DNA from: Maribacter polysiphoniae
Lineage (GTDB): Bacteria > Bacteroidota > Bacteroidia > Flavobacteriales > Flavobacteriaceae
DNA length: 64,000 bases
Direction of reading: 5' to 3'
NCBI RefSeq assembly: GCF_003148665.1
Contig: NZ_QGGQ01000013.1
Coordinates: 37,062-101,061 of the forward strand
This document shows, piece by piece, positions 1-64,000 of this stretch. How positions within the stretch are numbered: the first letter of the stretch is position 1; the number at the start of each line of letters is the position of its first letter. Below the pieces are notes generated by a model. That model was not told the origin of the DNA and ran no database searches. It saw nothing but the letters and a program-made list of their open reading frames with translations. The position numbers and the translations under genes were made by a program.

Positions 1-269
1 TCATTCTGAAACCTTCGACGAGTTTATCTTGAGCGAAGTCGAATGACTCAGGACAGGCTATATGGGGAATCACATCTTGATTATAAAAGGAGGGTTATTG
101 GTTTTTCGCTCACCGTAATGTGATTTCTCAGTCGTTCCTCTTTCGAAATGACGGAGAAGTCATTCCGAATGCATATGGGGAATCACATCCCGATATTCAA
201 CTATAATATGATTTTTGGGTTTTTGATTGCCGTAATGTGATTTCTCAGTCGTTCCTTTTTCGAAATGAC
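1..269. repeat. Cluster of dispersed intergenic repeats
   Basis: Two copies of one element lie in tandem at 61-152 and 174-269. Each opens with TATGGGGAATCACAT, has a variable middle, and closes with CCGTAATGTGATTTCTCAG followed by GTCGTTCC and CGAAATGAC. The AATCACAT and ATGTGATT blocks within each copy are inverted repeats, so each copy can fold into a hairpin. A related piece at 1-49 carries TCATTC and GAATGA ends with CTTCGAC/GTCGAA inside. This resembles the short non-coding palindromic elements scattered in many Bacteroidota genomes. No coding frame is visible, and the stretch 270-332 holds nothing recognisable. Confidence 0.75.
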
Positions 270-332
270 ATAGCTTATAATCGCCTATACTTCGAATCGG
301 TATTGAAAAGAACCTGAAATCTAGTCTAAAGC

Positions 333-1367
333 TTAATTTGGGATTTTATAATACTTTTTATACCAAGCAACGAAACTATCGATCCCTTTTGTTATGGGTG
401 TATTGGGATGGTAGTCGTAATCCCGAATCAAGTCATCAACATTGGCCCAGGTTTTAGCAACATCCCCCGGTTGCATAGGGAGCATTACTTTTTTGGCGGT
501 AAGGCCCAAACTCTGTTCTATGGCTTCTATAAAATCCAATAATTTTACCGATGTATTATTTCCAATATTATAGAGTTTATAAAGTTCTTGGTTCGCTGTT
601 CTTTTTTTAGTACTTTTTTCTATAATACGCACCACGCCCTCAACAATATCATCGATATAGGTAAAGTCACGTTCCATTACCCCTTTGTTGAAAACCTTGA
701 TGGGTTTCCCTTTTATCATGGCATCCGTAAATAGGAATAGGGCCATATCCGGTCTGCCCCAAGGACCATAAACCGTAAAAAAACGTAGGCCTGTGGTCGG
801 GAAGCCATATAGATGGCTATAGGTATGTGCCATCAATTCATTGCTTTTTTTGGTAGCGGCATATAAACTAATAGGATGATCCACATTATCCGAAGTTTCA
901 AAGGGTATTTTGGTGTTCATCCCGTATACACTTGAACTACTGGCATATACTAGATGTTTAATGTTGTGATGGCGACAACACTCCAGAATATTTAAAAAAC
1001 CCACTACATTACTGTCAATATAAGCTTCCGGATTCTCAAGACTGTATCGAACCCCGGCCTGTGCCGCTAAATTACAAACCACATCAAAGTTTTCCGTACT
1101 AAAGAGTTTAGGCAGTGCAGCCTTATCTTCAAGGTTCATTCTAATAAATTTAAACCTTCCCTGGTATTTTTTACTTTCTACAAGTGTATCGAACTTTTCT
1201 GCATATTCTTTACTTACCCCTAATTCTTCGAGACGTCCAAATTTCAATCCTATGTCGTAATAATCATTGATATTGTCCAATCCGATAACTTCATGTCCTT
1301 GTTCAATCAATTTGTTGGCCGTATGAAAACCGATGAAGCCAGCTGCTCCGGTAACTAATATTTTCAT
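333..1367 (-). CDS. NAD-dependent sugar epimerase (UDP-glucuronate 4-epimerase type)
   Basis: This is a short-chain dehydrogenase-fold nucleotide-sugar epimerase of 344 residues, the usual length. The NAD-binding glycine motif GAAGFIG is at residues 7-13. An SSSS/VYG block lies near 144-149, and the catalytic YxxxK pair is Y169/K173. The DNINDYYD segment after the first Rossmann unit and the ERDFTYIDD segment are typical of UDP-glucuronate epimerases (CapI/WbpP-like). It probably interconverts UDP-glucuronate and UDP-galacturonate in the cytoplasm for surface polysaccharide synthesis. It is divergently oriented from the aminotransferase and dehydratase genes that follow. The exact sugar substrate is inferred, not shown. 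Confidence 0.85.
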   Translation of the reverse strand: MKILVTGAAGFIGFHTANKLIEQGHEVIGLDNINDYYDIGLKFGRLEELGVSKEYAEKFDTLVESKKYQGRFKFIRMNLEDKAALPKLFSTENFDVVCNLAAQAGVRYSLENPEAYIDSNVVGFLNILECCRHHNIKHLVYASSSSVYGMNTKIPFETSDNVDHPISLYAATKKSNELMAHTYSHLYGFPTTGLRFFTVYGPWGRPDMALFLFTDAMIKGKPIKVFNKGVMERDFTYIDDIVEGVVRIIEKSTKKRTANQELYKLYNIGNNTSVKLLDFIEAIEQSLGLTAKKVMLPMQPGDVAKTWANVDDLIRDYDYHPNTPITKGIDSFVAWYKKYYKIPN

Positions 1368-1765
1368 TGTCTCATTTAAAAATTAAATACAAAGTACGTA
1401 ATAAATAACATGTGAAAAATCGTATTTTGTAATAAAATGCATGAAGTATTCAATAAAATCGAAGAATTGTAGCAAGTTGTCGATAAATAGTGCATGGCTA
1501 TCACTTTGGTATTTGAGGTAAAAAGATTAGTCGTCATGTATTAAAAGGCTATTTTTGGCATTAAACCGAGTTTATCAACACCTTTACCGAAATATGGTAA
1601 CAAAATTCCAAGAACTTCGATTTAAGAAGTAATTTTATATTTAATTTCACAGAAATTTTGCTTTGAGACAAATGAACTCAGATATTCGATTATAAGTGAT
1701 GTCGATCATTTCTCGAAGCAAGTTATACATCGACTTTTGTTGATTCACTAAATTTAGACATATCA
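1368..1765. promoter_or_regulatory. Divergent intergenic region between epimerase and EPS operon
   Basis: This 398-base AT-rich region separates two divergently transcribed sugar genes, so it should hold both promoters. A near-match to the flavobacterial -7 box (TACTTTG, one base short of TAnnTTTG) lies on the minus strand at about 1391-1397, upstream of the epimerase. On the plus side TAAATTTA occurs at 1749-1756, but it is too close to the TTG start to be a convincing -7 box. No open reading frame or strong hairpin is seen. Confidence 0.4.
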
Positions 1766-2899
1766 TTGAAAACGACTTTACAAGACAAGATTTGGCTTTC
1801 TTCCCCCCATATGGGAGGTACGGAACAGGATTACGTAAAAGAGGCCTTTGATACCAATTGGATTGCTCCTTTGGGTCCGAATGTAACCGGATTTGAATTG
1901 GACATACAAAGTTATTTGGGGCAAGACAGCCATGTGGCCGTCTTGAGTTCGGGTACCGCAGCCTTGCATTTGGGATTGCAATTGTTGGGTGTGGGTAGGG
2001 ATGATGAGGTTTTATGCCAATCCTTTACCTTTTCGGCTTCGGCCAATCCTATTGTATATTTAGGTGCTATTCCAATTTTTATAGATAGTGAAAGGGAGAC
2101 TTGGAATATTTCCCCTGAGCTTTTGGAAACGGCCATTAAGGATCGAATTCAACACGGTAAAAAACCGAAGGCAATAGTGTCCGTTCATTTATATGGTATG
2201 CCGTATAAAGTGAAGGAAGTCCATGAAATTGCGGAAAAATACGACATTCCCATCCTGGAAGATAGTGCAGAGGCGTTAGGGAGTACCTTTAAAGGAGGGA
2301 AATGTGGGACGTTTGGTGATATTGCGGTGCTTTCTTTTAATGGAAATAAAATTATTACCACATCCGGTGGTGGGGCCATGGTTTCCAAAAATAAGGATAC
2401 TATTGATAAAGCGATTCATTTGGCCACCCAAGCACGGGACAACGCCGTACATTACCAACACTCGGAAATCGGACATAATTATAGAATGAGTAATGTATTG
2501 GCAGGCATTGGAAGAGGACAGATGGAAGTGTTGGACGATAGAGTGGGGGCGCGAAGGTTGAACCATCAGTTTTATCTTGATCATTTGAATGCTATTCCTG
2601 AAATTGAGTTTTTAAAGGAACCTGAAGGTTATTTTTCCAATCGTTGGTTATCCTGTATTTTGACACCATCGTATGACATCCGGGAGCAAATACGATTGGC
2701 ACTTTGGGATGGGAATATTGAATCGAGACCCTTATGGAAACCCATGCATTTACAGCCGGTTTTTAAGGATTCCCCTAATTATACTGATGGCACTTCGGAA
2801 GATTTATTCAATAGAGGACTTTGTTTGCCGAGTGGCTCTAACTTATTGGAAGAAGATTTAAAGAGAATAGTACGTATTATAAAATTTGCCCTATCATGA
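1766..2899 (+). CDS. DegT/DnrJ/EryC1/StrS-family sugar aminotransferase
   Basis: This is a PLP-dependent aminotransferase of 377 residues that transfers an amino group to a nucleotide keto-sugar. The GTAALHLGL segment (about 63-71) binds the PLP phosphate, D166 in ILEDSAEALG contacts the ring nitrogen, and K195 in FNGNKIITT is the expected Schiff-base lysine. The start is TTG at 1766; no ATG fits the conserved N-terminus. The stop overlaps the next start as ATGA, so it is translationally coupled to the PglF/CapD-like dehydratase. That pairing (4,6-dehydratase plus aminotransferase) is the logic of bacillosamine-type amino-sugar synthesis (PglF/PglE). The specific product is not established. 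Confidence 0.85.
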   Translation: MKTTLQDKIWLSSPHMGGTEQDYVKEAFDTNWIAPLGPNVTGFELDIQSYLGQDSHVAVLSSGTAALHLGLQLLGVGRDDEVLCQSFTFSASANPIVYLGAIPIFIDSERETWNISPELLETAIKDRIQHGKKPKAIVSVHLYGMPYKVKEVHEIAEKYDIPILEDSAEALGSTFKGGKCGTFGDIAVLSFNGNKIITTSGGGAMVSKNKDTIDKAIHLATQARDNAVHYQHSEIGHNYRMSNVLAGIGRGQMEVLDDRVGARRLNHQFYLDHLNAIPEIEFLKEPEGYFSNRWLSCILTPSYDIREQIRLALWDGNIESRPLWKPMHLQPVFKDSPNYTDGTSEDLFNRGLCLPSGSNLLEEDLKRIVRIIKFALS

Positions 2900-4830
2900 T
2901 ACAAAATTACTTAGTCAATAGTGTCCAAAGATACGCGTCCAAATGGTTGGTTTTAGCCATTGATTTGGTTGTTGTTGCACTATCGTTTTTATTATCTTAT
3001 TTTATTCGGTTTAACTTAACCTTTGATTTTGATGTCAATAAACTTTTGGTGCAATTACCTGTTGTTGTTGCAATTGCATTGATTTCTTTTTTGATCATAG
3101 GGTCTTACAAAGGGGTAGTTCGCCATACAGGGGTACGCGATGTGTATAACCTATTCAATGCTATCTGCTTGTCAAGTATCATTGCCATTTTTCTGATTAT
3201 AGGAAATAGGCAGTTTGAATTGGTTGATAACTTTACCATTCCCTTGTCCATTATCATCATCCATAGTTTAATTAGCTTTGTTGCACTTACAGCATCCCGT
3301 TATATTTTCAAATCATTGTACGCCAGTTTATCCAATGAATTTAAGTCAAGTAAAAAGATACTTATCTACGGGGCAGGGCAATCGGGGATTTTGACGTATG
3401 ATGCCATCACCAATCATGCTAAAAGTAATACCAAGGTTGTAGGTTATATTGATAATGACATTAATAAAATAGGAAAAGTAATCAATGGAGTCTGTGTTTA
3501 TGGGCCAGAAGTTTTAACGGAAAGTTTTATTCTAAAAAAGGATATTTCCGAGGTTGTTTTTTGTATTCAAAAAATTGAAGCCCAAAGGCTAAAGGAATTG
3601 GTTGAAGGATTGGTGGATTTTCCTGTTGTGGTTAAGATAGTCCCTCCCGTGGAAGATTGGATCAATGGGGAGTTGAAGGCGTCTCAAATTAAACAGATTC
3701 AAATAGAAGATCTACTGAACAGGCCGCCCATTGACATCATTAATTCAAAAATCAGTAATGAAGTTAAGGACAAGGTCATCTTGGTTAGTGGAGGGGCTGG
3801 ATCAATCGGAAGTGAGATAGTGCGTCAATTGTGTAAGTATAAATACAAATCTTTGATCATCGTGGATCAGGCAGAATCGGCACTTTATGATTTGCAGCAA
3901 GAATTAAAACAGAGTGGGTATGTGAATTACATGCCAATCGTTGCTGATATTCGGGACAAGAATAGAATGAACAATATTTTCCAGGAGTATAAACCGAACC
4001 TTGTTTTTCATGCAGCGGCCTATAAGCACGTGCCGTTGATGGAGTATAACTCTTATGAGGCCATAAAAATCAATATTGCCGGCACCAAGGCCATTGTGGA
4101 TTTATCTTTAGTCCATAACATAGATAAATTCGTTTTTGTTTCCACGGATAAGGCAGTGAATCCCACCAATGTTATGGGGGCCACCAAACGAATTGCCGAG
4201 ATGTACATCAGTTGTATGCAACAGCAGCGTAAAACCAAATTCATAACCACCCGTTTCGGAAACGTTCTCGGTTCCAATGGTTCTGTTATACCTTTGTTTA
4301 AAAAGCAAATTGAAAATGGAGGCCCTTTAACGGTTACCCATAAAGATATCACTCGGTATTTTATGACCATTCCTGAAGCATCGCAATTGGTCTTGGAAGC
4401 GGGAGCCATGGGCGAAGGAGGTGAAATATTCATTTTTGATATGGGCGAATCGGTTAAGATTTTTGATCTGGCCAAAAATATGATCAAACTATCCGGATTG
4501 CGGTACCCAGAGGATATTGATATTAAAGTAACAGGGCTGCGACCGGGGGAAAAGTTGTATGAGGAGTTATTGGCCAATGGAGAGAATACGATACCCACCT
4601 ACCATAAGAAGATCATGATCGGTAAGGTCAGGGAATTGGACTATAATTTTGTGCGAACCAAAATCGATGAGCTTTGTGTCAACAATATGTTCTTTAATGG
4701 AAATACGGTGAAGTTAATGAAAGAGATCGTACCTGAATACATTTCCAATAATTCCGATTTGTGTAAGCATGACAAAACCAAAGCGGAAAAGGAACCCTCT
4801 AAAAGCAACCTCAAGGTTTTACACTCCTAA
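2896..4830 (+). CDS. PglF/CapD/WbpM-type membrane nucleotide-sugar 4,6-dehydratase
   Basis: This is a 644-residue integral-membrane nucleotide-sugar dehydratase. Four hydrophobic helices occupy roughly residues 17-125. A first Rossmann-like domain (GAGQSG near 155) is followed by a catalytic SDR domain starting at VSGGAGSIGSEIVRQ (about 295), with HAAAYKHVPLME and the family VSTDKAVNPTNVMGATKR block downstream. The family converts UDP-GlcNAc to the 4-keto-6-deoxy sugar, the substrate for the upstream aminotransferase. In this long form the catalytic Tyr of YxxxK is typically replaced, which fits the MGATKR sequence seen here. It overlaps the upstream gene by 4 bases and precedes wza by 33-45 bases. 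Confidence 0.9.
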   Translation: MIQNYLVNSVQRYASKWLVLAIDLVVVALSFLLSYFIRFNLTFDFDVNKLLVQLPVVVAIALISFLIIGSYKGVVRHTGVRDVYNLFNAICLSSIIAIFLIIGNRQFELVDNFTIPLSIIIIHSLISFVALTASRYIFKSLYASLSNEFKSSKKILIYGAGQSGILTYDAITNHAKSNTKVVGYIDNDINKIGKVINGVCVYGPEVLTESFILKKDISEVVFCIQKIEAQRLKELVEGLVDFPVVVKIVPPVEDWINGELKASQIKQIQIEDLLNRPPIDIINSKISNEVKDKVILVSGGAGSIGSEIVRQLCKYKYKSLIIVDQAESALYDLQQELKQSGYVNYMPIVADIRDKNRMNNIFQEYKPNLVFHAAAYKHVPLMEYNSYEAIKINIAGTKAIVDLSLVHNIDKFVFVSTDKAVNPTNVMGATKRIAEMYISCMQQQRKTKFITTRFGNVLGSNGSVIPLFKKQIENGGPLTVTHKDITRYFMTIPEASQLVLEAGAMGEGGEIFIFDMGESVKIFDLAKNMIKLSGLRYPEDIDIKVTGLRPGEKLYEELLANGENTIPTYHKKIMIGKVRELDYNFVRTKIDELCVNNMFFNGNTVKLMKEIVPEYISNNSDLCKHDKTKAEKEPSKSNLKVLHS

Positions 4831-4875
4831 TTTTTTAGTATACTTGCACTATATAAACCAATATTGTTTGATAAT

Positions 4876-5640
4876 ATGAAGATTTACGTTCGATCTATAA
4901 TTTTATTTTTGGGTATTGCATTGGTTACCTCCTGTGCCTCACGAAAAGAGGTGGTATATTTTCAGGACACCGGAAATTTTGAGACCTTGGTGAATAACAA
5001 TGATTTTGTATCAAAATTCAAGGTAGATGATTTGGTATCGATACATGTATCTTCCCTTAACCCTGAGGCCAGTGCCCCTTTTAATTTGTTCAGGGGGCGG
5101 GCTGAAGGTGGATTCCAGGCGGAACAGGTGGATTATTTGGTGGATCAGGCCGGGGAGATTGATTTTCCGGTAATCGGGAAATTAAAGATCGAAGGTTTAT
5201 CGCCGGATGAATTGCGTACGCTTTTACGAGAACGCCTTTCGGATTATTTAAAGGACCCCATCATCAATATTCGACTGCGTAATTTTACCGTAACTATATT
5301 GGGGGAGGTAAGGACTCCTGGAACCTACCCGGTCAATGGGGAACAAATCACCATTTTGGAGGCGTTGGGCCTTGCTGGGGACTTGACCATACGTGGAGTT
5401 CGTCAAAATGTGTTGGTCATTCGTGATTTTAATGGAACCAAGGTGTATAATCGAATCGATTTAACATCCAAGAATATGGTGAAATCCCCCGTATTTTACT
5501 TAACACAGAATGATGTGGTTTATGTGGAGCCTAATAAATCGGGAATAACCGCTTCTTCTTTGGATAATAGGGCAAATATTGCAATTTCTATTGCTTCGGT
5601 ATTGATTACTTCCACAGTATTGATTATAACCCGGCTATAA
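4876..5640 (+). CDS. Wza-like polysaccharide export lipoprotein
   Basis: This is an outer-membrane polysaccharide export protein of about 254 residues. An SPII signal ends in the lipobox LVTSC, followed by a polysaccharide export (Poly_export) domain and SLBB-type segments (VDQAGEIDFPVIGKLKI, FTVTILGEVRTPGTYPV). A C-terminal hydrophobic helix (IAISIASVLITSTVLII) resembles the helix that forms the Wza pore. I place the start at ATG 4876, which gives a compact signal peptide; an in-frame TTG at 4864 is possible. It lies 19 bases before the Wzc-like kinase, the standard pairing for capsule or EPS export. Confidence 0.9.
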   Translation: MKIYVRSIILFLGIALVTSCASRKEVVYFQDTGNFETLVNNNDFVSKFKVDDLVSIHVSSLNPEASAPFNLFRGRAEGGFQAEQVDYLVDQAGEIDFPVIGKLKIEGLSPDELRTLLRERLSDYLKDPIINIRLRNFTVTILGEVRTPGTYPVNGEQITILEALGLAGDLTIRGVRQNVLVIRDFNGTKVYNRIDLTSKNMVKSPVFYLTQNDVVYVEPNKSGITASSLDNRANIAISIASVLITSTVLIITRL

Positions 5641-5659
5641 TCCAAAATTAAAATTACGA

Positions 5660-8041
5660 ATGGCAAAAAAAACAATACTTTCCCAAGGGAATATGGACTA
5701 TAATGATTTGTTGAAACCTTATTTAAAAAATTGGAAGTGGTTTGTAGTTGCTGTATTGATTGCATTGCTTTATGGATACTTTAATATAAGGTATTCCATT
5801 CCACAATATGCATTAAACGCTAAAATTCAAATATTAGAAGATCAAAACTCCAACTCAGAACTTGATGTATTTAGGGATTTGGATATTTTAGGTGGGGGTG
5901 GCAATTTTATACAGGATGAAATCGAGATATTAAAATCTAGGTCCCATCTTATTGAATTAGTAAAAGAGTTGGAACTGAATACTAAAGTTATTGCTTTGGG
6001 TAAAATCAAAGATTCGGAATTATACAGCAATAAGCCTTTTAATATAAATTTTGCTGCTCCTGATTCCATATTGCAAAGTTCAAGTGTGTCTTTTTTCATA
6101 ACCTTATTCTCTGACACCTCCTTTGAATATGCTGAGGACCAGGATACACCGGCAAAAATATTTTCTTTCGGCAAAAATATTTCTTCCCCAATAGGGGATA
6201 TTATCATCACTCCCAATATGTCAGGTATTGAATCCTATGTCGGTAGAAAATATAAGGTTTCTGTTATACCTATTTCCGTGGCTGCCGGACAATTGTATCA
6301 AAAAATACAGGTTTCAGTAGAAAGCGAAAAGTCAAAAATTCTTTCAATATCATTGGAAGACCCTATAATTGATAGAGGTCGTGACATCATTAATACGTTG
6401 ATCGAAAAATATAATCAAAATGCTGTTGATGACAAAAAAGCCATTGCGAATAGGACCTCGAATTTCATTAATGATAGAATAGCAAATATTTACGGTAGCC
6501 TGTCCGCTGTTGACCAAAGTGAGGAGGATTTTAAGCAAGGTAGGGGAATTGCGGATATAGCCACCCAGACTAATATGAATGTAAATATCGGCGCGGCCAA
6601 TCAACAGGAGCTGCAAAACGCCTCCGTGCAATTGGATATTGCTTCCTCCATGAAGGATATCATAGATTCCCAAGAAGGGTATGATCTATTACCTTCCAAT
6701 ATTGGATTGGCCGACGCTTCTATTGCCAATACTACCGCAAGATATAATGAACTGGCCTTGGAACGAAAACGTTTGTTGGAAAGTTCCAATGAGAAAAACC
6801 CGATTATCGTAAATTTGGATCAACAATTGGCAGGACTTAAGCGGAGTATGCAGTCCAGTTTAAATAGTGTGACCAACAATTTGGGGATGCAGGTGAATAG
6901 TTTAAGTAGCCAGATGTCTCGCATTAATTCCAGAATCTATTCAGCACCGCGTAACGAAAGGGCACTTCGGGATATCACACGACAACAACAAACTACTGAA
7001 TCGCTTTACTTATATTTATTACAAAAGCGTGAGGAAGCGCAAATTACCTTTGCTTCTGCTTCTCCAAAATCAAAAATCATAGATAGCGCTTATTTGGTAA
7101 GTCCATTGCCGGTTTCTCCAAAAAAGCGAATAATAATGTTGGCCTCATTAATTTTTGGATTATTGGTTCCCTATGCAGTAATATATGTTAAAAATCTTTT
7201 GGATAATAAAGTGCAAAATAAAGTTGGATTGGAAAAGATGGTGGGTGATATTCCAGTCTTGGCGGAATTACCTAGTCTTTCCAAAAAAGAGAATTCCTTG
7301 GTGAAACTTGGCGAGCGTACGGTTTTGGCAGAATCTTTACGCATCTTACGGACCAATCTCGATTATATTATAAAATCAAAGAAGAAAAAAGACTATAAGA
7401 GTACTATCATTTATGTTACCTCCAGTGTTTCAGGGGAAGGTAAAACCTTGATAGCTTCCAATTTGGCCATGATATTTGCTAATACCAATAAGAAAGTCCT
7501 ACTCATTGGGGCAGATATTCGAAACCCGAAAATCTATCAGTTCTATTCAGGGAAAAACGTCGATAAATTAGGGAAACCTACAAGAAATATCGAGAACAAA
7601 GGACTAACCGAATATTTAGTGGACCATACCTTGGGAAGTAGTGATATTATTTCTCCCATGTTGGCCCATGAGCAAACGGTTGACGTCGTTTATTCCGGTA
7701 AAATACCGCCTAACCCTGCCGAACTTTTGATGAATGGGCGTATGAAAGAATTGCTCGACGAAGTTAATGATCGCTATGATTATATTATCGTTGATACAGC
7801 ACCTTTGATGGTGGTCACCGACACCCTATTGATCAGTGAATATGCCGATCAAATCCTCTATGTGGCCAGGGCAGGGATGACTGAATTGAAAGTTTTGGAA
7901 TATCCTCTTAAGCTTCATAAAGAAGGAAAACTCAATGGATTATCCTTCATCGTTAATGGTGTAAAAGATTCTAATTTGGGTTATGGAGGTAAATATGGCT
8001 ATGGCTATGGCAAGACCACAAAGAAATGGTGGAAATTTTAA
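5660..8041 (+). CDS. Wzc-like polysaccharide co-polymerase and tyrosine autokinase
   Basis: This 793-residue inner-membrane protein controls polysaccharide chain length and export by autophosphorylation. It has a TM helix near residues 30-48, a Wzz domain, a long coiled-coil periplasmic region, a GNVR-like segment (SAPRNERALRDITRQQQ) and a second TM near 492-512. The cytoplasmic BY-kinase domain has Walker A SVSGEGKT, Walker A' IGADIRNPK and Walker B YIIVDTAPL. The C-terminus is Gly/Tyr-rich (GYGGKYGYGYG, then KTTKKWWKF), the expected phosphotyrosine tail, though with few tyrosines. A second copy of this tail survives as a relic at 12426-12473. No glycosyltransferase follows; the next 700 bases have no gene. 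Confidence 0.92.
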   Translation: MAKKTILSQGNMDYNDLLKPYLKNWKWFVVAVLIALLYGYFNIRYSIPQYALNAKIQILEDQNSNSELDVFRDLDILGGGGNFIQDEIEILKSRSHLIELVKELELNTKVIALGKIKDSELYSNKPFNINFAAPDSILQSSSVSFFITLFSDTSFEYAEDQDTPAKIFSFGKNISSPIGDIIITPNMSGIESYVGRKYKVSVIPISVAAGQLYQKIQVSVESEKSKILSISLEDPIIDRGRDIINTLIEKYNQNAVDDKKAIANRTSNFINDRIANIYGSLSAVDQSEEDFKQGRGIADIATQTNMNVNIGAANQQELQNASVQLDIASSMKDIIDSQEGYDLLPSNIGLADASIANTTARYNELALERKRLLESSNEKNPIIVNLDQQLAGLKRSMQSSLNSVTNNLGMQVNSLSSQMSRINSRIYSAPRNERALRDITRQQQTTESLYLYLLQKREEAQITFASASPKSKIIDSAYLVSPLPVSPKKRIIMLASLIFGLLVPYAVIYVKNLLDNKVQNKVGLEKMVGDIPVLAELPSLSKKENSLVKLGERTVLAESLRILRTNLDYIIKSKKKKDYKSTIIYVTSSVSGEGKTLIASNLAMIFANTNKKVLLIGADIRNPKIYQFYSGKNVDKLGKPTRNIENKGLTEYLVDHTLGSSDIISPMLAHEQTVDVVYSGKIPPNPAELLMNGRMKELLDEVNDRYDYIIVDTAPLMVVTDTLLISEYADQILYVARAGMTELKVLEYPLKLHKEGKLNGLSFIVNGVKDSNLGYGGKYGYGYGKTTKKWWKF

Positions 8042-8747
8042 TCCAAACCAAAAGCTTTAATTGGTGTGTGTACGAAGCGGTGATATCTGGAAGATTTGCC
8101 TTAATCCATGGCTTTAGAACCATACGATGTTCTGGATTGTGAATACAATTACCCCATTTACAATAAGGATGCTTTAGTTTAGGCTATAAGCCCGCCGTGG
8201 ATCGGATTGGAAATCAGCTACATTTTATTTTTAACTGGGGCAGCCTGAAGCTGTAGTACAGTGGTCAAAGTTACCAGGAGATTTAGGGAAGGCTGTTGTA
8301 CATTTGTGCGACCTTAGATGAGTCCATACCTGTAAATGCCAAGATTCCTGTCATTCAATTTAAGGGATGCTTTTTTGGCATTTATACAAGGGTTTACTTT
8401 GGGCATTTCCTTTCAACCCATTTTTGTGCGTTTCATTTTCAGGACTCGAGCCCCATGTAGTGGCGATTGGTAAAAGACGTCTCTTAACGGATTTTATTTA
8501 GCATATATCAATTAGGATTTGTCCTATTATTTTATTTGTATAAATTTAATAGTGTAAAAACAATTATTGGAATCTTGAATATCCGTTAAATCGATTTTAT
8601 TAGCACTTGTGGTGATGGCCTTATTTGATACAACTACCGGTGTTCCCCTTAATAAAAGACCAACATATACCTTTTAATTGCCAAATGGAAGCTTACGGTA
8701 GATAAGGTTTCATTCTGATTGAAAAACCAAAATTTAAATTATCCATA
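8042..8747. other. Gene-poor 706-base gap after wzc
   Basis: All six frames are broken by stops and I recognise no protein family. A perfect 9-bp inverted repeat (AAATGCCAA/TTGGCATTT, 8334-8342 and 8375-8383) has a 32-base loop and is too open to call a terminator. The expected glycosyltransferase/flippase genes are not here, so this is probably decayed DNA or a rearrangement scar in the polysaccharide locus. The promoter of the following methyltransferase should lie near its 3' end, but no clear TAnnTTTG is seen. Confidence 0.5.
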
Positions 8748-9782
8748 ATGATCGAATCCAAAGTGATTTGCCCTTCTTGTAAGAAAAACAGTATTACAGA
8801 TCGTTATCAAACCTATTGGGAGTGTAGTGCATGCGGAAAGCAATATTCCTGTGTAAATGGCATGCCCAAGCTTTATGACGAAGATGCCCTTGCCATATCA
8901 GATAAGGGGCTTAGGGATAAGGTGTATAAATATATGGCCTGGTTCTATAATTTTTGGAACCCTTTCTTTATGCTTCCGGTTCGACCAATAAAAATATCCG
9001 TGAAATATTGGGTCGTATATTTCTTGCTGGTGTTTACCTTTATTTCCCTTATGTACAATTTGATCGATTGGATTGCATTTCGGGGTATTGAAACCTTTTC
9101 GATCGCAGATATCCTATTATTGGCAGCTTTGGTGATTTTTGTTTTCATATTCGCAAAACAAAAGCGATATGCACATTTACTTTGGTTGGCCATACCCATA
9201 AAAATCATCGTTTCAATTCGCAAATTTAAACCCAAAAAAAACATCTTTTCCGTTCATGAAGATTTTTTAAAAGAATTTTTGACGTCGGATAAAAGAATAA
9301 AAATGCTGGATATTGCCAGTGGTAGTGGCCAAGCACTTGCCAGACGTGGTTATATGGATTTGAATGCTGATTATACGGCGGTTGATCTTTCGGCAGGTAT
9401 GATTGTGCAAGGAAGGGATTTAATGGGTAAATTGAAGGCTCCCACAGATTTTATTCTAGCGGACGCCACCAATCTTCCCTTTGAATCCGACACCTTTGAT
9501 ATTTGTACAAATTACGGGGCATTTAATGGATTCTCCGATACAAAAAGTGCGCTGAAGGAAATGATCCGGGTAACTAAAAAAGGTGGAAAAATCCTTATTT
9601 TGGATGAACGGGAATATAAGGAATCTACCTGGTTGGAACATTTGTATTATAAAAAGGTGTTCGCCTGTTACAATACACTTGATGGAAGCCCTATTGATTT
9701 GGATCCGGAAGGACTTGAGGATATGCAGGCACACCAGGTGTATGAATTCATTTATGTGTTTGCGGCGAGAAAGAAAATGTAA
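8748..9782 (+). CDS. Zinc-ribbon, two-helix membrane-anchored SAM methyltransferase
   Basis: This is a 344-residue class I SAM-dependent methyltransferase with an unusual front end. Residues 1-40 form a zinc ribbon with two CxxC pairs (CPSCKK and CSACGK), resembling the rRNA methyltransferase or Trm112 leaders. Two hydrophobic helices follow near residues 85-105 and 120-137. The methyltransferase core has motif I LDIASGSGQALARRG (about 186-200), the acidic loop VDLSAGMI, and LADATNLPFESDTFD typical of the Methyltransf_11 family. It therefore probably methylates a lipid, quinone or membrane-associated metabolite. The target is unknown. It stands alone between two gene-poor stretches. Confidence 0.75.
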   Translation: MIESKVICPSCKKNSITDRYQTYWECSACGKQYSCVNGMPKLYDEDALAISDKGLRDKVYKYMAWFYNFWNPFFMLPVRPIKISVKYWVVYFLLVFTFISLMYNLIDWIAFRGIETFSIADILLLAALVIFVFIFAKQKRYAHLLWLAIPIKIIVSIRKFKPKKNIFSVHEDFLKEFLTSDKRIKMLDIASGSGQALARRGYMDLNADYTAVDLSAGMIVQGRDLMGKLKAPTDFILADATNLPFESDTFDICTNYGAFNGFSDTKSALKEMIRVTKKGGKILILDEREYKESTWLEHLYYKKVFACYNTLDGSPIDLDPEGLEDMQAHQVYEFIYVFAARKKM

Positions 9783-9954
9783 TCAAAACAGAAGTATAAA
9801 CACAAAAAATGGAGTTTTAACCTAAATAACAATTCTATTGGGATGTGGGTTGTTCCCAATATGGGAATTCACTAATATAAATAAGTCAAAAGAGTATCGT
9901 TTAATACTCCCAAGCAACTTCCATATTTCCAGAAGGGCTTAAAAAAACGAATTA

Positions 9955-10971
9955 TCATAGGCTAAGGGTGTTTAAATAACTTTCCATCAACCGAAGGTAC
10001 TTATGAACTTCGGATAATGTTGTTGTTCTTTCTTTTTCGTTTACAGCACTCTTAGCCCGCAAACTGTTGACCTTTGCCCGCACATTGGCCCGGTAGGCCT
10101 TGTAATAAACAAAGAGATGGTGTTCTTCCAAAGATTTGATTGTGGGAAATAATTGATTGTAATATTCAAGAAATAGGTTGGAAAGTCCTTTTTCTCCAAA
10201 TGCATCGAGATCCATACATAAAAAGGCCACTTCGTTCAAAACATCGATTTGCCTGTAATCATCATTGAATTCAATACAATCGAAAGGTTGGGGAGACGGT
10301 AATAAGAAAATATTCCTGGAATGAAGGTCCCCATGGCAATCCCTAACGAAACCAGCCTTGAGCCTTGCTGTCAACAAATCCTTGTTTCCCGTTAAAAAAT
10401 AATCGGATACTTTTATGTCACTGCCAATAATTTTTGCATATAGGCTGCCATTGGGTTGTGTGGCCAAATACGCTTTTTCCGCTTCCAAATCGTTAAATTT
10501 ATCCTGAATATCCAGTACATCTTTTTGATGGATTATATCAGTATTCCCATGAAAAACGGCAATTTTATGGGCCAGATTTTGAATATGGGATTTGGTTACT
10601 TTTTTTTGGATCAAAAGCCTGTCCATTTGTTTGGTCCTATCCATTTTGAGCATTCTTACGGCGTAGTCGATTACCGTTCCCGCATTTCCCCCAATTTTAT
10701 AATGATCATCCAATCGATGAATCGGAACCACATCCAGATAAATGCCATCAGTGAGCCGCTTGTTCAATTTAATTTCCCTTTTGCAATATTCTTTCCGCTT
10801 TTCAAGGGTAGAAAAATCGAGAAATGAATATGTAATGGGCTTTTTGATTTTGTAAACGAATGTATGGCAAAGAAACACCCATGATATATGTGTCTCGATC
10901 AATTCCCTTTCTATTGAAACTTCTGGAAATTCACCGTCTAAAAGCAAGCTATTTATCTGTTCCTGTATCAT
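9955..10971 (-). CDS. Aminoglycoside phosphotransferase-like kinase (COG2187 type)
   Basis: This 338-residue protein has an APH/choline-kinase fold. The catalytic loop CHGDLHSRNIFLL (about 213-225) contains the Brenner-type HGDxxxxN motif, followed by IEFNDDYRQIDV supplying the metal-binding Asp. An N-terminal segment (SIERELIETHISWVFLCHT, KIKKPITYSFLDFSTLEKR) is typical of the COG2187 family. In many bacteria this domain is fused to a small P-loop kinase. Here the P-loop kinase is a separate gene whose 3' end overlaps this start by 23 bases, so the two are coupled. The substrate is unknown; aminoglycoside resistance should not be assumed. Confidence 0.75.
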   Translation of the reverse strand: MIQEQINSLLLDGEFPEVSIERELIETHISWVFLCHTFVYKIKKPITYSFLDFSTLEKRKEYCKREIKLNKRLTDGIYLDVVPIHRLDDHYKIGGNAGTVIDYAVRMLKMDRTKQMDRLLIQKKVTKSHIQNLAHKIAVFHGNTDIIHQKDVLDIQDKFNDLEAEKAYLATQPNGSLYAKIIGSDIKVSDYFLTGNKDLLTARLKAGFVRDCHGDLHSRNIFLLPSPQPFDCIEFNDDYRQIDVLNEVAFLCMDLDAFGEKGLSNLFLEYYNQLFPTIKSLEEHHLFVYYKAYRANVRAKVNSLRAKSAVNEKERTTTLSEVHKYLRLMESYLNTLSL

Positions 10972-11458
10972 GCTTCCAACCTATGTACTGTGCGGCTTTA
11001 ACCAACATTTCTTCAATGTTGTTCGTGGATTCCAACTTCAAATGTTGCTCTGTAAACGGTTCCCATTGATGCTGGATCAGTTTATACACTTCAAAATCAG
11101 CTTCGCTGTAAGGTCTGTTTTTTTTTAATCGCTTCCTGATCGTACTTTCGATCGAATGTATGCCAATAAAAAAAAACCTACCCTGCCCTGATAATTGCTT
11201 TATGAAAGTATCCCTGGTTTCTTTTTTATGGAATGTGGCATCAAGTACCAGATTTTCACCAGTGGCCAATGCTTCTTTCGTTTTGTTGAGCATGGTATCA
11301 TAAACCATTTTTTTCTCCTGATGGGAATATATGCTCTGCCCAAATAGTTCCTTTCTTACCCTATCGCTATTCACATAACTGGCATGTATCATTTTTGCGA
11401 GTCTTGAAGCAAAATAACTTTTTCCCGAGCCTGGCAAACCAAAAACAAATACGATCAT
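10949..11458 (-). CDS. Small P-loop (AAA/zeta-like) kinase, COG0645 type
   Basis: This 169-residue ATP-binding protein starts with Walker A GLPGSGKSYFA at residues 8-18. LVLDATFHKKETRD provides the Walker B-like/substrate Asp region, and KRLKKNRPYSEADFEVY resembles the lid region of gluconate-kinase-like and zeta-toxin-like kinases. It is upstream of, and overlaps by 23 bases, the APH-like gene on the same strand. In fused homologues of this pair the APH domain usually comes first, so here the two halves are split and in reverse order. It probably phosphorylates a small molecule. No antitoxin-like partner is visible. Confidence 0.72.
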   Translation of the reverse strand: MIVFVFGLPGSGKSYFASRLAKMIHASYVNSDRVRKELFGQSIYSHQEKKMVYDTMLNKTKEALATGENLVLDATFHKKETRDTFIKQLSGQGRFFFIGIHSIESTIRKRLKKNRPYSEADFEVYKLIQHQWEPFTEQHLKLESTNNIEEMLVKAAQYIGWKHDTGTDK

Positions 11459-12469
11459 CCTGGTTGTTCTTTTAAAGTACTAAGATAAACCGCTGGTCTT
11501 AGATGATCGATGATTTAAATCATACGTAATGGATTAAGGTTTCTACCCTTGGTGTTGGAATATATCTCTTTCATTATTAGATGAACATAGAAATACCACA
11601 TGTTTGAAGTTTCGCCAAAGCGGATATCGCGATTGCTTCCTTCTTAGACATGGTACATGAAAACTCGATATTTATGATTACTTTTTCAATAATTGTACGT
11701 TCTTGGTAGTCTCGGCCATCATTACTAGAGCACGGAATAGTATGGTCTTATTTGGGTAATCCCCAAGATGGAGTTATGAGCCTCACTTTGGTTGATGTAG
11801 ATCTAGACATGTATGGGTTCAATTTATTCAACAACCAACAAATTAACATAATAATGGCCAAGGTAAGGGGCTCGGAATTAGAGCCAATACAAGCCCGGCT
11901 GGGACCGGTAGTTTATTCTTATTTTTCAGGCTATGTGAACCAAATCGAGGCGGGGGCGTTGCACCCTACACACTGTTTGGTGATGTAGTGATAAATTTTT
12001 AGGTATTTCCTTTTCAATAAGCGGTTATATTGCAATTGCTACCGCCCATTATCGTTCTTGTTTTGCTAAAACCAAGTGTGAAACATAGTCCTTATCTTTT
12101 TGTTTTCAGGTTCCGATCAGAACACCACTAAAAGATTTGATAGACTAGGGTTTTGTATTCAGCAGCATCCTTGGTTAAGACCTATTGGAATCGGAAATGT
12201 CAGATATTGAACTCTTCCCTAATCCAGGACGTTGAAATAGGTGTAACTCTTTTAGGGACATTATCCGGATAATGGATTTTGATTTATATGATAGTGGAGA
12301 AAAAGTAGTAAAAAGGTTTGACCCTTATCAATTGATGGTAGGGGAGGGGATACATCGATTCAAGGTATTAGGATCTAAAAATCGTGGTGTTCTATCAATG
12401 TAAGGGAAGATAACGCCCGCATACAGGCTACGGGAAAACCACCAAGAAATGGTGGAAATTCCAACCTTT
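11459..12469. other. 1 kb of decayed, gene-poor DNA
   Basis: No intact gene is seen between the P-loop kinase and cpsB. The interval holds what look like fragments of at least two genes, listed separately: an adhesin-like domain relic at about 11752-12046 with a possible C-terminal piece at 12272-12403, and the last 15 codons of a second Wzc at 12426-12473. All lie on the plus strand. Frames are interrupted by stops and apparent frameshifts. This is consistent with degeneration of part of the polysaccharide and surface-protein locus. Confidence 0.6.
11752..12046 (+). pseudogene. Frameshifted relic of a secreted adhesin-like domain
   Basis: The frame opening at 11752 reads VMSLTLVDVDLDMYGFNLF, then NIIMAKVRGSELEPIQARLG, then SYFSGYVNQIEAG. 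After a shift at about 11953 the adjacent frame continues GGVAPYTLFGDVV and then stops. This order (a SLTLVDVD opening, a SxxF-G strand, an APYxLFGD ending) resembles, from memory, the repeated beta domain in large secreted Bacteroidota adhesins. A short open piece at 12272-12403 (starting MDFDLYDSGEKVVKRFD) may belong to the same gene. The family assignment is tentative; the broken reading frame is what can be seen. Confidence 0.35.
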
Positions 12470-12473
12470 CTAA
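12426..12473 (+). pseudogene. Remnant 3' end of a second wzc gene
   Basis: Fifteen codons followed by TAA (12471-12473) read GYGKTTKKWWKFQPF. The first 12 residues are identical to the C-terminus of the intact Wzc that ends at 8041. Nucleotides differ at several third positions, so this is an old or separately inherited copy rather than a recent exact duplication. An in-frame TAA lies just upstream, and no kinase domain remains. The relic's stop codon overlaps the convergent stop of cpsB (12470-12472), leaving a wzc tail directly abutting the phosphatase gene that normally partners it. Confidence 0.75.
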
Positions 12474-13207
12474 AATGAATTATTGGTTTTAAGGAGTATA
12501 GGTTTTATAAGATCCAATGTTTTGGTATCTACCTGTACTTCCTTAAGACTATTCAATTGCCGTATGTTATGTACATCGGTTGCCGCAAAGTCTATTAATC
12601 CCTTGCCCAATAATTTCATGGCCATTTGCTGGACTTCCTTCCCGTAGTATTTACTGAGGGACAGTAAATTCAACTGATATAACACCCCCTGTTTTTTGTA
12701 GGCTTTATGCTGGCCCAGTTGGGAGTGTAGATAAAGGTACCTTTCCGGATGGGCGAGGATTACGAAATATCCTTTTTGCCGTATTTTTTCCAAAGCCTGC
12801 CCAAAATTGATGGAAGCCTGTAAATACGACATTTCCACTAATAGGTAATTGCCGCCAAGGGGCATGACTTCCCCTCGTTCCAAAATGGATTCAAAATTAT
12901 CATCGATCATGTGCTCTGCAGCTGCCTGTATGGAGACTTCTTTCAATTTACGCTCCAGTAAACCGTTTTTAAGCGTCATGAGGGACTCTTTTATGGTCTC
13001 TGGGGTATTCGAATAATAGTTGTGCATGATGTGTGGTGTGGCAATGAAGTCCGTGACACCGAAATCAGCAAAGCCTTTGATCAGGTCAATGGATTCCCCA
13101 ACGTTCTTGGAGCCATCATCGATACCTGGTAAGATATGGTTGTGTATGTCTATAAACCCTTCTAATGAATCTACAAGAAATTGTTTCTTTTTAAAAAAGT
13201 CAAACAT
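12470..13207 (-). CDS. CpsB/CapC-like PHP-family tyrosine phosphatase
   Basis: This 245-residue manganese-dependent protein-tyrosine phosphatase belongs to the PHP superfamily. The metal-binding signature DIHNHILPGIDDG is at about 20-32, followed by IATPHIM, an AAEHMIDD block, LAHPERY (about 155-161) and FAATDVHN near the C-terminus. These are the four conserved metal-ligand motifs of CpsB/YwqE-type enzymes. It should dephosphorylate the Tyr-rich tail of the Wzc kinase to control polysaccharide export. It is separated from the intact wzc by about 4.4 kb of other and decayed genes. A -7 box (TATCTTTG) precedes it at 13266-13273. Confidence 0.9.
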   Translation of the reverse strand: MFDFFKKKQFLVDSLEGFIDIHNHILPGIDDGSKNVGESIDLIKGFADFGVTDFIATPHIMHNYYSNTPETIKESLMTLKNGLLERKLKEVSIQAAAEHMIDDNFESILERGEVMPLGGNYLLVEMSYLQASINFGQALEKIRQKGYFVILAHPERYLYLHSQLGQHKAYKKQGVLYQLNLLSLSKYYGKEVQQMAMKLLGKGLIDFAATDVHNIRQLNSLKEVQVDTKTLDLIKPILLKTNNSF

Positions 13208-13265
13208 GGATCAAAATCAATTAAAACAATAAGCCTTTAAAGTGTATTTGTTGCTTATGATGTGG

Positions 13266-13273
13266 CAAAGATA
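13266..13273 (-). promoter_or_regulatory. Flavobacterial -7 promoter box of cpsB
   Basis: The minus strand reads TATCTTTG here, an exact match to the Bacteroidota TAnnTTTG -7 element, 59 bases upstream of the cpsB ATG. The expected -33 position carries only a weak TTTAG. The match and position support a housekeeping-sigma promoter. Confidence 0.5.
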
Positions 13274-13337
13274 GCACTTCTAATCCTACTAAAATCGTTG
13301 TGTTTAAAACCTTTTTTCCCTTTGGGGCCATAATAAG

Positions 13338-13367
13338 GGAAGGCTTTGCTATTCAGCAAAGCCTTCC
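13338..13367 (-). terminator. Hairpin downstream of ppdK
   Basis: GGAAGGCTTTGCT (13338-13350) pairs perfectly with 13355-13367, giving a 13-bp stem with a four-base ATTC loop, 26 bases past the ppdK stop. There is no long U tract on the minus strand after it, so it is either a weak intrinsic terminator or an mRNA 3'-end stabiliser. It also insulates ppdK from the cpsB promoter. Confidence 0.6.
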
Positions 13368-13393
13368 TAATCCAATGGGAATATAATCTACAT

Positions 13394-16117
13394 CTAGGCC
13401 CTAATAGCGGCTTGGGCGGCAGCCAAACGGGCGATAGGCACCCTAAAAGGGGAACAGCTTACATAGTTCATACCTGTCTTATTACAGAACTCAACAGAAC
13501 TGGGTTCCCCGCCATGCTCGCCACAAATACCAACCTTAAGATTGGGTTTGGTGGATCTGCCACGTTCGGTACCCATGATTACCAATTGTCCGACACCTTC
13601 TTGATCCAATACTTCAAAGGGGTCTTCGGTCAATATTCCTTTTTCAAGATAAACATTCAGGAATTTTCCGGCATCGTCCCTGGAGTAACCCATGGTCATC
13701 TGCGTTAAATCGTTGGTTCCGAAGGAGAAGAAATCGGCATGCTCGGCAATCTTATCGGCCAATAGTGCGGCACGTGGAATTTCAATCATGGTACCGACTA
13801 AATAGTCAATACTATCATTTCTTTCCTTGAATACCTTGTTGGCCGTTTCTGTTATGATTTTCTTCTGTTCTACAAATTCATTGGTAGCCCCTACAAGTGG
13901 TACCATTATTTCGGGTTTGGCAACAATACCTCTTTCCTTCAAATTCAAGGCGGCTTCTATAATCGCCCTTGTTTGCATTTCTGTGATTTCAGGATAGGTA
14001 TTTCCCAGTCTACATCCCCTGTGTCCCAACATGGGGTTGAACTCTTGGAGTTCGGCCACTTTGTTTTTGACCGAGGCTAAGGAGATATGCATGTCTTCCG
14101 CCAATTCTTTTTGTGTAGCCAATTGATGGGGTACAAATTCGTGTAACGGTGGGTCCAATAAACGAACGGTAACGGGAAGTCCCTGCATGGCTTCAAAAAT
14201 ACCCTCAAAATCATCCCGTTGCATGGGTAGTAATTCTTCTAAGGCATGTTTTCTTCCTTTTACGGTATCTGCCAATATCATTTCGCGCATGGCCTTGATA
14301 CGGTCAACTTCAAAGAACATGTGTTCGGTTCTGGTTAGTCCGATTCCCTGGGCTCCGAAGTTTCGTGCAGCAATAGCGTCTTTTGGTGTATCGGCATTGG
14401 TGCGCACTTCCATGGTGCGATATTTATCGGAGAGTTTCATAATCTCACCAAATTCCCCACTCAGTTCGGGTTCCATTGTGGCAACCTTCCCTTCGATAAT
14501 ATTACCTGTGGATCCATTTAAGGAAATCCAGTCCCCTTCATGGAATTCTTTACCATCAACCCTAAGGACCCTATTCTTATAATCGATTTTCAAGGCTCCT
14601 GCACCGGATACACAGCATTTACCCATACCACGGGCAACAACGGCCGCATGGGAGGTCATACCTCCTCTAGCGGTCAAGATACCCTTGGCTATATTCATAC
14701 CTTCCAAGTCTTCGGGAGAGGTTTCGATACGGGTTAAGATCGTATTCTTGAACTTATTCGCCTCATCCGCAAAGAAAACGATCTGACCCGTTGCCGCACC
14801 TGGGGAAGCGGGTAAACCTTGGGCAATTACGTTGGCTCTTTTTAGGGCTTTAGTATCAAATACGGGGTGTAATAATTCATCCAATTTATTGGGTTCTATG
14901 CGTAAAAGGGTCTCTTTTTCATCAATAGCCCCTTCTTTAAGCAGATCCATTGCGATTTTCACCATGGCTGCTCCAGTACGCTTGCCATTACGGGTTTGCA
15001 AGATCCATAACTTACCATTTTGAATGGTGAACTCCATATCCTGCATATCGGAATAGTGCTTTTCGAGTTTGTGTTGGTACTCGTTAAGTTCTGAATAGAT
15101 AGCAGGCATCAATTCTTCTAGGGAAGGATAATTTTCGGCCCTTTCGGCTTCTTCCACCTTGGCTAGTTGGGCCCAACGTTGTGATCCCAATTTTGTAATC
15201 TGTTGTGGGGTTCTTACCCCAGCAACAACATCTTCACCCTGGGCATCAATCAAGTATTCCCCATTGAAAACGTTTTCCCCCGTACCGGCATCCCTTGTAA
15301 AGCAAACCCCGGTTCCTGAATTATTACCCATGTTACCGAATACCATGGCCTGTACGTTGACTGCGGTTCCCCAATCACTGGGATAACCATGCATTTTTCG
15401 ATAATAAATGGCGCGGTCTCCATTCCAACTATCAAAAACGGCCATTACGGCACCCCAAAGCTGATCCCAAGGATCGGTGGGGAAATCATGTCCCGTTTGT
15501 TTTTTTACAGCATCTTTAAAGTCATAGACCAAATCCTGTAGATCTTGAACGGTGAATTCAGTATCGAGCACTATATTTCTTTTATCCTTGAGGTGCTCCA
15601 TGATCTCCTCAAAAGGATCTATATCTTCTTTGGTCTTTGGTTTCATACCTAAAACCACACCACCATACATTTGAATGAATCTTCGATAGGAGTCCCAAGC
15701 GAATCTGGCATTATTGGTTTTATTGACCAATCCCACAACAGCCTCGTCATTAAGCCCTAAGTTAAGAACGGTGTCCATCATACCTGGCATAGAAACCCTA
15801 GCACCAGACCTTACAGAAATTAGAAGTGGGTTTTCGGAATCCCCAAATTTTGTGCCCATTGTTTTTTCAATAGCGGCAATGGCTTCTTGAACGTCTTCCT
15901 TCAATGCTTCTATGACGTTATCTTTCCCTAAGGTATTATATTCCGTACATACTTCAGTGGTTATCGTAAATCCAGGAGGCACTGGAATTCCAATGGCACT
16001 CATTTCGGCCAAATTGGCTCCTTTTCCTCCCAAGAGGTTTTTCAATTTACTGTTTCCATCAGCTTTTTTATCCCCAAATAGATATACTCTTTTCTTGATT
16101 TCTGTTAAAGTCTCCAT
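13394..16117 (-). CDS. ppdK: Pyruvate, phosphate dikinase
   Basis: PPDK of 907 residues reversibly interconverts pyruvate + ATP + Pi and PEP + AMP + PPi in the cytoplasm. The N-terminal ATP-grasp domain begins with LLGGKGANLAEMSAIGIPVPPGF. The central swivelling phosphohistidine domain carries the catalytic His in GGMTSHAAVVARGMGKCC. The C-terminal PEP/pyruvate TIM barrel has GTNDLTQMTMGYSRDD and the active-site Cys in GICGEHGGEP. Length and domain order are canonical. It is monocistronic, with a hairpin after it. A TATTTTTG box and a perfect palindrome sit upstream, suggesting Crp/Fnr-type activation. It likely serves gluconeogenesis or PPi-dependent glycolysis. Confidence 0.97.
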   Translation of the reverse strand: METLTEIKKRVYLFGDKKADGNSKLKNLLGGKGANLAEMSAIGIPVPPGFTITTEVCTEYNTLGKDNVIEALKEDVQEAIAAIEKTMGTKFGDSENPLLISVRSGARVSMPGMMDTVLNLGLNDEAVVGLVNKTNNARFAWDSYRRFIQMYGGVVLGMKPKTKEDIDPFEEIMEHLKDKRNIVLDTEFTVQDLQDLVYDFKDAVKKQTGHDFPTDPWDQLWGAVMAVFDSWNGDRAIYYRKMHGYPSDWGTAVNVQAMVFGNMGNNSGTGVCFTRDAGTGENVFNGEYLIDAQGEDVVAGVRTPQQITKLGSQRWAQLAKVEEAERAENYPSLEELMPAIYSELNEYQHKLEKHYSDMQDMEFTIQNGKLWILQTRNGKRTGAAMVKIAMDLLKEGAIDEKETLLRIEPNKLDELLHPVFDTKALKRANVIAQGLPASPGAATGQIVFFADEANKFKNTILTRIETSPEDLEGMNIAKGILTARGGMTSHAAVVARGMGKCCVSGAGALKIDYKNRVLRVDGKEFHEGDWISLNGSTGNIIEGKVATMEPELSGEFGEIMKLSDKYRTMEVRTNADTPKDAIAARNFGAQGIGLTRTEHMFFEVDRIKAMREMILADTVKGRKHALEELLPMQRDDFEGIFEAMQGLPVTVRLLDPPLHEFVPHQLATQKELAEDMHISLASVKNKVAELQEFNPMLGHRGCRLGNTYPEITEMQTRAIIEAALNLKERGIVAKPEIMVPLVGATNEFVEQKKIITETANKVFKERNDSIDYLVGTMIEIPRAALLADKIAEHADFFSFGTNDLTQMTMGYSRDDAGKFLNVYLEKGILTEDPFEVLDQEGVGQLVIMGTERGRSTKPNLKVGICGEHGGEPSSVEFCNKTGMNYVSCSPFRVPIARLAAAQAAIRA

Positions 16118-16142
16118 AGTGTTGTTTCTATTAGTATCTTAC

Positions 16143-16195
16143 CAAAAATAGAGACTTAAATCGCCTTATTTCATGACAAATATCATGAATAAGGC
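16143..16195 (-). promoter_or_regulatory. ppdK promoter with palindromic operator
   Basis: On the minus strand a -7 box TATTTTTG (16143-16150) lies 26 bases upstream of the ppdK ATG. Upstream of it is a perfect 7-N6-7 inverted repeat, TTCATGA-CAAATA-TCATGAA (16170-16189). It extends with one unpaired base to GCCTTATTTCATGA (16163-16176) against TCATGAATAAGGC (16183-16195). The palindrome centre is about 33 bases from the -7 box centre, near -41 relative to the likely start site, and no -33 TTTG is present. That geometry is typical of a class II Crp/Fnr-family activator. The regulator is not identified. The rest of the gap to 16413 shows nothing further. Confidence 0.6.
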
Positions 16196-16413
16196 CCTGT
16201 GTAACTTAGGTTACAAAATTATTCGGTTATCAAAAAAGGCATTCAAAACGCCATGTTTTTTTTAATATAATCGCTTTATCAAAATAGAATTATCAACTTT
16301 TTTAAAAGGAAAAAGGGAAGTGTTTTTTTAGGAGAAAGGATCCCATGCCCGATTTTCTTATATAAGGTGTCATTATTATCTATATGTCACTCCCGATCGA
16401 TTGTACTTTAACT

Positions 16414-16833
16414 TTAAGGGGTTAAGTCTATTGTTTTTGAATATTGGCTGATACGACCGGTATGATCTTGGATTCTTACTGTGATATTCTTTTGAAATTT
16501 CTGACAAGCCATTGACTCATCATAGACATGAAATATTTCATAGGTTCTTTTTGGTACGGAATCAGGTAATCCAAATTCTGGCGAATGGGTAAAATTCTGG
16601 CCATGATAAACCGATATTTTGTCCGATTCGAAATCACCCCAAAAAATCCATATTCGCCTTGTGGACTTGTTTGCTATGAATGAGACCTTAGCCACTATAG
16701 TATCCGTGGATATTTTAAATTCTAAATTGAAATCGGAAAGCCCAGTCGTCCTATGGCTTTTGAATACGTCATCCCAATCTTGACCACCTTTTTGTTGACT
16801 TTTTCCCCATTCAAGATTTCTTACTTGTTCCAT
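16414..16833 (-). CDS. Hypothetical 139-residue beta-rich protein
   Basis: I do not recognise this protein. It is 139 residues long with no signal peptide or TM helix. The sequence alternates short hydrophobic strands (TIVAKVSFIA, RRIWIFWGDFESD, NITVRIQDHTGRISQY). The order FWGDF...YEIFHVYDE...NITVRIQDHTG is reminiscent of a PKD/Ig-like sandwich, where a WGDG turn is followed by a H-x-Y strand. If so it is a single domain without secretion signal. It is flanked by non-coding DNA on both sides and probably monocistronic. Coding is supported by a full-length clean frame and typical composition; function is unknown. Confidence 0.55.
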   Translation of the reverse strand: MEQVRNLEWGKSQQKGGQDWDDVFKSHRTTGLSDFNLEFKISTDTIVAKVSFIANKSTRRIWIFWGDFESDKISVYHGQNFTHSPEFGLPDSVPKRTYEIFHVYDESMACQKFQKNITVRIQDHTGRISQYSKTIDLTP

Positions 16834-17143
16834 GTGCTATTATATTATGGGGGATGTTAAAGAGGGAAGTATGCTAAAATTAAGAATAATATTGACTCCC
16901 CAATGTACTGGTCGATTAAATGGTTCGAAACAATCAATTATTAACTTAATATTAACGATTTGCTAGAGTAATGGAATTTACCCTTGTTTATTGATTTCCC
17001 ATATATGATTACTTTTCTTATATTAACATTGGTACACTTAGGGTAAACATTGGTTATAACCCAAACAATCCTAAAACCCCAAATCTGGGTACAACCTTTG
17101 GATGTAAAAGGAAGGTTGTAACTTTATAACCTAACTTAAAGAA
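16834..17143. other. 310-base intergenic region before selO
   Basis: This AT-rich gap separates the divergent hypothetical gene and selO. It carries two ACATTGGT copies (about 17026 and 17047) and no exact TAnnTTTG box on either strand that I could place convincingly. It presumably holds both promoters. No open reading frame or hairpin stands out. Confidence 0.4.
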
Positions 17144-18715
17144 TTGCTTTTGACGCTGAAACTCAATATTACCGATAGATTCAACAAGGAATTGCCTGCC
17201 GACCCTATAATGGGGAATTCGAGGCGACAGGTGAGCGGAGCGTGTTTTTCCTATGTAACACCCAAGAAACCATCGAACCCTTCCTTGGTGCATGTTTCCC
17301 CGGAAATGGTCGAGGCTTTGGGAATCACGGAATCGATCACATCAAAAGATTTTTTAGGGGTGTTTTCTGGTTCCATGGTTCTGGAAGGAACCCAACCTTA
17401 TGCCATGTGTTATGGGGGGCATCAGTTTGGAAATTGGGCCGGACAGTTGGGTGATGGTCGTGCCATCAATCTTGCTGAGGTAGCACATAACGATAAAACT
17501 TGGGCGCTACAGCTAAAAGGCGCAGGGGAGACCCCGTATTCAAGAACGGCTGATGGTTTGGCTGTTTTACGATCTTCCATTAGGGAATATTTATGTGCTG
17601 AGGCCATGTATTATCTTGGTGTTCCTACAACCCGTTCATTATCACTTGTTTTAAGTGGGGATCAGGTTTTGCGGGATGTAATGTATGATGGTAATCCTGC
17701 TTATGAAAAAGGAGCCATCGTATGTCGTGTGGCACCGTCGTTCATTCGCTTTGGGAATTTCGAGATATTGGCGGCCCAAGATGATGTGGAAACATTGCGT
17801 GAATTAGCTGATTTTACCATAAAACACCATTATTCATATTTGGGCAACCCTTCCAAGGAAACCTATCTGGCATTTTTTAAGGAAGTGGCCATGAAAAGCT
17901 TGGACATGGTTATACACTGGCAACGGGTTGGTTTTGTACATGGGGTCATGAATACCGATAACATGTCCATTTTAGGATTGACCATTGATTATGGACCTTA
18001 TGGATGGCAGGAGGGGTATGACCACGGATGGACACCCAATACGACCGATAAAGCCCATAAGCGTTATAGATATGGTACACAGCCACAGGTTGTCCTTTGG
18101 AACTTATTGAAACTCGCAAATGCCTTATATCCACTAATTGAAGAAGTAGAGCCCTTACAGGCCATTCTTGGAGAATATCAAGATAAGCTGAAAATAGCGT
18201 ATCTGACCATGATGAGGTCTAAGTTGGGATTGTATGAAACGGATACCCATGATCAGGATTTGGCGGATAAATTGGAGGATGTATTGCAACGTTCCGAAAC
18301 CGATATGACCATCTTCTTTAGACTGCTTGCCGATTTTAAAAAAGATGGTTCAACTGCTGGTTTGGAATTGGTAAAGGAGGCTTTTTATAATCCGGATGAA
18401 ATAAAGGGGGAAGTCGAATTGCAATGGAACAATTGGTTTTTAGCATATAGCGAACGTTTAAAAATAGAGCAGAAAGACGATGTTGAACGCCTTGCGGGAA
18501 TGAATGCTGTAAACCCTAAATACGTACTTCGGAATTATATGGCGCAAATGGCGATTGATGCAGCCGATAAAGGGGATTATTCCCTCTTGGATGAATTGTT
18601 CAACCTGTTGAAGCAACCCTATGAAGAACAATTGAATATGCAGAAATGGTTTGCCAAACGACCAGAATGGGCCAGGAACAAAGTAGGGTGCTCTATGTTA
18701 TCCTGTAGTTCCTGA
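17144..18715 (+). CDS. selO: Protein adenylyltransferase SelO (YdiU family)
   Basis: This is a SelO-family pseudokinase-fold enzyme, about 523 residues, that transfers AMP to Ser/Thr/Tyr of target proteins. Family hallmarks are CYGGHQFGNWAGQLGDGRA, LKGAGETPYSRTADG, SSIREYLCAEAM, VHGVMNTDNMSILG (catalytic/metal-binding DN) and a C-terminal GCSMLSCSS, where eukaryotic SelO has selenocysteine and bacteria have Cys. There is no ATG near the conserved start. Candidate starts are TTG 17144, TTG 17150 or CTG 17156; the last would give the family-typical MKLNITDRFNKELPADP. It is monocistronic and lies upstream of msrA, which fits a redox-stress role. Confidence 0.92.
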   Translation: MLLTLKLNITDRFNKELPADPIMGNSRRQVSGACFSYVTPKKPSNPSLVHVSPEMVEALGITESITSKDFLGVFSGSMVLEGTQPYAMCYGGHQFGNWAGQLGDGRAINLAEVAHNDKTWALQLKGAGETPYSRTADGLAVLRSSIREYLCAEAMYYLGVPTTRSLSLVLSGDQVLRDVMYDGNPAYEKGAIVCRVAPSFIRFGNFEILAAQDDVETLRELADFTIKHHYSYLGNPSKETYLAFFKEVAMKSLDMVIHWQRVGFVHGVMNTDNMSILGLTIDYGPYGWQEGYDHGWTPNTTDKAHKRYRYGTQPQVVLWNLLKLANALYPLIEEVEPLQAILGEYQDKLKIAYLTMMRSKLGLYETDTHDQDLADKLEDVLQRSETDMTIFFRLLADFKKDGSTAGLELVKEAFYNPDEIKGEVELQWNNWFLAYSERLKIEQKDDVERLAGMNAVNPKYVLRNYMAQMAIDAADKGDYSLLDELFNLLKQPYEEQLNMQKWFAKRPEWARNKVGCSMLSCSS

Positions 18716-18883
18716 TCAGATTCTTGATAAGAAGACCAACGAATGGATTTTCTTATCGAAGCGGTCAATGAAACACTGGCAAGAAAATCCAACAATTAAT
18801 TATTCGATACTGTAATTTTTAGGGGTTAAAATTGACTAATGCTCTTCAAAAGGTGATATTGCACAACTTTTAATTCAATACTG

Positions 18884-19381
18884 ATGAACAACTATAAAAA
18901 AGCATATATAGCGGGTGGATGTTTCTGGGGAATGGAAGAACTCTTTAGAACACGCCCAGGAGTAATGGACACTGAAGTAGGATATATAGGAGGGGAAAAC
19001 GAACATCCTACCTATAAAAACCATCCAGGTCATGCCGAGGGTATTGAAATTACCTACAATCCCTCCATTACCTCATTCAAAGAGCTTTTAGATTACTTTT
19101 TCAGGATGCATGATCCAACGACCGTTGATAGGCAAGGAAATGATTTGGGGTCGAGTTATCGTTCTGCCATTTTTATTCAAAATGAAGAGGAAAAAAACAC
19201 AGCAGAGGAAATGATCGCTATTGTCGATGCCTCTAAAAAATGGGAGGGAAGGGTCGTAACAACCTTAGAGCCTTTCACGGTTTTTTGGCCAGCAGAACCC
19301 GAACATCAAGATTATTTGGTTCGAAATCCTAATGGGTATACCTGTCATTTTGAGCGGTTTGCGGAAAGTTTTTTGGAATAG
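18884..19381 (+). CDS. msrA: Peptide methionine sulfoxide reductase MsrA
   Basis: MsrA of 165 residues reduces the S-epimer of methionine sulfoxide in proteins. The catalytic motif GGCFWG is at residues 11-16 with C13 as nucleophile. [42 protein letters not shown] and EHQDYL are the conserved substrate-pocket segments. A further Cys in NPNGYTCHF near the C-terminus may act as the resolving residue. No MsrB domain is attached and there is no signal peptide, so it acts in the cytoplasm. It is followed by a strong bidirectional terminator and preceded by selO on the same strand after 168 bases. Confidence 0.96.
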
Positions 19382-19406
19382 GATATATTCCAAGATTACC
19401 AAAAAG

Positions 19407-19438
19407 AAAGGAGGGTAGTGTACTACCCTCCTTTTTGT
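19407..19438. terminator. Bidirectional rho-independent terminator between msrA and iorB
   Basis: AAAGGAGGGTAGT (19407-19419) pairs perfectly with ACTACCCTCCTTT (19422-19434) across a two-base loop, followed by a T run on the plus strand and preceded by an A run. It serves convergent msrA and the iorB-like gene. Confidence 0.9.
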
Positions 19439-19468
19439 ATTCCAATGTTCTTCAGTAGGGATGTTCTG

Positions 19469-21667
19469 TTAACCTATTACCTGTCGTTCCGTAGCAAAAG
19501 GTTGGTGATAATACCGCTGCCCTGTAGCCTTATACATCGCATTGGCCAATGCCCCGATAGCTGGGGGTAGACCCGGTTCGCCCAATCCCGTGGGCGCTAT
19601 TTCGTTCTCAACAAAGAAAACTTCGATTTCCTCAGGTACTTGGGAATGACGTATCAATTGGTATCTATCAAAATTCATTTCACTGACCGCGCCATTGGCA
19701 AAGGTCAATTTACTGTACATGGAATGTCCGATGCCGTCAATAACGCCACCTTCAACCATATTTTTGGCGGCATCCTTATTTACAACGATACCACAATCAA
19801 CGGCGCACCACACTTTTTTGATTTTTGGTTGCCCGTGTAGCATAACCATGTCAAACACTTCGGCCACATAGGTAGAGTGGCAAAAATAGGCGGCAACCCC
19901 ACGGTGCACTCCTGGTATCTTTTCGCCCCAATTTGACTTTTCCTTAACCATTTTCAACACGCCTGCATATCGTTCGGCCTCATAATCATGTTCTTCCCCT
20001 ACGGGGTTGTTTATTGCGCGCTCAAACAATTCCAATCGAAAATCTATAGGATCCTTACCTGCGAGTTCGGCGACCTCATCAAGGAAGGATTGTTCTGCAC
20101 CAGCAGTGAAATTCGACCTTGGGGCACGCCATGCCCCAGTGGTGACATTGGTTTCGCCTCCTATTTTTTCGGCCTTATAATTTTCAACGGCACCTGCCGG
20201 AAAACGTTTTGGGAATATAGGTCCATCGGGTAGCCCTGCACCCTTTACGGAAAAGGCGATCAGGTTATTGTTTTCGTCGAGACCAGCCTTATACCTTGCA
20301 CGGTACGTGGGGCGGTAGGTGCCTTGTGACATATCATCCTCCCTCGTGTATATAAGTTTTACGGGAGCCCCTATTTTTTTTGAGATAGCCGCCGCTTCAA
20401 CCCCGAAATTGACATAAAGCCTTCTTCCAAAACCTCCACCGATTCGTGTCATGTTCACGGTTATATTTTCAAGGGGCATGTTGAGCAATTTTGCAACGGA
20501 ACCTTCGAGTGCCTCAGGGGTTTGGGTCGGACCTATCAGTTCGGCCGCATTTTCCGTGACGTTGGCAAAGAAATTCATGGGTTCCATGGTATTATGTGCA
20601 ATAAACGGGGCACTATATGTTCGCTCGATTACTTTCGCTGCCTTTTTAAAAGCGGCATCCGGGTTCCCATCTATTCGACTTTCTTGAACCTTGCCTGAAG
20701 TAAGGGCTTTTTCCAAACGCTCTACATGCAAACTGGAATCTTCTAATTCACCAATGTTTTCCCAATTGGCTTTGATGGCCTTTTTGGCCTGAATCAATGG
20801 CCAAGTGGATTCACCCACAATGGCAATAAGCTGAAGAAAACCTTTTTCATCGAACATTCCCACTTCTTCGAGGGTCGTGTCTATGATAAAGGCATCGGTC
20901 ACCCCAGGCATCTTTTTTATTTCTTCCGCATTAAAATCCTTCACCGTCATACCGAATGCTGGAGGATGTTGGATCATGGCGATTTTCATGCCTTCCCTCT
21001 TAAAATCGAGGCCAAATAAAGGTTCCCCGGTGATGATTTTCTTTCCATCAACATTTTTAATACTTGTACCGATCAGTTTAAAATCCTTTACTTGCTTGAG
21101 TTCAACTTCTTCTGGAATTTCAATACCCACGGCTTTTGAGGCTATTTCTCCATAAGAAACGGTACGTTCCCCATTTGTTTCAAGGATTTGTCCGTCCTTG
21201 GCCGTTAGGTCTGCCACCGTTAAACCCCATTCCTTGGCGGCCGCTTCCATCAACATTCTCCTGCCTGTGGCGCCGGCCATTCGAAGTGCATTCCAACTCA
21301 ATCGTATTGAAAGACTACCGCCGGCAAATTGGTTTTGGTAAAACCCGGTGTTCAAGGGCGCTTGCTCCACAATAACATTTTCCCAGGGCACGTCCAATTC
21401 TTCCGCTACGATCATCGGCATTGAGGTCTTTACATTTTGACCTATTTCGGGATTGGGGGAATAGATGGTCACTAATCCCGTATCCCCAATTTTTATATAG
21501 CCGTTTATGTCAAACCATTCCTTGGGCACGGCCAATCCTGTTTTTTTGTCCGATGTGGCAGGTACACAACCATTGAGCCAGCTAAATCCTATGAGCATTC
21601 CTCCGCTGGCTGCGGCGGATACCTTCATAAAAGATCGTCGATTATAGGAGGTCTTTATACGTGTCAT
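19469..21667 (-). CDS. Molybdopterin-binding oxidoreductase large subunit (IorB-like, xanthine dehydrogenase family)
   Basis: This 732-residue protein is a xanthine dehydrogenase/aldehyde oxidase-type molybdenum subunit related to isoquinoline 1-oxidoreductase beta. It begins with a twin-arginine signal (NRRSFMKVSAAASGG) followed by a hydrophobic core ending near a Cys (WLNGC), so it is exported folded and may be periplasmic. Conserved cofactor and active-site segments include NPEIGQNVKTSMPMI, GGGFGRRL, VTTGAWRAPRSNF and, near the C-terminus, PTGLGEPGLPPAIGA with the catalytic Glu. It lies 30 bases after the [2Fe-2S] subunit. No cytochrome c subunit is adjacent, so the electron acceptor is encoded elsewhere. 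Confidence 0.88.
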   Translation of the reverse strand: MTRIKTSYNRRSFMKVSAAASGGMLIGFSWLNGCVPATSDKKTGLAVPKEWFDINGYIKIGDTGLVTIYSPNPEIGQNVKTSMPMIVAEELDVPWENVIVEQAPLNTGFYQNQFAGGSLSIRLSWNALRMAGATGRRMLMEAAAKEWGLTVADLTAKDGQILETNGERTVSYGEIASKAVGIEIPEEVELKQVKDFKLIGTSIKNVDGKKIITGEPLFGLDFKREGMKIAMIQHPPAFGMTVKDFNAEEIKKMPGVTDAFIIDTTLEEVGMFDEKGFLQLIAIVGESTWPLIQAKKAIKANWENIGELEDSSLHVERLEKALTSGKVQESRIDGNPDAAFKKAAKVIERTYSAPFIAHNTMEPMNFFANVTENAAELIGPTQTPEALEGSVAKLLNMPLENITVNMTRIGGGFGRRLYVNFGVEAAAISKKIGAPVKLIYTREDDMSQGTYRPTYRARYKAGLDENNNLIAFSVKGAGLPDGPIFPKRFPAGAVENYKAEKIGGETNVTTGAWRAPRSNFTAGAEQSFLDEVAELAGKDPIDFRLELFERAINNPVGEEHDYEAERYAGVLKMVKEKSNWGEKIPGVHRGVAAYFCHSTYVAEVFDMVMLHGQPKIKKVWCAVDCGIVVNKDAAKNMVEGGVIDGIGHSMYSKLTFANGAVSEMNFDRYQLIRHSQVPEEIEVFFVENEIAPTGLGEPGLPPAIGALANAMYKATGQRYYHQPFATERQVIG

Positions 21668-21697
21668 TTCAATAGTTTTAGTTTGTAGAAGGTGATT

Positions 21698-22165
21698 TTA
21701 AGCGTTTTCCGAGTTGGCTGCCGCTGTTTTGATGGCTTTCTTTATTCGTGTGTACGTACCACAACGACATATGTTGCCATTCATGGAACCTTCGATTTCT
21801 TCGTCGGTGGGATTTGGATTGCTCTTCAATAGGGCAGAGGCTGACATGATCTGGCCTGCTTGGCAATAGCCGCATTGGTATACATCGTGCTCCAACCAAG
21901 CTTGTTGAACGGGGTGGTCGCCATTTTCCGATAAGCCTTCAATTGTTGTGATCTCTTGGTTGCCCACGGCAGAAACCGGTAATTGGCAGGATCGTACCGC
22001 CATTCCCCCTACATGTATGGTGCAGGAACCGCATTGTGCAATTCCACAACCATATTTGGTGCCCAACAAATCTAGATGGTCGCGCAATACCCATAAAATG
22101 GGGGTAGAGGGGTCGACATCCACTTGCTGTGTCTTTCCGTTGATATTCAGATTAAAACTTGCCAT
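21698..22165 (-). CDS. [2Fe-2S] ferredoxin subunit (IorA-like)
   Basis: This 155-residue small subunit has two [2Fe-2S] clusters. The plant-type ferredoxin cluster uses the C40-x4-C45-x2-C48 pattern in [13 protein letters not shown] plus a Cys near 60. The C-terminal four-helix domain binds the second cluster through CGYCQAGQ and [11 protein letters not shown]. It passes electrons from the molybdenum centre of the co-transcribed large subunit. It has no Tat signal of its own, so it is presumably exported as a hitchhiker with the large subunit, as known for this family. The substrate (N-heterocycle or aldehyde) cannot be read from sequence. Confidence 0.92.
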
Positions 22166-22307
22166 ACGTATTGTGTGAATAAGTGATTTTGTGGAAGTTA
22201 CAAAATATTATGATTGATATACCCGAAGTTTGCCCTAGGAACCCTTTAAATTAATGTTAAAAGATCACCAAAAATCCATTCCCCATATCAAAACCGGAAC
22301 ATAGCAT

Positions 22308-22583
22308 TTGCGCAGAAGGTTTACGACCCCTATACATGGAAGGGAAGAACCAATATTTGCTTGTTTTCGTATGATTAAGTTGAAGGGCAGGGCAGGAAAG
22401 AGAATTCACCCCCCATCGGAATTTATAAGGGCCCAACGACTTAAGCTTGCGGCCCAACTAATTAAAAAGAAGGGAGTGAATATCTCAGAAATCGGATATG
22501 CCGTTGGGTTTAACCAACCGGCATATTTCTCCACATGTTTTAAGGAATATTTTGGTTGTTCCCCTTCTGAATATACCTCTTGA
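22308..22583 (+). pseudogene. Truncated AraC-type helix-turn-helix relic
   Basis: The C-terminal part from about residue 36 reads PSEFIRAQRLKLAAQLIKKK, then VNISEIGYAVGFNQPAYFSTCFKEYFG and CSPSEY. This is the second helix-turn-helix of an AraC/XylS domain as found at the end of Bacteroidota hybrid two-component regulators. The preceding 30 codons only partly match the first helix-turn-helix (FRMIKLKGRAGK in place of FRKIKALTGK), and no sensor, receiver or dimerisation domain remains. It is therefore a fragment of a decayed regulator, perhaps once controlling the adjacent iorAB genes. Confidence 0.7.
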
Positions 22584-22793
22584 CAAAATAGAGCCCACAA
22601 CAAAATAAGTCTTCTTAACAAAGCAAATGAAGAACCTTGGCCATGGGTGAACAACCTTTACTTTCGAGATACAGAAAAATTTCTCTATATTTTATAGGTG
22701 TTAGGAGAGTATATGAGGTTCAAAAAGTCCCGGAAAGTAACACCGATCAATTGCTGATTTATCCGGTCAGGGGTAAGTATATGAAGCCGTTTT

Positions 22794-23678
22794 TTAATTT
22801 GACCTAAAGAAATAAGCGGCATCTTCCGGTATTTCCGCAACAACGCTATGTACATGCTTTTTAAACCATGAAGCATTTAATCCACGTTCGTGTTCAAGGT
22901 CATATTTTCCAATGACTTCTGTTTTAACAAGATTCCAACCCGGTTTAAAATCGAGGTTGTAGACTACGGAATTTTCTGCTTCAATGGTTTTTGTTTCGTC
23001 TCTTCGCACGGTATTCTTTGTATTTTCGATACCCTGCAAACTGGCAAATTCATCAAGATAAGCCCAAGAAATGATATACCCTTCATCACCCATGGTCAAG
23101 GTACTTTGGTTGGTAAGGTTGTAGGTGGTACGTACCGAATTGCCCAGGGTCAGGTTGCCGATAACCTTTCCATTCTGTTCTACATTTAAGGTGGTCTTCC
23201 CAAAGTAACCACTAGCAGCATTCGTATAGTTGAATTTACCTATATCCTGAATATCATAGAATACCAAGTTTTGTAGATTACCTAATTTCGTCTCCGTTTG
23301 TATGGTTTTTGGCAAGTTTATGGTAATTGACCCCTTATTGTCAATATGACCGATTTTAAGTGTTTTTGGTATGGTTTCATTTTGGAGGTATCGATATACC
23401 ATGACCACATCTACTTGGCCAAATCCCCAATTTTCAAAAATATTGTTTTTACTCATTTGGGTGTTTTTCCAGTACCAATCGTCTTGATCGGTATTTATCC
23501 CATGACGGTTACTTTTTGTTTTACCATCATTTAGAATTTCAGAAACCAAGGGCTTTGTAATTTTTGTACTGACAATGTCTTCTTTTGGTCCTATATGCGA
23601 TGTATTTCCATTTTTACAACAGTATAGAACCGTTGACAGGACGAATGCCGATACCATCAATAAAATTTTATTATTCAT
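22794..23678 (-). CDS. Hypothetical lipoprotein, 294 residues
   Basis: I place the start at the MNNKILL methionine, giving a compact SPII signal (MVSAFVLSTVLYCC); an upstream in-frame start at 23729 would add 17 charged residues. The mature protein is beta-rich with many Thr/Asn/Gly and no recognisable family. Segments such as ITINLPKTIQTE, ASGYFGKTTLNVEQNGKVIGNLTLGNS and FKPGWNLVKTEVIG look like a carbohydrate-binding or beta-sandwich fold. It is the last gene of the minus-strand block of secreted proteins, 83 bases after the large lipoprotein. Its function is unknown; surface or periplasmic location is inferred from the lipobox. Confidence 0.65.
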   Translation of the reverse strand: MNNKILLMVSAFVLSTVLYCCKNGNTSHIGPKEDIVSTKITKPLVSEILNDGKTKSNRHGINTDQDDWYWKNTQMSKNNIFENWGFGQVDVVMVYRYLQNETIPKTLKIGHIDNKGSITINLPKTIQTETKLGNLQNLVFYDIQDIGKFNYTNAASGYFGKTTLNVEQNGKVIGNLTLGNSVRTTYNLTNQSTLTMGDEGYIISWAYLDEFASLQGIENTKNTVRRDETKTIEAENSVVYNLDFKPGWNLVKTEVIGKYDLEHERGLNASWFKKHVHSVVAEIPEDAAYFFRSN

Positions 23679-23761
23679 CTTTTTATTATTTACAAATTGT
23701 TTAATCCTTCTATTTTGAAAAATATTCAACCTTTTTCAGGTCAAATTGGTACAATATTTTA

Positions 23762-26245
23762 TTAATTATCACAGCTTAATAAACCTTCATTAGCTCCAAA
23801 TTTTAGAGTGAAAGGAATTTCAGAATCTCCTTCTAATGTACTTTTTTGGAGAGTTCCTGTAATTGTACCTTCTAAATATTGGTTTTTCCATTTAAGGGTT
23901 ACACTATAATTTCCTGTAGGTCCGATAACAGCACTTTGTCCTGGGAAATTTAAGCCGCGAACGGTTATCAAGTTGCTTGCTATATCATCATTATTGGTGC
24001 CAGTAGTAATCTTGGTTTCTCCTTCTTCAGGTAAAAAGGACGTATACATGTTAATAATCACTTCTTCATCTCCAATAACATCGAAATCGTTATGAAGGTT
24101 TAATTGTAAACTTCCGGTAGTTAGGTCTCCCTGAGTGGAATACCATGCCTGATTATAACTCATTGCATAAGAGCCCCCCGAGAAATTCCAGTAACAAGTA
24201 CATGAGCCAACAACCTCTACTTCTATAGTGTCGAATATTTCTGAATTGGATTTAAGGGCTGCGGTTATGTAGTATTTTCCATCTGTGTTGGGAGCTGTAA
24301 AACCTCCTTCTTGATTAATACCGACAGTTTGTCCAGATTCGTTTTTAGCAGACCAAACAACCTCTTTGTCATCACCGGTTACATTTACGTTAAATTCTTT
24401 ATAATCGCCAACTTGAAAACAAGTGTCATCGTTTGTATAAACATTGATTTTACTGTTGTTGATTATTATTTCGGCTGTGATGGGTTTGGCATATTTCGTG
24501 CCTCTAAAACACTCAAAAGAAATAAACTCGGCAGTTACTGTAAAAGGGTATTTACTTTCATCAACCGGTGTTAGAATTGTGAAATTTTGATTAGGGGCTT
24601 CAGAATAATTATCTCCATATATAACGCCTACCTCAGGAGGGGTAGCTAAATCAATATCAAAACTTATGGTATTTTTCAGTTCTAATTGTAAATCAACAGG
24701 GTCTCCTGGTGTTACAATATAAGGGTTTGTAGTAGGGTGGGTCCATTTAATCTCCACTGGGGTTAAGTTTAATTCTTGTGAATCAGATATTGTTTGTCCA
24801 TAAAACACATCTGTTCGAAGACTGAGTTCCACAACATCCGCTCCAGTGTTAATAGGATAAACCTCTATTCCACCGTTATCTGTATAATCGACTTCAAAAG
24901 CACTACCTTGGGTTTTACCCTTTAAATATTTACTATTCAGTACATTAATGGGGCCACATTCAATGGCAGGGACTTTTAATATTCCGTCTTCCCAATTTCC
25001 TAGATTAGCTAAATTTGACAATTGGGTAGAGGTAAAGGTTGAAACGGCTCCAAACCCTATTTCTTCCACTATATTTTTACCTGCAGGGGTAGAAATAAAT
25101 GAACTGGCTTGCATTAAAGACTCCCAAATGGTTTTATCAATAGACCAATCTTGACTTGCGGCATAAACCACAGCGGTCAGTATGGGTTCTGGACAAGCCT
25201 TTTCTTCTAAGAAGTCATTATTCAAAAGGCTAAATTCAAATTCTGTGAAGTGGGACAATCGGGTTTTACTATAGCCTTCTTCTATTTTTTGAATTGCCCA
25301 TACAATTGCTCCAACAATGGTAGCTGCTGTTGCTGCCTGGGGAATAATTCCAACTGCGGCAGCTGCTTTGGAAAGGTCGTTAAAATATTTACCTGTAATT
25401 GTATTTGGGTCGCTATATTCGGTATTGGCAGCGGATCTCATTTGGTCGACCAAATCTTCGGCATCTAGATTATAGCATCCAGCACTTTCATTGGTTTTGT
25501 TTGATTTTCCACTTGCATTGGTGCTGTTTTCGGCCTCAAAGTCTTTGATGCTTTGGTTTAAATAATCCAAAACACCATATTTATTAAGCAATCGATTGGT
25601 AATATCGATACTTGTTGCTTTATCGACACTTTCGTCGGTCAAGACTATATCATTATTCAAAAAGGGTATTAAGGCAAATTCGGCATCTTCATTGTTCAAT
25701 AAATTGTATAGCATTGCAAAAGGAACATCCTTTGGATCGATATTATCCAAATCGCCTGCTAGCATGGCTTGGTCTATGTTTAAAAAATCGGTTCGTTGTT
25801 TTAATAGGTTTTGAAAACTTGAAATGACTTTGTTTGTATATCCTTCTGCTTTAGGTAACTCAGAAATTGTTAACGCTTTTGGGTCGCAGATAACTGTTCC
25901 TGTAGCGTTTTTAAAAACCACTTGTAATTCACCTCCTTCAATTGGTAATTCAGGATGTACAGGTGCCATGATAAATGATTTGTCATTTTCATCAGTTTCT
26001 ACAGGCATCGATACTCCTGTAAAAGCATCGTGGTACCAAAATTCGGCCGTTAATTTTTCTTTTAAGCTTTCATCAATACCATTGAGAAATAATTTATCGG
26101 TTGGAAAAACACTTGGTGCTCCAAGTTCAATAAGGCCACATTCTGCCAATTCCTTTGGCGTTTCTGTTTTGTTATCATCTTTGCTGCAGGCTAAGACCAT
26201 TAACAAAAGAAGATAAACACGATTTTTATTAATTAAAGGTTTCAT
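23762..26245 (-). CDS. Large hypothetical lipoprotein, 827 residues
   Basis: The N-terminus is an SPII signal (VYLLLLMVLAC, then SKDD), typical of flavobacterial surface lipoproteins. Residues about 30-120 form an early beta domain. Residues 120-420 are helical, with a hydrophobic Ala-rich stretch (KAAAAVGIIPQAATAATIVGAIVWAI) that could be a membrane or packing helix. The C-terminal half is beta-rich with Ig-like segments (KEFNVNVTGDDKEVVWSAKN, FTAPNTDGKYYITA). I know no family for the whole protein. Its start overlaps by 17 bases the end of the upstream beta-barrel-like gene, so the two are co-translated. Confidence 0.65.
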   Translation of the reverse strand: MKPLINKNRVYLLLLMVLACSKDDNKTETPKELAECGLIELGAPSVFPTDKLFLNGIDESLKEKLTAEFWYHDAFTGVSMPVETDENDKSFIMAPVHPELPIEGGELQVVFKNATGTVICDPKALTISELPKAEGYTNKVISSFQNLLKQRTDFLNIDQAMLAGDLDNIDPKDVPFAMLYNLLNNEDAEFALIPFLNNDIVLTDESVDKATSIDITNRLLNKYGVLDYLNQSIKDFEAENSTNASGKSNKTNESAGCYNLDAEDLVDQMRSAANTEYSDPNTITGKYFNDLSKAAAAVGIIPQAATAATIVGAIVWAIQKIEEGYSKTRLSHFTEFEFSLLNNDFLEEKACPEPILTAVVYAASQDWSIDKTIWESLMQASSFISTPAGKNIVEEIGFGAVSTFTSTQLSNLANLGNWEDGILKVPAIECGPINVLNSKYLKGKTQGSAFEVDYTDNGGIEVYPINTGADVVELSLRTDVFYGQTISDSQELNLTPVEIKWTHPTTNPYIVTPGDPVDLQLELKNTISFDIDLATPPEVGVIYGDNYSEAPNQNFTILTPVDESKYPFTVTAEFISFECFRGTKYAKPITAEIIINNSKINVYTNDDTCFQVGDYKEFNVNVTGDDKEVVWSAKNESGQTVGINQEGGFTAPNTDGKYYITAALKSNSEIFDTIEVEVVGSCTCYWNFSGGSYAMSYNQAWYSTQGDLTTGSLQLNLHNDFDVIGDEEVIINMYTSFLPEEGETKITTGTNNDDIASNLITVRGLNFPGQSAVIGPTGNYSVTLKWKNQYLEGTITGTLQKSTLEGDSEIPFTLKFGANEGLLSCDN

Positions 26246-26759
26246 TTTTTTTAATATTAAATTTTACACTAGTAGTTGTTACCAATAGACCTTCTTCAAT
26301 AAGCACATATTTTATTTCGGTAATGGAAGTAAGGCTTCCATCAAAATTAAAACTGCTACCACCCAAATTATCGCCCAGGCGGCCGTCACCAGCAGAAATA
26401 TTGCTTAGAAAACCATAATCTACTTCATAATCTATATTATCATTCGAGTGATTTAGGCCTTCATGGGTATTAAAACTTTTCTTATTCTTCTCGAGTAAAT
26501 AAAAGTTGGCATAGCCATTTACTTCGGGCCATGTGGGTTTCCTACTGGATTTGTCCTTGGATATATCATATTTTAATGATGGGGAGGTAGTCAATTTGTC
26601 GATTATAGGGAATTGGGTAAGGGTTCCAATACCAATATTTTTAATTTGGGTACCATAGGCTAATAATCCACCAGTTTTTGTTGCTGTTTGGGAAATGGCG
26701 GTTATAGAAAATGAAAGGTAGAATAGTGTTGTTACCGAAATGGGATTTATTGTTTTCAT
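26229..26759 (-). CDS. Diverged outer-membrane beta-barrel-like protein, paralogue of 28378-28893
   Basis: This 176-residue protein has a signal peptide ending near ITAISQ. It aligns along its whole length with the 171-residue barrel at 28378-28893. Shared blocks include LLAYGTQIKNIGIGT versus FLAYGTEVENIGIGA, FPIIDKLTTSPS versus FPIIDKLTISPS, SAGDGRLGDNLGGSSFNFDGS versus SASDGRFGLNLGGGANFNIGG, and EIKYVLIEEGLLV versus ELKYVIIDGGQLV. Several glycines and strand residues of the intact copy are replaced (for example NTHEGLNHSNDNIDYE), and the C-terminal beta-signal is extended by NETFN. It may be a fast-diverging or decaying copy. It overlaps the next lipoprotein gene by 17 bases. Confidence 0.6.
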   Translation of the reverse strand: MKTINPISVTTLFYLSFSITAISQTATKTGGLLAYGTQIKNIGIGTLTQFPIIDKLTTSPSLKYDISKDKSSRKPTWPEVNGYANFYLLEKNKKSFNTHEGLNHSNDNIDYEVDYGFLSNISAGDGRLGDNLGGSSFNFDGSLTSITEIKYVLIEEGLLVTTTSVKFNIKKNETFN

Positions 26760-26891
26760 AATTAAGGATGTTTAAATAGTTTTACTTCTATTTAAGTTTT
26801 AAGCGGGTAAATCCTAACTTTTTTATACCGATATAAAGTGTTGTATGGTTAAAAATGTTTTCCAATGTTTTGGGCACTTTATTTTTTGTAT

Positions 26892-27491
26892 TTATAAATT
26901 TTTCAAGTTGTCCAATTCCAATTCGGTTATAATTTTCCAAAGCTCATCATAACTTAGTCCTCGACTTACCAGGGTAATACCAAAACGCATATTGTACAGG
27001 AATTTAACTTCATAATAACTGTCCTTTGCAACATAGGTTTCCAATACTTTGAGTCCCTTGTTTTCATATGTTTTTTGATGGCCTGATGATTTTTCACTAC
27101 TAAATTTCATAGTCTGGGCCATATAATGGGAGTTTATTGCCAATAAACCATCCTTGCTGGCTCCATCCACAATGGTGAGTTCTAGTTTTTTGCCGTCTCC
27201 ATCTGTATAGATAGCTCCTGCTGATGCAATGTCGTTTTGCGAAATGCGGGAGGTGGTAAACTCTGCCCTTTTAAAATTTCCAAGATTGGTTGGTAACCAG
27301 TTTTGGAATTGTGTTTCTGTAGCAGGTTCTGTCATTTTTAAGTGCTCCCTAAAATCGTTGGTTTTAGGTGTTTCCTTAACTGCCTTTACTGTTTTTTGAA
27401 TAATCTGTTTGTTTTTTGATTTATCATCGCCACAAGAAAATAAAAAGAAGGAGCTAAAAGTTATTGCAATAGTTTTTAGTGGATATTTCAT
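26892..27491 (-). CDS. Hypothetical lipoprotein, about 199 residues
   Basis: The start chosen (MKYPLKTIAI) gives an SPII signal ending in FLFSCGDD; an in-frame start at 27515 adds eight residues. The mature part contains a Lys-rich linker (KQIIQKTVKAVKETPKT), then a globular domain with FQNWLPTNLGNFKRAEFTT, LELTIVDGASKDGL, SHYMAQ and LKVLETYVAKDSYYEVKFLYNMRFGITLVSRGLSYDELW. This resembles small Bacteroidota lipoproteins that begin with 'LP..LG.Y' and carry an anti-sigma or stress-protein-like fold, but I cannot name the family. It sits within the minus-strand secreted block. Confidence 0.6.
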   Translation of the reverse strand: MKYPLKTIAITFSSFFLFSCGDDKSKNKQIIQKTVKAVKETPKTNDFREHLKMTEPATETQFQNWLPTNLGNFKRAEFTTSRISQNDIASAGAIYTDGDGKKLELTIVDGASKDGLLAINSHYMAQTMKFSSEKSSGHQKTYENKGLKVLETYVAKDSYYEVKFLYNMRFGITLVSRGLSYDELWKIITELELDNLKNL

Positions 27492-27545
27492 TTTAAATCT
27501 AAGGTTTATCATCAATTGTTATTTTTACCAAGTTCTTTTAACCCT

Positions 27546-27743
27546 TTACCAGGATGTAGATCCTTCTTTTAATTGTTCTTCTAATTTTTCCAGTTCCTTT
27601 TTTCTTTGAGCTTCCCTTTTACCCACTATTGATCTACAGGATTTCAGAAAACCACCTACAACAAAGGAGACTATAAAAACTTGTGTGAAATTTACTTCTA
27701 CTATATAAGGGATATGCTTTGTGGTTAGATTACATCCTATGTT
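27546..27743 (-). other. Possible small membrane/coiled-coil ORF lacking a normal start
   Basis: The minus-strand frame ending in TAA at 27546-27548 is open back to a TGA at 27744-27746. It reads a convincing small protein: a hydrophobic helix (TQVFIVSFVVGGFL), KSCRSIVGKREAQ, then a charged coiled coil (KKELEKLEEQLKEG) and STSW. No ATG, GTG or TTG lies upstream of the helix in this frame; ATA codons at 27738-27740 and 27702-27704 are the only near-starts. Either a rare start is used, the 5' end is frameshifted (ATG-GCA-TTT precedes the TGA), or it is a fresh pseudogene. Confidence 0.4.
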
Positions 27744-27754
27744 TCAAAATGCCA

Positions 27755-28156
27755 TCAACCACAAGGGTTACTGTCCACTTCTTCTTTTGCCTCATCTATG
27801 GCTTGGTTGATTGCGTCTTGATTTGCCGTAGGAACACAGTCGACTATATCCCGTAATGCTTCCAGGTAATCATAAGCTGTCGATTCAACAAGGGCACAAT
27901 TCGACTCAGTAGGGTCCTGACTATAAACGTTTATGGCATTATAATAGGCGGTGAATTCGTTTTCGACCCATTCGGTCCATGTTCCGGCTTGGCAATCAAA
28001 GGATGATGTGTCGTCATCGGTGTCGTCGCTGCTACAGCTTATTGTGATTAAAAATGCTATGGCCAGACAACAGGTTCTGAATACTTGTTTACTTGTTAAT
28101 TTGTCGATAAATACATGTATACCCATTCGATTGATTTTTAAGGTTGTTATTTTCAT
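27755..28156 (-). CDS. Small acidic Cys-containing lipoprotein
   Basis: This 133-residue protein has an SPII signal with lipobox LITISC followed by SSDDTDDDTSS, a typical flavobacterial lipoprotein tether. The N-terminal region before the hydrophobic core is long (about 28 residues), so the start may be the internal Met at 28126. The mature domain has four cysteines (FDCQAG, SNCALV, DCVPT, NPCG) spaced for two disulfides and is mostly helical and acidic (TAYDYLEALRDIVD, AINQAIDEAKEEVD). No family is recognised. It is flanked by other secreted-protein genes on the same strand. Confidence 0.65.
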   Translation of the reverse strand: MKITTLKINRMGIHVFIDKLTSKQVFRTCCLAIAFLITISCSSDDTDDDTSSFDCQAGTWTEWVENEFTAYYNAINVYSQDPTESNCALVESTAYDYLEALRDIVDCVPTANQDAINQAIDEAKEEVDSNPCG

Positions 28157-28377
28157 CTGTTACTTTGTTATCTCCGAACCAATCCTATAAAAAAGAAGGG
28201 AGATCTACGGGTAAAAACTTTTCCATAATTAGTTGTTTATGGGGATCTTTACGTGTTTAACCCCTCCTTTTTTTTAAATGTGCTTTGAACGTTGAAATGA
28301 AACTCGGAGACATTGACTTTCTTGAATGTTTGCTTCAAAGGCACATAGGTAAAACTCTTGTTGTGTGTTTTTGATTC

Positions 28378-28893
28378 TTATATCCTAAACTTTACGCCAC
28401 CGGCAACTACCAATTGTCCGCCATCAATGATTACATATTTTAATTCAGCGAACGGGGTAATGCTCCCTCCTATATTAAAATTGGCACCACCGCCGAGGTT
28501 AAGTCCAAAACGCCCATCACTGGCCGAAAAGTCTCCCAAAAAACCAAGATCGTTGTCATCGTAGCTTACCTTAACGCTGGAATAATTTAGTCCTGCAATT
28601 CCGTAAACACCAATTGTTTCTTCATCCAAAAAATAATAATTGGCATTGGCATTGACTTCGAACCAGTTGATTTTCACACCGGATTCGTCTTTAGGTAGAT
28701 AATAAATAAACGAAGGCGAAATGGTCAATTTGTCAATAATTGGAAATTCCGCATTGGCACCTATTCCTATATTTTCAACTTCGGTGCCGTAGGCAAGAAA
28801 TACACCCAATTTGGTGTCGGTTTGGGCATTTACAGTGAAAGAAAATGTAAAGTACAATAAAGCTGTTGTAATAATGAGATTGATTTTTTTCAT
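28378..28893 (-). CDS. Small outer-membrane beta-barrel (OmpW/porin-like) protein
   Basis: This 171-residue protein has a signal peptide ending at TVNAQ. The rest is a regular series of amphipathic strands with Gly turns (LGVFLAYGTEVENIGIGA, KLTISPSFIYYL, VNANANYYFL, GIAGLNYSS, FGLNLGGGANFNIGG, PFAELKYVII, QLVVAGGVKFRI), ending with the aromatic/Ile beta-signal needed for BAM insertion. This suggests an eight-stranded barrel of the kind annotated as porin family or outer-membrane beta-barrel protein. A diverged paralogue lies about 1.6 kb downstream (26229-26759). Confidence 0.8.
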   Translation of the reverse strand: MKKINLIITTALLYFTFSFTVNAQTDTKLGVFLAYGTEVENIGIGANAEFPIIDKLTISPSFIYYLPKDESGVKINWFEVNANANYYFLDEETIGVYGIAGLNYSSVKVSYDDNDLGFLGDFSASDGRFGLNLGGGANFNIGGSITPFAELKYVIIDGGQLVVAGGVKFRI

Positions 28894-28976
28894 GATTTAG
28901 AATTAATGTTAAGAGTAAAAATATTTATTCGTGAAACGTGTGTTAATTTGTCATTTAAAGGATTGGGTTATTCATA

Positions 28977-30194
28977 TCAATTTTTAAAATTAAAGTTGAA
29001 GGATTGCGCTTGCGGCAAGGTTACCGAGCAGCGTTCATAAGTATAGATCATCGAGGCGCCATCTGGATTTGTGATTTCGGCCAACCTGTTTTGAGTGTCA
29101 AATAAAACAGTAGATCCCGCGCCTTCACCCTTGGTGAGGGTGAACTTTGAGCAACCTCCATCGCCCCGGCAATCTACTTTTTCTTCGGTGATATTTTCGG
29201 CTCCCCTAAAAACATCCGGGTGGTACACAAACACCCATTCTACCATTGGATAGCGATTGGGATGCACGTGGAGTTCGTAACCATTGTAAATTATGGGTTC
29301 ACTGGGCCATTCTACATTATGGTCGCCGAGCATGTCCTCATTGCCCATACTAAACATTTTTACGATGTTCTTGCCCATGTTTTTCACTTCATCAAAAGGG
29401 ATTTTGTAATAGTTTCCCTTTTCGCCAGAATAGATATAGCCATCTTTGTCCCAATACACAGGATCTGGGTTTTTACCTTTACTATGGTATTCCATGCGCA
29501 TGGCCATGGAGTCGAAATCCAAAAAGGAAATAATTTTGTCCTTTTTATGCTCCATTACCATTTTTACGTCCGTATCAAAGCTGAACTCGTTTGGAGTAAT
29601 TTTTTTACTTCTATTGTTGGCACTTTCATTATTACTAGATCTATGAAGATCACTTATTTTCACATCCTGTCCGTCTCCATCGTCTTCATCACCTTCATCA
29701 TCAATTATGAGTCCATTGCCATTGGTGTCTATGCCATTATTGGGAGTACTGTCCGGGTCTGTTGTGCTACATTTGATCAGTTCGGCAGTGGTCATAAGAT
29801 CGGTATCGTCCAAAACAATTACCATTACTGTCATAACCGCTCGCTTCCATGCATCGAGCGTGCCGACATTCCATAATTTGGTGGTTTGGTCGTAGTTGCC
29901 ATGGGTCACAGAAACATTTGTGATGCTATAACTACTGGGAAAAACTACTTTGGAAACAATGTCGTTGGATGATGCAGGGCCTTTATTGTTGACTGCAATG
30001 ATGAAAGTTACAGCACCCCCAAGTTCAGTAACCATAGGCTGGACACTATTTTGTACATGAAGGTCTGCTTCTTCATAGTTAGGCAATACTGTACTGGTAG
30101 TTTCTGTTGTTGTACAGTTTGCTTGGGCCATATTAAGGGTGCTGAGCAGCAAAAGTGTTACTATGAAGTGTTTTGTTATTATGAGAGTTTTCAT
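28977..30194 (-). CDS. Secreted DUF11-domain protein with a C-terminal DUF4412-like domain
   Basis: This 405-residue secreted protein has a signal peptide ending at MAQANC. Residues about 40-160 form a DUF11 Ig-like domain (ADLHVQNSVQPMVTELGGAVTFIIAVNNKGPASS). An acidic linker follows (IDDEGDEDDGDGQ). Residues 190-390 share order and sequence with the C-terminal domain of the neighbouring protein at 30214-31197: SFLDFDSMAMRMEYHSKG, DKDGYIYS, MVEWVFVYHPDVFRGAENI, VDCRGDGGCSKFTLTKG, GSTVLFDTQNRLAEI. The Cys pair in CRGDGGC may form a disulfide. The shared domain resembles DUF4412, but that name is uncertain. It is 16 bases before the neighbour, so one operon. Confidence 0.7.
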   Translation of the reverse strand: MKTLIITKHFIVTLLLLSTLNMAQANCTTTETTSTVLPNYEEADLHVQNSVQPMVTELGGAVTFIIAVNNKGPASSNDIVSKVVFPSSYSITNVSVTHGNYDQTTKLWNVGTLDAWKRAVMTVMVIVLDDTDLMTTAELIKCSTTDPDSTPNNGIDTNGNGLIIDDEGDEDDGDGQDVKISDLHRSSNNESANNRSKKITPNEFSFDTDVKMVMEHKKDKIISFLDFDSMAMRMEYHSKGKNPDPVYWDKDGYIYSGEKGNYYKIPFDEVKNMGKNIVKMFSMGNEDMLGDHNVEWPSEPIIYNGYELHVHPNRYPMVEWVFVYHPDVFRGAENITEEKVDCRGDGGCSKFTLTKGEGAGSTVLFDTQNRLAEITNPDGASMIYTYERCSVTLPQAQSFNFNFKN

Positions 30195-30213
30195 TTTTTT
30201 AGTTTAATGGTCA

Positions 30214-31197
30214 TCAATTGTTCTCCATTCCTTTTTTCAATAGGTCTTGCCCAAACATTTTCTTTTCAACGGCGGCCGGTACTTGTACTTCAACATTTTC
30301 GTAGAAGTATTCGATTTTTCCCTTGCCTGATTCAAAATAGGGGTCATTTTTTATGACAATGTTTATTTCAATCAATCTGTTTTGATTGTCGAACAAGATG
30401 TAGCTGCCCTCATGGCCACTCTCAACTACACTGAATTTGGTGCAATCCATACTGCCTCTACACGCTATTTGTGATTCTTTATATCTGTCAGCAATCATTT
30501 CATCCCTAAAATGTTCAGGTCGGATTACAAATGGAAAGTCTACGTGCATGAACGGATAAACAGCAAGTCCTTGTTTTTCCATGGCCTCCATCCCTTCAAA
30601 AATGCTGCCTTCGGGTAATTTATAGGCACTGGCCATCATACTGGGCGCCATCATGCTCATACCGGGCATTGCAAATAGGGACGTTTTGGTATACCGTTGC
30701 TCCCTTGGGTTATAACTGATAAAGAAACCCTCACTATCAGTATAGGATGTAAGTGGAGCCCCCGTTTCTTGATCAACATAGTCCGAGCGCATTGCAACCG
30801 CATCGGCATCAAAATAGCTTACCATATTTGATTCTTTTTGTTTATCGTATGAGGTTACCCTAACATCCGAAGTGTACCATGCCCATTTGGCATCGGTATT
30901 TTTTTTCAAGGATGGATTTTCAAACTCGGTTCCAGTCGGTATTTGTTTTTCCTTTTTGTCAAGGTTTTTTTCGGTTTCCCCAATGTTCTTGGAGTTATCT
31001 TTCTTGTCTTTCCCTCCTTTTGTAATGGAATCTATGGTATTGTTCGTGGTTTTGGACACTTCTTTGTCCGTTCTGTTTAGAATGGTCCGTTCTATTGCAT
31101 TTTCGGCTTTCTTTTTTAGTTTTTTTAGAAATTGAGCTTCGGAATTGACAACTGTAAGAAAGCAGACCAGGGTTATTATGATGTGTTTTGTTTGCAT
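30214..31197 (-). CDS. Secreted DUF4412-like protein with charged N-terminal helix
   Basis: This 327-residue protein has a signal peptide ending at NSEAQ. A strongly basic and amphipathic segment follows (FLKKLKKKAENAIERTI), then a Lys/Asn/Asp linker (residues about 45-90). This layout is common in a family of Bacteroidota secreted proteins. The C-terminal domain (SYFDADAVAMRSDYVDQETG, DSEGFFISYNPREQRY, FVIRPEHFRDE, CRGSMDCTKFSVVESGHEGS, LFDNQNRLIEI, IEYFYENVEVQVP) is homologous to the second half of the DUF11 protein next door. A Met-rich stretch (MPGMSMMAPSMMAS) is notable. Its function is unknown. Confidence 0.7.
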   Translation of the reverse strand: MQTKHIIITLVCFLTVVNSEAQFLKKLKKKAENAIERTILNRTDKEVSKTTNNTIDSITKGGKDKKDNSKNIGETEKNLDKKEKQIPTGTEFENPSLKKNTDAKWAWYTSDVRVTSYDKQKESNMVSYFDADAVAMRSDYVDQETGAPLTSYTDSEGFFISYNPREQRYTKTSLFAMPGMSMMAPSMMASAYKLPEGSIFEGMEAMEKQGLAVYPFMHVDFPFVIRPEHFRDEMIADRYKESQIACRGSMDCTKFSVVESGHEGSYILFDNQNRLIEINIVIKNDPYFESGKGKIEYFYENVEVQVPAAVEKKMFGQDLLKKGMENN

Positions 31198-31210
31198 GGG
31201 AATACAATTT

Positions 31211-32155
31211 CTAATGGGTTACTGAAAAATTATAATACAGTTTTTTGTCATCCGCCGCTGGAACTTCGGAAACGAGTATATAATTGCCAGGGGTAAGGTT
31301 TGCCTCGAAATATCCGGTGGCACCACTTGGTAGGTTGTTCATGCCTCCCAAAAAAGTAAATCCTTTTGGGGCTGGACTTCTAAGGCCCTTTGGGTTCATC
31401 CAATTCAACCATTCCAATAAATCGGGTAATTCGGCAGAATCGTCATAGCGCACCAGATTGATGTCGTGACCCAAAAAGTGTTCATATACCGTCTGGTCCT
31501 CAAATTGCACTTGAAAGATTTGATTTCCAGATGAAACACTGTCCTTCAGTACGATGCCTTTTGTACTGGATATGTTGATTTGGGCAGTTGCTTTTGGAGG
31601 TTGAAGTAACGTTTTGTCTTCCGTTACAATAATTTGCTTGTACATACCATGGCTGGTATGCCAAGTTCCATCCATCATTTTTACATAGCATTCCATAATA
31701 TAAAGGCCAGGTTCAAGATAGACGGTGCTTTTTGCCGTATTTTCAGGGGAAATAAGTCCAGTACCTCCCATGTACCTCACTTTTTGAAACCATTCCGGCA
31801 ACTTGCCAAAAGCCTGTATGGCATTGTCCATATCACCGTCCATAATAAGTTTCATACCCTCTGCGAATGGGGGAAGGATATCGTTTTCGGTATCCACCAC
31901 GGTTTTACCTGCGGGATATAGATCCAGTAATATAAAATGGACTTCCGCGGATTCATTTTTATAGGTCAACGTGTTCCAGCCGGAGTTAAGGGTGTCTTTT
32001 GAGACAAACTCCATACCACGGGTAAGGATGTTGACCAAACCGGATTCCTCTAGTGTTATATGGGATTGGGTTGGCTCTGGGACTTCAGGTTTTTTCTGAT
32101 CGGTCTTGCATCCCGCCAATAACACCAATACTAGGGCTAATGAGTAATACTTCAT
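31211..32155 (-). CDS. Hypothetical lipoprotein with cupredoxin-like beta domains
   Basis: I place the start at MKYYSLALVLVLLAGC, which gives an ideal SPII signal; an in-frame upstream start at 32227 adds 24 unlikely residues. The mature protein has two beta-sandwich-like halves: the first with GWNTLTYKNESAEVHFILLDL and LEPGLYIMECYVKMMDGTWHTSHGM, the second with GATGYFEANLTPGNYILVSEVPAADDKKLYYNFSV. The pattern 'sandwich, G-L-Y-x-x-E-C, H..HGM' resembles cupredoxin-like domains, with possible metal ligands H, C and M in YIMECY/TWHTSHGM. Metal binding is inferred. It is the first gene of the minus-strand secreted block, facing the LytTR regulator. Confidence 0.65.
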   Translation of the reverse strand: MKYYSLALVLVLLAGCKTDQKKPEVPEPTQSHITLEESGLVNILTRGMEFVSKDTLNSGWNTLTYKNESAEVHFILLDLYPAGKTVVDTENDILPPFAEGMKLIMDGDMDNAIQAFGKLPEWFQKVRYMGGTGLISPENTAKSTVYLEPGLYIMECYVKMMDGTWHTSHGMYKQIIVTEDKTLLQPPKATAQINISSTKGIVLKDSVSSGNQIFQVQFEDQTVYEHFLGHDINLVRYDDSAELPDLLEWLNWMNPKGLRSPAPKGFTFLGGMNNLPSGATGYFEANLTPGNYILVSEVPAADDKKLYYNFSVTH

Positions 32156-32457
32156 CCTATTAATTATGTTTTGTATCCAAAGCAATTCGGATACTGGGTT
32201 GATAAAAAATGTAAGGGGGAAGTCCAAACAAGTTATAAAATGAAAAAGGTTATAAGATTCGCAATTTATATTTTACAGGTGTGGATTTGTGGTTGGTAGG
32301 TATTCTCGGATAAATTGAAAGGAGGCATATGTAGGGGGTTAGTTTACCAACAATGGCATTTATATTACCGTTTACCCTAATAGGCTGCCCGACAATGGAT
32401 TGGCCACACAAGTTCCAATACATTTTCTTATCTTTAAGTAACATACCATTGTGCTCC

Positions 32458-33195
32458 ATGATAAAGTCCATAATCGTAGATGATGAATACAACGCCATTA
32501 AGAATCTAAAATGGGAGATTGACCAATTTTGTAAGGATGTTCAGGTTATTGAAGCGTTTACCAATCCTGTTGAAGCCATTTCGGCCATTAATTACCTAAA
32601 GCCCGATTGTGTTTTCTTGGATATTGAAATGCCTGAAATGGACGGTTTTGAGATGCTTGCCTCCCTGCATTATCGCGATTTCGATTTGATTATTACTTCG
32701 GCTTATGATAATTATGCGATCAAGGCATTTAGGCAACATGCCATGGATTATTTATTGAAACCGATAGATTCCGATGATCTAAAGGAAGTCCTGGATAGGA
32801 TACGCAGTAATAAGAAACACAATATTCTGGGTGCCGAGCTTAAAAATATGCTGGACGATTGGAATCCCAAAAAGATGACCAAAGTAGCCCTACCCTTATT
32901 GGGCAAGACGCTTTTTGTGTTTAAGGGAAACATTCTGTACTGTAAATCTGACGGTAGTTATTGCGAAGTGGTTTTTAATGATGGCAAAAAGGAAGTAATG
33001 AGCAAAAAACTAAAGGAAATGGAAGAACTGTTGGGCAAAGGTTTTTTTAGATTGCATAATTCTTACCTGATACGTTTGGATGCGGTAAAGGAGTATGTGA
33101 ACCATCAGGGATACTATGTAGTGCTTGAGGATGGGAGCACCATACCGGTCTCGCGGTCAAAAAAACAACAATTGTTACAATTGCTGAATGGTTGA
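32458..33195 (+). CDS. LytTR-family response regulator
   Basis: This 245-residue regulator has a receiver domain with the acidic pair VDDE at 7-10, phosphoacceptor D55 in FLDIEMPEMDG, the conserved Ser/Thr region ITSAYDNYAIKAF and Lys in LLKPID. A C-terminal LytTR DNA-binding domain follows (from about 150: ILYCKSDGSYCEVVF, FFRLHNSYLIRLDAVKEY, GSTIPVSRSKKQQL). I chose the ATG at 32458, directly before IKSIIVDDE; a longer frame from 32353 adds 35 non-homologous residues. Its stop overlaps the histidine kinase start by 8 bases. It faces the secreted-protein block and is a candidate regulator of it. Confidence 0.93.
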   Translation: MIKSIIVDDEYNAIKNLKWEIDQFCKDVQVIEAFTNPVEAISAINYLKPDCVFLDIEMPEMDGFEMLASLHYRDFDLIITSAYDNYAIKAFRQHAMDYLLKPIDSDDLKEVLDRIRSNKKHNILGAELKNMLDDWNPKKMTKVALPLLGKTLFVFKGNILYCKSDGSYCEVVFNDGKKEVMSKKLKEMEELLGKGFFRLHNSYLIRLDAVKEYVNHQGYYVVLEDGSTIPVSRSKKQQLLQLLNG

Positions 33196-34702
33196 AAAGG
33201 ACTTAGGACAAAGCTACTTGGAGTATTTTTACGAGTACCCCATTCAAAATGGGTTTCTAATGTTCACCCTAGGAGCGCTCTTTATACTCACCGTATATCA
33301 TTTTTTACTTTATTTTCAACAGAAGGATAAGCTTTATCTCCTCTATAGCGGATATACTTTTTTTATAATACTCTCACAACTGCACCTTTTGGATGGGGGA
33401 TTCTTGGTAGAACTCTTTTTACCGGTCAAGAATATTTTTGCATACCCCATGGTGTATACCGAGGTTTATTATTGTCTGTATGTAATATTCGCCTTTAGGT
33501 TCCTGAACATTAAGGAGCAACTACCCCGCTGGTACAAATATTGTCTTTGGGCTTTGTATGTCATCATTGCTTATTGTATGGTATTGTTGATCATTCATTT
33601 TTTTACGGGTAGTTTTACACTTTTACTAAAGGGGTATTTTGGCTTTACCGTTATGATGAGTGTGCTTGGGCTTGTCATCTATATCCCGTTTTTTAAAATT
33701 GGTAGCCCACTGAAGTATTATATGATTTTTGGGTCATTTTGCTTGTTCCTTTTTTCAGTGGTGTCATTATTGATTTATCTGGACTTAGGGCAAAAGGGAA
33801 TGTCCCAGGAACCTTCCTATAGCGTGCTATACGTTGGTTTTTTATTGGAGAACATCCTTTTTTCATTGGGTTTGGGCCATAAGCAAAAGCTTATTTTGAA
33901 TGAACGGAACAGCTCCCAGGAAAAGCTTATAAGACAGCTGAGGGAAAATGAGGATCTTCGTGGAAAAGTGCAACAGCAATTGGAGCAACAGGTAAAGACC
34001 ATGAGCCTTGAGGCCGAGGCGGAAAGGCTAAAATCGCTAAAAGTCAATTTTGAAAAGGAATTGGCAGAACTTAAATTACTGGCCCTTCGCAGCCAGATGA
34101 ACCCACATTTTATCTTTAATTCCCTGAATTCCATAAAACGTTATATCATTGACAATGACAAAGGGAAAGCCGTCTATTATATGAATAAGTTTTCCAAACT
34201 TATACGAAGAATCTTGTCTTCCACTATGGAAAAGGAGTCTAGCTTGACCGAGGAATTGGAAACCATGAAGCTATACGTATATATTGAGAATATTCGTTTT
34301 AATGGTAAGCTCGATTTTAAAATTGAAGTAGCGGATGATGTTAATACGGGTATGGTCAAAATCCCTTCATTATTGTTACAGCCCTTTCTTGAGAATGCCA
34401 TTTGGCACGGTCTGTCCCCTAAAAAAGTAAACATGTGCTTGATCATTCGTATCGCTAAATCGGCCCATGGGTCTATTCATATTGAAATCATGGATAATGG
34501 TATTGGTCGGGAACGATCCCAAGAGTTGAAAAAAAGAAGAATACACGATCGCCCCTCGGTAGGTATCAACCTGTCTAAAGAACGATTAATGCACTTCTGT
34601 ACAAAATATGTACAAGAGGGAATCATAACCATAGAAGATGGGGTAAGTGAACAAGGGAATCCCGAAGGGACAAAGGTCATTATTGGGTTGCCCGTAGAAT
34701 AA
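33188..34702 (+). CDS. LytS-type membrane sensor histidine kinase
   Basis: This 504-residue kinase has about seven hydrophobic helices in the first 225 residues (7TMR-DISM-like, without an obvious extracytoplasmic sensor domain) and a coiled coil at about 235-295. The His_kinase domain places the phosphorylated His near 306 in RSQMNPHFIFNSLNSIKRYI. The ATPase part has the N box ENAIWHGLSPK and the G box MDNGIGRERS, with GxxLSKERL near the end. It overlaps the LytTR regulator gene and is its cognate kinase. Signal and target genes are unknown. Confidence 0.92.
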   Translation: MVEKDLGQSYLEYFYEYPIQNGFLMFTLGALFILTVYHFLLYFQQKDKLYLLYSGYTFFIILSQLHLLDGGFLVELFLPVKNIFAYPMVYTEVYYCLYVIFAFRFLNIKEQLPRWYKYCLWALYVIIAYCMVLLIIHFFTGSFTLLLKGYFGFTVMMSVLGLVIYIPFFKIGSPLKYYMIFGSFCLFLFSVVSLLIYLDLGQKGMSQEPSYSVLYVGFLLENILFSLGLGHKQKLILNERNSSQEKLIRQLRENEDLRGKVQQQLEQQVKTMSLEAEAERLKSLKVNFEKELAELKLLALRSQMNPHFIFNSLNSIKRYIIDNDKGKAVYYMNKFSKLIRRILSSTMEKESSLTEELETMKLYVYIENIRFNGKLDFKIEVADDVNTGMVKIPSLLLQPFLENAIWHGLSPKKVNMCLIIRIAKSAHGSIHIEIMDNGIGRERSQELKKRRIHDRPSVGINLSKERLMHFCTKYVQEGIITIEDGVSEQGNPEGTKVIIGLPVE

Positions 34703-35237
34703 CCACTAGTCTGGCTGTATCACTTTCTGGCCTCGGTAGGTAAAGGAAATGATAAAGTTTGAGCTATTTGCCGATACAATACCTTCTTTTGCCCGTAAAC
34801 ATTGGGGTAGGGGATTTAGAGGTTGAAAATAGGTGAACACTTTTGTTTTCTTTTAATAGAGTGATGCATTCCATGTCACCTCTATAAATGACATCAATAT
34901 TTTTGATGTAAAACCTAATATATAATCAAACCAACATAAAAGAATAAGTGAACTTTCGAAAAAAATTGAAGAAAAAGGAGAGAATAGTCGCAACTCTATT
35001 TAAACAATATTTTGGTTTTCACAATTATAGGGAGGGACTCACCATAGAATGTTACGATTCTGAAACTCATGCTGGATTTAGAGGTAACAAACATCAAACT
35101 TATGGAGTTGGTGGACAGGTCCATTACAAACCTCCATTGGATAAGGAAATATTATAAATAGGTTACGTTTCTACTTAGCATATAAAGAATCCGCTCTAAT
35201 CTTATTTTGTATTGGCCCGACCTTCACATTATATAAT
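34703..35237. other. 535-base mostly non-coding gap with one doubtful small ORF
   Basis: This separates the histidine kinase gene and the convergent Pycsar-effector-like gene. Apart from the 69-codon frame at 34948-35157, listed separately, there is no coding signal, tRNA or strong terminator hairpin. The composition is AT-rich. Confidence 0.4.
34948..35157 (+). CDS. Doubtful small ORF, 69 codons
   Basis: The frame starts with GTG and has no clear ribosome binding site. The N-terminus is very basic (NFRKKLKKKERI), followed by VATLFKQYFGFHNYREGLTI, then a Gly/His-rich end (GFRGNKHQTYGVGGQVHYK). It has no signal or TM segment, and I recognise no family. It could be a small basic cytoplasmic protein, a fragment of a decayed gene, or chance. 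Codon composition looks plausible but the length is within what random AT-rich sequence allows. Confidence 0.25.
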   Translation: MNFRKKLKKKERIVATLFKQYFGFHNYREGLTIECYDSETHAGFRGNKHQTYGVGGQVHYKPPLDKEIL

Positions 35238-35873
35238 TTACGATACTTGAAACATACCACCAAAAAACACATGGCAAACAATAAACCCGATAACCGAAAG
35301 AATAATCCCGATTAGAAAAATATCAAAAGATTTTCGCAATAATTTAAATTTTCGATCAATTGTTTTACCTAGATGAAAGGTATCCTTGGCTATGGTCCTA
35401 TAGAGTTCATCGCCTTGATTGATCAATCCTGTTAACTCATTAATGTAATCAACTTCGCCCATTTCATGGAAATTTCCATAAAACATCAAATTATTCGATT
35501 CCCTTCCACCATGTTTGAGCTCCGGTCGTGTTGCAAAAATTGCATAGGCAATGGAGATTAGATTAGTGGTCAATATCATTACCGCAGGAAAAATAAGATG
35601 CGGATCCTTATCTAACTGACTTAAGACAGTGCCAATTACAATAGAAAGAATCAGTGCATTGATGGAAATAAGAATATTCGATTTCCTATCTATCATCGTA
35701 TTAAGGGTATACTGATTTTTTGAAACGAGGCGAAACAGGGTTTCTGCACCGCGTTCTGCACGAGGTTCGACCTTGGCCAATTTCTTTTTTAGCGCTTTTA
35801 GCTGTTCTTTGTCAATATTCAATTCTGTCCTTAAGTAGGCATCTTTTGCTTTTTCTATATTCTTTTCCCCCAT
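35238..35873 (-). CDS. Stand-alone Pycsar-type transmembrane effector (DUF5706-like)
   Basis: This 211-residue membrane protein matches from memory the effector domain of Pycsar anti-phage systems: GAETLFRLVSKNQYTLNTMIDRKSNILISINALIL (about 39-73), then LDKDPHLIFPAVMILTTNLISIAYAIFATRPE, NNLMFYGNFHEM, and a last helix FLIGIILSVIGFIVCHVFF. Three to four TM helices are visible. In Pycsar a cCMP/cUMP signal triggers such proteins to damage the inner membrane. Flavobacterial relatives often carry an HD domain, which is absent here. No nucleotide cyclase is seen within this window. It is 11 bases downstream of the beta-barrel gene on the same strand. Confidence 0.75.
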   Translation of the reverse strand: MGEKNIEKAKDAYLRTELNIDKEQLKALKKKLAKVEPRAERGAETLFRLVSKNQYTLNTMIDRKSNILISINALILSIVIGTVLSQLDKDPHLIFPAVMILTTNLISIAYAIFATRPELKHGGRESNNLMFYGNFHEMGEVDYINELTGLINQGDELYRTIAKDTFHLGKTIDRKFKLLRKSFDIFLIGIILSVIGFIVCHVFFGGMFQVS

Positions 35874-35884
35874 ACTAAATAGTT

Positions 35885-36769
35885 TTAAATTTTGAATCGT
35901 ATCCCTGACCTAAAATAATAGGTATTATTTTTATTTACAGAGATTATGGAATTGTTTTTTCTATCCTTTAAGGTAGCACTACTGTTCAAAATATTGGAAA
36001 CATTCAAGTAAAGTTCTAGATGGTCAGTGAATTTGTATTCATATCGTAGGCCGCCGATGATGATTGACATATTTATCTTATCTGCTATTTCATCGCTATT
36101 CACAAGCAAACCATCTTGAATATTGGAGGTGAAACCATCAAGTTCTGCAACTAACTTAAACCTGGATTTTTTTGAGAGGTGGTATTGTAGATTAGATTTA
36201 GGCACCCCTAGTTTATAAGACCAATTGGGATGGAATTTTCTGTAATAACTTATGAATGGCAATGGAAAGGGTATTCCCCTATTTCCTGAATAGGAAACAC
36301 CTAAAATTAACTGATAGGGTTTGGCTACTTTATCATCATGTCGCTTGTCTTTAATAAAAACAATATCCCCAGAAAAAACGGCATCCTCAAAAGAAAGGTT
36401 TTTAACCAAATTGGAGCTGAAACCTGGTGTAAACCTAGCGCCAAATCGCCAATTTTCATTCATTTTAAAGGTATATCCTATGTTTAAGTCCAATAGCTGA
36501 AAGTCCTCAATGGTATTAATATCAAAATCTTCAATGCCGCTGTCAAATGACAATTCTATTTTGCTATAGTCTAGTCCCACCAAGAAAAAGCTACCCTCAT
36601 TTACCTTAATAGGATAGTTGAACAATCCTCTCAATCTGTCATAACCAACATCGGAATTTCCTTTGGGGAGACGGGTATAATCAATTTTAGCAAGATCGGA
36701 TAATTGAGCTGAGCAATTGCCTATGCCAATAAAAAGAATGATTAGAAGTTTCAATGTGTTGTATCTCAT
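35885..36769 (-). CDS. DUF6268-like outer-membrane beta-barrel protein
   Basis: This 294-residue protein has a signal peptide ending at GNCSAQ. The mature part is a series of alternating amphipathic strands (SFFLVGLDYSKIELSF, LDLNIGYTFKMNENWRFGARFTPGFSS, YQLILGVSYSGNRGIPFPLPFISYYRKFHPNWSYKLGVPKSNLQY, GGLRYEYKFTDHLELYLNVSNIL) ending in the beta-signal YYFRSGIRFKI. The PLPFISYYRKF and LGVPKSNLQY blocks fit the DUF6268 family. It is the first gene of a two-gene unit with the Pycsar-type effector. Whether the pair works together is unknown. Confidence 0.78.
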   Translation of the reverse strand: MRYNTLKLLIILFIGIGNCSAQLSDLAKIDYTRLPKGNSDVGYDRLRGLFNYPIKVNEGSFFLVGLDYSKIELSFDSGIEDFDINTIEDFQLLDLNIGYTFKMNENWRFGARFTPGFSSNLVKNLSFEDAVFSGDIVFIKDKRHDDKVAKPYQLILGVSYSGNRGIPFPLPFISYYRKFHPNWSYKLGVPKSNLQYHLSKKSRFKLVAELDGFTSNIQDGLLVNSDEIADKINMSIIIGGLRYEYKFTDHLELYLNVSNILNSSATLKDRKNNSIISVNKNNTYYFRSGIRFKI

Positions 36770-36916
36770 TATTTATCTAGAATTCTGAAAAGGACAACCA
36801 ATCCTAAATATTAGGGTTTTCTTGGTATTTGGAAATTACCTTCATAATCGATTGGTGAAATTAGCCTCAAGAACAATCCGCTCCGTAGAAATGAAGTGTG
36901 TTCATGTGGTTTTGTA

Positions 36917-37672
36917 CTATAGCTTTCTATATTTACGGATGCTTTCGTTAAAAAAAGTAATGGCCTTCGCTTCGTCGACAGTTTTCATGGGAAGTACTGC
37001 CCCCTTAAATCCCCCGTTCATCCAGTCGCCGTAGGTAATCGTATCAAATACACTAGTATCAATACCGTCATGTTCTTTATAACCAGAGGTGTACATATAA
37101 AAGTCATTTATGATGGAATCAGGAATGGCCATTCCAAAACCCACTCCAATCGGATTACTAGTGCCAATAATTTCGTAACCTCCTGTGTCAAAATGATGGG
37201 GCCATATACGAATAGTTGTGCTGAGTGCCATTTTATCTACTACGCTTTCCAGGGCGAGTTGGGCAATTTTTCGGTAACCGAGCATTTTGTCCAAGTCATC
37301 TTGCGGTGGTTTTGAAAATACAAAATCATCGGACATCTTACCATAAGGCAGTTCATAATGAAGTTTGTAACTATAGGTTTTAGACGCGCTCAATGTCTTT
37401 GTAACCTCCTTTATCCATTTTACGATTTCACGATGCGATTTTCCATCGAGGTGAAGGGTCTTCCGCTTGTTCCCGTTAGTCGACCAGTGCAATGAAAATT
37501 GTGCATAATCCAAAGCTATTTTACATCCGTAATCGTTTAGGGGCCAAGTTTCCAGACACCCCTTTTTGGTATCGAATCCCAGATTGGTATGGCTATCATC
37601 ATCCTTTTTTTTCAAAAAACTAATTCCAGCGGTAGCCAAGTACTGGGCAGCTAAGTGCGTCATTTTTACCAT
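36917..37672 (-). CDS. Hypothetical 251-residue protein, weakly DUF5996-like
   Basis: This is a cytoplasmic protein with no signal or TM helix. Notable segments are TWPLNDYGCKIALDYAQFSLHWST, TIRIWPHHFDTGGYEI, PIGVGFGMAIPDSIINDFYMYTSGY, and ITYGDWMNGGFKGAVLPMKTV. The order 'WP..Y...L', 'WPHHFD', 'GFG...P', 'GxW..GGFxGAVLP' recalls DUF5996, but I am not certain. The HHFD motif suggests a metal site. It starts 11 bases after the Rieske/glutamate-synthase gene (start ATG 37672; an internal ATG at 37663 is possible), so it is co-transcribed with that gene. Confidence 0.6.
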   Translation of the reverse strand: MVKMTHLAAQYLATAGISFLKKKDDDSHTNLGFDTKKGCLETWPLNDYGCKIALDYAQFSLHWSTNGNKRKTLHLDGKSHREIVKWIKEVTKTLSASKTYSYKLHYELPYGKMSDDFVFSKPPQDDLDKMLGYRKIAQLALESVVDKMALSTTIRIWPHHFDTGGYEIIGTSNPIGVGFGMAIPDSIINDFYMYTSGYKEHDGIDTSVFDTITYGDWMNGGFKGAVLPMKTVDEAKAITFFNESIRKYRKL

Positions 37673-37683
37673 TTCGAATTCTT

Positions 37684-39297
37684 TTAGGGGTTTATTCCCG
37701 CGTAATTAATTCCCGTAAGGCGATGCATATCATGATTAAAGGTTGATAGGTCATCTTTATTGAATCTATTAATATGATCATAACCACAGGCGCGTGAAAT
37801 TACCTTGATCAAGTTATTGGTGGCATCAAAATAGTTATGTAATTGTTTGGCGGAAGAATCGATAATCAACCTGCTTCTTAGGGATTCTTTTTGAGTCGCT
37901 ATTCCAACTGGGCAATTATTGCTTCCACAGGCACGCATTCCCAAACAACCAATTGCCTGCAATGCCGAATTGGAAACGGCAATGGCATCTGCACCCAACA
38001 TTAGGGCTTTGGCAAAATCCTCGGCAATACGCAACCCTCCGGTAATTATCAGGGTAACATCAGTTGCACCCATTTTGTCCAAATACTTTCTGGCCCTTGC
38101 CAAGGCTGGAATGGTAGGCACATTGATATTGTCACGCAAAATTGTCGGGGCAGAACCTGTTCCTCCACCGCGACCATCGAGAATAATATAATCAACGCCA
38201 ACATCCAAGGCGAACTGGATATCCTTTTCGATATGGCTGGCAGCTATTTTGAAGCCGATGGGGATACCGCCTGTGCGTAGTCTTACTTTTTCCGCAAAAT
38301 CCTTGAAGTCGGCAACACCATGAAAATTAGGGAATGTAGCAGGGGAAATGGCCGTTTCACCTTCATTGAGGCCCCTGACCTCTGCAATCTCCTTACTTAC
38401 CTTATTGCCAGGTAAGTGACCGCCGGTACCCGTCTTGGCTCCTTGGCCACCTTTAAAATGAAAAGCTTGTACCTTATCCAATTTATCCCAGGAAAAACCA
38501 AATTGGGCCGATGCCAATTCATAGAAATAGCGATTGTTATTCTCATTTTCTTGAGACAACATTCCGCCTTCCCCGGAACAAATTCCTGTACCCGCCAATT
38601 CTGCCCCTTTAGAGAGTGCTATTTTTGCTTCCCGGGAAAGTGCCCCGAAACTCATATCACTCACAAATAAAGGAATAGCGATGGTTAGTGGCTTTTTCGC
38701 CCTTGGTCCAATAATCACTTCGGTGGTCACTTCTTCCTCATCCAACAAGGGCCTGTTGGCCAGCTGTGCGGGTAAGAATTGTATGTCGCTCCACTTCGGA
38801 AGGGTGTTTCTATCTACTCCCATGGATGCAGAAGGCCCGTGATGACCTAAGTTTTTAAGGCCATTTTTGGCAAGTTCTTTAATATAGCCGGTGTAGGGCT
38901 CGGTATCTTCGGGGTGCGTATCGGCGTAAGCACCTAAATATTCTTCGCGATTGAAGGGTTGTGGATTTTTTTCTAGATATTCGTTGATTTCAAACTCGTC
39001 AACATATAATTTATCACCTTCTATTTTTGTACTGAATTTATATAATACCTCACTGTTATTGTATTCGGAAACCCCAGTATCGTAACGATAATCCCATCCA
39101 TGGACGCCACAAATCAGATTGTGACCTTCCATATGGCCATCCGCCATTAATGCGCCGCGATGAAGACATCTACCATAAAGAACAGAGATGTTATCCTCAT
39201 ATTTGATTATCACTAAGTCCAATCCGTTCACTAAGGCATGAACCGGTTTCTTATTTTGTAAATCTTTAAGGAGGGCAATTTTAACTGGATTTTTCAT
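37684..39297 (-). CDS. Rieske domain fused to FMN-binding glutamate synthase-like domain
   Basis: This 537-residue protein carries an N-terminal Rieske [2Fe-2S] domain: C44-x-H46 in RCLHRGAL and C63-x2-H66 in ICGVHGWDY. From about 150 it has the FMN-binding alpha/beta barrel of glutamate synthase (KPLTIAIPLFVSDMSFGALS, ICSGEGGM, FKGGQGAKTGTGGHLPG, VDYIILDGRGGGTG, IITGGLRIAEDFAKALMLGADA). The 3Fe-4S motif C-x5-C-x4-C is in GCLGMRACGSNNCPVG (about 449-461). The glutaminase domain of GltB is absent. It therefore is an iron-sulfur flavoprotein redox enzyme rather than a complete glutamate synthase; its substrate is unknown. The fusion is the unusual point. Confidence 0.88.
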   Translation of the reverse strand: MKNPVKIALLKDLQNKKPVHALVNGLDLVIIKYEDNISVLYGRCLHRGALMADGHMEGHNLICGVHGWDYRYDTGVSEYNNSEVLYKFSTKIEGDKLYVDEFEINEYLEKNPQPFNREEYLGAYADTHPEDTEPYTGYIKELAKNGLKNLGHHGPSASMGVDRNTLPKWSDIQFLPAQLANRPLLDEEEVTTEVIIGPRAKKPLTIAIPLFVSDMSFGALSREAKIALSKGAELAGTGICSGEGGMLSQENENNNRYFYELASAQFGFSWDKLDKVQAFHFKGGQGAKTGTGGHLPGNKVSKEIAEVRGLNEGETAISPATFPNFHGVADFKDFAEKVRLRTGGIPIGFKIAASHIEKDIQFALDVGVDYIILDGRGGGTGSAPTILRDNINVPTIPALARARKYLDKMGATDVTLIITGGLRIAEDFAKALMLGADAIAVSNSALQAIGCLGMRACGSNNCPVGIATQKESLRSRLIIDSSAKQLHNYFDATNNLIKVISRACGYDHINRFNKDDLSTFNHDMHRLTGINYAGINP

Positions 39298-39353
39298 CGA
39301 TAACTATTTAATTGATTTATAATTTAGGGTATTTTTTACTGGTTTCATCAATT

Positions 39354-42300
39354 TTAAAAGGTAAACCCGAGTACAAAGACCATCCTTCCCCCATCCGAAC
39401 TATTAAAATAGCCGATGTTTGCGGTAATAGCGCCTAGTCCACTAAGCCAGATGGAACCTCCTGTACTATTGTGCCACTTGTCCGACGTGTCATTGGTGAT
39501 CCAAACCCGGCCGTAGTCAAAACTTCCAGTGATACCGTAGCGTAGCGGAACAATACTGGTTTTTATACTCCCTAAGCCAAATCGCAGATCAATATTCTGG
39601 AAGAGCGAATATTTACCGGTAAAACGTTCGTTGCGAAACCCGCGTAAACTGTTATTTCCGCCAAGATTGGCCGCATGATAAAATTCAAAATGATCGCTTA
39701 AGATGGCTTTGCCCCCGATATGGGTGGCCAGCACAATAGCTCCACTTTTTGACAACTTATGGTCTATGCCGATATGTGGTTGCACATAGGTAAAACTATT
39801 ATTGGCATTGCCTCCATCGATATTTGTCTTGTAGCCTGCAGTAATTCCAAGATCCATTCCCAAGGTCGGATAGGCGGGCTTATCAATGTTCTTATACCCA
39901 TAGGCCATTTCCAATCCTCCATATGTCTGTCTATCAAATATGGGATTATCGGTAGCAAGGGTGTTCACGAACCTATCTTCGGTATTTTCCACATCGAACG
40001 ATTCTATCAAAGGTTTTATGTAAAAGGAACCACCACTACGCCCTTCCCAAAGCAATGCCACAGCCGCTTGCCACTTTCCGATGCGTACGCGATTGAAATC
40101 GAGATCAACTTCTTCTTTATTATAATCGGTCTCGTTGCCAAACCCGAAAAAGTTCTGGGCAAAATTCGGACTCGTGTACAGACCTTCCACCCCAAAATTC
40201 CAATGGTGAAAAAAATTGGAATATTCCCCTTTATAACTTAAATCATAACCGCCAGTTGCCGTGTAGTACGACACGCTAGTGCTATGTTTTTGCGTAAAGG
40301 GATTAGCCTGAACGCCATAATACGTGTAGTTGTGAAGTGCACCTAGGCGCAACCCATTATCGGGATTTATTGCAATAATCGGAAGGATCTGATTGGTACT
40401 ATGTTTTACTTTCGTAGGGTCAAAAGCATTGACCCCAAAATCATCGACCAACCACTTTTTGGACTTTTTGTTTACGATGGTGTTCTTCTTGCCCTTGTAA
40501 TCATATAGCTTCACTTTTCGGGTGTTCTTAAAATCATAGGTGTCATTTTTCTCTCCACCCATGATTCTGATCTTTATCGGAGAAGGGCCTTTACCTTCTG
40601 TGATAAAAGAATCGTTTCCGTTCAACCCATAGATCCAAATCTCCTTGGTCGTTTTATGATTGAAGCTGCGATTAAGGATTTCTATATCCTTTCGCTGTAC
40701 TTTTATGGTCGTCGTACCATCTTGGTGACGGGTAATCACAAAATCATCGTCCTTTTGTGTACCGGTTACCACCGCGAATCGGTTTAGGTATTCGTAGTAT
40801 CTACGGGCGATCTCCACAATATTACTGCGCCTTCCCTTCAATTTATACTTAATATCATCGATTGTCTTACCCTTGATCTCATTGGGTATTTTGGCAAAGG
40901 CATCCTCAATGTCCACATCGGTAAGGTTGTCTTGCAGATGCTTTGCCTGTTTTTCCCATTCCTCCCAATCCGAATTTTTTATAAAACTGATATCCAAAGG
41001 GTAGGGGGTAGTAGCCAACCACTTTATGCTTCTGATATCGTCGTCATAGCTTTGCATTTTTCGCAGTTCGGGAATCACCCTGGTTAGAAATCCGACCAAG
41101 AATCCATCGAATTTGGAAAATGCCTGGTCCCTGTCTCGTGGGATAGGTTTGCAAAATTCGGTTCCATCGGCATTCCTATAAAGCGCCCATCGCCATTGAT
41201 CTTGGTGCCTGTCCCAATCGCCGATCAGCATATCGAAGAGCCTTGCCCTAATGTAGGACGGCTCATCAACGACCGACTTTCCCGATTTTGTAATTTCCTC
41301 AAAAACATCGGAAGTGTCCAGAATATCAATCGGACCGCCAAAACTTTCCAAATGGGTCTGGGTATCCCCTACGTGTTCTTCGAACAGATACAGCTCATCA
41401 CCGTAATCATCATTATATTCGCCCAACGATTGTTGCTTCGGAATATACATGAGCTTTGGGTTGGTATGGAGAACCCCCACTGCTTCGGAAAGTGCCCCTA
41501 TTGCAAATGGGGTATAGGGATTTGCGGTCGTATAAAAATCGAACAGGGTATGGTCGATAGCGGTATCATCAAGAGTGTTGCCGATATAAGCATCCTGTGA
41601 TACGTTCGCCTGTAAAAATTGTGTGGTACTTTTCTTGAGGGCACGCATTACGTATTCCCTGCCATTATGGTCCTCTAATCGCAACGATCTAGTCTGTTGT
41701 CCGCCACCACGCTTGACCGGTGTTAGCCCGCCCATCAAGGTGTCAAGAAAAACCACGGGGGCTGCTACCTGTTGCCCGTAGAATTTACGGTAATGCTTTC
41801 CCCAAAACCTTTTATAAAAACCTCCCTTTTGCGTATCGGCCTCATTATAGATCGAAGCGCTTTGGGTGGGTCCGAAACTTCCTTCATCCTTAAAATTATA
41901 GGTGACCGGTTCTTTATCTTCATGGAGTACCGTAGCTGAAAACAAGGGAGTCGGGGATTCATTTTCAACGGAAAAGTAATTGACCTTTACCTTTCCCCCG
42001 GCATAAATATCTAAACGGGCATACCCCTGTTCGTCGGAAGTAAAATCGCCTTTGTAAGCTTTTTTTACCTTCTCGGTGCTGCCGGATGCACCGCTTATTA
42101 TTTGTGGGACACCGAAGGAATTCAAATATTGAAGGTTCTTATCGTGCCCGGAAACAAAAAGCACATCCTTCGATTGCCGGGCAATCGTAGTTAACCTGTT
42201 TCGTAGTTTTCGATATTGATTATTTTGGAAATCCTCAAGGTCAAAACCGGCCGTGCTGGCTATCAATCCGTGTTTTGTATTGGTATAAACCGGATGATGT

Positions 42301-42947
42301 AACGCGACTATCTTGATTTTGTCCTGCGATTTTTTTAAAAGGTCTTGAAACATCAGAAAAAATAAACTTTCATTGTTCACTTCACATTCCTCGTTCATAT
42401 AAGGATAGTTGTTTCTATCCTCCAAAAACCATTGCGAATCGATGGCGATCAAATCGACCTGATCATTCAGTTCCTCTTTTTTAAATGGACAGCCATCATT
42501 GGGATAAAACGAGGCTTTCGTTTTTCTTTGGATAATCTTTTCCAGTTCGTCGACGCCTTTGAAACCTTTATATCCCCATTCCGATTTCCCCGGTGTTGTG
42601 ATAACCCTTCCCGAGAAACTGTTCACGGCTTGGAATTGTTTTTCCAAGGCGGCTTGCGCGACCTTATTTCCTTTATCGGAGGAATCGAGCTGTTTAGGGA
42701 AAGCATTGCCAAGTAGCAACAGGGCAGATTCTTTTTCAGTACCATTTGACTTGGAAATTTTTTGTAGCATTTCAAGATTTGCGGGTTTCAATGCCCCCGT
42801 ATTCGCCGTAATATAAATCGACAGGGAAATCCCTTTTTCGGAATCGGTGTGGGCCTCCTTGGATTCTTGGGAGAAAAGGGGGGTGTAAAAGGTAAATAGC
42901 GATAGTAAGATAATGGCTGTACTGCGATACGTCTGGATATGTTGCAT
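39354..42947 (-). CDS. Degenerate metallophosphatase, kinase-like region and BamA/Omp85-type barrel
   Basis: This 1197-residue outer-membrane protein has a signal peptide ending at PLFSQ. Residues about 45-335 follow the metallophosphatase layout (VALHHPVYTN near 220), but key metal ligands are altered: GNHE is GKSE at about 120, and the GHxHNLQY motif is GHDKNLQY at about 270. Residues about 400-700 contain YVMRALKKS, then ARLFDMLIGDWDRHQDQWRW (about 568-587) and PIPRDRDQAFSKFDG (about 600). These resemble the GDxDRHxxN and DxG/DxxxF catalytic loops of HipA/FAM20/PI4K-like kinases. The C-terminal 370 residues are a surface-antigen barrel ending MVFVLGFTF. The function is unknown. Confidence 0.78.
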   Translation of the reverse strand: MQHIQTYRSTAIILLSLFTFYTPLFSQESKEAHTDSEKGISLSIYITANTGALKPANLEMLQKISKSNGTEKESALLLLGNAFPKQLDSSDKGNKVAQAALEKQFQAVNSFSGRVITTPGKSEWGYKGFKGVDELEKIIQRKTKASFYPNDGCPFKKEELNDQVDLIAIDSQWFLEDRNNYPYMNEECEVNNESLFFLMFQDLLKKSQDKIKIVALHHPVYTNTKHGLIASTAGFDLEDFQNNQYRKLRNRLTTIARQSKDVLFVSGHDKNLQYLNSFGVPQIISGASGSTEKVKKAYKGDFTSDEQGYARLDIYAGGKVKVNYFSVENESPTPLFSATVLHEDKEPVTYNFKDEGSFGPTQSASIYNEADTQKGGFYKRFWGKHYRKFYGQQVAAPVVFLDTLMGGLTPVKRGGGQQTRSLRLEDHNGREYVMRALKKSTTQFLQANVSQDAYIGNTLDDTAIDHTLFDFYTTANPYTPFAIGALSEAVGVLHTNPKLMYIPKQQSLGEYNDDYGDELYLFEEHVGDTQTHLESFGGPIDILDTSDVFEEITKSGKSVVDEPSYIRARLFDMLIGDWDRHQDQWRWALYRNADGTEFCKPIPRDRDQAFSKFDGFLVGFLTRVIPELRKMQSYDDDIRSIKWLATTPYPLDISFIKNSDWEEWEKQAKHLQDNLTDVDIEDAFAKIPNEIKGKTIDDIKYKLKGRRSNIVEIARRYYEYLNRFAVVTGTQKDDDFVITRHQDGTTTIKVQRKDIEILNRSFNHKTTKEIWIYGLNGNDSFITEGKGPSPIKIRIMGGEKNDTYDFKNTRKVKLYDYKGKKNTIVNKKSKKWLVDDFGVNAFDPTKVKHSTNQILPIIAINPDNGLRLGALHNYTYYGVQANPFTQKHSTSVSYYTATGGYDLSYKGEYSNFFHHWNFGVEGLYTSPNFAQNFFGFGNETDYNKEEVDLDFNRVRIGKWQAAVALLWEGRSGGSFYIKPLIESFDVENTEDRFVNTLATDNPIFDRQTYGGLEMAYGYKNIDKPAYPTLGMDLGITAGYKTNIDGGNANNSFTYVQPHIGIDHKLSKSGAIVLATHIGGKAILSDHFEFYHAANLGGNNSLRGFRNERFTGKYSLFQNIDLRFGLGSIKTSIVPLRYGITGSFDYGRVWITNDTSDKWHNSTGGSIWLSGLGAITANIGYFNSSDGGRMVFVLGFTF

Positions 42948-43027
42948 TGAACATTTTTTATAAGTGATGGTTTTTATTTTGCTGTACCGGCATTTGTTTA
43001 TGCCTGATGGTTACTAAAACAATAGGA

Positions 43028-43774
43028 TTAATACAAGCGTATGATATCCGAGTATCGGAAGATATTCGTTGGTTTCAGCCCAAGACCTTTTTCTTGGTAG
43101 AGTTCTTGGGGTACACTAATATCACCCACATACAATTCGCCCACTACTTTTTTTGTCTCGCAGGCGAACAGGCCCTTTTTGGGCAAGGCGAGCGTCAACG
43201 TAGCGGAGGCCTTAATAATGGGTTCGTAAAATTCTCCGGTTGTGAGATCCAATCCCGAAGGGGTATCCAAGGCAACGATGGGTACTTTTTGGGAATTCGC
43301 CCAATGGATCATAGCTGCCGCAATACCATGCGGATTTCCCTTTAGGCTATACCCAATGATCCCATCAAGAACGGCATCGATATTTTCCCTTTCGGGCAAG
43401 GGCTCCGCCAATGAGATGGAAACTCCCATTCGCTTTAAAATCCGATATTGGTGCAGAGGTATTGGGGTAAACCTCTCTTCTTCCGCTGTGGTATATACTT
43501 GTACTTTGGCACCCCAATTGTGCAAGCGCCTTGCCGCGACCAATGCGCCACCCCCATTGCCGCCGGTACCGGCCAGTATTACAATGTTCTTGCCTTCTAC
43601 GTCCCCATCGAAAAAACGTTCTTTGACCAGTATGGCCAAACAGCGCCCGGCGTTTTCCATCATTTGGATCAGTCCGATGTGGTATTCGTCCATCATCAAT
43701 CGGTCCACCTCGATCATTTGGGCAGTATTGATCTTTGGGGAATCAGTATGGCTATTTTTAATATAGGTACTCAT
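43028..43774 (-). CDS. nnrE: NAD(P)H-hydrate epimerase (YjeF N-terminal domain)
   Basis: This 248-residue cytoplasmic protein epimerises damaged (R)-NAD(P)HX to the S form for repair. Conserved features are the N-terminal MxEVDRLMMDEY helix, MMENAGRCLA, IVILAGTGGNGGGALVAARRLHNWG (nucleotide-binding loop), LDGIIGYSLKGNPHG and VALDTPSGLD. The dehydratase (YjeF C-terminal) half is absent, so the partner kinase/dehydratase must be elsewhere. It lies 30 bases after the DUF6789 membrane gene on the same strand and is therefore probably read from the ECF-type promoter at 44277-44302. Confidence 0.88.
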   Translation of the reverse strand: MSTYIKNSHTDSPKINTAQMIEVDRLMMDEYHIGLIQMMENAGRCLAILVKERFFDGDVEGKNIVILAGTGGNGGGALVAARRLHNWGAKVQVYTTAEEERFTPIPLHQYRILKRMGVSISLAEPLPERENIDAVLDGIIGYSLKGNPHGIAAAMIHWANSQKVPIVALDTPSGLDLTTGEFYEPIIKASATLTLALPKKGLFACETKKVVGELYVGDISVPQELYQEKGLGLKPTNIFRYSDIIRLY

Positions 43775-43804
43775 TGGTCGGTTTGGATATGGTGAAAAGT
43801 TTTT

Positions 43805-44236
43805 TTAGGCTATTTTCGGTTCTTTGGCCATAAGCGCGACAACGATACCGAAAATAACATGGCCCATAACTCCACCAATAATCATCGGAATCATGGACCC
43901 TTCGGGTTCTGGCATTCCCCCAGCCATCGCGCCCATAATTGCCATAGCGATTTGTGCAAAAATGAAAATAGCGATTCCGAAGAGTATTCCTTTGAACAAC
44001 TTGCTGGCAATCTTGACGTTTGGCTGGAATAGGTAGATGTAGGATGCAGCAAAAATAATCCCGATTATAAAGTGCATGATCCATCCTACGACGATGGGCA
44101 TGCCCATCATACCCGCCATCATAGCTGGTGGACTCATTTTTGGCATTCCCATCATGGGGGCGATCGTCATAACGATTGTCATTACTACGGTTGCTGCGAT
44201 TCCGGCAACCAACGATTTTGTGATTTTAGTGTTCAT
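43805..44236 (-). CDS. Four-helix DUF6789-like membrane protein
   Basis: This 143-residue integral inner-membrane protein has four hydrophobic helices (VAGIAATVVMTIVMTIAPMMG, VGWIMHFIIGIIFAASYIYLF, LFKGILFGIAIFIFAQIAMAIMGAMAGG, IIGGVMGHVIFGIVVALMA). It is rich in Met and Gly (MMGMPKMSPPAMMAGMMGMP). I place the start at the MNTKITK methionine; a longer frame from 44284 would run through the -10 promoter element. The family is of unknown function. It heads a unit with nnrE and is preceded by two ECF-type promoters. Confidence 0.78.
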   Translation of the reverse strand: MNTKITKSLVAGIAATVVMTIVMTIAPMMGMPKMSPPAMMAGMMGMPIVVGWIMHFIIGIIFAASYIYLFQPNVKIASKLFKGILFGIAIFIFAQIAMAIMGAMAGGMPEPEGSMIPMIIGGVMGHVIFGIVVALMAKEPKIA

Positions 44237-44276
44237 GTGTTTTTTTATTAGGTAAATATTTGTTGTATGAATGAAT

Positions 44277-44302
44277 AGACGCATTCAAATGACATCCTGA
44301 CA
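44277..44302 (-). promoter_or_regulatory. ECF-sigma promoter P1 (DUF6789-nnrE)
   Basis: The minus strand reads TGTCAGGATG (44293-44302), 11 bases, then CGTCTATT (core CGTCT at 44277-44281). It matches the other copies in this region element for element and lies 41 bases before the DUF6789 start. Confidence 0.75.
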
Positions 44303-44452
44303 ATTTTATTTTAAAATCTGGAGTTGAATGTCTTATTGGTGCCTAAAAGAGGGGCAATACATTGTACATTAAGGTAGATGGTTACCCCAAACTTCTAGGT
44401 CTTTCAAAAATGTCTCTTAGATATATGGTTTATAATATCGTCACATATTGAT

Positions 44453-44478
44453 AGACACCTCAAAAGGATATCCTGACA
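44453..44478 (-). promoter_or_regulatory. ECF-sigma promoter P2, second minus-strand copy
   Basis: The minus strand reads TGTCAGGATA (44469-44478), an 11-base spacer, then TGTCTATC (core at 44453-44457). One base differs from the CGTCT core. It points the same way as P1 and would give the same unit a longer leader; no small gene lies between the two. Confidence 0.6.
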
Positions 44479-44546
44479 ATTATTATGAAGTAATTCAATA
44501 ATGATCCATTGCTATATCCACTAGGGAGGAAAAAAATTTACAATAT

Positions 44547-44572
44547 TGTCAGGATTCGTGTTTTCATCGTCT
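44547..44572 (+). promoter_or_regulatory. ECF-sigma promoter P3 (DUF547 gene)
   Basis: TGTCAGGATT (44547-44556), an 11-base spacer, then CGTCT (44568-44572). The distance from the end of CGTCT to the TTG start (26 bases) equals that of P4 to its ATG. Confidence 0.78.
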
Positions 44573-44582
44573 CTTTAAAGAG

Positions 44583-44590
44583 AAAGGAGG
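44583..44590 (+). promoter_or_regulatory. Strong Shine-Dalgarno deciding the DUF547 start
   Basis: AAAGGAGG is a full anti-16S match and ends 7 bases before TTG 44598. Strong Shine-Dalgarno sites are rare in this phylum, so it argues for the TTG start over ATG 44622. Confidence 0.6.
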
Positions 44591-44597
44591 AAAAACA

Positions 44598-45425
44598 TTG
44601 AAAACTAAAATTCATATACCGATGAAAAAAATAGCAATTCTAAGTGGGGCCGTGCTTTTGGTCGCATTTTTTTACTTGAACAATCGGTTCGGCCTACTAT
44701 CGCTGGCGGGGCTCAATGCTAAGGGACTGCCTACCAAAATAGTAAACGGGAGTTTAGCTTATACCCCAGTAATTTCGGCTACAAGTATAGATCACTCCGA
44801 ATGGACGGCATTATTAAAGAAGTATGTTACCGATGAAGGACAGGTAGACTACAAAGGATTTTCGCGGGACAAAAGCAAATTGGACGATTACCTGAAGGCA
44901 CTTTCAAAACAGGTTCCTACAAACGATTGGTCGGTACAGGAACAACTGGCCTATTACATTAATCTGTACAACGCCCATACTGTAGATTTGATTTTGAGAA
45001 ATTATCCCTTAAAAAGCATTAAGGATATTGATGGACCCTGGACTAAGGATTTTATCAAAATAGGGGAAAAGGAACTTTCACTTGGTGCACTGGAACACAG
45101 CATCCTCAGAAAAATGAACGAGCCTAGGATTCATTTTGCCATCAATTGTGCCTCGGCTTCTTGCCCCACATTATTAAACGAGGCTTTTACTCTGGAAAAA
45201 CTGGAGGAACAATTGGAAAAAGTTACGATTGCTTTTATCAATTCGGATAATAATAGCATCAGTACTCATAAATTAGAGCTGTCACGGATTTTCAAGTGGT
45301 ATAAAGACGATTTCAAAAATGGTGAATTAATACAATTTATCAATCCATATACCGAGGTTAAAATAGACCTAAAAGCAATATTTAGCTATAAGAAATACGA
45401 CTGGGGCTTAAACGAAAAGAATTAG
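44598..45425 (+). CDS. DUF547 domain-containing protein
   Basis: This 275-residue protein has an N-terminal hydrophobic helix (IAILSGAVLLVAFFYL), acting as a signal anchor, and a DUF547 domain. Family motifs are LAYYINLYNAHTVDLILRNYP, KSIKDIDGPWTKDFIKIG, LSLGALEHSILRK and RIHFAINCASASCPTLLNEAF. The His and Cys residues of that last block are the conserved candidate active site. It is probably exported or membrane-anchored; the reaction is unknown. TTG 44598 is chosen because of the perfectly spaced AAAGGAGG; ATG 44622 is the alternative. It is driven by promoter P3. Its stop overlaps the convergent anti-sigma stop. Confidence 0.85.
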   Translation: MKTKIHIPMKKIAILSGAVLLVAFFYLNNRFGLLSLAGLNAKGLPTKIVNGSLAYTPVISATSIDHSEWTALLKKYVTDEGQVDYKGFSRDKSKLDDYLKALSKQVPTNDWSVQEQLAYYINLYNAHTVDLILRNYPLKSIKDIDGPWTKDFIKIGEKELSLGALEHSILRKMNEPRIHFAINCASASCPTLLNEAFTLEKLEEQLEKVTIAFINSDNNSISTHKLELSRIFKWYKDDFKNGELIQFINPYTEVKIDLKAIFSYKKYDWGLNEKN

Positions 45426-45709
45426 TTTTCGTTTCGTTTTATTTTGTCCAAGATTTTTTTCTTGGCAGCGTCGTCCATGGGTTCAGAATTTTTTGGGGTT
45501 GAAGACATCAATCGCGAAAGAGCACGATCTATCAGAGCGGATTGTTTTTCATATGATCGACATGTTTTACAAAAGGCCAAGTGCGTCCTATATTTTATCC
45601 TTTCCGTAAAAGATAATTCGGTGTCCTCTTTTGATTCCACCATTTCAGTAATCCTCATACAGGAAAATGTTAAGCTGCCCAAAATTCTTTTAATTGTTTT
45701 CATAACCAA
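45422..45709 (-). CDS. Zinc-finger anti-sigma factor
   Basis: This 95-residue cytoplasmic protein has the zf-HC2 pattern: a Cys in LTFSCMRITEMVESKED, then HLAFCKTCRSYEKQ (H-x3-C-x2-C), the zinc-binding anti-sigma domain (ZAS). There is no TM helix, so unlike many anti-sigma factors it appears soluble. It lies 39 bases downstream of the ECF sigma factor on the same strand, the classic sigma/anti-sigma order. A zinc-thiol centre would let it sense oxidants or metals directly; that is inference. Its stop overlaps that of the convergent DUF547 gene by 4 bases. Confidence 0.82.
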   Translation of the reverse strand: MVMKTIKRILGSLTFSCMRITEMVESKEDTELSFTERIKYRTHLAFCKTCRSYEKQSALIDRALSRLMSSTPKNSEPMDDAAKKKILDKIKRNEN

Positions 45710-45748
45710 TTCATTTGACCTAAATAGAAATTGAGAACCCCTCAGGAT

Positions 45749-46312
45749 TCAATGTTTCCAATTGTTGTCGATACATTTTTTCAGCATTAATTTCGATCGA
45801 TGCACGATCTGCCAATAATTAGACACATTCACATTCATTTCCTGACAGATTTGATCGGTGGTTTTATCGGTAAGATATTTTGATACTACCGCCAAGCGCC
45901 AATTATCAGGAAGCTTATCGACACATTGATCCAAGGTTTTCTTAAATTCACTGTTGTCCAAAAGATGAACTTCTTCCTCCCAAGCAACTTCACTTCCCGA
46001 GACTTTCCAATTTTGGTTTGAATCGAAAAAAGAGTCCGTTGTATTGGTGTATTTATGTTCCAATCGCTCATTATTCACAGCAGCGGACTTTGCCTTTTTG
46101 CGATAATGGTCAATAATTTTATTGTTCAAAATTGCGAATAACCAAGTTTTCGGATTGCTTTTATTTTGAAATTTTTTCAAACCTTTTACCGCAGACAAGA
46201 AAGTTTCCTGGACGAGATCTTCAGCAACTTCCTTTGAAGATGTTTTATGATATGCCCAGCCATAAAGGTCATCCGAATATTCGTGGAACCATTCTTCAAT
46301 TATTGCTTTCAT
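45749..46312 (-). CDS. ECF-type RNA polymerase sigma factor
   Basis: This 187-residue sigma-70-family factor has only regions 2 and 4. Region 2 spans about residues 8-80 (YGWAYHKTSSKEVAEDLVQETFLSAVKGL, NPKTWLFAILNNKIIDHYRKKAK). Region 4 spans about 120-185 (LDQCVDKLPDNWRLAVVSKYLTDKTTDQICQEMNVNVSNYWQIVHRSKLMLKKCI), with a helix-turn-helix for the -35 element. It is co-transcribed with the downstream zinc-finger anti-sigma gene. Four or more matching promoters lie within 2.5 kb. Its own upstream region has only a -35-like GTCAGG without the CGTCT core, so autoregulation is doubtful. Confidence 0.93.
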   Translation of the reverse strand: MKAIIEEWFHEYSDDLYGWAYHKTSSKEVAEDLVQETFLSAVKGLKKFQNKSNPKTWLFAILNNKIIDHYRKKAKSAAVNNERLEHKYTNTTDSFFDSNQNWKVSGSEVAWEEEVHLLDNSEFKKTLDQCVDKLPDNWRLAVVSKYLTDKTTDQICQEMNVNVSNYWQIVHRSKLMLKKCIDNNWKH

Positions 46313-46730
46313 ATGTTAATGTACTACAATTGGGTTGAATTAAAAAACCTGACGATAAAGTCGCTTAAAAGATTCAATACTTTCATGGATTAATTATTGA
46401 TCACCTCCAAAAAAAGATGTTATCGCTGCATTATTATTTCATAGTTCGATAACAAAAAGCTTTGCTATATCCTGAAATGGTTCCTTTAGCATAGCAAAAT
46501 CCAAAGACCGTCCAATCGTATTTGGGCTTTAAAAAAAAAGTTCCTTTTAAAACTCCATTTCTACCCCTTATACCTCAATTATAAGGCAACAATCCCTTTG
46601 CCGGGCAGTTCAACATTTTATAAACGTACTCATTCCTAGCTGGAATCCGGATAAAATCGAATAAATTTTTGGGCCTTGATGTCAGGATTAATTGGTTGAG
46701 CGTCTATTTGATAAAATAGTATAACCGTTC
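46313..46730. promoter_or_regulatory. Divergent region between ECF sigma gene and seven-gene operon
   Basis: This 418-base gap contains, on the minus strand, a -35-like TCGTCAGGTT (46346-46355) before the sigma gene but with no CGTCT at the right distance. On the plus strand the full promoter P4 lies at its end. An 8-bp inverted repeat TTTGCTAT/ATAGCAAA (46461-46468 and 46491-46498) has a 22-base loop. No coding frame is seen. Confidence 0.5.
46680..46705 (+). promoter_or_regulatory. ECF-sigma promoter P4 (OB-fold/YceI/LysE operon)
   Basis: TGTCAGGATT (46680-46689), an 11-base spacer, then CGTCT (46701-46705), 26 bases before the ATG at 46731. Both elements are identical to P3 while the spacer differs completely. 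Confidence 0.8.
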
Positions 46731-47204
46731 ATGAAAAAAAAGAAGATTAAAATTATAGTTGGTGTTTTGGTTTTATTACTGGTTGGTGTTTCAGGTGTGG
46801 TATATTACCTATTTAATATGCCACATCGTAACATTCAGGAAGCTAAAACGGATTACAGTATCTCTTCCTCGGAAATTGTAAAGGAGTACCTAGTAGATGC
46901 CACGATTGCGAATGAAAAATACCTAGAGGAAGAAGGGGATTCAAAAATCTTAGCGGTCACCGGAAAGATTTGTACCATAAGTGAGGACCAGAATAATCAA
47001 AAAGTGATTTTACTTAAAGACACCTCAGACAAAGCAGGGGTCAGTTGCACATTTACCGAAGCGACCAATGGCAGCACAAAAGAATTAACAATCGGTCAGA
47101 CGGTAACCATTAAAGGTGTAATACGTTCGGGTGCAGGCTTTGATGCCGACCTTGATATGTATGAAGATGTCATTATGGAAAAATGTGATGTAGTCAATGA
47201 ATAA
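46731..47204 (+). CDS. Membrane-anchored OB-fold (tRNA_anti-like) protein
   Basis: This 157-residue protein has an N-terminal helix (IIVGVLVLLLVGVSGVVYYLF) and a mature OB-fold-like domain. The segments ILAVTGKICTISEDQNNQKVILLKD, VSCTFTEAT and LTIGQTVTIKGVIRSGAG follow the pattern of tRNA_anti-like/OB-fold proteins in Bacteroidota (beta strand, VTGKV, IxGxV). Three cysteines are present. The domain is expected outside the cytoplasmic membrane. It is the first gene of a seven-gene operon under promoter P4 and lies 41 bases before yceI. Its ligand is unknown. Confidence 0.72.
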   Translation: MKKKKIKIIVGVLVLLLVGVSGVVYYLFNMPHRNIQEAKTDYSISSSEIVKEYLVDATIANEKYLEEEGDSKILAVTGKICTISEDQNNQKVILLKDTSDKAGVSCTFTEATNGSTKELTIGQTVTIKGVIRSGAGFDADLDMYEDVIMEKCDVVNE

Positions 47205-47245
47205 AATTGAATGAAGATCAATAAAACAAGTACTAACAATTAAAT

Positions 47246-47818
47246 ATGAATAAGATGAACAAATTATCAGTAGCAGTTATCGCAATAGCTGTATTTACGT
47301 TAACAGCTTTTAAACCTTCTGCCAGCAAATTGATCAGTAAAGATGCTCATATAAGCTTCTTTTCACATACTGCCGTGGAAGATATTACGGCCAATAACTA
47401 TAAGGTCGTAAGTACACTTAACCCAACAACAGGCGATATTGTCTATTCGGTACCCATGCAAAGTTTTGAGTTCGATAAAGCCTTGATGCAAAAACATTAT
47501 AACAGTAGTAAATTTTTGGACACCAAAAAGTACCCCAAGGCAAAGTTTACGGGGAAGATATCCGATCTGGCAAGTGTTGATTTCACCAAAGACGGCAGCT
47601 ACGAAGCCGACATTACCGGTAACCTAACTATCAAGGACAAAACAAATCCGATCAATGAAAAGGCGACCATTACGGTCAAAGACGGCAAGGTCTCCCTTAA
47701 TACAAAAATGAACTTGGCACTTGGAGATTATGGTATCACTTTTTCCGGTGGAAAACCCTCTACCAATATAGCAAAGGAGATAGCAGTTACCGTAAAAGCG
47801 ATATACCAACAAGAATAG
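47246..47818 (+). CDS. YceI-family periplasmic lipid-binding protein
   Basis: This 190-residue YceI-like lipocalin-fold protein is exported by a signal peptide (VIAIAVFTLTAFKPSAS). Family signs are AHISFFSHTAVEDITANNYKV, a MQSFEFDKALMQKHYNSSKFLDTKKYPKAKFTGKI block, YEADITGNLTIKDKTNPI and FSGGKPSTNIAKEIAVTVKA. YceI proteins bind isoprenoid or fatty amide chains and are often stress-induced. Here it is the second gene of the ECF-controlled operon, which supports an envelope role. Length and motifs are canonical. Confidence 0.9.
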   Translation: MNKMNKLSVAVIAIAVFTLTAFKPSASKLISKDAHISFFSHTAVEDITANNYKVVSTLNPTTGDIVYSVPMQSFEFDKALMQKHYNSSKFLDTKKYPKAKFTGKISDLASVDFTKDGSYEADITGNLTIKDKTNPINEKATITVKDGKVSLNTKMNLALGDYGITFSGGKPSTNIAKEIAVTVKAIYQQE

Positions 47819-47852
47819 ATCAATAATCCAATTTAAATAGAATAACAATGGC

Positions 47853-48506
47853 ATGGGCAGACTACTAAGAATATTCCTGATTGGTTTAGTGATTAGTTTT
47901 TTGGGATCACTTCCCTTTGGCACCTTAAATATGACAGCGTTTCATATTGCAGGGTTTCAAAATGTAAGTGAAGCTATACTGTTTGCCCTTGCCGTTGTCT
48001 TTGTTGAGTTGGTTGTGGTTAGAATAACATTGACCTATTCAAAGAAAATTGATTTGGGAAACAAGGTGTTCTTTTATCTTTTACCAATTGCAATTGCATT
48101 ACTCATGTATTTGTCAGTTTCAAGTTTTACTTCTTTGAACGATGATCAGGTCATTCAGGCCGAGAGTAATTTATTTCCAATGTTAAGGTCCTCAATTTTA
48201 TTAGGACTTTTATTGAGTATCCTAAATCCAATGCATATTCCATTCTGGACAGCATGGAACAGTGTTCTGATAGCAAGGAATAGGCTCGACCATAAACCAG
48301 GTATGTATACTTCATACATTACTGGAATCGGTATGGGTTCGATTGGAGGACTTATGATATTCGTTTTCGCCGGCAAGTACATATTTCAAAACTATCATGA
48401 ATACAGCTATTTTATTGCATTTATGATGGGATGCCTTTATCTGGGATTTGCATTTTATCTACTATTCCAACTCTATAAAAATCATTTAAAACTAATCATT
48501 CAATAA
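47853..48506 (+). CDS. LysE-family exporter
   Basis: This 217-residue inner-membrane transporter has about six helices. The opening GLVISFLGSLPFGTLNMTAFHIAGFQNVSEAILFALAVVFVELVVVRI has the family (P-x-G-x-x-N) pattern. LSILNPMHIPFWTAWNSVL is the second half-site, and the C-terminus is a long helix pair. LysE transporters export amino acids or small peptides/metabolites. The stop codon shares one base with the next start, so it is coupled to the DinB-like gene. The neighbouring ATP-grasp and NRDE genes suggest it exports their product; that is inference. Confidence 0.85.
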   Translation: MGRLLRIFLIGLVISFLGSLPFGTLNMTAFHIAGFQNVSEAILFALAVVFVELVVVRITLTYSKKIDLGNKVFFYLLPIAIALLMYLSVSSFTSLNDDQVIQAESNLFPMLRSSILLGLLLSILNPMHIPFWTAWNSVLIARNRLDHKPGMYTSYITGIGMGSIGGLMIFVFAGKYIFQNYHEYSYFIAFMMGCLYLGFAFYLLFQLYKNHLKLIIQ

Positions 48507-48994
48507 TGATGTTCAAGTCTTCAATCCAAACAATAGAACAATTCAAGGAAGTACTTCTGAAACTTCCTGGAGATTGTTATACAAGGCCATGTTTAAACCT
48601 TGGAGGTGCAACAATAGGCCAACATTCAAGGCATATTATAGAATTATATCAATGTCTGTTAGATGGATACACACCGGCAGTAGTCAGTTATGACAAACGA
48701 AAAAGGGACAAACGCATTGAGCAAGACGTGCATTTTGCAGTTGACAGGCTTCAACGGATACAAAATACTCTTGAGCAACCTAAAAGAAAACTACTGATAT
48801 ATCTTGAATTAAATGGTGCCGAGGAAAAAATACAATCGAATTACTTCCGGGAAGTACTGTACAATTTGGAACACACCATACACCATCAGGCTTTGATTAA
48901 AGTGGCGATCAACCAATTTTCCGATATTCAATTGCCAGAGTCATTTGGTGTGGCGCCATCAACCATGCAATACAGAAGCGAATGTGTACAGTAA
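48506..48994 (+). CDS. DinB-like four-helix protein
   Basis: This 162-residue cytoplasmic protein has the DinB/YfiT-like layout. A His in TIGQHSRHIIELYQCLL (about 38-54) and a C-terminal EHTIHHQALIKVAINQF give the three-His metal site of the superfamily. An amphipathic helical middle contains HFAVDRLQRIQNTLEQ. Known members are metal-dependent thiol S-transferases (bacillithiol, mycothiol), though most are uncharacterised. It overlaps the LysE gene by one base and the NRDE gene by 13 bases, showing tight coupling within the operon. Confidence 0.8.
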   Translation: MMFKSSIQTIEQFKEVLLKLPGDCYTRPCLNLGGATIGQHSRHIIELYQCLLDGYTPAVVSYDKRKRDKRIEQDVHFAVDRLQRIQNTLEQPKRKLLIYLELNGAEEKIQSNYFREVLYNLEHTIHHQALIKVAINQFSDIQLPESFGVAPSTMQYRSECVQ

Positions 48995-49698
48995 GCTACA
49001 TATCGAGTGATACCGGTTGTATCATTACGTCAAATCGTGATGAACACACTTCGAGACCTATTGCTTTTCGCCCTCAAGAAGAAATCATAAACAATTATAG
49101 GATTATCTACCCGAAAGACCCAAAAGCAGGGGGTACTTGGTTTGCCATAAGAGAAGATGGCGTGGCGGTTGTCTTACTGAATGGTGCATTTCAAAAACAT
49201 ACCCCTTTTGGGAAATATAGAATGAGTAGGGGCCTGGTATTGTTAGAAATAATCAGTAGCGACCAACCAGATGTTTATTTTTTTAATATGGATCTGTTAC
49301 GAATAGAACCGTTTACCCTTATTCTATTTGATGGAACACGCCTTTTGGAAATGCGATGGGACGGAAAGTCAAAACACTGGAAGAACTTGGATATAAATGA
49401 AAATTATATTTGGTCTTCAGTCACACTTTACGGCGAAAAGGCCACTCGGGAACGTGAACATTTGTTCAACGCGTTTCTAAGGGAAAAAAAGTGGATCAAT
49501 GAAAATAGTATCGTTGATTTCCACATGGGCCATGACAACGATTTTGAGAACGGTTTTGTAATCGATCGCAGTGATGGTCTAAAAACGGTCAGCATTACAC
49601 AAGCGGTGTTCAATGAGGAAGAGTTGGGCTTATCCCATATCGATTTACTCAATGATGCTGAGAAAACCACAACAAGTTGTATAAAATTATATGTTTAA
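48982..49698 (+). CDS. NRDE (TANGO2-like) family protein
   Basis: This 238-residue NRDE-family protein has a start matching the family: MCTVSYIS with Cys2 as the putative N-terminal nucleophile, ITSNRDEHTSRP (the NRDE motif, about 16-27), YPKDPKAGGTWFAIREDGVAVVLLNG and SRGLVLLEI. The fold is Ntn-hydrolase-like; eukaryotic TANGO2 is linked to lipid and heme handling, but no reaction is established. It overlaps the DinB-like gene by 13 bases and precedes the ATP-grasp gene by 3. Its conserved placement between a thiol-transferase-like and a ligase-like gene is notable. Confidence 0.9.
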   Translation: MCTVSYISSDTGCIITSNRDEHTSRPIAFRPQEEIINNYRIIYPKDPKAGGTWFAIREDGVAVVLLNGAFQKHTPFGKYRMSRGLVLLEIISSDQPDVYFFNMDLLRIEPFTLILFDGTRLLEMRWDGKSKHWKNLDINENYIWSSVTLYGEKATREREHLFNAFLREKKWINENSIVDFHMGHDNDFENGFVIDRSDGLKTVSITQAVFNEEELGLSHIDLLNDAEKTTTSCIKLYV

Positions 49699-49701
49699 GC
49701 A

Positions 49702-50751
49702 ATGATAATGGAAAACTTGAAATTACGATTCTATAAATTGATGCATTGGGAGTATTGGTCGCTAGAGGCTATCTATTATCCCATTTTTCCTGTATGGCTG
49801 TATTACGCGATCAAGGCGCGTTCGTTTTTCTTTTTCAGTGCTGCCAATCCATCCATTAAGAATGGGGGCATGGCCATGGAATCCAAAAAAGAGATTTATG
49901 ATTTGATTCCATCGGAATATATTCCAAAAACCATCCTGATAGAACGGAATGCTTCAGTAAATGAAATTTTAGAGACCATGCTGCTCGAAAATCTACGTTT
50001 TCCATTGATTGTAAAGCCAGATATCGGGATGAAGGCCTTCGGCGTAGAAAAAATAAAAGACAAAAACGGGCTCCAATCCTATATACAAAGAAACTCAGAC
50101 GATTTTTTGGTTCAAGAATTTATAGGTTTCCCAAATGAAGTTGGAATATTTTATGTGCGCTATCCAAATGAAAATAAGGGTAGAATAACGGGTATCGTAT
50201 CCAAAGAGTTTTTATCAGTAACAGGCAATGGTAAAGATTCCATACTGCAATTGATAAAACAAAATCCAAGGAGTCATTTGCAACTGGCAGCCTTGAAAAA
50301 AATGTATGGCCTCCAATTGAATAAAACACTACCTAAAAATGAAAAATTTATTCTTGTGCCATACGGCAGTCACACCAGAGGAGCAAAATTCATTGATGCC
50401 TCTGATAAAGCAAATGAAAACCTATTGTATATCATAGACTCAATCTGTACCCAGATTCCAGGATTTTATTATGGTAGATTGGATATTCTTCATTCCTCAT
50501 TGGATGAATTGTCAAAGGGTGAAAACTTCAGTATTATTGAAATAAATGGAGCCGGTAGCGAGCCTACACACATATATGATCCCAAACATTCATTGTTTCA
50601 TGCTTGGCACGAAATCATTCGGCATTGGAAAATGCTTTACGAGGTCAGTAAGATAAACAAGAAGAAAGGGCACTTTTATTTAAGTTATAGAGACGGAACA
50701 GCCATGCTCAGGGCCAATGGTAAACTAGAAGCACGATTAAAAATGATGTAA
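49702..50751 (+). CDS. ATP-grasp (D-Ala-D-Ala ligase-like) enzyme
   Basis: This 349-residue protein has an ATP-grasp fold. LRFPLIVKPDIGMKAFGVEKI supplies the first ATP-binding Lys, DDFLVQEFIGFPNEVGIFYVR the hinge and adenine pocket, GFYYGRLDILHSS and FSIIEINGAGSEPTHIYDP the Mg-binding Asp/Glu/Asn triad. It is annotated in related genomes as D-alanine-D-alanine-ligase-like, but it lacks the usual Ddl N-terminal domain and starts with an aromatic, amphipathic region (MHWEYWSLEAIYYPIFPVWLYYAI) that may sit on the membrane. It likely forms an amide or peptide bond. A second Met at 49708 is an alternative start. Confidence 0.82.
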   Translation: MIMENLKLRFYKLMHWEYWSLEAIYYPIFPVWLYYAIKARSFFFFSAANPSIKNGGMAMESKKEIYDLIPSEYIPKTILIERNASVNEILETMLLENLRFPLIVKPDIGMKAFGVEKIKDKNGLQSYIQRNSDDFLVQEFIGFPNEVGIFYVRYPNENKGRITGIVSKEFLSVTGNGKDSILQLIKQNPRSHLQLAALKKMYGLQLNKTLPKNEKFILVPYGSHTRGAKFIDASDKANENLLYIIDSICTQIPGFYYGRLDILHSSLDELSKGENFSIIEINGAGSEPTHIYDPKHSLFHAWHEIIRHWKMLYEVSKINKKKGHFYLSYRDGTAMLRANGKLEARLKMM

Positions 50752-50752
50752 T

Positions 50753-51334
50753 ATGAAAATAGCACCAATTACTATAATTATCATAGGATTTCTCCTTTGC
50801 ACCCCCGTTTCCAATGCGCAGAATCTGGCAAACGGCAACCCCGTTAAAAGCACAGATCTAGGCATATCAGTCCAATTATATCCTGCTGGTGTAATACCTA
50901 CCATTAATTTGGAACGTTACATTTCAGAAAATTCTTCCTTATTATTTCGCTTGGGTGGAAATTTTACCGACCGTCAAGATTTCAGCAATGAAAACGATCA
51001 TGAAGAAGGTTCGGGTTTTGGGGGGTCTTTTGGGTATCGCCGCCATTTTCCATTTTCCAAAGGAAAAATGGTGGCGGGCCTGCATTTAGATGCTTGGAAC
51101 CTGTGGATAGATTGGGAAGACTCCAATACAATTCCCATATCCGGGACAACCTATATCCTCGTGCTACAACCATGGTTGGAAACCGGGTATTTCTTTCCTA
51201 TTAAAAATTCTTCCTCTCAAATTGGCATTACCGCCGGTTTTGGAAGAGAAGTAAATGCCATTACAAGTGGCGAAGAGGTTGCCCAGGATTGGATAGCCAG
51301 TTTGTTGCTACACTATCAATTTTCACTAAATTGA
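50753..51334 (+). CDS. Small outer-membrane beta-barrel protein
   Basis: This 193-residue protein has a signal peptide ending at VSNAQ. The strands are amphipathic: LGISVQLYPAGVIPTINLERYI, SLLFRLGGNFTDRQ, GSGFGGSFGYRRHFPFSKGKMVAGLHLDAWNLWIDWED, YILVLQPWLETGYFFPI, SQIGITAGFGREVNA, WIASLLLHYQFSLN. The C-terminal aromatic end fits a BAM signal. It predicts an 8-strand barrel. It starts one base after the ATP-grasp stop and is the last gene of the ECF-controlled operon, so it could be the outer-membrane port of the exported product. Confidence 0.75.
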   Translation: MKIAPITIIIIGFLLCTPVSNAQNLANGNPVKSTDLGISVQLYPAGVIPTINLERYISENSSLLFRLGGNFTDRQDFSNENDHEEGSGFGGSFGYRRHFPFSKGKMVAGLHLDAWNLWIDWEDSNTIPISGTTYILVLQPWLETGYFFPIKNSSSQIGITAGFGREVNAITSGEEVAQDWIASLLLHYQFSLN

Positions 51335-51380
51335 TGATGTGGGAGATTTTATAAGAAAAGGAGTAGAGCCTATTTATTAA

Positions 51381-51428
51381 TGTATCGGCAAATAAATATT
51401 TGAAATCAAATACTTATTTGCCGATACA
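51381..51428. terminator. 23-bp hairpin spanning the mnmE stop codon
   Basis: Bases 51381-51403 pair with 51406-51428 with a single mismatch and a two-base loop. The right arm includes the final CIGK codons and stop of mnmE, so the hairpin is partly coding. There is no T run on the minus strand; it may stop convergent transcription from both sides or stabilise the mnmE mRNA 3' end. Confidence 0.6.
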
Positions 51429-52826
51429 AAAGTTCGCAAAGATATTACCCAAGAGGTCATCTGAGGTAATCTCACCGGTAATTTCCCCAAAATAATATAA
51501 GGCTTGACGAATATCAATGGCCAAAAGATCTCCGGATAATCCACCATCAAGGCCAAATTGCACTTTTTGTACTTCCTCCAAAGCCTTTAATAGGGCATCA
51601 TAGTGGCGTGTATTGGTGACGATGGTCTCATTGTTACGTAGGGCACCGGTGTTTACAAAATGCAAAAGCTGGTTTTTTAGGGCATCGACTCCCTCTCCGG
51701 TTTTAGCCGAGATCATCTGAGAAGTGGTTCCATCAACATTGGTGAGCAGTTGCCCGAGGGACTCCCTTTCGGGGTTACTCAGTATATCGATTTTATTCAC
51801 CAAGATCACTAACGGTTTTTCCGGATGCTTTGTGGCTATTTTACCGACTTCGGTCTGTAAACTTTTAAGGTCGATTGCCGACTTTTTGAATTCCTCGGCA
51901 CTATGAAGGAACAGCACCACCTGTGCTTGGGTTATTTTTTCAAAGGTCTTTTGTATACCGATACTCTCAACGATATCCTGGGTCTCCCGAATACCTGCCG
52001 TATCAATGAACCGGAATCCGATGCCCCCAATATTCAATTCGTCCTCAATGGCATCCCTTGTGGTACCCGCAACGTCCGATACAATGGCACGTTCTTCATT
52101 CAGGAGGGCATTGAGCAAGGTCGACTTGCCCACATTGGGTTCCCCGACAATAGCCACGGGAATCCCATTTTTGATTACATTACCGACCGCAAAGGAATCT
52201 ATCAATCGTTTCAGAACCTCCTGTATCCTAACCAATAGAGCCTTGAATTGGGAACGGTCAGCGAATTCAACATCCTCTTCGGAAAAATCCAATTCCAATT
52301 CGATCAAAGAGGCAAAATTCAACAGTTCATCCCGCAATAATTTTATTTCGTTACTGAAACCCCCGCGCATTTGTTGCATGGCTATTTGGTGGGATGCTTC
52401 GTTCTCACTCGAAATCAAATCGGCTACGGCTTCGGCCTGACTCAAATCCAGTTTGCCATTCAGGAAGGCACGAAGGGTGAATTCACCCGCATCGGCCATT
52501 CGGCATCCCTTACGAAGGAATAATTGAATGATCTGTTGTTGTATATATGGTGACCCATGACAGGATATCTCGATGATATTTTCCCCTGTATAGGAATGTG
52601 GACCTTTGAATAGGGATAGCAAGACCTCGTCCAAGGTTTTGTCCCCATCCATAATATGGCCCAAATGGATGGTATGACTTTTTTGTTGGGTCAGATCCTT
52701 GCCATGAATGGATGTAAAAACCCCATTGGCCAATGTAATGGCATCCTTGCCCGAAACACGAATAATGGAAATTGCGCCTGCACCCGAAGGTGTAGCCAGT
52801 GCAACAATAGTGTCTGATGGAGTCAT
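51414..52826 (-). CDS. mnmE: tRNA modification GTPase MnmE
   Basis: MnmE (TrmE) makes the 5-carboxymethylaminomethyl group of wobble uridine with MnmG. I place the start at MTPSDTIVALATPSGAGAISIIRVSG, giving 470 residues; an upstream in-frame start at 52898 adds 24 non-homologous residues. The N-terminal folate-binding domain is followed by helices and the inserted G domain (G1 GEPNVGKSTLLNALL, G3 DTAGIRE, G4 NKID). The C-terminal FCIGK carries the catalytic Cys. A -7 box TATTTTTG lies at 52844-52851 on the minus strand, 17 bases before the start. Confidence 0.97.
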   Translation of the reverse strand: MTPSDTIVALATPSGAGAISIIRVSGKDAITLANGVFTSIHGKDLTQQKSHTIHLGHIMDGDKTLDEVLLSLFKGPHSYTGENIIEISCHGSPYIQQQIIQLFLRKGCRMADAGEFTLRAFLNGKLDLSQAEAVADLISSENEASHQIAMQQMRGGFSNEIKLLRDELLNFASLIELELDFSEEDVEFADRSQFKALLVRIQEVLKRLIDSFAVGNVIKNGIPVAIVGEPNVGKSTLLNALLNEERAIVSDVAGTTRDAIEDELNIGGIGFRFIDTAGIRETQDIVESIGIQKTFEKITQAQVVLFLHSAEEFKKSAIDLKSLQTEVGKIATKHPEKPLVILVNKIDILSNPERESLGQLLTNVDGTTSQMISAKTGEGVDALKNQLLHFVNTGALRNNETIVTNTRHYDALLKALEEVQKVQFGLDGGLSGDLLAIDIRQALYYFGEITGEITSDDLLGNIFANFCIGK

Positions 52827-52959
52827 GGAATGGAATTTTAACGCAAAAATAGACAAATCAGAATTATATCCGATAGGATTAACATAGTGTTGTGCCATGG
52901 ATTTTGAATCAACAAATTTTATATATTCACCGAACCATTAACTATAAAAACAACTGGGA

Positions 52960-53376
52960 ATGAAACAATGTATATTCACGTTATTATGTATCCTGACCTT
53001 ACAGGTCTCCAATGCACAAACTGACCTCCAAAGCACCCCTGATATGATGAAGGAGGCTGAGGTGGAGCGCAAGGCCGTTATTAAAAAGGTGGAAAAGGAG
53101 AAGCGGAAAGCCGCCAAAATTGAGAAGGATCTAAAAAAGAAAGCCCAAAAAAAGAAACAGGCCGAAAGATTGGACCAGGACATTAAAGCAAAGGAAAAGG
53201 CTATTGCAAAAAACGAACGAAAAATAATAGCGATACAGGATAAACTGGGGAAAGGTACTTTAAAAGGAAAGTTATCCCCTGTGGATATTGAAAAGATGAA
53301 GGCCAAGATGGAGAAACTCAAAACAACAATAACAAAGGATAAAATAAAACTAGAAAAGCTCAATTCGAATAAATAA
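52960..53376 (+). CDS. Secreted Lys-rich coiled-coil protein
   Basis: This 138-residue protein has a signal peptide ending at VSNAQ. The mature part is almost entirely charged helix: EAEVERKAVIKKVEKEKRKAAKIEKDLKKKAQKKKQAERLDQDIKA, broken by GKGTLKGKLSPVD and resuming to the C-terminus. Heptad spacing of Ile/Leu/Ala supports a coiled coil. It would be periplasmic. No family is recognised; similar small secreted coiled-coil proteins are frequent in Flavobacteriaceae. It is a lone gene between mnmE and a DUF4870 gene on the same strand. Confidence 0.7.
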   Translation: MKQCIFTLLCILTLQVSNAQTDLQSTPDMMKEAEVERKAVIKKVEKEKRKAAKIEKDLKKKAQKKKQAERLDQDIKAKEKAIAKNERKIIAIQDKLGKGTLKGKLSPVDIEKMKAKMEKLKTTITKDKIKLEKLNSNK

Positions 53377-53450
53377 CGGTTGGTTTGCCTGTAACAAAAG
53401 ATTGGTTTTTGCGTCGTATAAGTAGTTATTCATCTTAAATCAATCAAAAA

Positions 53451-53816
53451 ATGGAAATAATAAATCAAAACATCGCACTTCGTGAAGACAAACAACTTCT
53501 TGTCATTACCCATCTGACCCAATATTTGGATTATGTTACGGGATTTGGAGGGTTAATTGTTCCCTTGATCCTATGGCTTACCAATAGGGATGCCGTTCTG
53601 GGAATGAACGAGCATGGTAAGTCGATCATTAATCTACAATTGAGCCTTATCCTCTATGTGGTTATCGGAATACCGGGTATACTCCTTTTAGGAATGGGGA
53701 TACTACTTTTGGTGTTTGCGGGAATCCTTTCCTTGGTAATGCCCATCGTAAATGCGGTGCGGGCCAGTAATGGCGAATCGCCCAGTTATTTTGGTACGAT
53801 CCGTTTTATCGATTAA
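53451..53816 (+). CDS. DUF4870 (Tic20-like) membrane protein
   Basis: This 121-residue inner-membrane protein has an N-terminal soluble helix with the family-typical LLVITHLTQYLDYVTGFGGLIVPLILWL, NEHGKSIINLQLSLILY with conserved His/Gly, and two more hydrophobic helices (VVIGIPGILLLGMGILLLVFAGILSLVMPIVNAV), ending ESPSYFGTIRF. This is the whole DUF4870 family pattern, also likened to Tic20. Its function is unknown. It is followed by a strong terminator shared with dnaN. Confidence 0.85.
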   Translation: MEIINQNIALREDKQLLVITHLTQYLDYVTGFGGLIVPLILWLTNRDAVLGMNEHGKSIINLQLSLILYVVIGIPGILLLGMGILLLVFAGILSLVMPIVNAVRASNGESPSYFGTIRFID

Positions 53817-53835
53817 TTAAAAATTTGCATTAAAG

Positions 53836-53868
53836 AAAAAGACCACCTATAACGGTGGTCTTTTTTAT
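53836..53868. terminator. Bidirectional rho-independent terminator
   Basis: AAAAAGACCACC (53836-53847) pairs with GGTGGTCTTTTT (53854-53865) across a 6-base loop, with T and A tracts on each side. It ends the DUF4870 gene on the plus strand and dnaN on the minus strand. Confidence 0.92.
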
Positions 53869-53885
53869 TTAGGTTGGTAGTATTT

Positions 53886-55004
53886 CTAGCTATTCAACAT
53901 TACCGGCATCACGAGCATGGTAACGTGTTCACCTTCATCCAAACCATCAATTGGGGTTAGGATTCCGGCCCTGTTGGGTAAACTCATTTCCAAGGATACT
54001 TCATCAGAACCCAAATTATTGAGCATTTCGGTCAAGAATCTGGAGTTAAACCCAATTTGCATATCATCGCCTTGGTACGAACAGGTTAAACGTTCTTCCG
54101 CTTTATTGCTGTAATCAATATCCTCAGCTGAAATATTCAATTCCGCCCCGGCGATCTTCAATCGTATCTGGTGGGTGGTCTTGTTCGAGAATATGGAAAC
54201 ACGCCTAACGGAACTTAGGAATTGATTTCTGGCAATCGTCAGTTTGTTGGGGTTTTCCTTAGGGATTACCGCCTCGTAGTTAGGATATTTACCGTCGATC
54301 AATCGACAGATCAATTCGGTATTCTCAAAACTGAATTTGGCATTACTTTCGTTGTATTCTATGGTGACTTCCGATTCACTGCCCGCTAAGATTCCTTTTA
54401 AAAGGTTCAATGGTTTTTTGGGCATAATGAATTCCGCCACTTGTGAAGCGGTAACGTCCGCTCTTTGATATTTCACCAATTTATGGGCATCTGTGGCCAC
54501 AAAGGTCAGGTTCTCTGGGGAAAATTGAAAGAACACCCCGCTCATTACGGGTCTTAAATCATCGTTTCCTGCAGCGAAAATGGTCTTGTTGATGGCTGTT
54601 GCCAATATATCACCCATAATAATAGTAGCGCTGGGGTTGGCCAATTCAACAGCTTTTGGGAATTCGGCACCATCGGCATATGCCAGTGCATATTTACCAT
54701 GGTTACTGCTGATTTCAACCGTATTGTTATCCTCTACGACGAAGGTCAGTGGTTGCTCAGGAAAGGTCTTTAATGTCTCGAGCAATAACTTGGCCGGTAC
54801 GGCAATCGTCCCTTCATTATCAGAATCGACTTCAAGTACCGTACTCATGGTAGTTTCGAGGTCAGATGCTGAAACCGTTAATTTGTTTTTCTCTAAATCA
54901 AATAGAAAATTGTCTAAGATGGGTAAGGTATTGCTGTTATTGATTACACCCCCTAGAACCTGTAATTGTTTAAGTAAATAAGTACTGGATACTATAAATT
55001 TCAT
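53886..55004 (-). CDS. dnaN: DNA polymerase III beta sliding clamp
   Basis: DnaN of 372 residues is the ring-shaped processivity factor of the replicative polymerase. Three repeated clamp domains are visible: KFIVSSTYLLKQLQVLGGVI..NTLPILDNFLF at the start, a middle domain with NDDLRPVMSGVFFQ, and a C-terminal domain ending with MPVMLNS. Segments LICRLIDGKYPNYEAVIPKENPNKL and NSRFLTEMLNNL are clamp hallmarks. It is not next to dnaA or recF here. A -7 box TATCTTTG (55099-55106, minus strand) lies 95 bases upstream. Confidence 0.97.
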   Translation of the reverse strand: MKFIVSSTYLLKQLQVLGGVINNSNTLPILDNFLFDLEKNKLTVSASDLETTMSTVLEVDSDNEGTIAVPAKLLLETLKTFPEQPLTFVVEDNNTVEISSNHGKYALAYADGAEFPKAVELANPSATIIMGDILATAINKTIFAAGNDDLRPVMSGVFFQFSPENLTFVATDAHKLVKYQRADVTASQVAEFIMPKKPLNLLKGILAGSESEVTIEYNESNAKFSFENTELICRLIDGKYPNYEAVIPKENPNKLTIARNQFLSSVRRVSIFSNKTTHQIRLKIAGAELNISAEDIDYSNKAEERLTCSYQGDDMQIGFNSRFLTEMLNNLGSDEVSLEMSLPNRAGILTPIDGLDEGEHVTMLVMPVMLNS

Positions 55005-55375
55005 TCGATGTTCTTTTTTTCTGAATTACTTTTTGTTCGTTTTATTTTTTACAGGCCATGCCCTTTAAAATGGATTGAACATGCTATACGCAATCAAACA
55101 AAGATATTTTAATTGTCCTTTCTAATGAAACAAACTTATTAACACTTACCATTATCCAAGTGGGCACTATTTTTTCTAAGTATAACGGGCTCTTACCTTA
55201 TCATAAGCTTCGGTATTGCCCGTAAATACGGAATAGTCCCAATTTGAGTTCGCCTGTTGTCAAATCCTTACCCTATAAAAAAATCATCGAAACATTTATC
55301 CTATGTTTATAAGTTCGTTTGTCAAATAGCCCAATGGGCGTCATCAGCAAGGGGCATTTGGGTGCTTTTACAATC
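55005..55375. promoter_or_regulatory. Intergenic region upstream of dnaN
   Basis: This 371-base gap lies between dnaN and the upstream monooxygenase gene. On the minus strand TATCTTTG at 55099-55106 is an exact TAnnTTTG -7 match, with TTTG at 55131-55134 as a possible -33 box after 24 bases (longer than usual). A small GCCC-AAT-GGGC hairpin at about 55329-55339 lies 37-47 bases past the monooxygenase stop. No other gene, RNA or repeat is recognised. Confidence 0.5.
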
Positions 55376-55663
55376 TTAAACCTTTTTATGTACACTCCAA
55401 GCTTCCGGTCTGTCACTGAACAATATTTTGGTCTTGCCCCAAATGCTTTTGAACACCTCTGAGTTTCTATATGCGTTTAAGTGGTCCTCACTTTGCCAAT
55501 GGCTATAGGTAAAAAAGACATTGGGATGGGTGATGTCCTGTAATAATTCCAAGGACAAACATCCATCGAAATTCTTTATCAATGCATTTGAGGTTTTGAA
55601 AATCCCCTCAAATTCGGCAATATGGCCGGGTTCAAATGTCAATTTTACAATACGTATCAACAT
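55376..55663 (-). CDS. Antibiotic biosynthesis monooxygenase (ABM) domain protein
   Basis: This 95-residue single ABM domain is a ferredoxin-like dimeric fold. It shows LIRIVKLTFEPGHIAEFEGIF, FDGCLSLELLQDITHPNVFFTYSHWQSEDHLNAYRNSEVFKSIW and a closing ILFSDRPEAWSV, matching YdhR/YgiN-like cofactor-independent quinol or heme-associated oxygenases. The substrate is unknown. Its start codon directly abuts the stop of the SAM hydrolase gene, so the two are translationally linked. Confidence 0.85.
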   Translation of the reverse strand: MLIRIVKLTFEPGHIAEFEGIFKTSNALIKNFDGCLSLELLQDITHPNVFFTYSHWQSEDHLNAYRNSEVFKSIWGKTKILFSDRPEAWSVHKKV

Positions 55664-56494
55664 TTATGTAAAGTTAATGGTGATCGTATCCCGGTAATCG
55701 AGTCCTAATAGGGTAGAGGCCCCACCAACGGTGTTCAGGTTACTTTTATAAATGGCAAGTTCTATATATCCCGATGAATTGAAAAGGGCAAGTAAGTCCC
55801 CGGCTCCTTTTCGTTTGTTGCGTTCCAAATCGTAATTAACGATCTCGCTGTAATTATTCAGGATTTTAGTGATCAGGCTGGTTCGTGCATGCAATTCATA
55901 GGTGCGTCCTTTCCTATAGGCTTCGAACAAGCTTCGTTCTATGTTGGTCACAACATTGCCGTAATTATCGATATAGATTACACTGCCTACGATTTTTTTG
56001 CCATCATCGGCTATTCGCGGTGAAAAATCCCTGAGGTCCTTTAAATCCTCAAAGGCTTTGCCAACAACTTCCAATGTGCCCCCTCGAACGATATGGCAGG
56101 CCACCTTAACAAATACATCCATCACAGGAAAAGGGCCGTTCGTGGTATTGGGTAAATTGATTTCGATGACTTTTTCGGGCTTGATTTCCGAAATGATCAA
56201 TCCGATAACCCCATTATTGGCGGTGATGAAATAATGTCCGTCAACAAAAACCACAATATGTTGGTTTTCCGGAGTGGCTTCAGAATCGACACCAACGATA
56301 TGAATGGTGCCTTGGGGAAAGCTTTTATAGGAGTTCTTGAGAATGTATGCACATTCCTGAATGTTGAACGGACTAATGTTGTGTGAAATATCAACAATCC
56401 TAGCATCACTAAGTTCTTTGTATATAGCACCCTTCAAAGCGCCCACAAAGTGATCTTTAAGTCCGAAATCGGTTGTTAAGGTGATTATTGCCAT
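55664..56494 (-). CDS. SAM hydroxide adenosyltransferase (DUF62 family)
   Basis: This 276-residue enzyme belongs to the SAM-dependent chlorinase/fluorinase fold family, most of whose members hydrolyse SAM to adenosine and methionine. ITLTTDFGLKDHFVGALKGAI carries the Asp that holds the nucleophilic water, VDISHNISPFNIQECAYILKNSYKSFPQGTIHIVGVDSE the family core, and ITANNGVIGLI and IDNYGNVVTNIER the SAM-binding segments. The fluorinase-specific loop is not evident. A -7 box TAGGTTTG lies at 56524-56531 on the minus strand, overlapping the divergent phoH promoter region. Confidence 0.9.
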   Translation of the reverse strand: MAIITLTTDFGLKDHFVGALKGAIYKELSDARIVDISHNISPFNIQECAYILKNSYKSFPQGTIHIVGVDSEATPENQHIVVFVDGHYFITANNGVIGLIISEIKPEKVIEINLPNTTNGPFPVMDVFVKVACHIVRGGTLEVVGKAFEDLKDLRDFSPRIADDGKKIVGSVIYIDNYGNVVTNIERSLFEAYRKGRTYELHARTSLITKILNNYSEIVNYDLERNKRKGAGDLLALFNSSGYIELAIYKSNLNTVGGASTLLGLDYRDTITINFT

Positions 56495-56523
56495 GTAGCA
56501 ATGTTGATATGTTTTTGATTCGT

Positions 56524-56548
56524 CAAACCTAAATTTTACTTAAGTTTG
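56524..56548. promoter_or_regulatory. Divergent -7 boxes for DUF62 gene and phoH
   Basis: The minus strand carries TAGGTTTG (56524-56531) and the plus strand TAAGTTTG (56541-56548), both exact TAnnTTTG matches separated by 9 bases. TTTG blocks at 56554-56557 (minus) and 56514-56517 (plus) lie 22-23 bases away as possible -33 boxes. The promoters overlap, so polymerases would compete. Confidence 0.55.
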
Positions 56549-56622
56549 TTAAACAAAATTAAACAAAAAAACAGCCAAGTGAAATTATTATTTCAGGCAT
56601 TAATTTAACACCCCACCATTTT

Positions 56623-57576
56623 TTGAACGAACTTATTCTAGAACTTATCGAGATTAGTCCAAGGGAGTTTTTTGGACAAGGAAACGAAAACATTGACATC
56701 ATAAAAAAATATTTCCCAAAGCTCAAGATCGTGGCAAGGGGAAATAAGATAAAGGTCTACGGGGACGAGGAACTTTTGGAGGAATTCGATAAAAGGTTCG
56801 ATATGCTTTCCCAACACTTTTTGAAATACAATAAATTGGACGAAAACAGCATCGAACGTGTATTGACCAGCAATGGCAAGGAGGACTATGAATCACCCGC
56901 CAATAGTGGGGAAGTATTGGTGCACGGTGTGAGTGGTCGGTTGATCAAGGCCCAGACCATGAACCAACGAAGATTGGTGGATGCCTCCTTTAAAAACGAT
57001 ATGGTATTTGCCATTGGACCAGCAGGTACCGGTAAGACGTATACAGGGGTGGCCTTAGCGGTAAAGGCACTTAAGGAAAGACAGGTAAAGCGGATTATTT
57101 TGACTCGGCCCGCTGTGGAGGCCGGTGAGAACCTTGGTTTTTTGCCAGGGGACCTTCAGGAAAAATTGGATCCCTATATGCAACCTTTATATGATGCCCT
57201 GAGGGATATGATACCGACTGAAAAGTTGGCACATTATATCGAGAATGGTACCATTCAGATAGCGCCAATGGCTTTTATGAGGGGACGGACTTTGGACAAC
57301 GCCTTTGTGATTCTCGACGAGGCACAGAACACCACACATGCGCAAATGAAAATGTTCTTGACACGTATGGGGAAAAATGCCAAATTCCTCATTACGGGAG
57401 ACCCTGGACAGATCGATTTGCCCAGAAGGGTCATTTCGGGTCTAAAGGAAGTCTTGTTGATCTTAGGGAATGTCGAAGGTATTGAAATGATTTATTTGGA
57501 TGACAAGGATGTCATTCGTCATAAACTGGTCAAGAAAGTAATCGACGCATACAAAAATATAGAACATCAGAATTAA
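56623..57576 (+). CDS. phoH: PhoH-family ATPase
   Basis: This 317-residue PhoH-like protein has an N-terminal KH/S3H-like domain (LNELILELIEISPREFFGQG onwards) and a P-loop domain with Walker A GPAGTGKT at about 132-139, TRPAVEAGENLGFLPGDLQEKLDPYMQPLYDAL, Walker B VILDEAQNTT and TGDPGQIDLP. PhoH proteins are ATP-dependent RNA-associated enzymes, often linked to rRNA maturation with YbeY. The start is TTG 56623, since no ATG precedes the conserved N-terminus. It is 9 bases before purC, so the two are co-transcribed. Confidence 0.92.
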   Translation: MNELILELIEISPREFFGQGNENIDIIKKYFPKLKIVARGNKIKVYGDEELLEEFDKRFDMLSQHFLKYNKLDENSIERVLTSNGKEDYESPANSGEVLVHGVSGRLIKAQTMNQRRLVDASFKNDMVFAIGPAGTGKTYTGVALAVKALKERQVKRIILTRPAVEAGENLGFLPGDLQEKLDPYMQPLYDALRDMIPTEKLAHYIENGTIQIAPMAFMRGRTLDNAFVILDEAQNTTHAQMKMFLTRMGKNAKFLITGDPGQIDLPRRVISGLKEVLLILGNVEGIEMIYLDDKDVIRHKLVKKVIDAYKNIEHQN

Positions 57577-57585
57577 GTATATCAA

Positions 57586-58539
57586 ATGGGCAAAACGATA
57601 ACGAATACCGATTTTAGTTTTCCAGGGCAACAAAGTGTTTATAAGGGCAAAGTACGCGAGGTGTATCGTCTCGAGAATGATATAATGGTCATGGTCGCTA
57701 CTGATCGACTATCTGCTTTTGATGTGGTGATGCCTAAGGGAATACCCTACAAAGGGCAGATTTTGAATCAAATCGCCACTAAGATGATGGCTGATACGGC
57801 AGATATAGTGCCCAATTGGTTATTGGCCACTCCAGACCCCAATGTGGCCGTAGGCCATGCCTGTGAGCCTTTTAAGGTCGAAATGGTTATACGTGGTTAT
57901 CTTTCTGGCCATGCCGCACGAGAATATAAGGCTGGTAAGCGAATACTATGTGGAGTTCCCATGCCCGAGGGAATGAAAGAGAACGATAAATTCCCGGAAC
58001 CCATAATCACTCCAGCGACCAAAGCCGAAATGGGCGACCATGATGAGGACATTTCAAGGGCCGATATCATCAAAAGGGGTATTGTTACCGAAGCGGATTA
58101 TTCGGTATTGGAAAAATATACGAAAGCCCTGTTCCAACGGGGAACTGAAATCGCTGCCGACAGGGGCTTGATCTTGGTCGACACCAAATATGAATTTGGA
58201 AAGACCAAGGACGGTAAGATCGTTTTGATAGATGAAATCCATACGCCGGATTCCTCACGCTATTTTTATGCAGAGGGATACCAAGAACGTCAAGATAGGG
58301 GAGAGGCCCAAAAACAACTTTCGAAGGAGTTTGTACGCCAATGGTTGATTGGTAATGGTTTTCAAGGGTTGGAAGGTCAGACCTTACCTGAAATGACCGA
58401 TGCATACATTGAAACGGTATCGGAACGTTATATTGAACTTTACGAGAATATCACAGGGGAGAAATTTCAAAAAGCCGATATTTCGAATATTCAGGAGCGT
58501 ATTGAAAACAATGTGCTCAATTATTTGAAAACGCGTTGA
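57586..58539 (+). CDS. purC: SAICAR synthetase (phosphoribosylaminoimidazole-succinocarboxamide synthase)
   Basis: PurC of 317 residues makes SAICAR from CAIR, aspartate and ATP in purine synthesis. Signatures: [75 protein letters not shown] and [32 protein letters not shown]. This is the longer form also seen in other Bacteroidota. It follows phoH by 9 bases. No purine operon neighbours are present. Confidence 0.97.
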
Positions 58540-58754
58540 AAGGGAACAACTAAGGAAGGGGGACATATTCGTTGTAAAACCAGATTGTTCGCTTTCTGAG
58601 GTAATAGATGTATTTTGTCCTATGTAATAGGTTTTTAATTAGGCCTGCACAAACCTTAATGTCCAAGACATTTTGGATCGATCCATTAATGGTTAATTGA
58701 AAATGACCGAAAACCACTGTAATTTATATATAGGAACCTAACAAGGGCTGGGCC

Positions 58755-59687
58755 TCAAAGCCATCTTTTACGTTTAAAGAACAAAAGCGTCAATATAGAG
58801 GAGAGTACCATGAGTCCTATAGCTAATGGGTAGCCCCAGGTCTTACCCAATTCCGGCATAAACTTAAAATTCATACCATACATACTGGCGATTAGGGTAG
58901 GGGGCATAAAAATCACCGTTACCACTGTAAAGATCTTAATGATCCGGTTTTGTTCCATATCCACCAACCCCAAAAACGTGTTTTGTAGAAACTCCAAACG
59001 TTCAAAGTTAAAACTGGTATGGTCTAACAAAGAACCGACATCCTTAATCATCACCCGGATATTCTCATAATCCTCTTGTGGGAAAAACTTGCTTTTGAGT
59101 ATCGCAGACAAAATACGTTGCTTTTCAATAATGTTCTCACGTATTGAAATGGTGGATTCTTGAAAGGTGGTTATCTTCAAGAGGATTTCACGTTCTATGG
59201 TATTATCCTTGACCAATCCTCTACTTATCCCGGAAATCTGTTCCGTAATATTTTCGATCAAGTCGGCATCAAAATCGATCCGTGTATCGAGAATGGTCAA
59301 AAAGACATCGATTCCGGTTTTTGGTTTTACCGATTTGATTTTCTTGTACGTATCCTGGAATGTTTTGTATTCATGTTCCCGCTGGGTGATCAAAAAGTTT
59401 TCCCTAAGGATGAATGAGACCGGCTCATTGATGTGTTTGTTCTTTTCAGACCTTAAAAAGTTCAGGTTGATCCCTATTTCATTCTCCGTCTCAGTGTATT
59501 TTGAACTCGACTCGATTTCCTCACTTTCTTGTATGGTGAACAATTCTACCCCAAAATACTGTTCAATTTGTTTTTTTTCCTCCTTGGTAGGACTGATCAA
59601 ATCGATCCAGATGATGTTTGGATTTAAGGATTCAAGTCCAGTCTCTACTTTGAACTGACCATTTTCTATGCTGATATGTGTGATCAT
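58755..59687 (-). CDS. corA: CorA-family magnesium/cobalt transporter
   Basis: This 310-residue pentameric channel has a large cytoplasmic N-terminal domain (LNPNIIWIDLISPTKEEKKQIEQYFGV onward, long stalk helix at about 180-245) and two C-terminal TM helices. The first TM ends at the selectivity motif YGMNF (ASMYGMNFKFMPEL, about 266-279). The last TM (YPLAIGLMVLSSILTLLFF) is followed by the basic KRKRW tail. A textbook promoter lies upstream at 59791-59819. Monocistronic. Confidence 0.95.
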   Translation of the reverse strand: MITHISIENGQFKVETGLESLNPNIIWIDLISPTKEEKKQIEQYFGVELFTIQESEEIESSSKYTETENEIGINLNFLRSEKNKHINEPVSFILRENFLITQREHEYKTFQDTYKKIKSVKPKTGIDVFLTILDTRIDFDADLIENITEQISGISRGLVKDNTIEREILLKITTFQESTISIRENIIEKQRILSAILKSKFFPQEDYENIRVMIKDVGSLLDHTSFNFERLEFLQNTFLGLVDMEQNRIIKIFTVVTVIFMPPTLIASMYGMNFKFMPELGKTWGYPLAIGLMVLSSILTLLFFKRKRWL

Positions 59688-60007
59688 TCCGTTCCGTGTT
59701 ATCTATTGGTTCCTGTTTAAGCCGCATACCAATGGTCCTTTATGCGAAAGTGATCATTGAAAAATAGCATGACATTTATTTAAGCGTGGCCAAATTTATG
59801 AACTTAGTACCATAACAAACGTACAGAAGGCTTTTTATTTAATCGTGCGGTATTGAATGATTTTAGCTCTAAATAGTATTGTCGGTACTGTGATTTATTA
59901 CTATTTCGTTTTTTTTGAGGATAAAATAATATCAGCTTGTTGTTAAATTAGTTTATGATTTGTCTTTTTGTTTTCTGATCAGGTACGTGTAATCAAGATG
60001 AATACAG
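59688..60007. other. 320-base intergenic region upstream of corA
   Basis: This gap holds the corA promoter (separate entry) and the 3' flank of the methyltransferase gene that ends at 60008. It is AT-rich with no open frame, repeat or clear terminator. Confidence 0.45.
59791..59819 (-). promoter_or_regulatory. Flavobacterial -33/-7 promoter of corA
   Basis: The minus strand reads TTTG (59816-59819), 17 bases, then TAAATTTG (59791-59798), an exact match to the TTTG-N17-TAnnTTTG consensus, 104 bases before the corA ATG. It is the best housekeeping promoter in the window. Confidence 0.75.
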
Positions 60008-60652
60008 TTATAAGGCTTTTCCTTTTTTGGCAATAATAATCGTATGGATTTCAGTGGTACCATCCGATTTGGGATATTCCTTTTCAATACTATGGATTAC
60101 TGACAAAGAGTTTTTGTCCAGTTCGTTTATGATGACTTTTGGGTCATGATAATAAAAATAGGTTCTATCTCCTGTACTACCCGTAATATATCCCGATTTC
60201 TTGTAATCACCAGGGACAAAACTCATATATAAAACAGCTTCCGACTGCATGAGGTCATTACAATCGGAAATCAATTTTAGGCAATCGTTTTTTGACAAGT
60301 AGTTCATGGTAAATCCACAAATGATAGCATCAAAGGTGTTTTCTATCTCCTGTATATTACGGCAATCCATGATTCGAAAATCTACATCGGGATTGTTCTT
60401 TTTGGCGAGTTCGACCATATTGCTGGAGACGTCGATGGCAGTGACCATACAATTCGGGTTGTTCTTTTTTAAATGGCGTGTAATATTCCCTGGACCACAT
60501 CCGATTTCCAGGATTGTGGCGTCGGTTGTGTGCCAAGAATCGGAAAAAATAGCATAAGTGTCATTGTATAAATCGAGGAGCATGAATTTATCCTCATATA
60601 ACTGGGCGATCTTATTCCAGGTCTTAAAGGTTTCCTGATATGATTTTTCCAT
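60008..60652 (-). CDS. Class I SAM-dependent methyltransferase
   Basis: This 214-residue methyltransferase has motif I ILEIGCGPGNITRHLKKNN (about 49-67), VTAIDVSSNMVELAKKNNPDVDF with the acidic SAM-ribose residue, DCRNIQEIENTFDAIICGFTMNYLSK (motif II) and EAVLYMSFVPG. It is soluble with no extra domains. The substrate is unknown; biotin-synthesis or small-metabolite methyltransferases look similar. It is 20 bases downstream of the two-helix membrane protein gene on the same strand. Confidence 0.85.
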   Translation of the reverse strand: MEKSYQETFKTWNKIAQLYEDKFMLLDLYNDTYAIFSDSWHTTDATILEIGCGPGNITRHLKKNNPNCMVTAIDVSSNMVELAKKNNPDVDFRIMDCRNIQEIENTFDAIICGFTMNYLSKNDCLKLISDCNDLMQSEAVLYMSFVPGDYKKSGYITGSTGDRTYFYYHDPKVIINELDKNSLSVIHSIEKEYPKSDGTTEIHTIIIAKKGKAL

Positions 60653-60672
60653 TTTTTTCGACGGATTTTCAC

Positions 60673-61314
60673 CTAATCGATATTGTTCTCAAGGGTTATT
60701 TTTGGTGTGGGGTCGTTTTCACGTATTCTAAGCCTACATTTCTTTTCAATGTCAAAGACGTTTTTCACACCTGACAGATAAACGATATCCGGTACGAATT
60801 TATCAGAACCTTTATTGCGACTTTTCATTTTTCCTGTTCGTAGTTCCATTTCCAAGTCACCGTAGATCTGTTTGTTTTTTACTTGGATATTGCCCGAAAA
60901 TTGTTCCCAATCCTTTACGGTTATTTTTCCATTTCTATATTTTATAAGCCGCGTTTCGGTGCCTGCGAAAAATCCCCCTTTTTGGAAAAGTAAAACCAAG
61001 GCCCAAAGGAACATCCCAATACCCACGGCAACGAACAAACCTATTATGAGGGCCGGTACCAATACGGGTTCCCAATTGTCAAGACTGCCCGTGGTCGGTA
61101 CATCGTTGGTCGTGAAATGTACTTCCTGTCCGGATACCAAGGGTACAATAAAGGCAATGACAAAAATGCTTACAAAGACATTCCAGAACAAAGAGAAAAA
61201 CAAGAGGGAGAAGGCCTTCTTTCTTGGGTAGTTTCTTCGGCATTTGACGATGAAATCGGGTTGTTCTGGATTTATGATGTTTTTTAGATCAACAGGGATA
61301 CTGTTTATATTCAT
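60673..61314 (-). CDS. Two-helix membrane protein of unknown function
   Basis: This 213-residue protein has two TM helices (AFSLLFFSLFWNVFVSIFVIAFIVPLV, about 34-60; VPALIIGLFVAVGIGMFLWALVLLF, about 86-110) flanking a short loop outside the membrane. The cytoplasmic C-terminal domain has ETRLIKYRNGKITVKDWEQFSGNIQVKNKQIYGDLEMEL and closes with ITLENNI. The arrangement of a TM pair with a beta-rich tail resembles DUF3592-like proteins, but I cannot assign it. The gene is 20 bases from the methyltransferase gene on the same strand. Confidence 0.6.
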   Translation of the reverse strand: MNINSIPVDLKNIINPEQPDFIVKCRRNYPRKKAFSLLFFSLFWNVFVSIFVIAFIVPLVSGQEVHFTTNDVPTTGSLDNWEPVLVPALIIGLFVAVGIGMFLWALVLLFQKGGFFAGTETRLIKYRNGKITVKDWEQFSGNIQVKNKQIYGDLEMELRTGKMKSRNKGSDKFVPDIVYLSGVKNVFDIEKKCRLRIRENDPTPKITLENNID

Positions 61315-61470
61315 CTTTCGGCGCGTTATGGTAAATCGTTTGAATGTGATTTTAAACCGACAAACCCTTTGGGATTATCGGTTGACTTAACCAAGATAAT
61401 AAAAGCGCTGGTATTTTTTAGTCCAAATACTGAAACCCTGTCGATATATAAATCCGCTACTTACGGATTA

Positions 61471-62181
61471 TTACTTCAATAAACCGGTGAAGATGAGGAC
61501 GTAATACAACCCTGTTAGTATAAATACGACCCCTGCCACTAATCGCATTGCCTTTTCTATTTTCGTAATTCTAGTGTAGAACACCCCTATTTTACCGGCC
61601 GTAAAGGCTAATAGATAGGTAAAAAGAATTACCGGAAGCCCTGTTGCCAAAGCAAATACGATGGGTAAATAAAGTCCGTCTGCCGAGGCTATGGTCATCG
61701 GAATCAGCATCCCGAAGAACAAGGCTCCACTATACGGGCAAAAAGCCAGGGCAAAAATCACTCCGATAAAAAAAGACCCCAATAAACCTTGATCCTTGAA
61801 TTTGTCGGATAGTTTCTCTTGAAAATTCAACTTACCCAAAAAGTTGAGTTTGATCGCATTGAGCATGATCAGACCGATAATGATCAACAAGGGTCCTAGG
61901 TATTTCTCCCCATTTTGATTGAAAAAGCGGGCGATATGGAATTTGCTGGCCCCAAAGTATAAGACTAAACCGATCGCAGTATAACTAAATCCCCTGCCCA
62001 AGGAATACAACAGGCCACTTAAAAACACCTTGCGTTTGCTCGATATGTTTTTTGAAATAAAAGCAGTCGCGGTAATGTTGGTTGCCAATGGACAGGGACT
62101 AATGGCAGTCATTAGTCCCAGTATAAAAGCCGATAGAAGGGGGAAATTGTAATCCGCTAAGAGCGATTGCAGGTAGTCCAT
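61471..62181 (-). CDS. ArsG-type/DsbD-like membrane transporter
   Basis: This 236-residue, six-helix membrane protein belongs to the LysE/CcdA (DsbD transmembrane) superfamily. The first helix carries LMTAISPCPLATNITATAF with the Cys-Pro motif and the fourth CPYSGALFFGMLIP, a possible redox Cys pair, as in CcdA/DsbD. Bacteroidota members next to an ArsF-like thioredoxin are annotated as ArsG family (aromatic arsenical efflux permease), but that name rests on context. Its start abuts the ArsF-like stop at 62181/62182. It probably transfers electrons or exports a thiol-reactive compound. Confidence 0.75.
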   Translation of the reverse strand: MDYLQSLLADYNFPLLSAFILGLMTAISPCPLATNITATAFISKNISSKRKVFLSGLLYSLGRGFSYTAIGLVLYFGASKFHIARFFNQNGEKYLGPLLIIIGLIMLNAIKLNFLGKLNFQEKLSDKFKDQGLLGSFFIGVIFALAFCPYSGALFFGMLIPMTIASADGLYLPIVFALATGLPVILFTYLLAFTAGKIGVFYTRITKIEKAMRLVAGVVFILTGLYYVLIFTGLLK

Positions 62182-62619
62182 TTAAAGCCCCGTTAGTTCC
62201 GTATCGATCTTCGCTTTCAGTTCTTTGGAAAATTGCTCCTGATCAAGTCCATTCATAAAGGCGAAATCGGTTAGGTTTATTGGGGTTTCCTTTCCTTTTT
62301 TGATGACATTCAGGAATAGGGCAGTGCCCGCGGCCTCGAACTTTTCAGCGATTTTTCCATTTTCCTCTTGATCAACGTCGATAACCTGGAATGTGATTTT
62401 ATCCTCTTTCAGTTCCTTTGCGAAATAAGTATTGAGTGTATATTGTGTGTTGGCCTCTATCGCCTTACAGGTCATACACCTATGTGTTGAATGGAAGTCC
62501 AGCACCTCTATTTTGGAAATGGCTGGGTCAATGGCATTGGTTTTGTTTTTTTCTTGACCGTTACAGGAGGTGAATACGGTGGTTAGGGCCAAGATTGCTA
62601 AAAATTTGATTGTTTTCAT
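62182..62619 (-). CDS. ArsF-like thioredoxin-fold lipoprotein
   Basis: This 145-residue protein has an SPII signal with lipobox FTSC, followed by NGQEKN. The thioredoxin-like domain contains the motif HRCMTCKAIEANTQ (C-x2-C, about 47-60), where the redox pair sits after a FHSTHR strand, and GTALFLNVIKKG in place of the cis-Pro loop. It matches the ArsF family ('nitrophenyl compound nitroreductase subunit') found beside ArsG. It is a periplasmic lipoprotein. The gene is immediately upstream of the ArsG-like transporter, and the two probably form a redox relay. Confidence 0.78.
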   Translation of the reverse strand: MKTIKFLAILALTTVFTSCNGQEKNKTNAIDPAISKIEVLDFHSTHRCMTCKAIEANTQYTLNTYFAKELKEDKITFQVIDVDQEENGKIAEKFEAAGTALFLNVIKKGKETPINLTDFAFMNGLDQEQFSKELKAKIDTELTGL

Positions 62620-62637
62620 GTTAAACGTACATTTTGG

Positions 62638-63621
62638 TTATAGTATGAGGTTGAATAAATATCCTGAAATGATGATGCAAAGGGTTACTACCCCAAAAAA
62701 GATGGCGATCAATTTTAAGGTCATTACTTTTTTAAGGAGCATTGCCTCCGGTAAAGACAGTCCAACGACACCCATCATAAAGGCGATGGCGGTACCTAAG
62801 GGAATGCCTTTCGCGACTAAGACCTGTGCTACGGGGAGAATGCCCGAGGCGTTGGAATACATGGGTACGGCCAGAATGGTAGCCATGGGTACGGCAAAAA
62901 GATTGTCTTTGGCCATATACTGCTCAAAAAAACCTTCGGGTATATAACCGTGCATTAATCCGCCAATCGCAATCCCGATGATCACATAGGGTATTATGCC
63001 CTTAAGAATATTGGAGGCTTCCTTCCAAATAACAGGCAAGCGTTGTCTAAAGGATTGTTTTTCTGCTTGGAATATATCCTGGTCCCTTTGGGCATTGGCC
63101 AGCACCTCTAGGACCCATGGGGTCAAATAACGTTCCAATCGTAGTTTCTGTAAAATACTGCCGGCAATTGTGCCCAATAGAATGCCACTGATGACGTATA
63201 TAATGGTCGTTTTGATACCAAACAGCCCTACAAACAAGCCAATTGCAACTTCATTGACCAAGGGGGAGGTTATTAAAAAGGCAAAGGTAACCCCCAAGGG
63301 AATGCCACCACTGACGAAGCCAATGAACAGGGGTACCGATGAGCAGGAACAAAAGGGGGTGACCACCCCGAAAAGACTTGCCATAAGGTATTCCAAGCCG
63401 TACAATTTATTTCGTGACAGATAGTTTTTAACCCGGTCTATTGGAAAGTAGCTATTGACGACTCCCATTAAAAAGATGATGGTCAAAAGTAGCAGCAAGA
63501 TCTTTATGGTATCGTAAATAAAGAAATTCAAGGCTTCCGACAGGTGTTGTCCCTTTCCGAGGGCGAAGACTTCATAGACGAGCCAATCGGCGAAATGTTG
63601 TATCCAATCAAACATTTTCAA
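62638..63621 (-). CDS. ArsP/DUF318-type permease
   Basis: This 327-residue integral-membrane permease has about eight helices. LFGVVTPFCSCSSVPLFIGFVSGGIPLG (about 88-115) carries the CSC-S motif of the ArsP/DUF318 family, in which cysteines bind trivalent organoarsenicals. The second half mirrors it with PMATILAVPMYSNASGILPVAQVLVAKGIPLGTAIAFMMGVVGLSLPEAMLL. It overlaps the OsmC gene by 14 bases and precedes the ArsF gene by 18 bases on the same strand. Export of methylated or reduced arsenic is the best guess from family and context. Confidence 0.82.
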   Translation of the reverse strand: MKMFDWIQHFADWLVYEVFALGKGQHLSEALNFFIYDTIKILLLLLTIIFLMGVVNSYFPIDRVKNYLSRNKLYGLEYLMASLFGVVTPFCSCSSVPLFIGFVSGGIPLGVTFAFLITSPLVNEVAIGLFVGLFGIKTTIIYVISGILLGTIAGSILQKLRLERYLTPWVLEVLANAQRDQDIFQAEKQSFRQRLPVIWKEASNILKGIIPYVIIGIAIGGLMHGYIPEGFFEQYMAKDNLFAVPMATILAVPMYSNASGILPVAQVLVAKGIPLGTAIAFMMGVVGLSLPEAMLLKKVMTLKLIAIFFGVVTLCIIISGYLFNLIL

Positions 63622-64000
63622 TGGTTATAATGGTACCGCTAATAGCGCATGATAATTTTACGGTATTGTAAATAGTACCGAATTTCTCAATGTTCTTTTT
63701 GAGTAAATCCGTATTCAAATTTTTGTCACTACTATGGATTTTTAGGGTGTAGTTGATGCTATCCAACCTTGGGGGTTTGTCAAGACGAACCGCATTTACT
63801 TCCAGGTCGGCCTTTGTATAGGTGAATTTCAGCATTTCAGAAAAACGCTCTACATTTTTTAGCATGCAGGCGGCAAATGCCCCCAAGAACATTTCTGCAG
63901 GGTTGGGTAAAATCTCGGCTGTTTTGGGCGTAGTGCCAAAATCGATGTCGGATTGTTTTATGTGCAGAACAGCATCCTGATCTGAAATGGATGAGGCCTT
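63608..64000 (-). CDS. OsmC/Ohr-family protein (runs off the window edge)
   Basis: This reading frame is open to the end of the window, giving 131 residues of the C-terminal part; the true start lies beyond position 64000. NPAEMFLGAFAACMLKNVERFSEM contains the conserved redox Cys helix of OsmC/Ohr proteins, and YTLKIHSSDKNLN, IEKFGTIYNTVKLSCAISGT provides the second conserved Cys. A start at the internal Met (63892) would truncate the fold, so I reject it. It overlaps the permease by 14 bases; in context it probably detoxifies hydroperoxides or reactive thiols alongside the arsenical genes. Confidence 0.78.
   Translation of the reverse strand, partial: KASSISDQDAVLHIKQSDIDFGTTPKTAEILPNPAEMFLGAFAACMLKNVERFSEMLKFTYTKADLEVNAVRLDKPPRLDSINYTLKIHSSDKNLNTDLLKKNIEKFGTIYNTVKLSCAISGTIITIENV

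Follow-up and report, generated by a model that had tools for sequence, protein, structure and literature searches.

A proposed compact ECF sigma factor regulon in Maribacter polysiphoniae and a promoter-like element inside its sigma gene

Neisseria sigmaE (rpoE, NMB2144; Ecf in gonococci) is paired with the ZAS anti-sigma factor MseR (NMB2145), and its regulon includes the rpoE operon and msrA/msrB (PMC2893595, PMC3240639). Its promoter consensus, GTMAGBWTT-N12/13-CGTCTAAH, is supported by a mapped transcription start (PMC2893595). RpoE2-HrsE has been described in Haemophilus influenzae, and the same source gives the ZAS anti-sigma formula as C/H-X23-26-H-X3-C-X2-C (PMC7907618). In Corynebacterium glutamicum, experiments have located, inside the coding sequence of sigH, a promoter that depends on SigH and drives rshA alone; sigH itself is transcribed from housekeeping promoters (PMC3489674). 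These papers were available to us only in part, and our statements about them reach no further than those parts. The C. glutamicum case is the only precedent for an intragenic promoter driving an anti-sigma gene that we recognised in the literature, subscription papers not being covered.

Here, a window of 64,000 nucleotides of Maribacter polysiphoniae DNA (the whole stretch analysed) was examined. With good confidence, the locus in Table 1 is interpreted as a compact ECF stress regulon with a soluble zinc-type anti-sigma factor, in which a site within the sigma gene would act as a brake through the anti-sigma gene; the transcription starts and the inducing signal are inferred. Within this explanation, Neisseria sigmaE-MseR finds its Bacteroidota counterpart in the regulon. 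What was directly observed comprises the sites, their conservation with the predicted target genes across Bacteroidota and the constraint on the internal site at the DNA level.

Table 1. Features of the sigma factor locus (window positions; "relatives" are the best 80 of at least 356)
Feature	Position	Strand	Basis or remark
nnrE, NAD(P)H-hydrate epimerase	43028..43774	-	TIGR00197 130.1 bits, cut-off 88.6
DUF6789 membrane protein gene	43805..44239	-	Pfam 42.4 bits, cut-off 27.1
Proximal sigma-type promoter (predicted), DUF6789-nnrE	44277..44302	-	-10 end to ATG 44239 37 nt; DUF6789 after 4 and nnrE after 1 of 95 sites (82 loci, from relatives)
Conserved hairpin RNA element between tandem promoters	44335..44407	-	Follows distal tandem promoter
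Distal tandem sigma-type promoter (predicted), 5' of hairpin RNA	44453..44478	-	Tandem layout also in L067, L072
Sigma-type promoter (predicted), DUF547 gene	44547..44572	+	DUF547 after 16 of 95 sites (82 loci, from relatives)
DUF547 gene	44598..45425	+	Start TTG 44598 or ATG 44622; Pfam 90.8 bits, cut-off 27
Soluble zinc-type (ZAS-like) anti-sigma gene	45422..45709	-	Likely start ATG 45703; Cys17-X25-His43-X3-Cys47-X2-Cys50
ECF sigma factor gene, 187 aa, regions 2 + 4	45749..46312	-	Pfam Sigma70_r2 70.8 bits, Sigma70_r4_2 28.9 bits
Promoter-like element TGTCAGGAA-N13-TGTCT inside sigma gene	45821..45847	-	One mismatch; codons 156-164; points at anti-sigma gene
Sigma-type promoter (predicted), seven-gene operon	46680..46705	+	-10 end to OB-gene ATG 25 nt; OB gene after 16 of 95 sites (82 loci, from relatives)
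Seven-gene operon: OB (tRNA_anti-like), YceI, LysE, DinB-like, TANGO2, ATP-grasp-like, outer-membrane protein	46731..51334	+	Profile matches, gene order

The sigma factor and its anti-sigma partner

The sigma protein meets the ECF criterion of sigma regions 2 and 4 alone in about 180-200 aa, with both Pfam domains above their cut-offs. It also passes TIGR02937 (97.2 bits, cut-off 42.9) and stays below the curated cut-off of 162.2 for TIGR02943 (Sig70_famx1; 128.2 bits, 127.8 in the genome search). Its AlphaFold model (mean pLDDT 80.8, pTM 0.41) places helices at residues 152-159 and 163-184. The top Foldseek matches of the model were ECF sigma chains at a whole-length TM of about 0.35, and E. 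coli sigmaE region 4 on -35 DNA was matched with a TMt of 0.81 (E 0.017).

The anti-sigma protein fits the ZAS formula through its Cys/His residues. It reached neither the Pfam zf-HC2 cut-off of 22.2 (score 18.0) nor the NCBIfam antisigmaE cut-off of 50 (49.2 bits), and no solved structure matched its sequence at E up to 1. An earlier note on this DNA had proposed an ECF sigma gene adjoined by a zinc-finger anti-sigma gene; this is borne out, for the former by Pfam and for the latter by the Cys/His pattern, with the curated models sub-cut-off. Across the orthologous loci (from the best 80 of at least 356 relatives), the ORF following sigma carries [HC]xxxCxxC in 76 of 77 that were scored, with 5 of 82 unscored.

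The recurrent motif and its predicted targets

The motif TGTCAGGAT-N12-YGTCT occurs in four exact copies in the window, which are the four predicted promoters of Table 1. Coordinates, strands and the mutually unrelated spacers of these sites had all been given correctly in the earlier note. The spacer, counted from the 9-mer, is 12 bases at all four; the first -10 base is T at one of them, and the outer bases vary. No match arose in 100 dinucleotide shuffles of the window. Throughout the genome (5,129,962 bases, ~5.13 Mb, 30 contigs), the exact motif is confined to these four sites and the reversed pattern is absent; mismatched sites were not sought genome-wide.

A sigma orthologue (at least 59% identity) was present in 4 of 299 family genomes, and all four carry the motif (11 copies). 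The remaining 295 hold 25 copies, about the level of the reversed-pattern control (23 copies in all 299). In all, 26 genomes have a motif match, and four given genomes would all belong to these 26 with a probability of 4.6e-5. A motif widespread and unlinked to the sigma factor, which would have refuted the proposed pairing, was thus not encountered.

For a wider comparison, 82 sigma loci were used (the window, L065, L066 and 79 of an 80-locus set, this set being the best 80 of at least 356 relatives). As near species are included, the counts are not independent, and kinship is addressed by the tree analysis below. The wider pattern gave 95 sites against 4 for the reversed control. The sigma ORF of L135 was mis-called, so that its internal site falls among the 95; the other 94 lie outside sigma genes, in keeping with the expected placement upstream of orthologues of the targets. 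Besides the genes counted in Table 1, those directly following the 95 sites encode DinB-like (4), LysE (4), anti-sigma (2; L098 and the L135 internal site) and Omp85 (1) proteins; 45 sites precede other genes, 20 of which were chosen for identification, and 2 precede no gene. The median distance from site to start codon is 32 nt. With up to one mismatch, 11 spacer-12 and 30 spacer-13 sites were found outside sigma genes in the 80 loci (control 0 at those spacers). Not all spacer-13 matches can be taken as promoters; 33 of 63 fall within the sigma gene itself and were treated separately.

The gene order of the seven-gene operon is identical in L066, L072 and L103; its DinB and ATP-grasp calls rest on sub-cut-off matches, and its seventh gene was named by inspection. 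MsrA follows the motif in L091 and MsrB (SelR) in L127, and thiol genes do so too in some other Bacteroidota; no msr gene lies behind the four window sites. The hairpin RNA, which the earlier note had overlooked as it had the internal site of the sigma gene, has no Rfam match, and the G153 hit to its model (E 0.0045) was inspected and taken as chance.

The two conserved halves at fixed spacing could also form a transcription-factor operator. We give this hardly any credence: the halves are neither inverted nor direct repeats, the sites sit a short median distance before start codons, sigma-carrying genomes carry the motif, and its form equals the mapped-start consensus of the homologous Neisseria sigma, as far as the available text gives it. 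Overall, the pairing of sigma factor and motif inferred in the earlier note is well supported by genome confinement, co-occurrence, target orthologues and the Neisseria sigmaE consensus, without expression data.

In the mechanism we propose, the anti-sigma protein would hold the sigma factor, inhibition being inferred, and its inactivation, probably by an oxidant at the Cys3His zinc site (likewise inferred), would release it. Free sigma would then direct RNA polymerase to the TGTCAGGAT-N12-YGTCT promoters of DUF547, of DUF6789-nnrE with the hairpin RNA, and of the seven-gene operon. A fifth site, inside the sigma gene, would transcribe the anti-sigma gene. As active sigma would make its own inhibitor, the response would be self-limiting.

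A promoter-like site in the sigma coding sequence

Positive autoregulation is common among ECF systems and has been reported in N. meningitidis, according to the parts of the literature accessible to us. Nevertheless, a sigma operon positively autoregulated as in Neisseria sigmaE is very improbable here. The exact motif lies within 300 nt upstream of the sigma gene at 1 of 78 loci (L145; control 0), and allowing one mismatch gives 4 against 3 in the control, whereas the box TANNTTTG lies within 150 nt upstream at 38 of 78 against 4 of 78 for its reverse (all from the best 80 of at least 356 relatives, and with the mis-called L135 included). This box is attributed to the F. psychrophilum housekeeping sigma in a start-site study that also describes a CGT-box motif (PMC9723704, seen in part). 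Judged by promoter sequence, the sigma gene looks to be driven by the housekeeping sigma and not by its own product.

The earlier note allows the sigma gene no more than a partial match; this holds for the region upstream of the gene but not for its coding sequence, which contains a near-exact site. This site overlaps the codons of the sigma factor's own -35-reading helix-turn-helix, and its -10 end lies 117 nt from the likely anti-sigma ATG; the median distance to the next ORF is 79 nt across orthologous loci (from the best 80 of at least 356 relatives). In the window clade, the spacer is 12 at intergenic promoters and 13 at the internal site. Although this difference tells against it and no transcript data back it, we read the internal site as a putative promoter of the anti-sigma gene, which would give the sigma factor a built-in brake.

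Alternatively, the locus could be a plain ECF regulon whose only promoters are the four intergenic ones, the internal match being a by-product of coding constraint on the helix-turn-helix, given that the residues Cys-Gln-Glu and Ser-Asn are conserved in themselves and that the internal spacer is unlike that of the window promoters. This remains unlikely, as synonymous positions are constrained too. Among 179 codon columns in 81 orthologues (from the best 80 of at least 356 relatives, as for all counts in this paragraph up to the held-out loci), residues 163, 157, 164 and 156 rank 1, 2, 3 and 6 for synonymous constraint, with Gln encoded by CAG in 68/68, Lys by AAG in 12/12 and Cys by TGT in 79/79 cases. 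Residue 163 underwent at least 37 amino-acid changes on the tree and 8 third-base changes; 11 columns including it reach that amino-acid count, and the other ten show at least 26 third-base changes each. The wobble base stays mostly G through these amino-acid changes, and a third base of G is found in 69 of 81 genes. Seven held-out loci (L151-L157, 7 of 30, possibly overlapping in species with the 80-locus set) have TGT in 7/7, a Gln/Lys codon ending in G in 7/7 and the wobble G in 6/7. The interrupted sigma copy of L124, with its short ORF, and L135, for which the wrong ORF was picked, were left out of the codon work.

The constraint recurs in a paralogous sigma family and is absent from neighbouring gene families, which also speaks against a by-product. 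In 60 paralogous genes (part of about 240), the internal-site columns rank 1 and 2 of 177, the first with Pro CCG in 32/32 and Ala GCG in 26/26 cases. Asn is always AAT (47/47) and never AAC, which would give the recurrent TGTAAC. Among 1319 columns of 8 neighbouring gene families, none reached a z of 10 or above, and a general trait of the neighbourhood was thereby ruled out as the origin of the constraint. Codon-pair bias was likewise excluded (197 of 9106 comparable pairs, 2.2%), as was an internal translation start, by inspection; the window ATG after TGTCAGGAA is common to few loci.

A search near the paralogous sigma genes for an intergenic promoter that shares the internal sequence found none, which tells against a promoter role there. 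TGTAA-N17-CGTCTA gave 155 matches against 111 reversed in 60 genomes, and about 28 of the matches listed are internal copies by their letters. TGTAA-N14-CGTCT gave 8 against 0 and was rejected as a paralogue promoter: 7 of the 8 share a single location roughly 3.8-4.5 kb from sigma and have nearly matching letters on the opposite strand to the sigma gene, and we take these seven to be one conserved coding stretch read backwards. TGTAAC...CGTCTA, recurrent in relatives, may belong to another ECF sigma.

Sigma holoenzyme might also bind the internal site without yielding a useful transcript, the site serving as decoy, pause or roadblock. The -35-like part is indeed better conserved than the -10-like part, several distant loci retain TGTCAGGA with an eroded -10, and many intragenic E. 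coli PhoB sites are transcriptionally inert (PMC10294691, available in part). We nonetheless find this doubtful, as the -10-like bases are constrained and match the -10 type of their locus: TCN loci have 55 GTCT and 13 GACT, and ACN loci 4 and 20 (from the best 80 of at least 356 relatives; 7 inferred changes, uncorrected for phylogeny). Moreover, the next ORF is close and, with one exception among those scored, anti-sigma-like. Beside these points stands the paralogous pair of this genome, where the gene that follows lies on the opposite strand.

Some loci depart from the common pattern. No TGTC/TGTA covariation was seen between the internal and intergenic -35 elements; L091, L111 and L149, which have the Lys codon, show TGTCAGG at 3 of their 4 intergenic sites. 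Against a promoter role, the last internal -10 base changed from T to C in L065, L072 and L103 (3 of 7 loci taken as the window clade). L098 speaks in favour: its internal site is broken, and it has a second anti-sigma gene, preceded at 25 nt by a sigma-type promoter that serves this gene. On the opposing side, the two-part element is missing from all five proteobacterial sigma genes that were picked out of 66 matching records in a plasmid collection, one of which (L277) keeps TGTAAGGAA without the -10 half.

Taking the internal site as a promoter again, we consider it probable that two paralogous Bacteroidota ECF families carry a conserved promoter within the codons of the promoter-reading helix-turn-helix, driving the sigma factor's inhibitor, the same bases forming an overlapping code. 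In the first family only, the internal -35/-10 is the element that its own protein is predicted to read. If true, negative feedback is built into the sigma gene, and the reading head and promoter are forced to co-evolve. If the internal promoter is real, much of a phylum has kept a regulatory element within conserved coding bases, right where the domain reading such elements is encoded, and the stress response has a simple means of shutting itself off. In that case, regulation may change when a sigma gene is recoded synonymously, and any count of motifs in its vicinity has to mask the copy in the coding sequence. Many ECF sigma factors of Bacteroidota have unknown promoters; for one of them, the present results supply a promoter code as well as a partner, a set of targets and a named homologue that has been studied experimentally.

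Comparison with described systems

The sequence criterion for a sigH-rshA type circuit is met, in that the sigma factor's own promoter sequence lies inside its gene in the anti-sigma sense (spacer 13 versus 12). However, sigH-rshA rests on experiment in one species and the Bacteroidota site is inferred from conservation. The C. glutamicum SigH promoter (TGGAAGA / TGTTAAA) is unlike the window motif, and an overlap with helix-turn-helix codons is not mentioned in the part of that paper available to us. In gold/copper operons (GIG, bufferin-type; DUF692 + DUF2282 + DoxX, e.g., on a Pantoea soli plasmid), a homologous sigma adjoins a small zf-HC2 partner, as in the window. These operons carry DUF692, whereas no DUF692-type gene is among those identified in the window regulon, and the GIG-type sigma genes examined have no internal element.

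The window sigma is homologous to Neisseria sigmaE, with 34% identity to the gonococcal protein. The two systems differ in their targets, those of the window (DUF547, DUF6789-nnrE and the YceI operon) being unlike those of Neisseria sigmaE. The Neisseria operon is positively autoregulated, whereas the window sigma gene lacks such an upstream site and carries an internal one, which the gonococcal gene does not. On the other hand, a matching motif site is present at the gonococcal operon, and TGTCAGGAT-N12-YGTCT fits the core of the Neisseria sigmaE consensus. Neisseria also has a sigmaE-dependent small RNA, as the window has a hairpin RNA, and in both, to the extent that the Neisseria sources could be consulted, a soluble ZAS anti-sigma gene lies directly downstream of the sigma gene.

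Intergenic promoter motif and its link to the sigma factor

The four intergenic sites (see the table below), each consisting of TGTCAGGAT, 12 unrelated bases, and CGTCT or TGTCT, lie exactly where the earlier note had placed them. Its statement that the spacers are unrelated in sequence was likewise borne out, with 12 bases between the two elements at all four sites. Shuffled window sequences contained no motif copies, and no exact copies beyond these four were found in the 5.13-Mb genome (reversed pattern as a control, 0).

Coordinates of the promoter-like sites, hairpin RNAs, and additional sigma genes
Feature	Locus	Position	Strand	Remark
Proximal DUF6789 site	window	44277-44302	-	37 nt ahead of start codon
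Distal DUF6789 site	window	44453-44478	-	213 nt ahead of start codon
DUF547 site	window	44547-44572	+	25 nt if TTG 44598 is the start, 49 nt if it is ATG 44622
OB site	window	46680-46705	+	25 nt ahead of start codon
Internal element	window	45821-45847	-	TGTCAGGAAATGAATGTGAATGTGTCT; within sigma gene
Hairpin RNA	window	44335-44407	-	between tandem minus-strand promoters
Hairpin RNA	L067	8496-8571	-	recurrence
Hairpin RNA	L072	11878-11952	+	recurrence
Hairpin RNA	L103	16462-16532	+	more diverged copy, 44.7 bits
Second sigma gene	L239 (G000:C2)	5977-6531		two-gene unit, conserved internal promoter-like element
Its zinc-type partner	L239 (G000:C2)	6522-6761
Interrupted sigma copy	L124 / L068	G289:C44:43350-43718		Pricia antarctica
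Promoter-like sites	L278	1176 and 4714		Burkholderia glumae plasmid

The window sigma factor was searched in 299 family genomes sampled evenly from a larger group, 241 of which contained a match at an E value of 1e-20. Besides the window's own genome (G000), orthologues were present in G289 (80% identity), G225 (75%), and G120 (59%); the best matches in the remaining genomes (≤41% identity) were mostly a different sigma factor. Exact motif copies, with a spacer of 12 throughout, numbered 4 in G000, 4 in G289, 2 in G225, and 1 in G120. The other 295 genomes held 25 copies in 22 genomes with mixed spacers, and the reversed pattern yielded 23 copies in all 299. Thus, in the scan of this and related genomes proposed in the earlier note, all four orthologue-bearing genomes carried the motif and the others were close to the control; the probability that four given genomes all fall among the 26 motif-bearing ones is 4.6e-5. 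G289 (P. antarctica) also has a second, interrupted sigma copy (72% identity over 123 residues; the search output shows a single internal stop).

The distribution of the sigma factor is patchy, with 53 of 395 phylum genomes matching a profile at an E value of 1e-42, part of them belonging to other groups. In the best 80 of 356 relatives' named loci (nearly all labelled as Bacteroidetes groups; sigma factors 44 to 74% identical), the sigma, anti-sigma, OB, YceI, DinB-like, TANGO2, ATP-grasp, LysE, and Omp85 genes were often retained, as were DUF547, DUF6789, or nnrE; the combination and order of genes vary from locus to locus. With at most one mismatch allowed and sigma genes excluded, these loci contained 11 sites with a spacer of 12 and 30 with a spacer of 13, versus none for the reversed pattern at either spacer. 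A wider pattern gave 95 sites in 82 loci, versus 4 reversed; 94 lie outside sigma genes, and the remaining one is the internal site of L135, a locus in which the wrong ORF was picked as sigma. The following gene was DUF547 (16 sites), OB (16), DUF6789 (4), DinB-like (4), LysE (4), anti-sigma (2), nnrE (1), or Omp85 (1), while 45 sites precede other genes and 2 precede none (median −10-to-start distance, 32 nt).

Twenty of these other genes were searched against Pfam. Their identities included methionine sulfoxide reductase A, a SelR (MsrB) protein, OsmC, DUF302, two carboxymuconolactone-decarboxylase-like proteins, a thioredoxin-rhodanese, a glutaredoxin-flavoprotein, and an FMN reductase; at an E value of 0.001, 3 of the 20 had no match and 1 matched only below the cutoff. 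Judged from the msrA, SelR (MsrB), OsmC, thioredoxin-type, and similar genes behind the sites, the putative theme of the regulon is oxidant or thiol damage, the inducing signal being inferred.

Promoter-like element within the sigma gene

A motif scan identified a further element within the sigma coding sequence, pointing at the anti-sigma gene, with one mismatch and a spacer of 13. Genome-wide, the spacer-13 pattern occurs only at this internal site (reversed control, 1). The element spans codons Cys156-Gln157-Glu158 to Ser164, within IleCysGlnGlu...SerAsnTyrTrp. In the predicted sigma structure (mean pLDDT, 80.8; pTM, 0.41), these codons begin at the end of helix 152-159, cross a turn, and extend into helix 163-184. 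Foldseek matched this fold to E. coli sigmaE (2h27; TMt, 0.81; E value, 0.017), where it binds −35 DNA. The exact motif is nearly absent upstream of sigma genes (1 of 78 loci), and a housekeeping TANNTTTG box was found there in 38 of 78 loci versus 4 reversed. Of 82 orthologous loci, 77 were scored, and in 76 of these the ORF after sigma has a zinc-binding pattern; the ORF starts a median of 79 nt after the end of the internal −10.

Constraint was measured in 81 aligned sigma genes (179 columns) as use of the commonest codon per column relative to each locus's own codon usage. Residue 163 ranked first (58/67 versus 11.1 expected; z 15.7), residue 157 second (80/80; z 14.0), residue 164 third (63/79; z 13.0), and residue 156 sixth (79/79; z 7.2). 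Judged from the alignment, residue 163 is the telling column for putative constraint at the DNA level, because its third base is mostly G (69/81) even though its amino acid varies widely (Val, Pro, Lys, Ser, Thr, and Ala among others). On the tree its amino acid changed at least 37 times and its third base 8 times. Ten further columns have at least as many amino acid changes (11 columns with residue 163), and in each of these ten the third base changed at least 26 times. Among 1,319 columns of eight neighboring gene families, none reached z 10 (maximum, 7.6, in the anti-sigma family of 79 genes); the remaining control families comprise only 14 to 30 genes each. After scaling by sample size, no control column equalled residue 163, and 0.2%, 0.4%, and 9% reached the values of residues 157, 164, and 156, respectively. 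Unexplained codon constraint was also seen at residues 52 (fourth; Ser AGC, 48/80; z 11.2) and 168 (fifth; Gln CAG, 55/81; z 7.5), with the caveat for these ranks that serine's split codon set favors high values, and in single columns of the DinB (CAG, 15/15) and TANGO2 (GTA, 14/14) families.

The codon at residue 164 covaries with the intergenic −10 type, which was GTCT versus GACT 55 to 13 times in loci with Ser TCN, 4 to 20 with Thr ACN, and 0 to 2 with a G-initial codon (Fisher, 3e-8 for the TCN and ACN classes only, uncorrected for relatedness). In locus L098, where the internal site is broken, an anti-sigma ORF adjoins sigma and a second anti-sigma gene lies 2.7 kb downstream, with TGTCAGG-N15-CGACT 25 nt ahead of its start.

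A second sigma factor of the same kind (60 genes from 60 genomes, the window's own included), found in most family genomes searched, provided an independent test of the constraint. The homologous wobble base ranked first of 177 columns (Pro CCG, 32/32; Ala GCG, 26/26; z 19.5) and the Ser TCT column second (52/60), with Cys TGT in 60/60. The following ORF has a zinc-binding pattern in 54 of 60, with the internal −10 a median of 70.5 nt before its start. In the window's genome this sigma gene and its zinc-type partner stand alone and the next gene is on the opposite strand; therefore, the internal element can serve only the anti-sigma gene there. A cognate intergenic promoter of the second sigma was searched for and not found, which leaves a gap in the argument. 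A different sequence, TGTAAC-N16-CGTCTA, recurs in the 60 relatives, with some copies apparently orthologous between species; these copies probably serve as promoters for some other ECF sigma factor.

Hairpin RNA between the tandem promoters

In L067, L072, and L103, sigma loci of other genomes, as in the window, the hairpin follows a sigma-type site at a distance of 46 to 83 nt. Its inner stem has both-side changes at three pairs, with modest support (29 of 500 shuffles as high). The L072 and L067 folds are more stable than shuffles (z −3.05 and −2.93), and the window fold is not (z −0.99). No Rfam match at gathering scores was obtained in the window, and 44100-44700 gave only three chance-level matches. 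A strict-filter search of 397 family genomes recovered the hairpin only in G000 and G289, plus one weak match in G153; none of the matches listed came from the orthologue-bearing genomes G225 and G120. The sigma regulon may include this hairpin as a small RNA, possibly sigma-dependent like one reported in N. meningitidis.

Proposed circuit and comparison with known systems

In the circuit that we infer, the sigma factor would be made at a basal rate together with its inhibitor, whose zinc site would sense damage. Freed sigma would then switch on its targets and, via the internal promoter, make more inhibitor; no transcript data are available. Several observations weaken the case for the internal site: its last −10 base is lost in 3 of 7 loci taken as the window's clade, some distant loci retain TGTCAGGA but have an eroded −10 part, and none of five proteobacterial sigma genes examined has the two-part element. 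Neither this circuit in Bacteroidota nor its conservation within helix-turn-helix codons was found in the literature searched.

In N. meningitidis, sigmaE, which has a ZAS anti-sigma downstream, has the consensus GTMAGBWTT, a spacer of 12-13, and CGTCTAAH. An A conserved 6 nt beyond this element is consistent with the start mapped for gonococcal msrA/msrB (PMC2893595). The window sites fit the core of this consensus, the gonococcal sigma is 34% identical to the window sigma (tblastn), and its operon starts with a site matching the motif. The sigma-promoter pairing suggested earlier from the window alone therefore agrees with independent experiments on a homologue. A further weak point of the internal site is that, in the window's clade, intergenic promoters have a spacer of 12 and the internal site one of 13, although Neisseria accepts both (PMC2893595). 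In H. influenzae, RpoE2-HrsE is responsive to hypochlorite, and msrAB is under its control (PMC7907618). On the Burkholderia glumae plasmid, TGTAA...CGTCTA and TGTAA...CGACTA sites lie upstream of genes neighboring a sigma homologue that has zf-HC2 as its partner; from these sites alone, the promoter code may extend in Proteobacteria beyond Neisseria.

An experimental case of the proposed circuit is C. glutamicum sigH-rshA. There, Northern blots indicate that a SigH-dependent promoter inside the sigH coding region gives rise to an rshA-only transcript, and the separate rshA promoter was confirmed by reporter activity. Its starts map 62 and 66 nt upstream of rshA, whereas sigH is served by housekeeping promoters (PMC3489674). 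This precedent makes the mechanism more probable and the circuit itself less novel.
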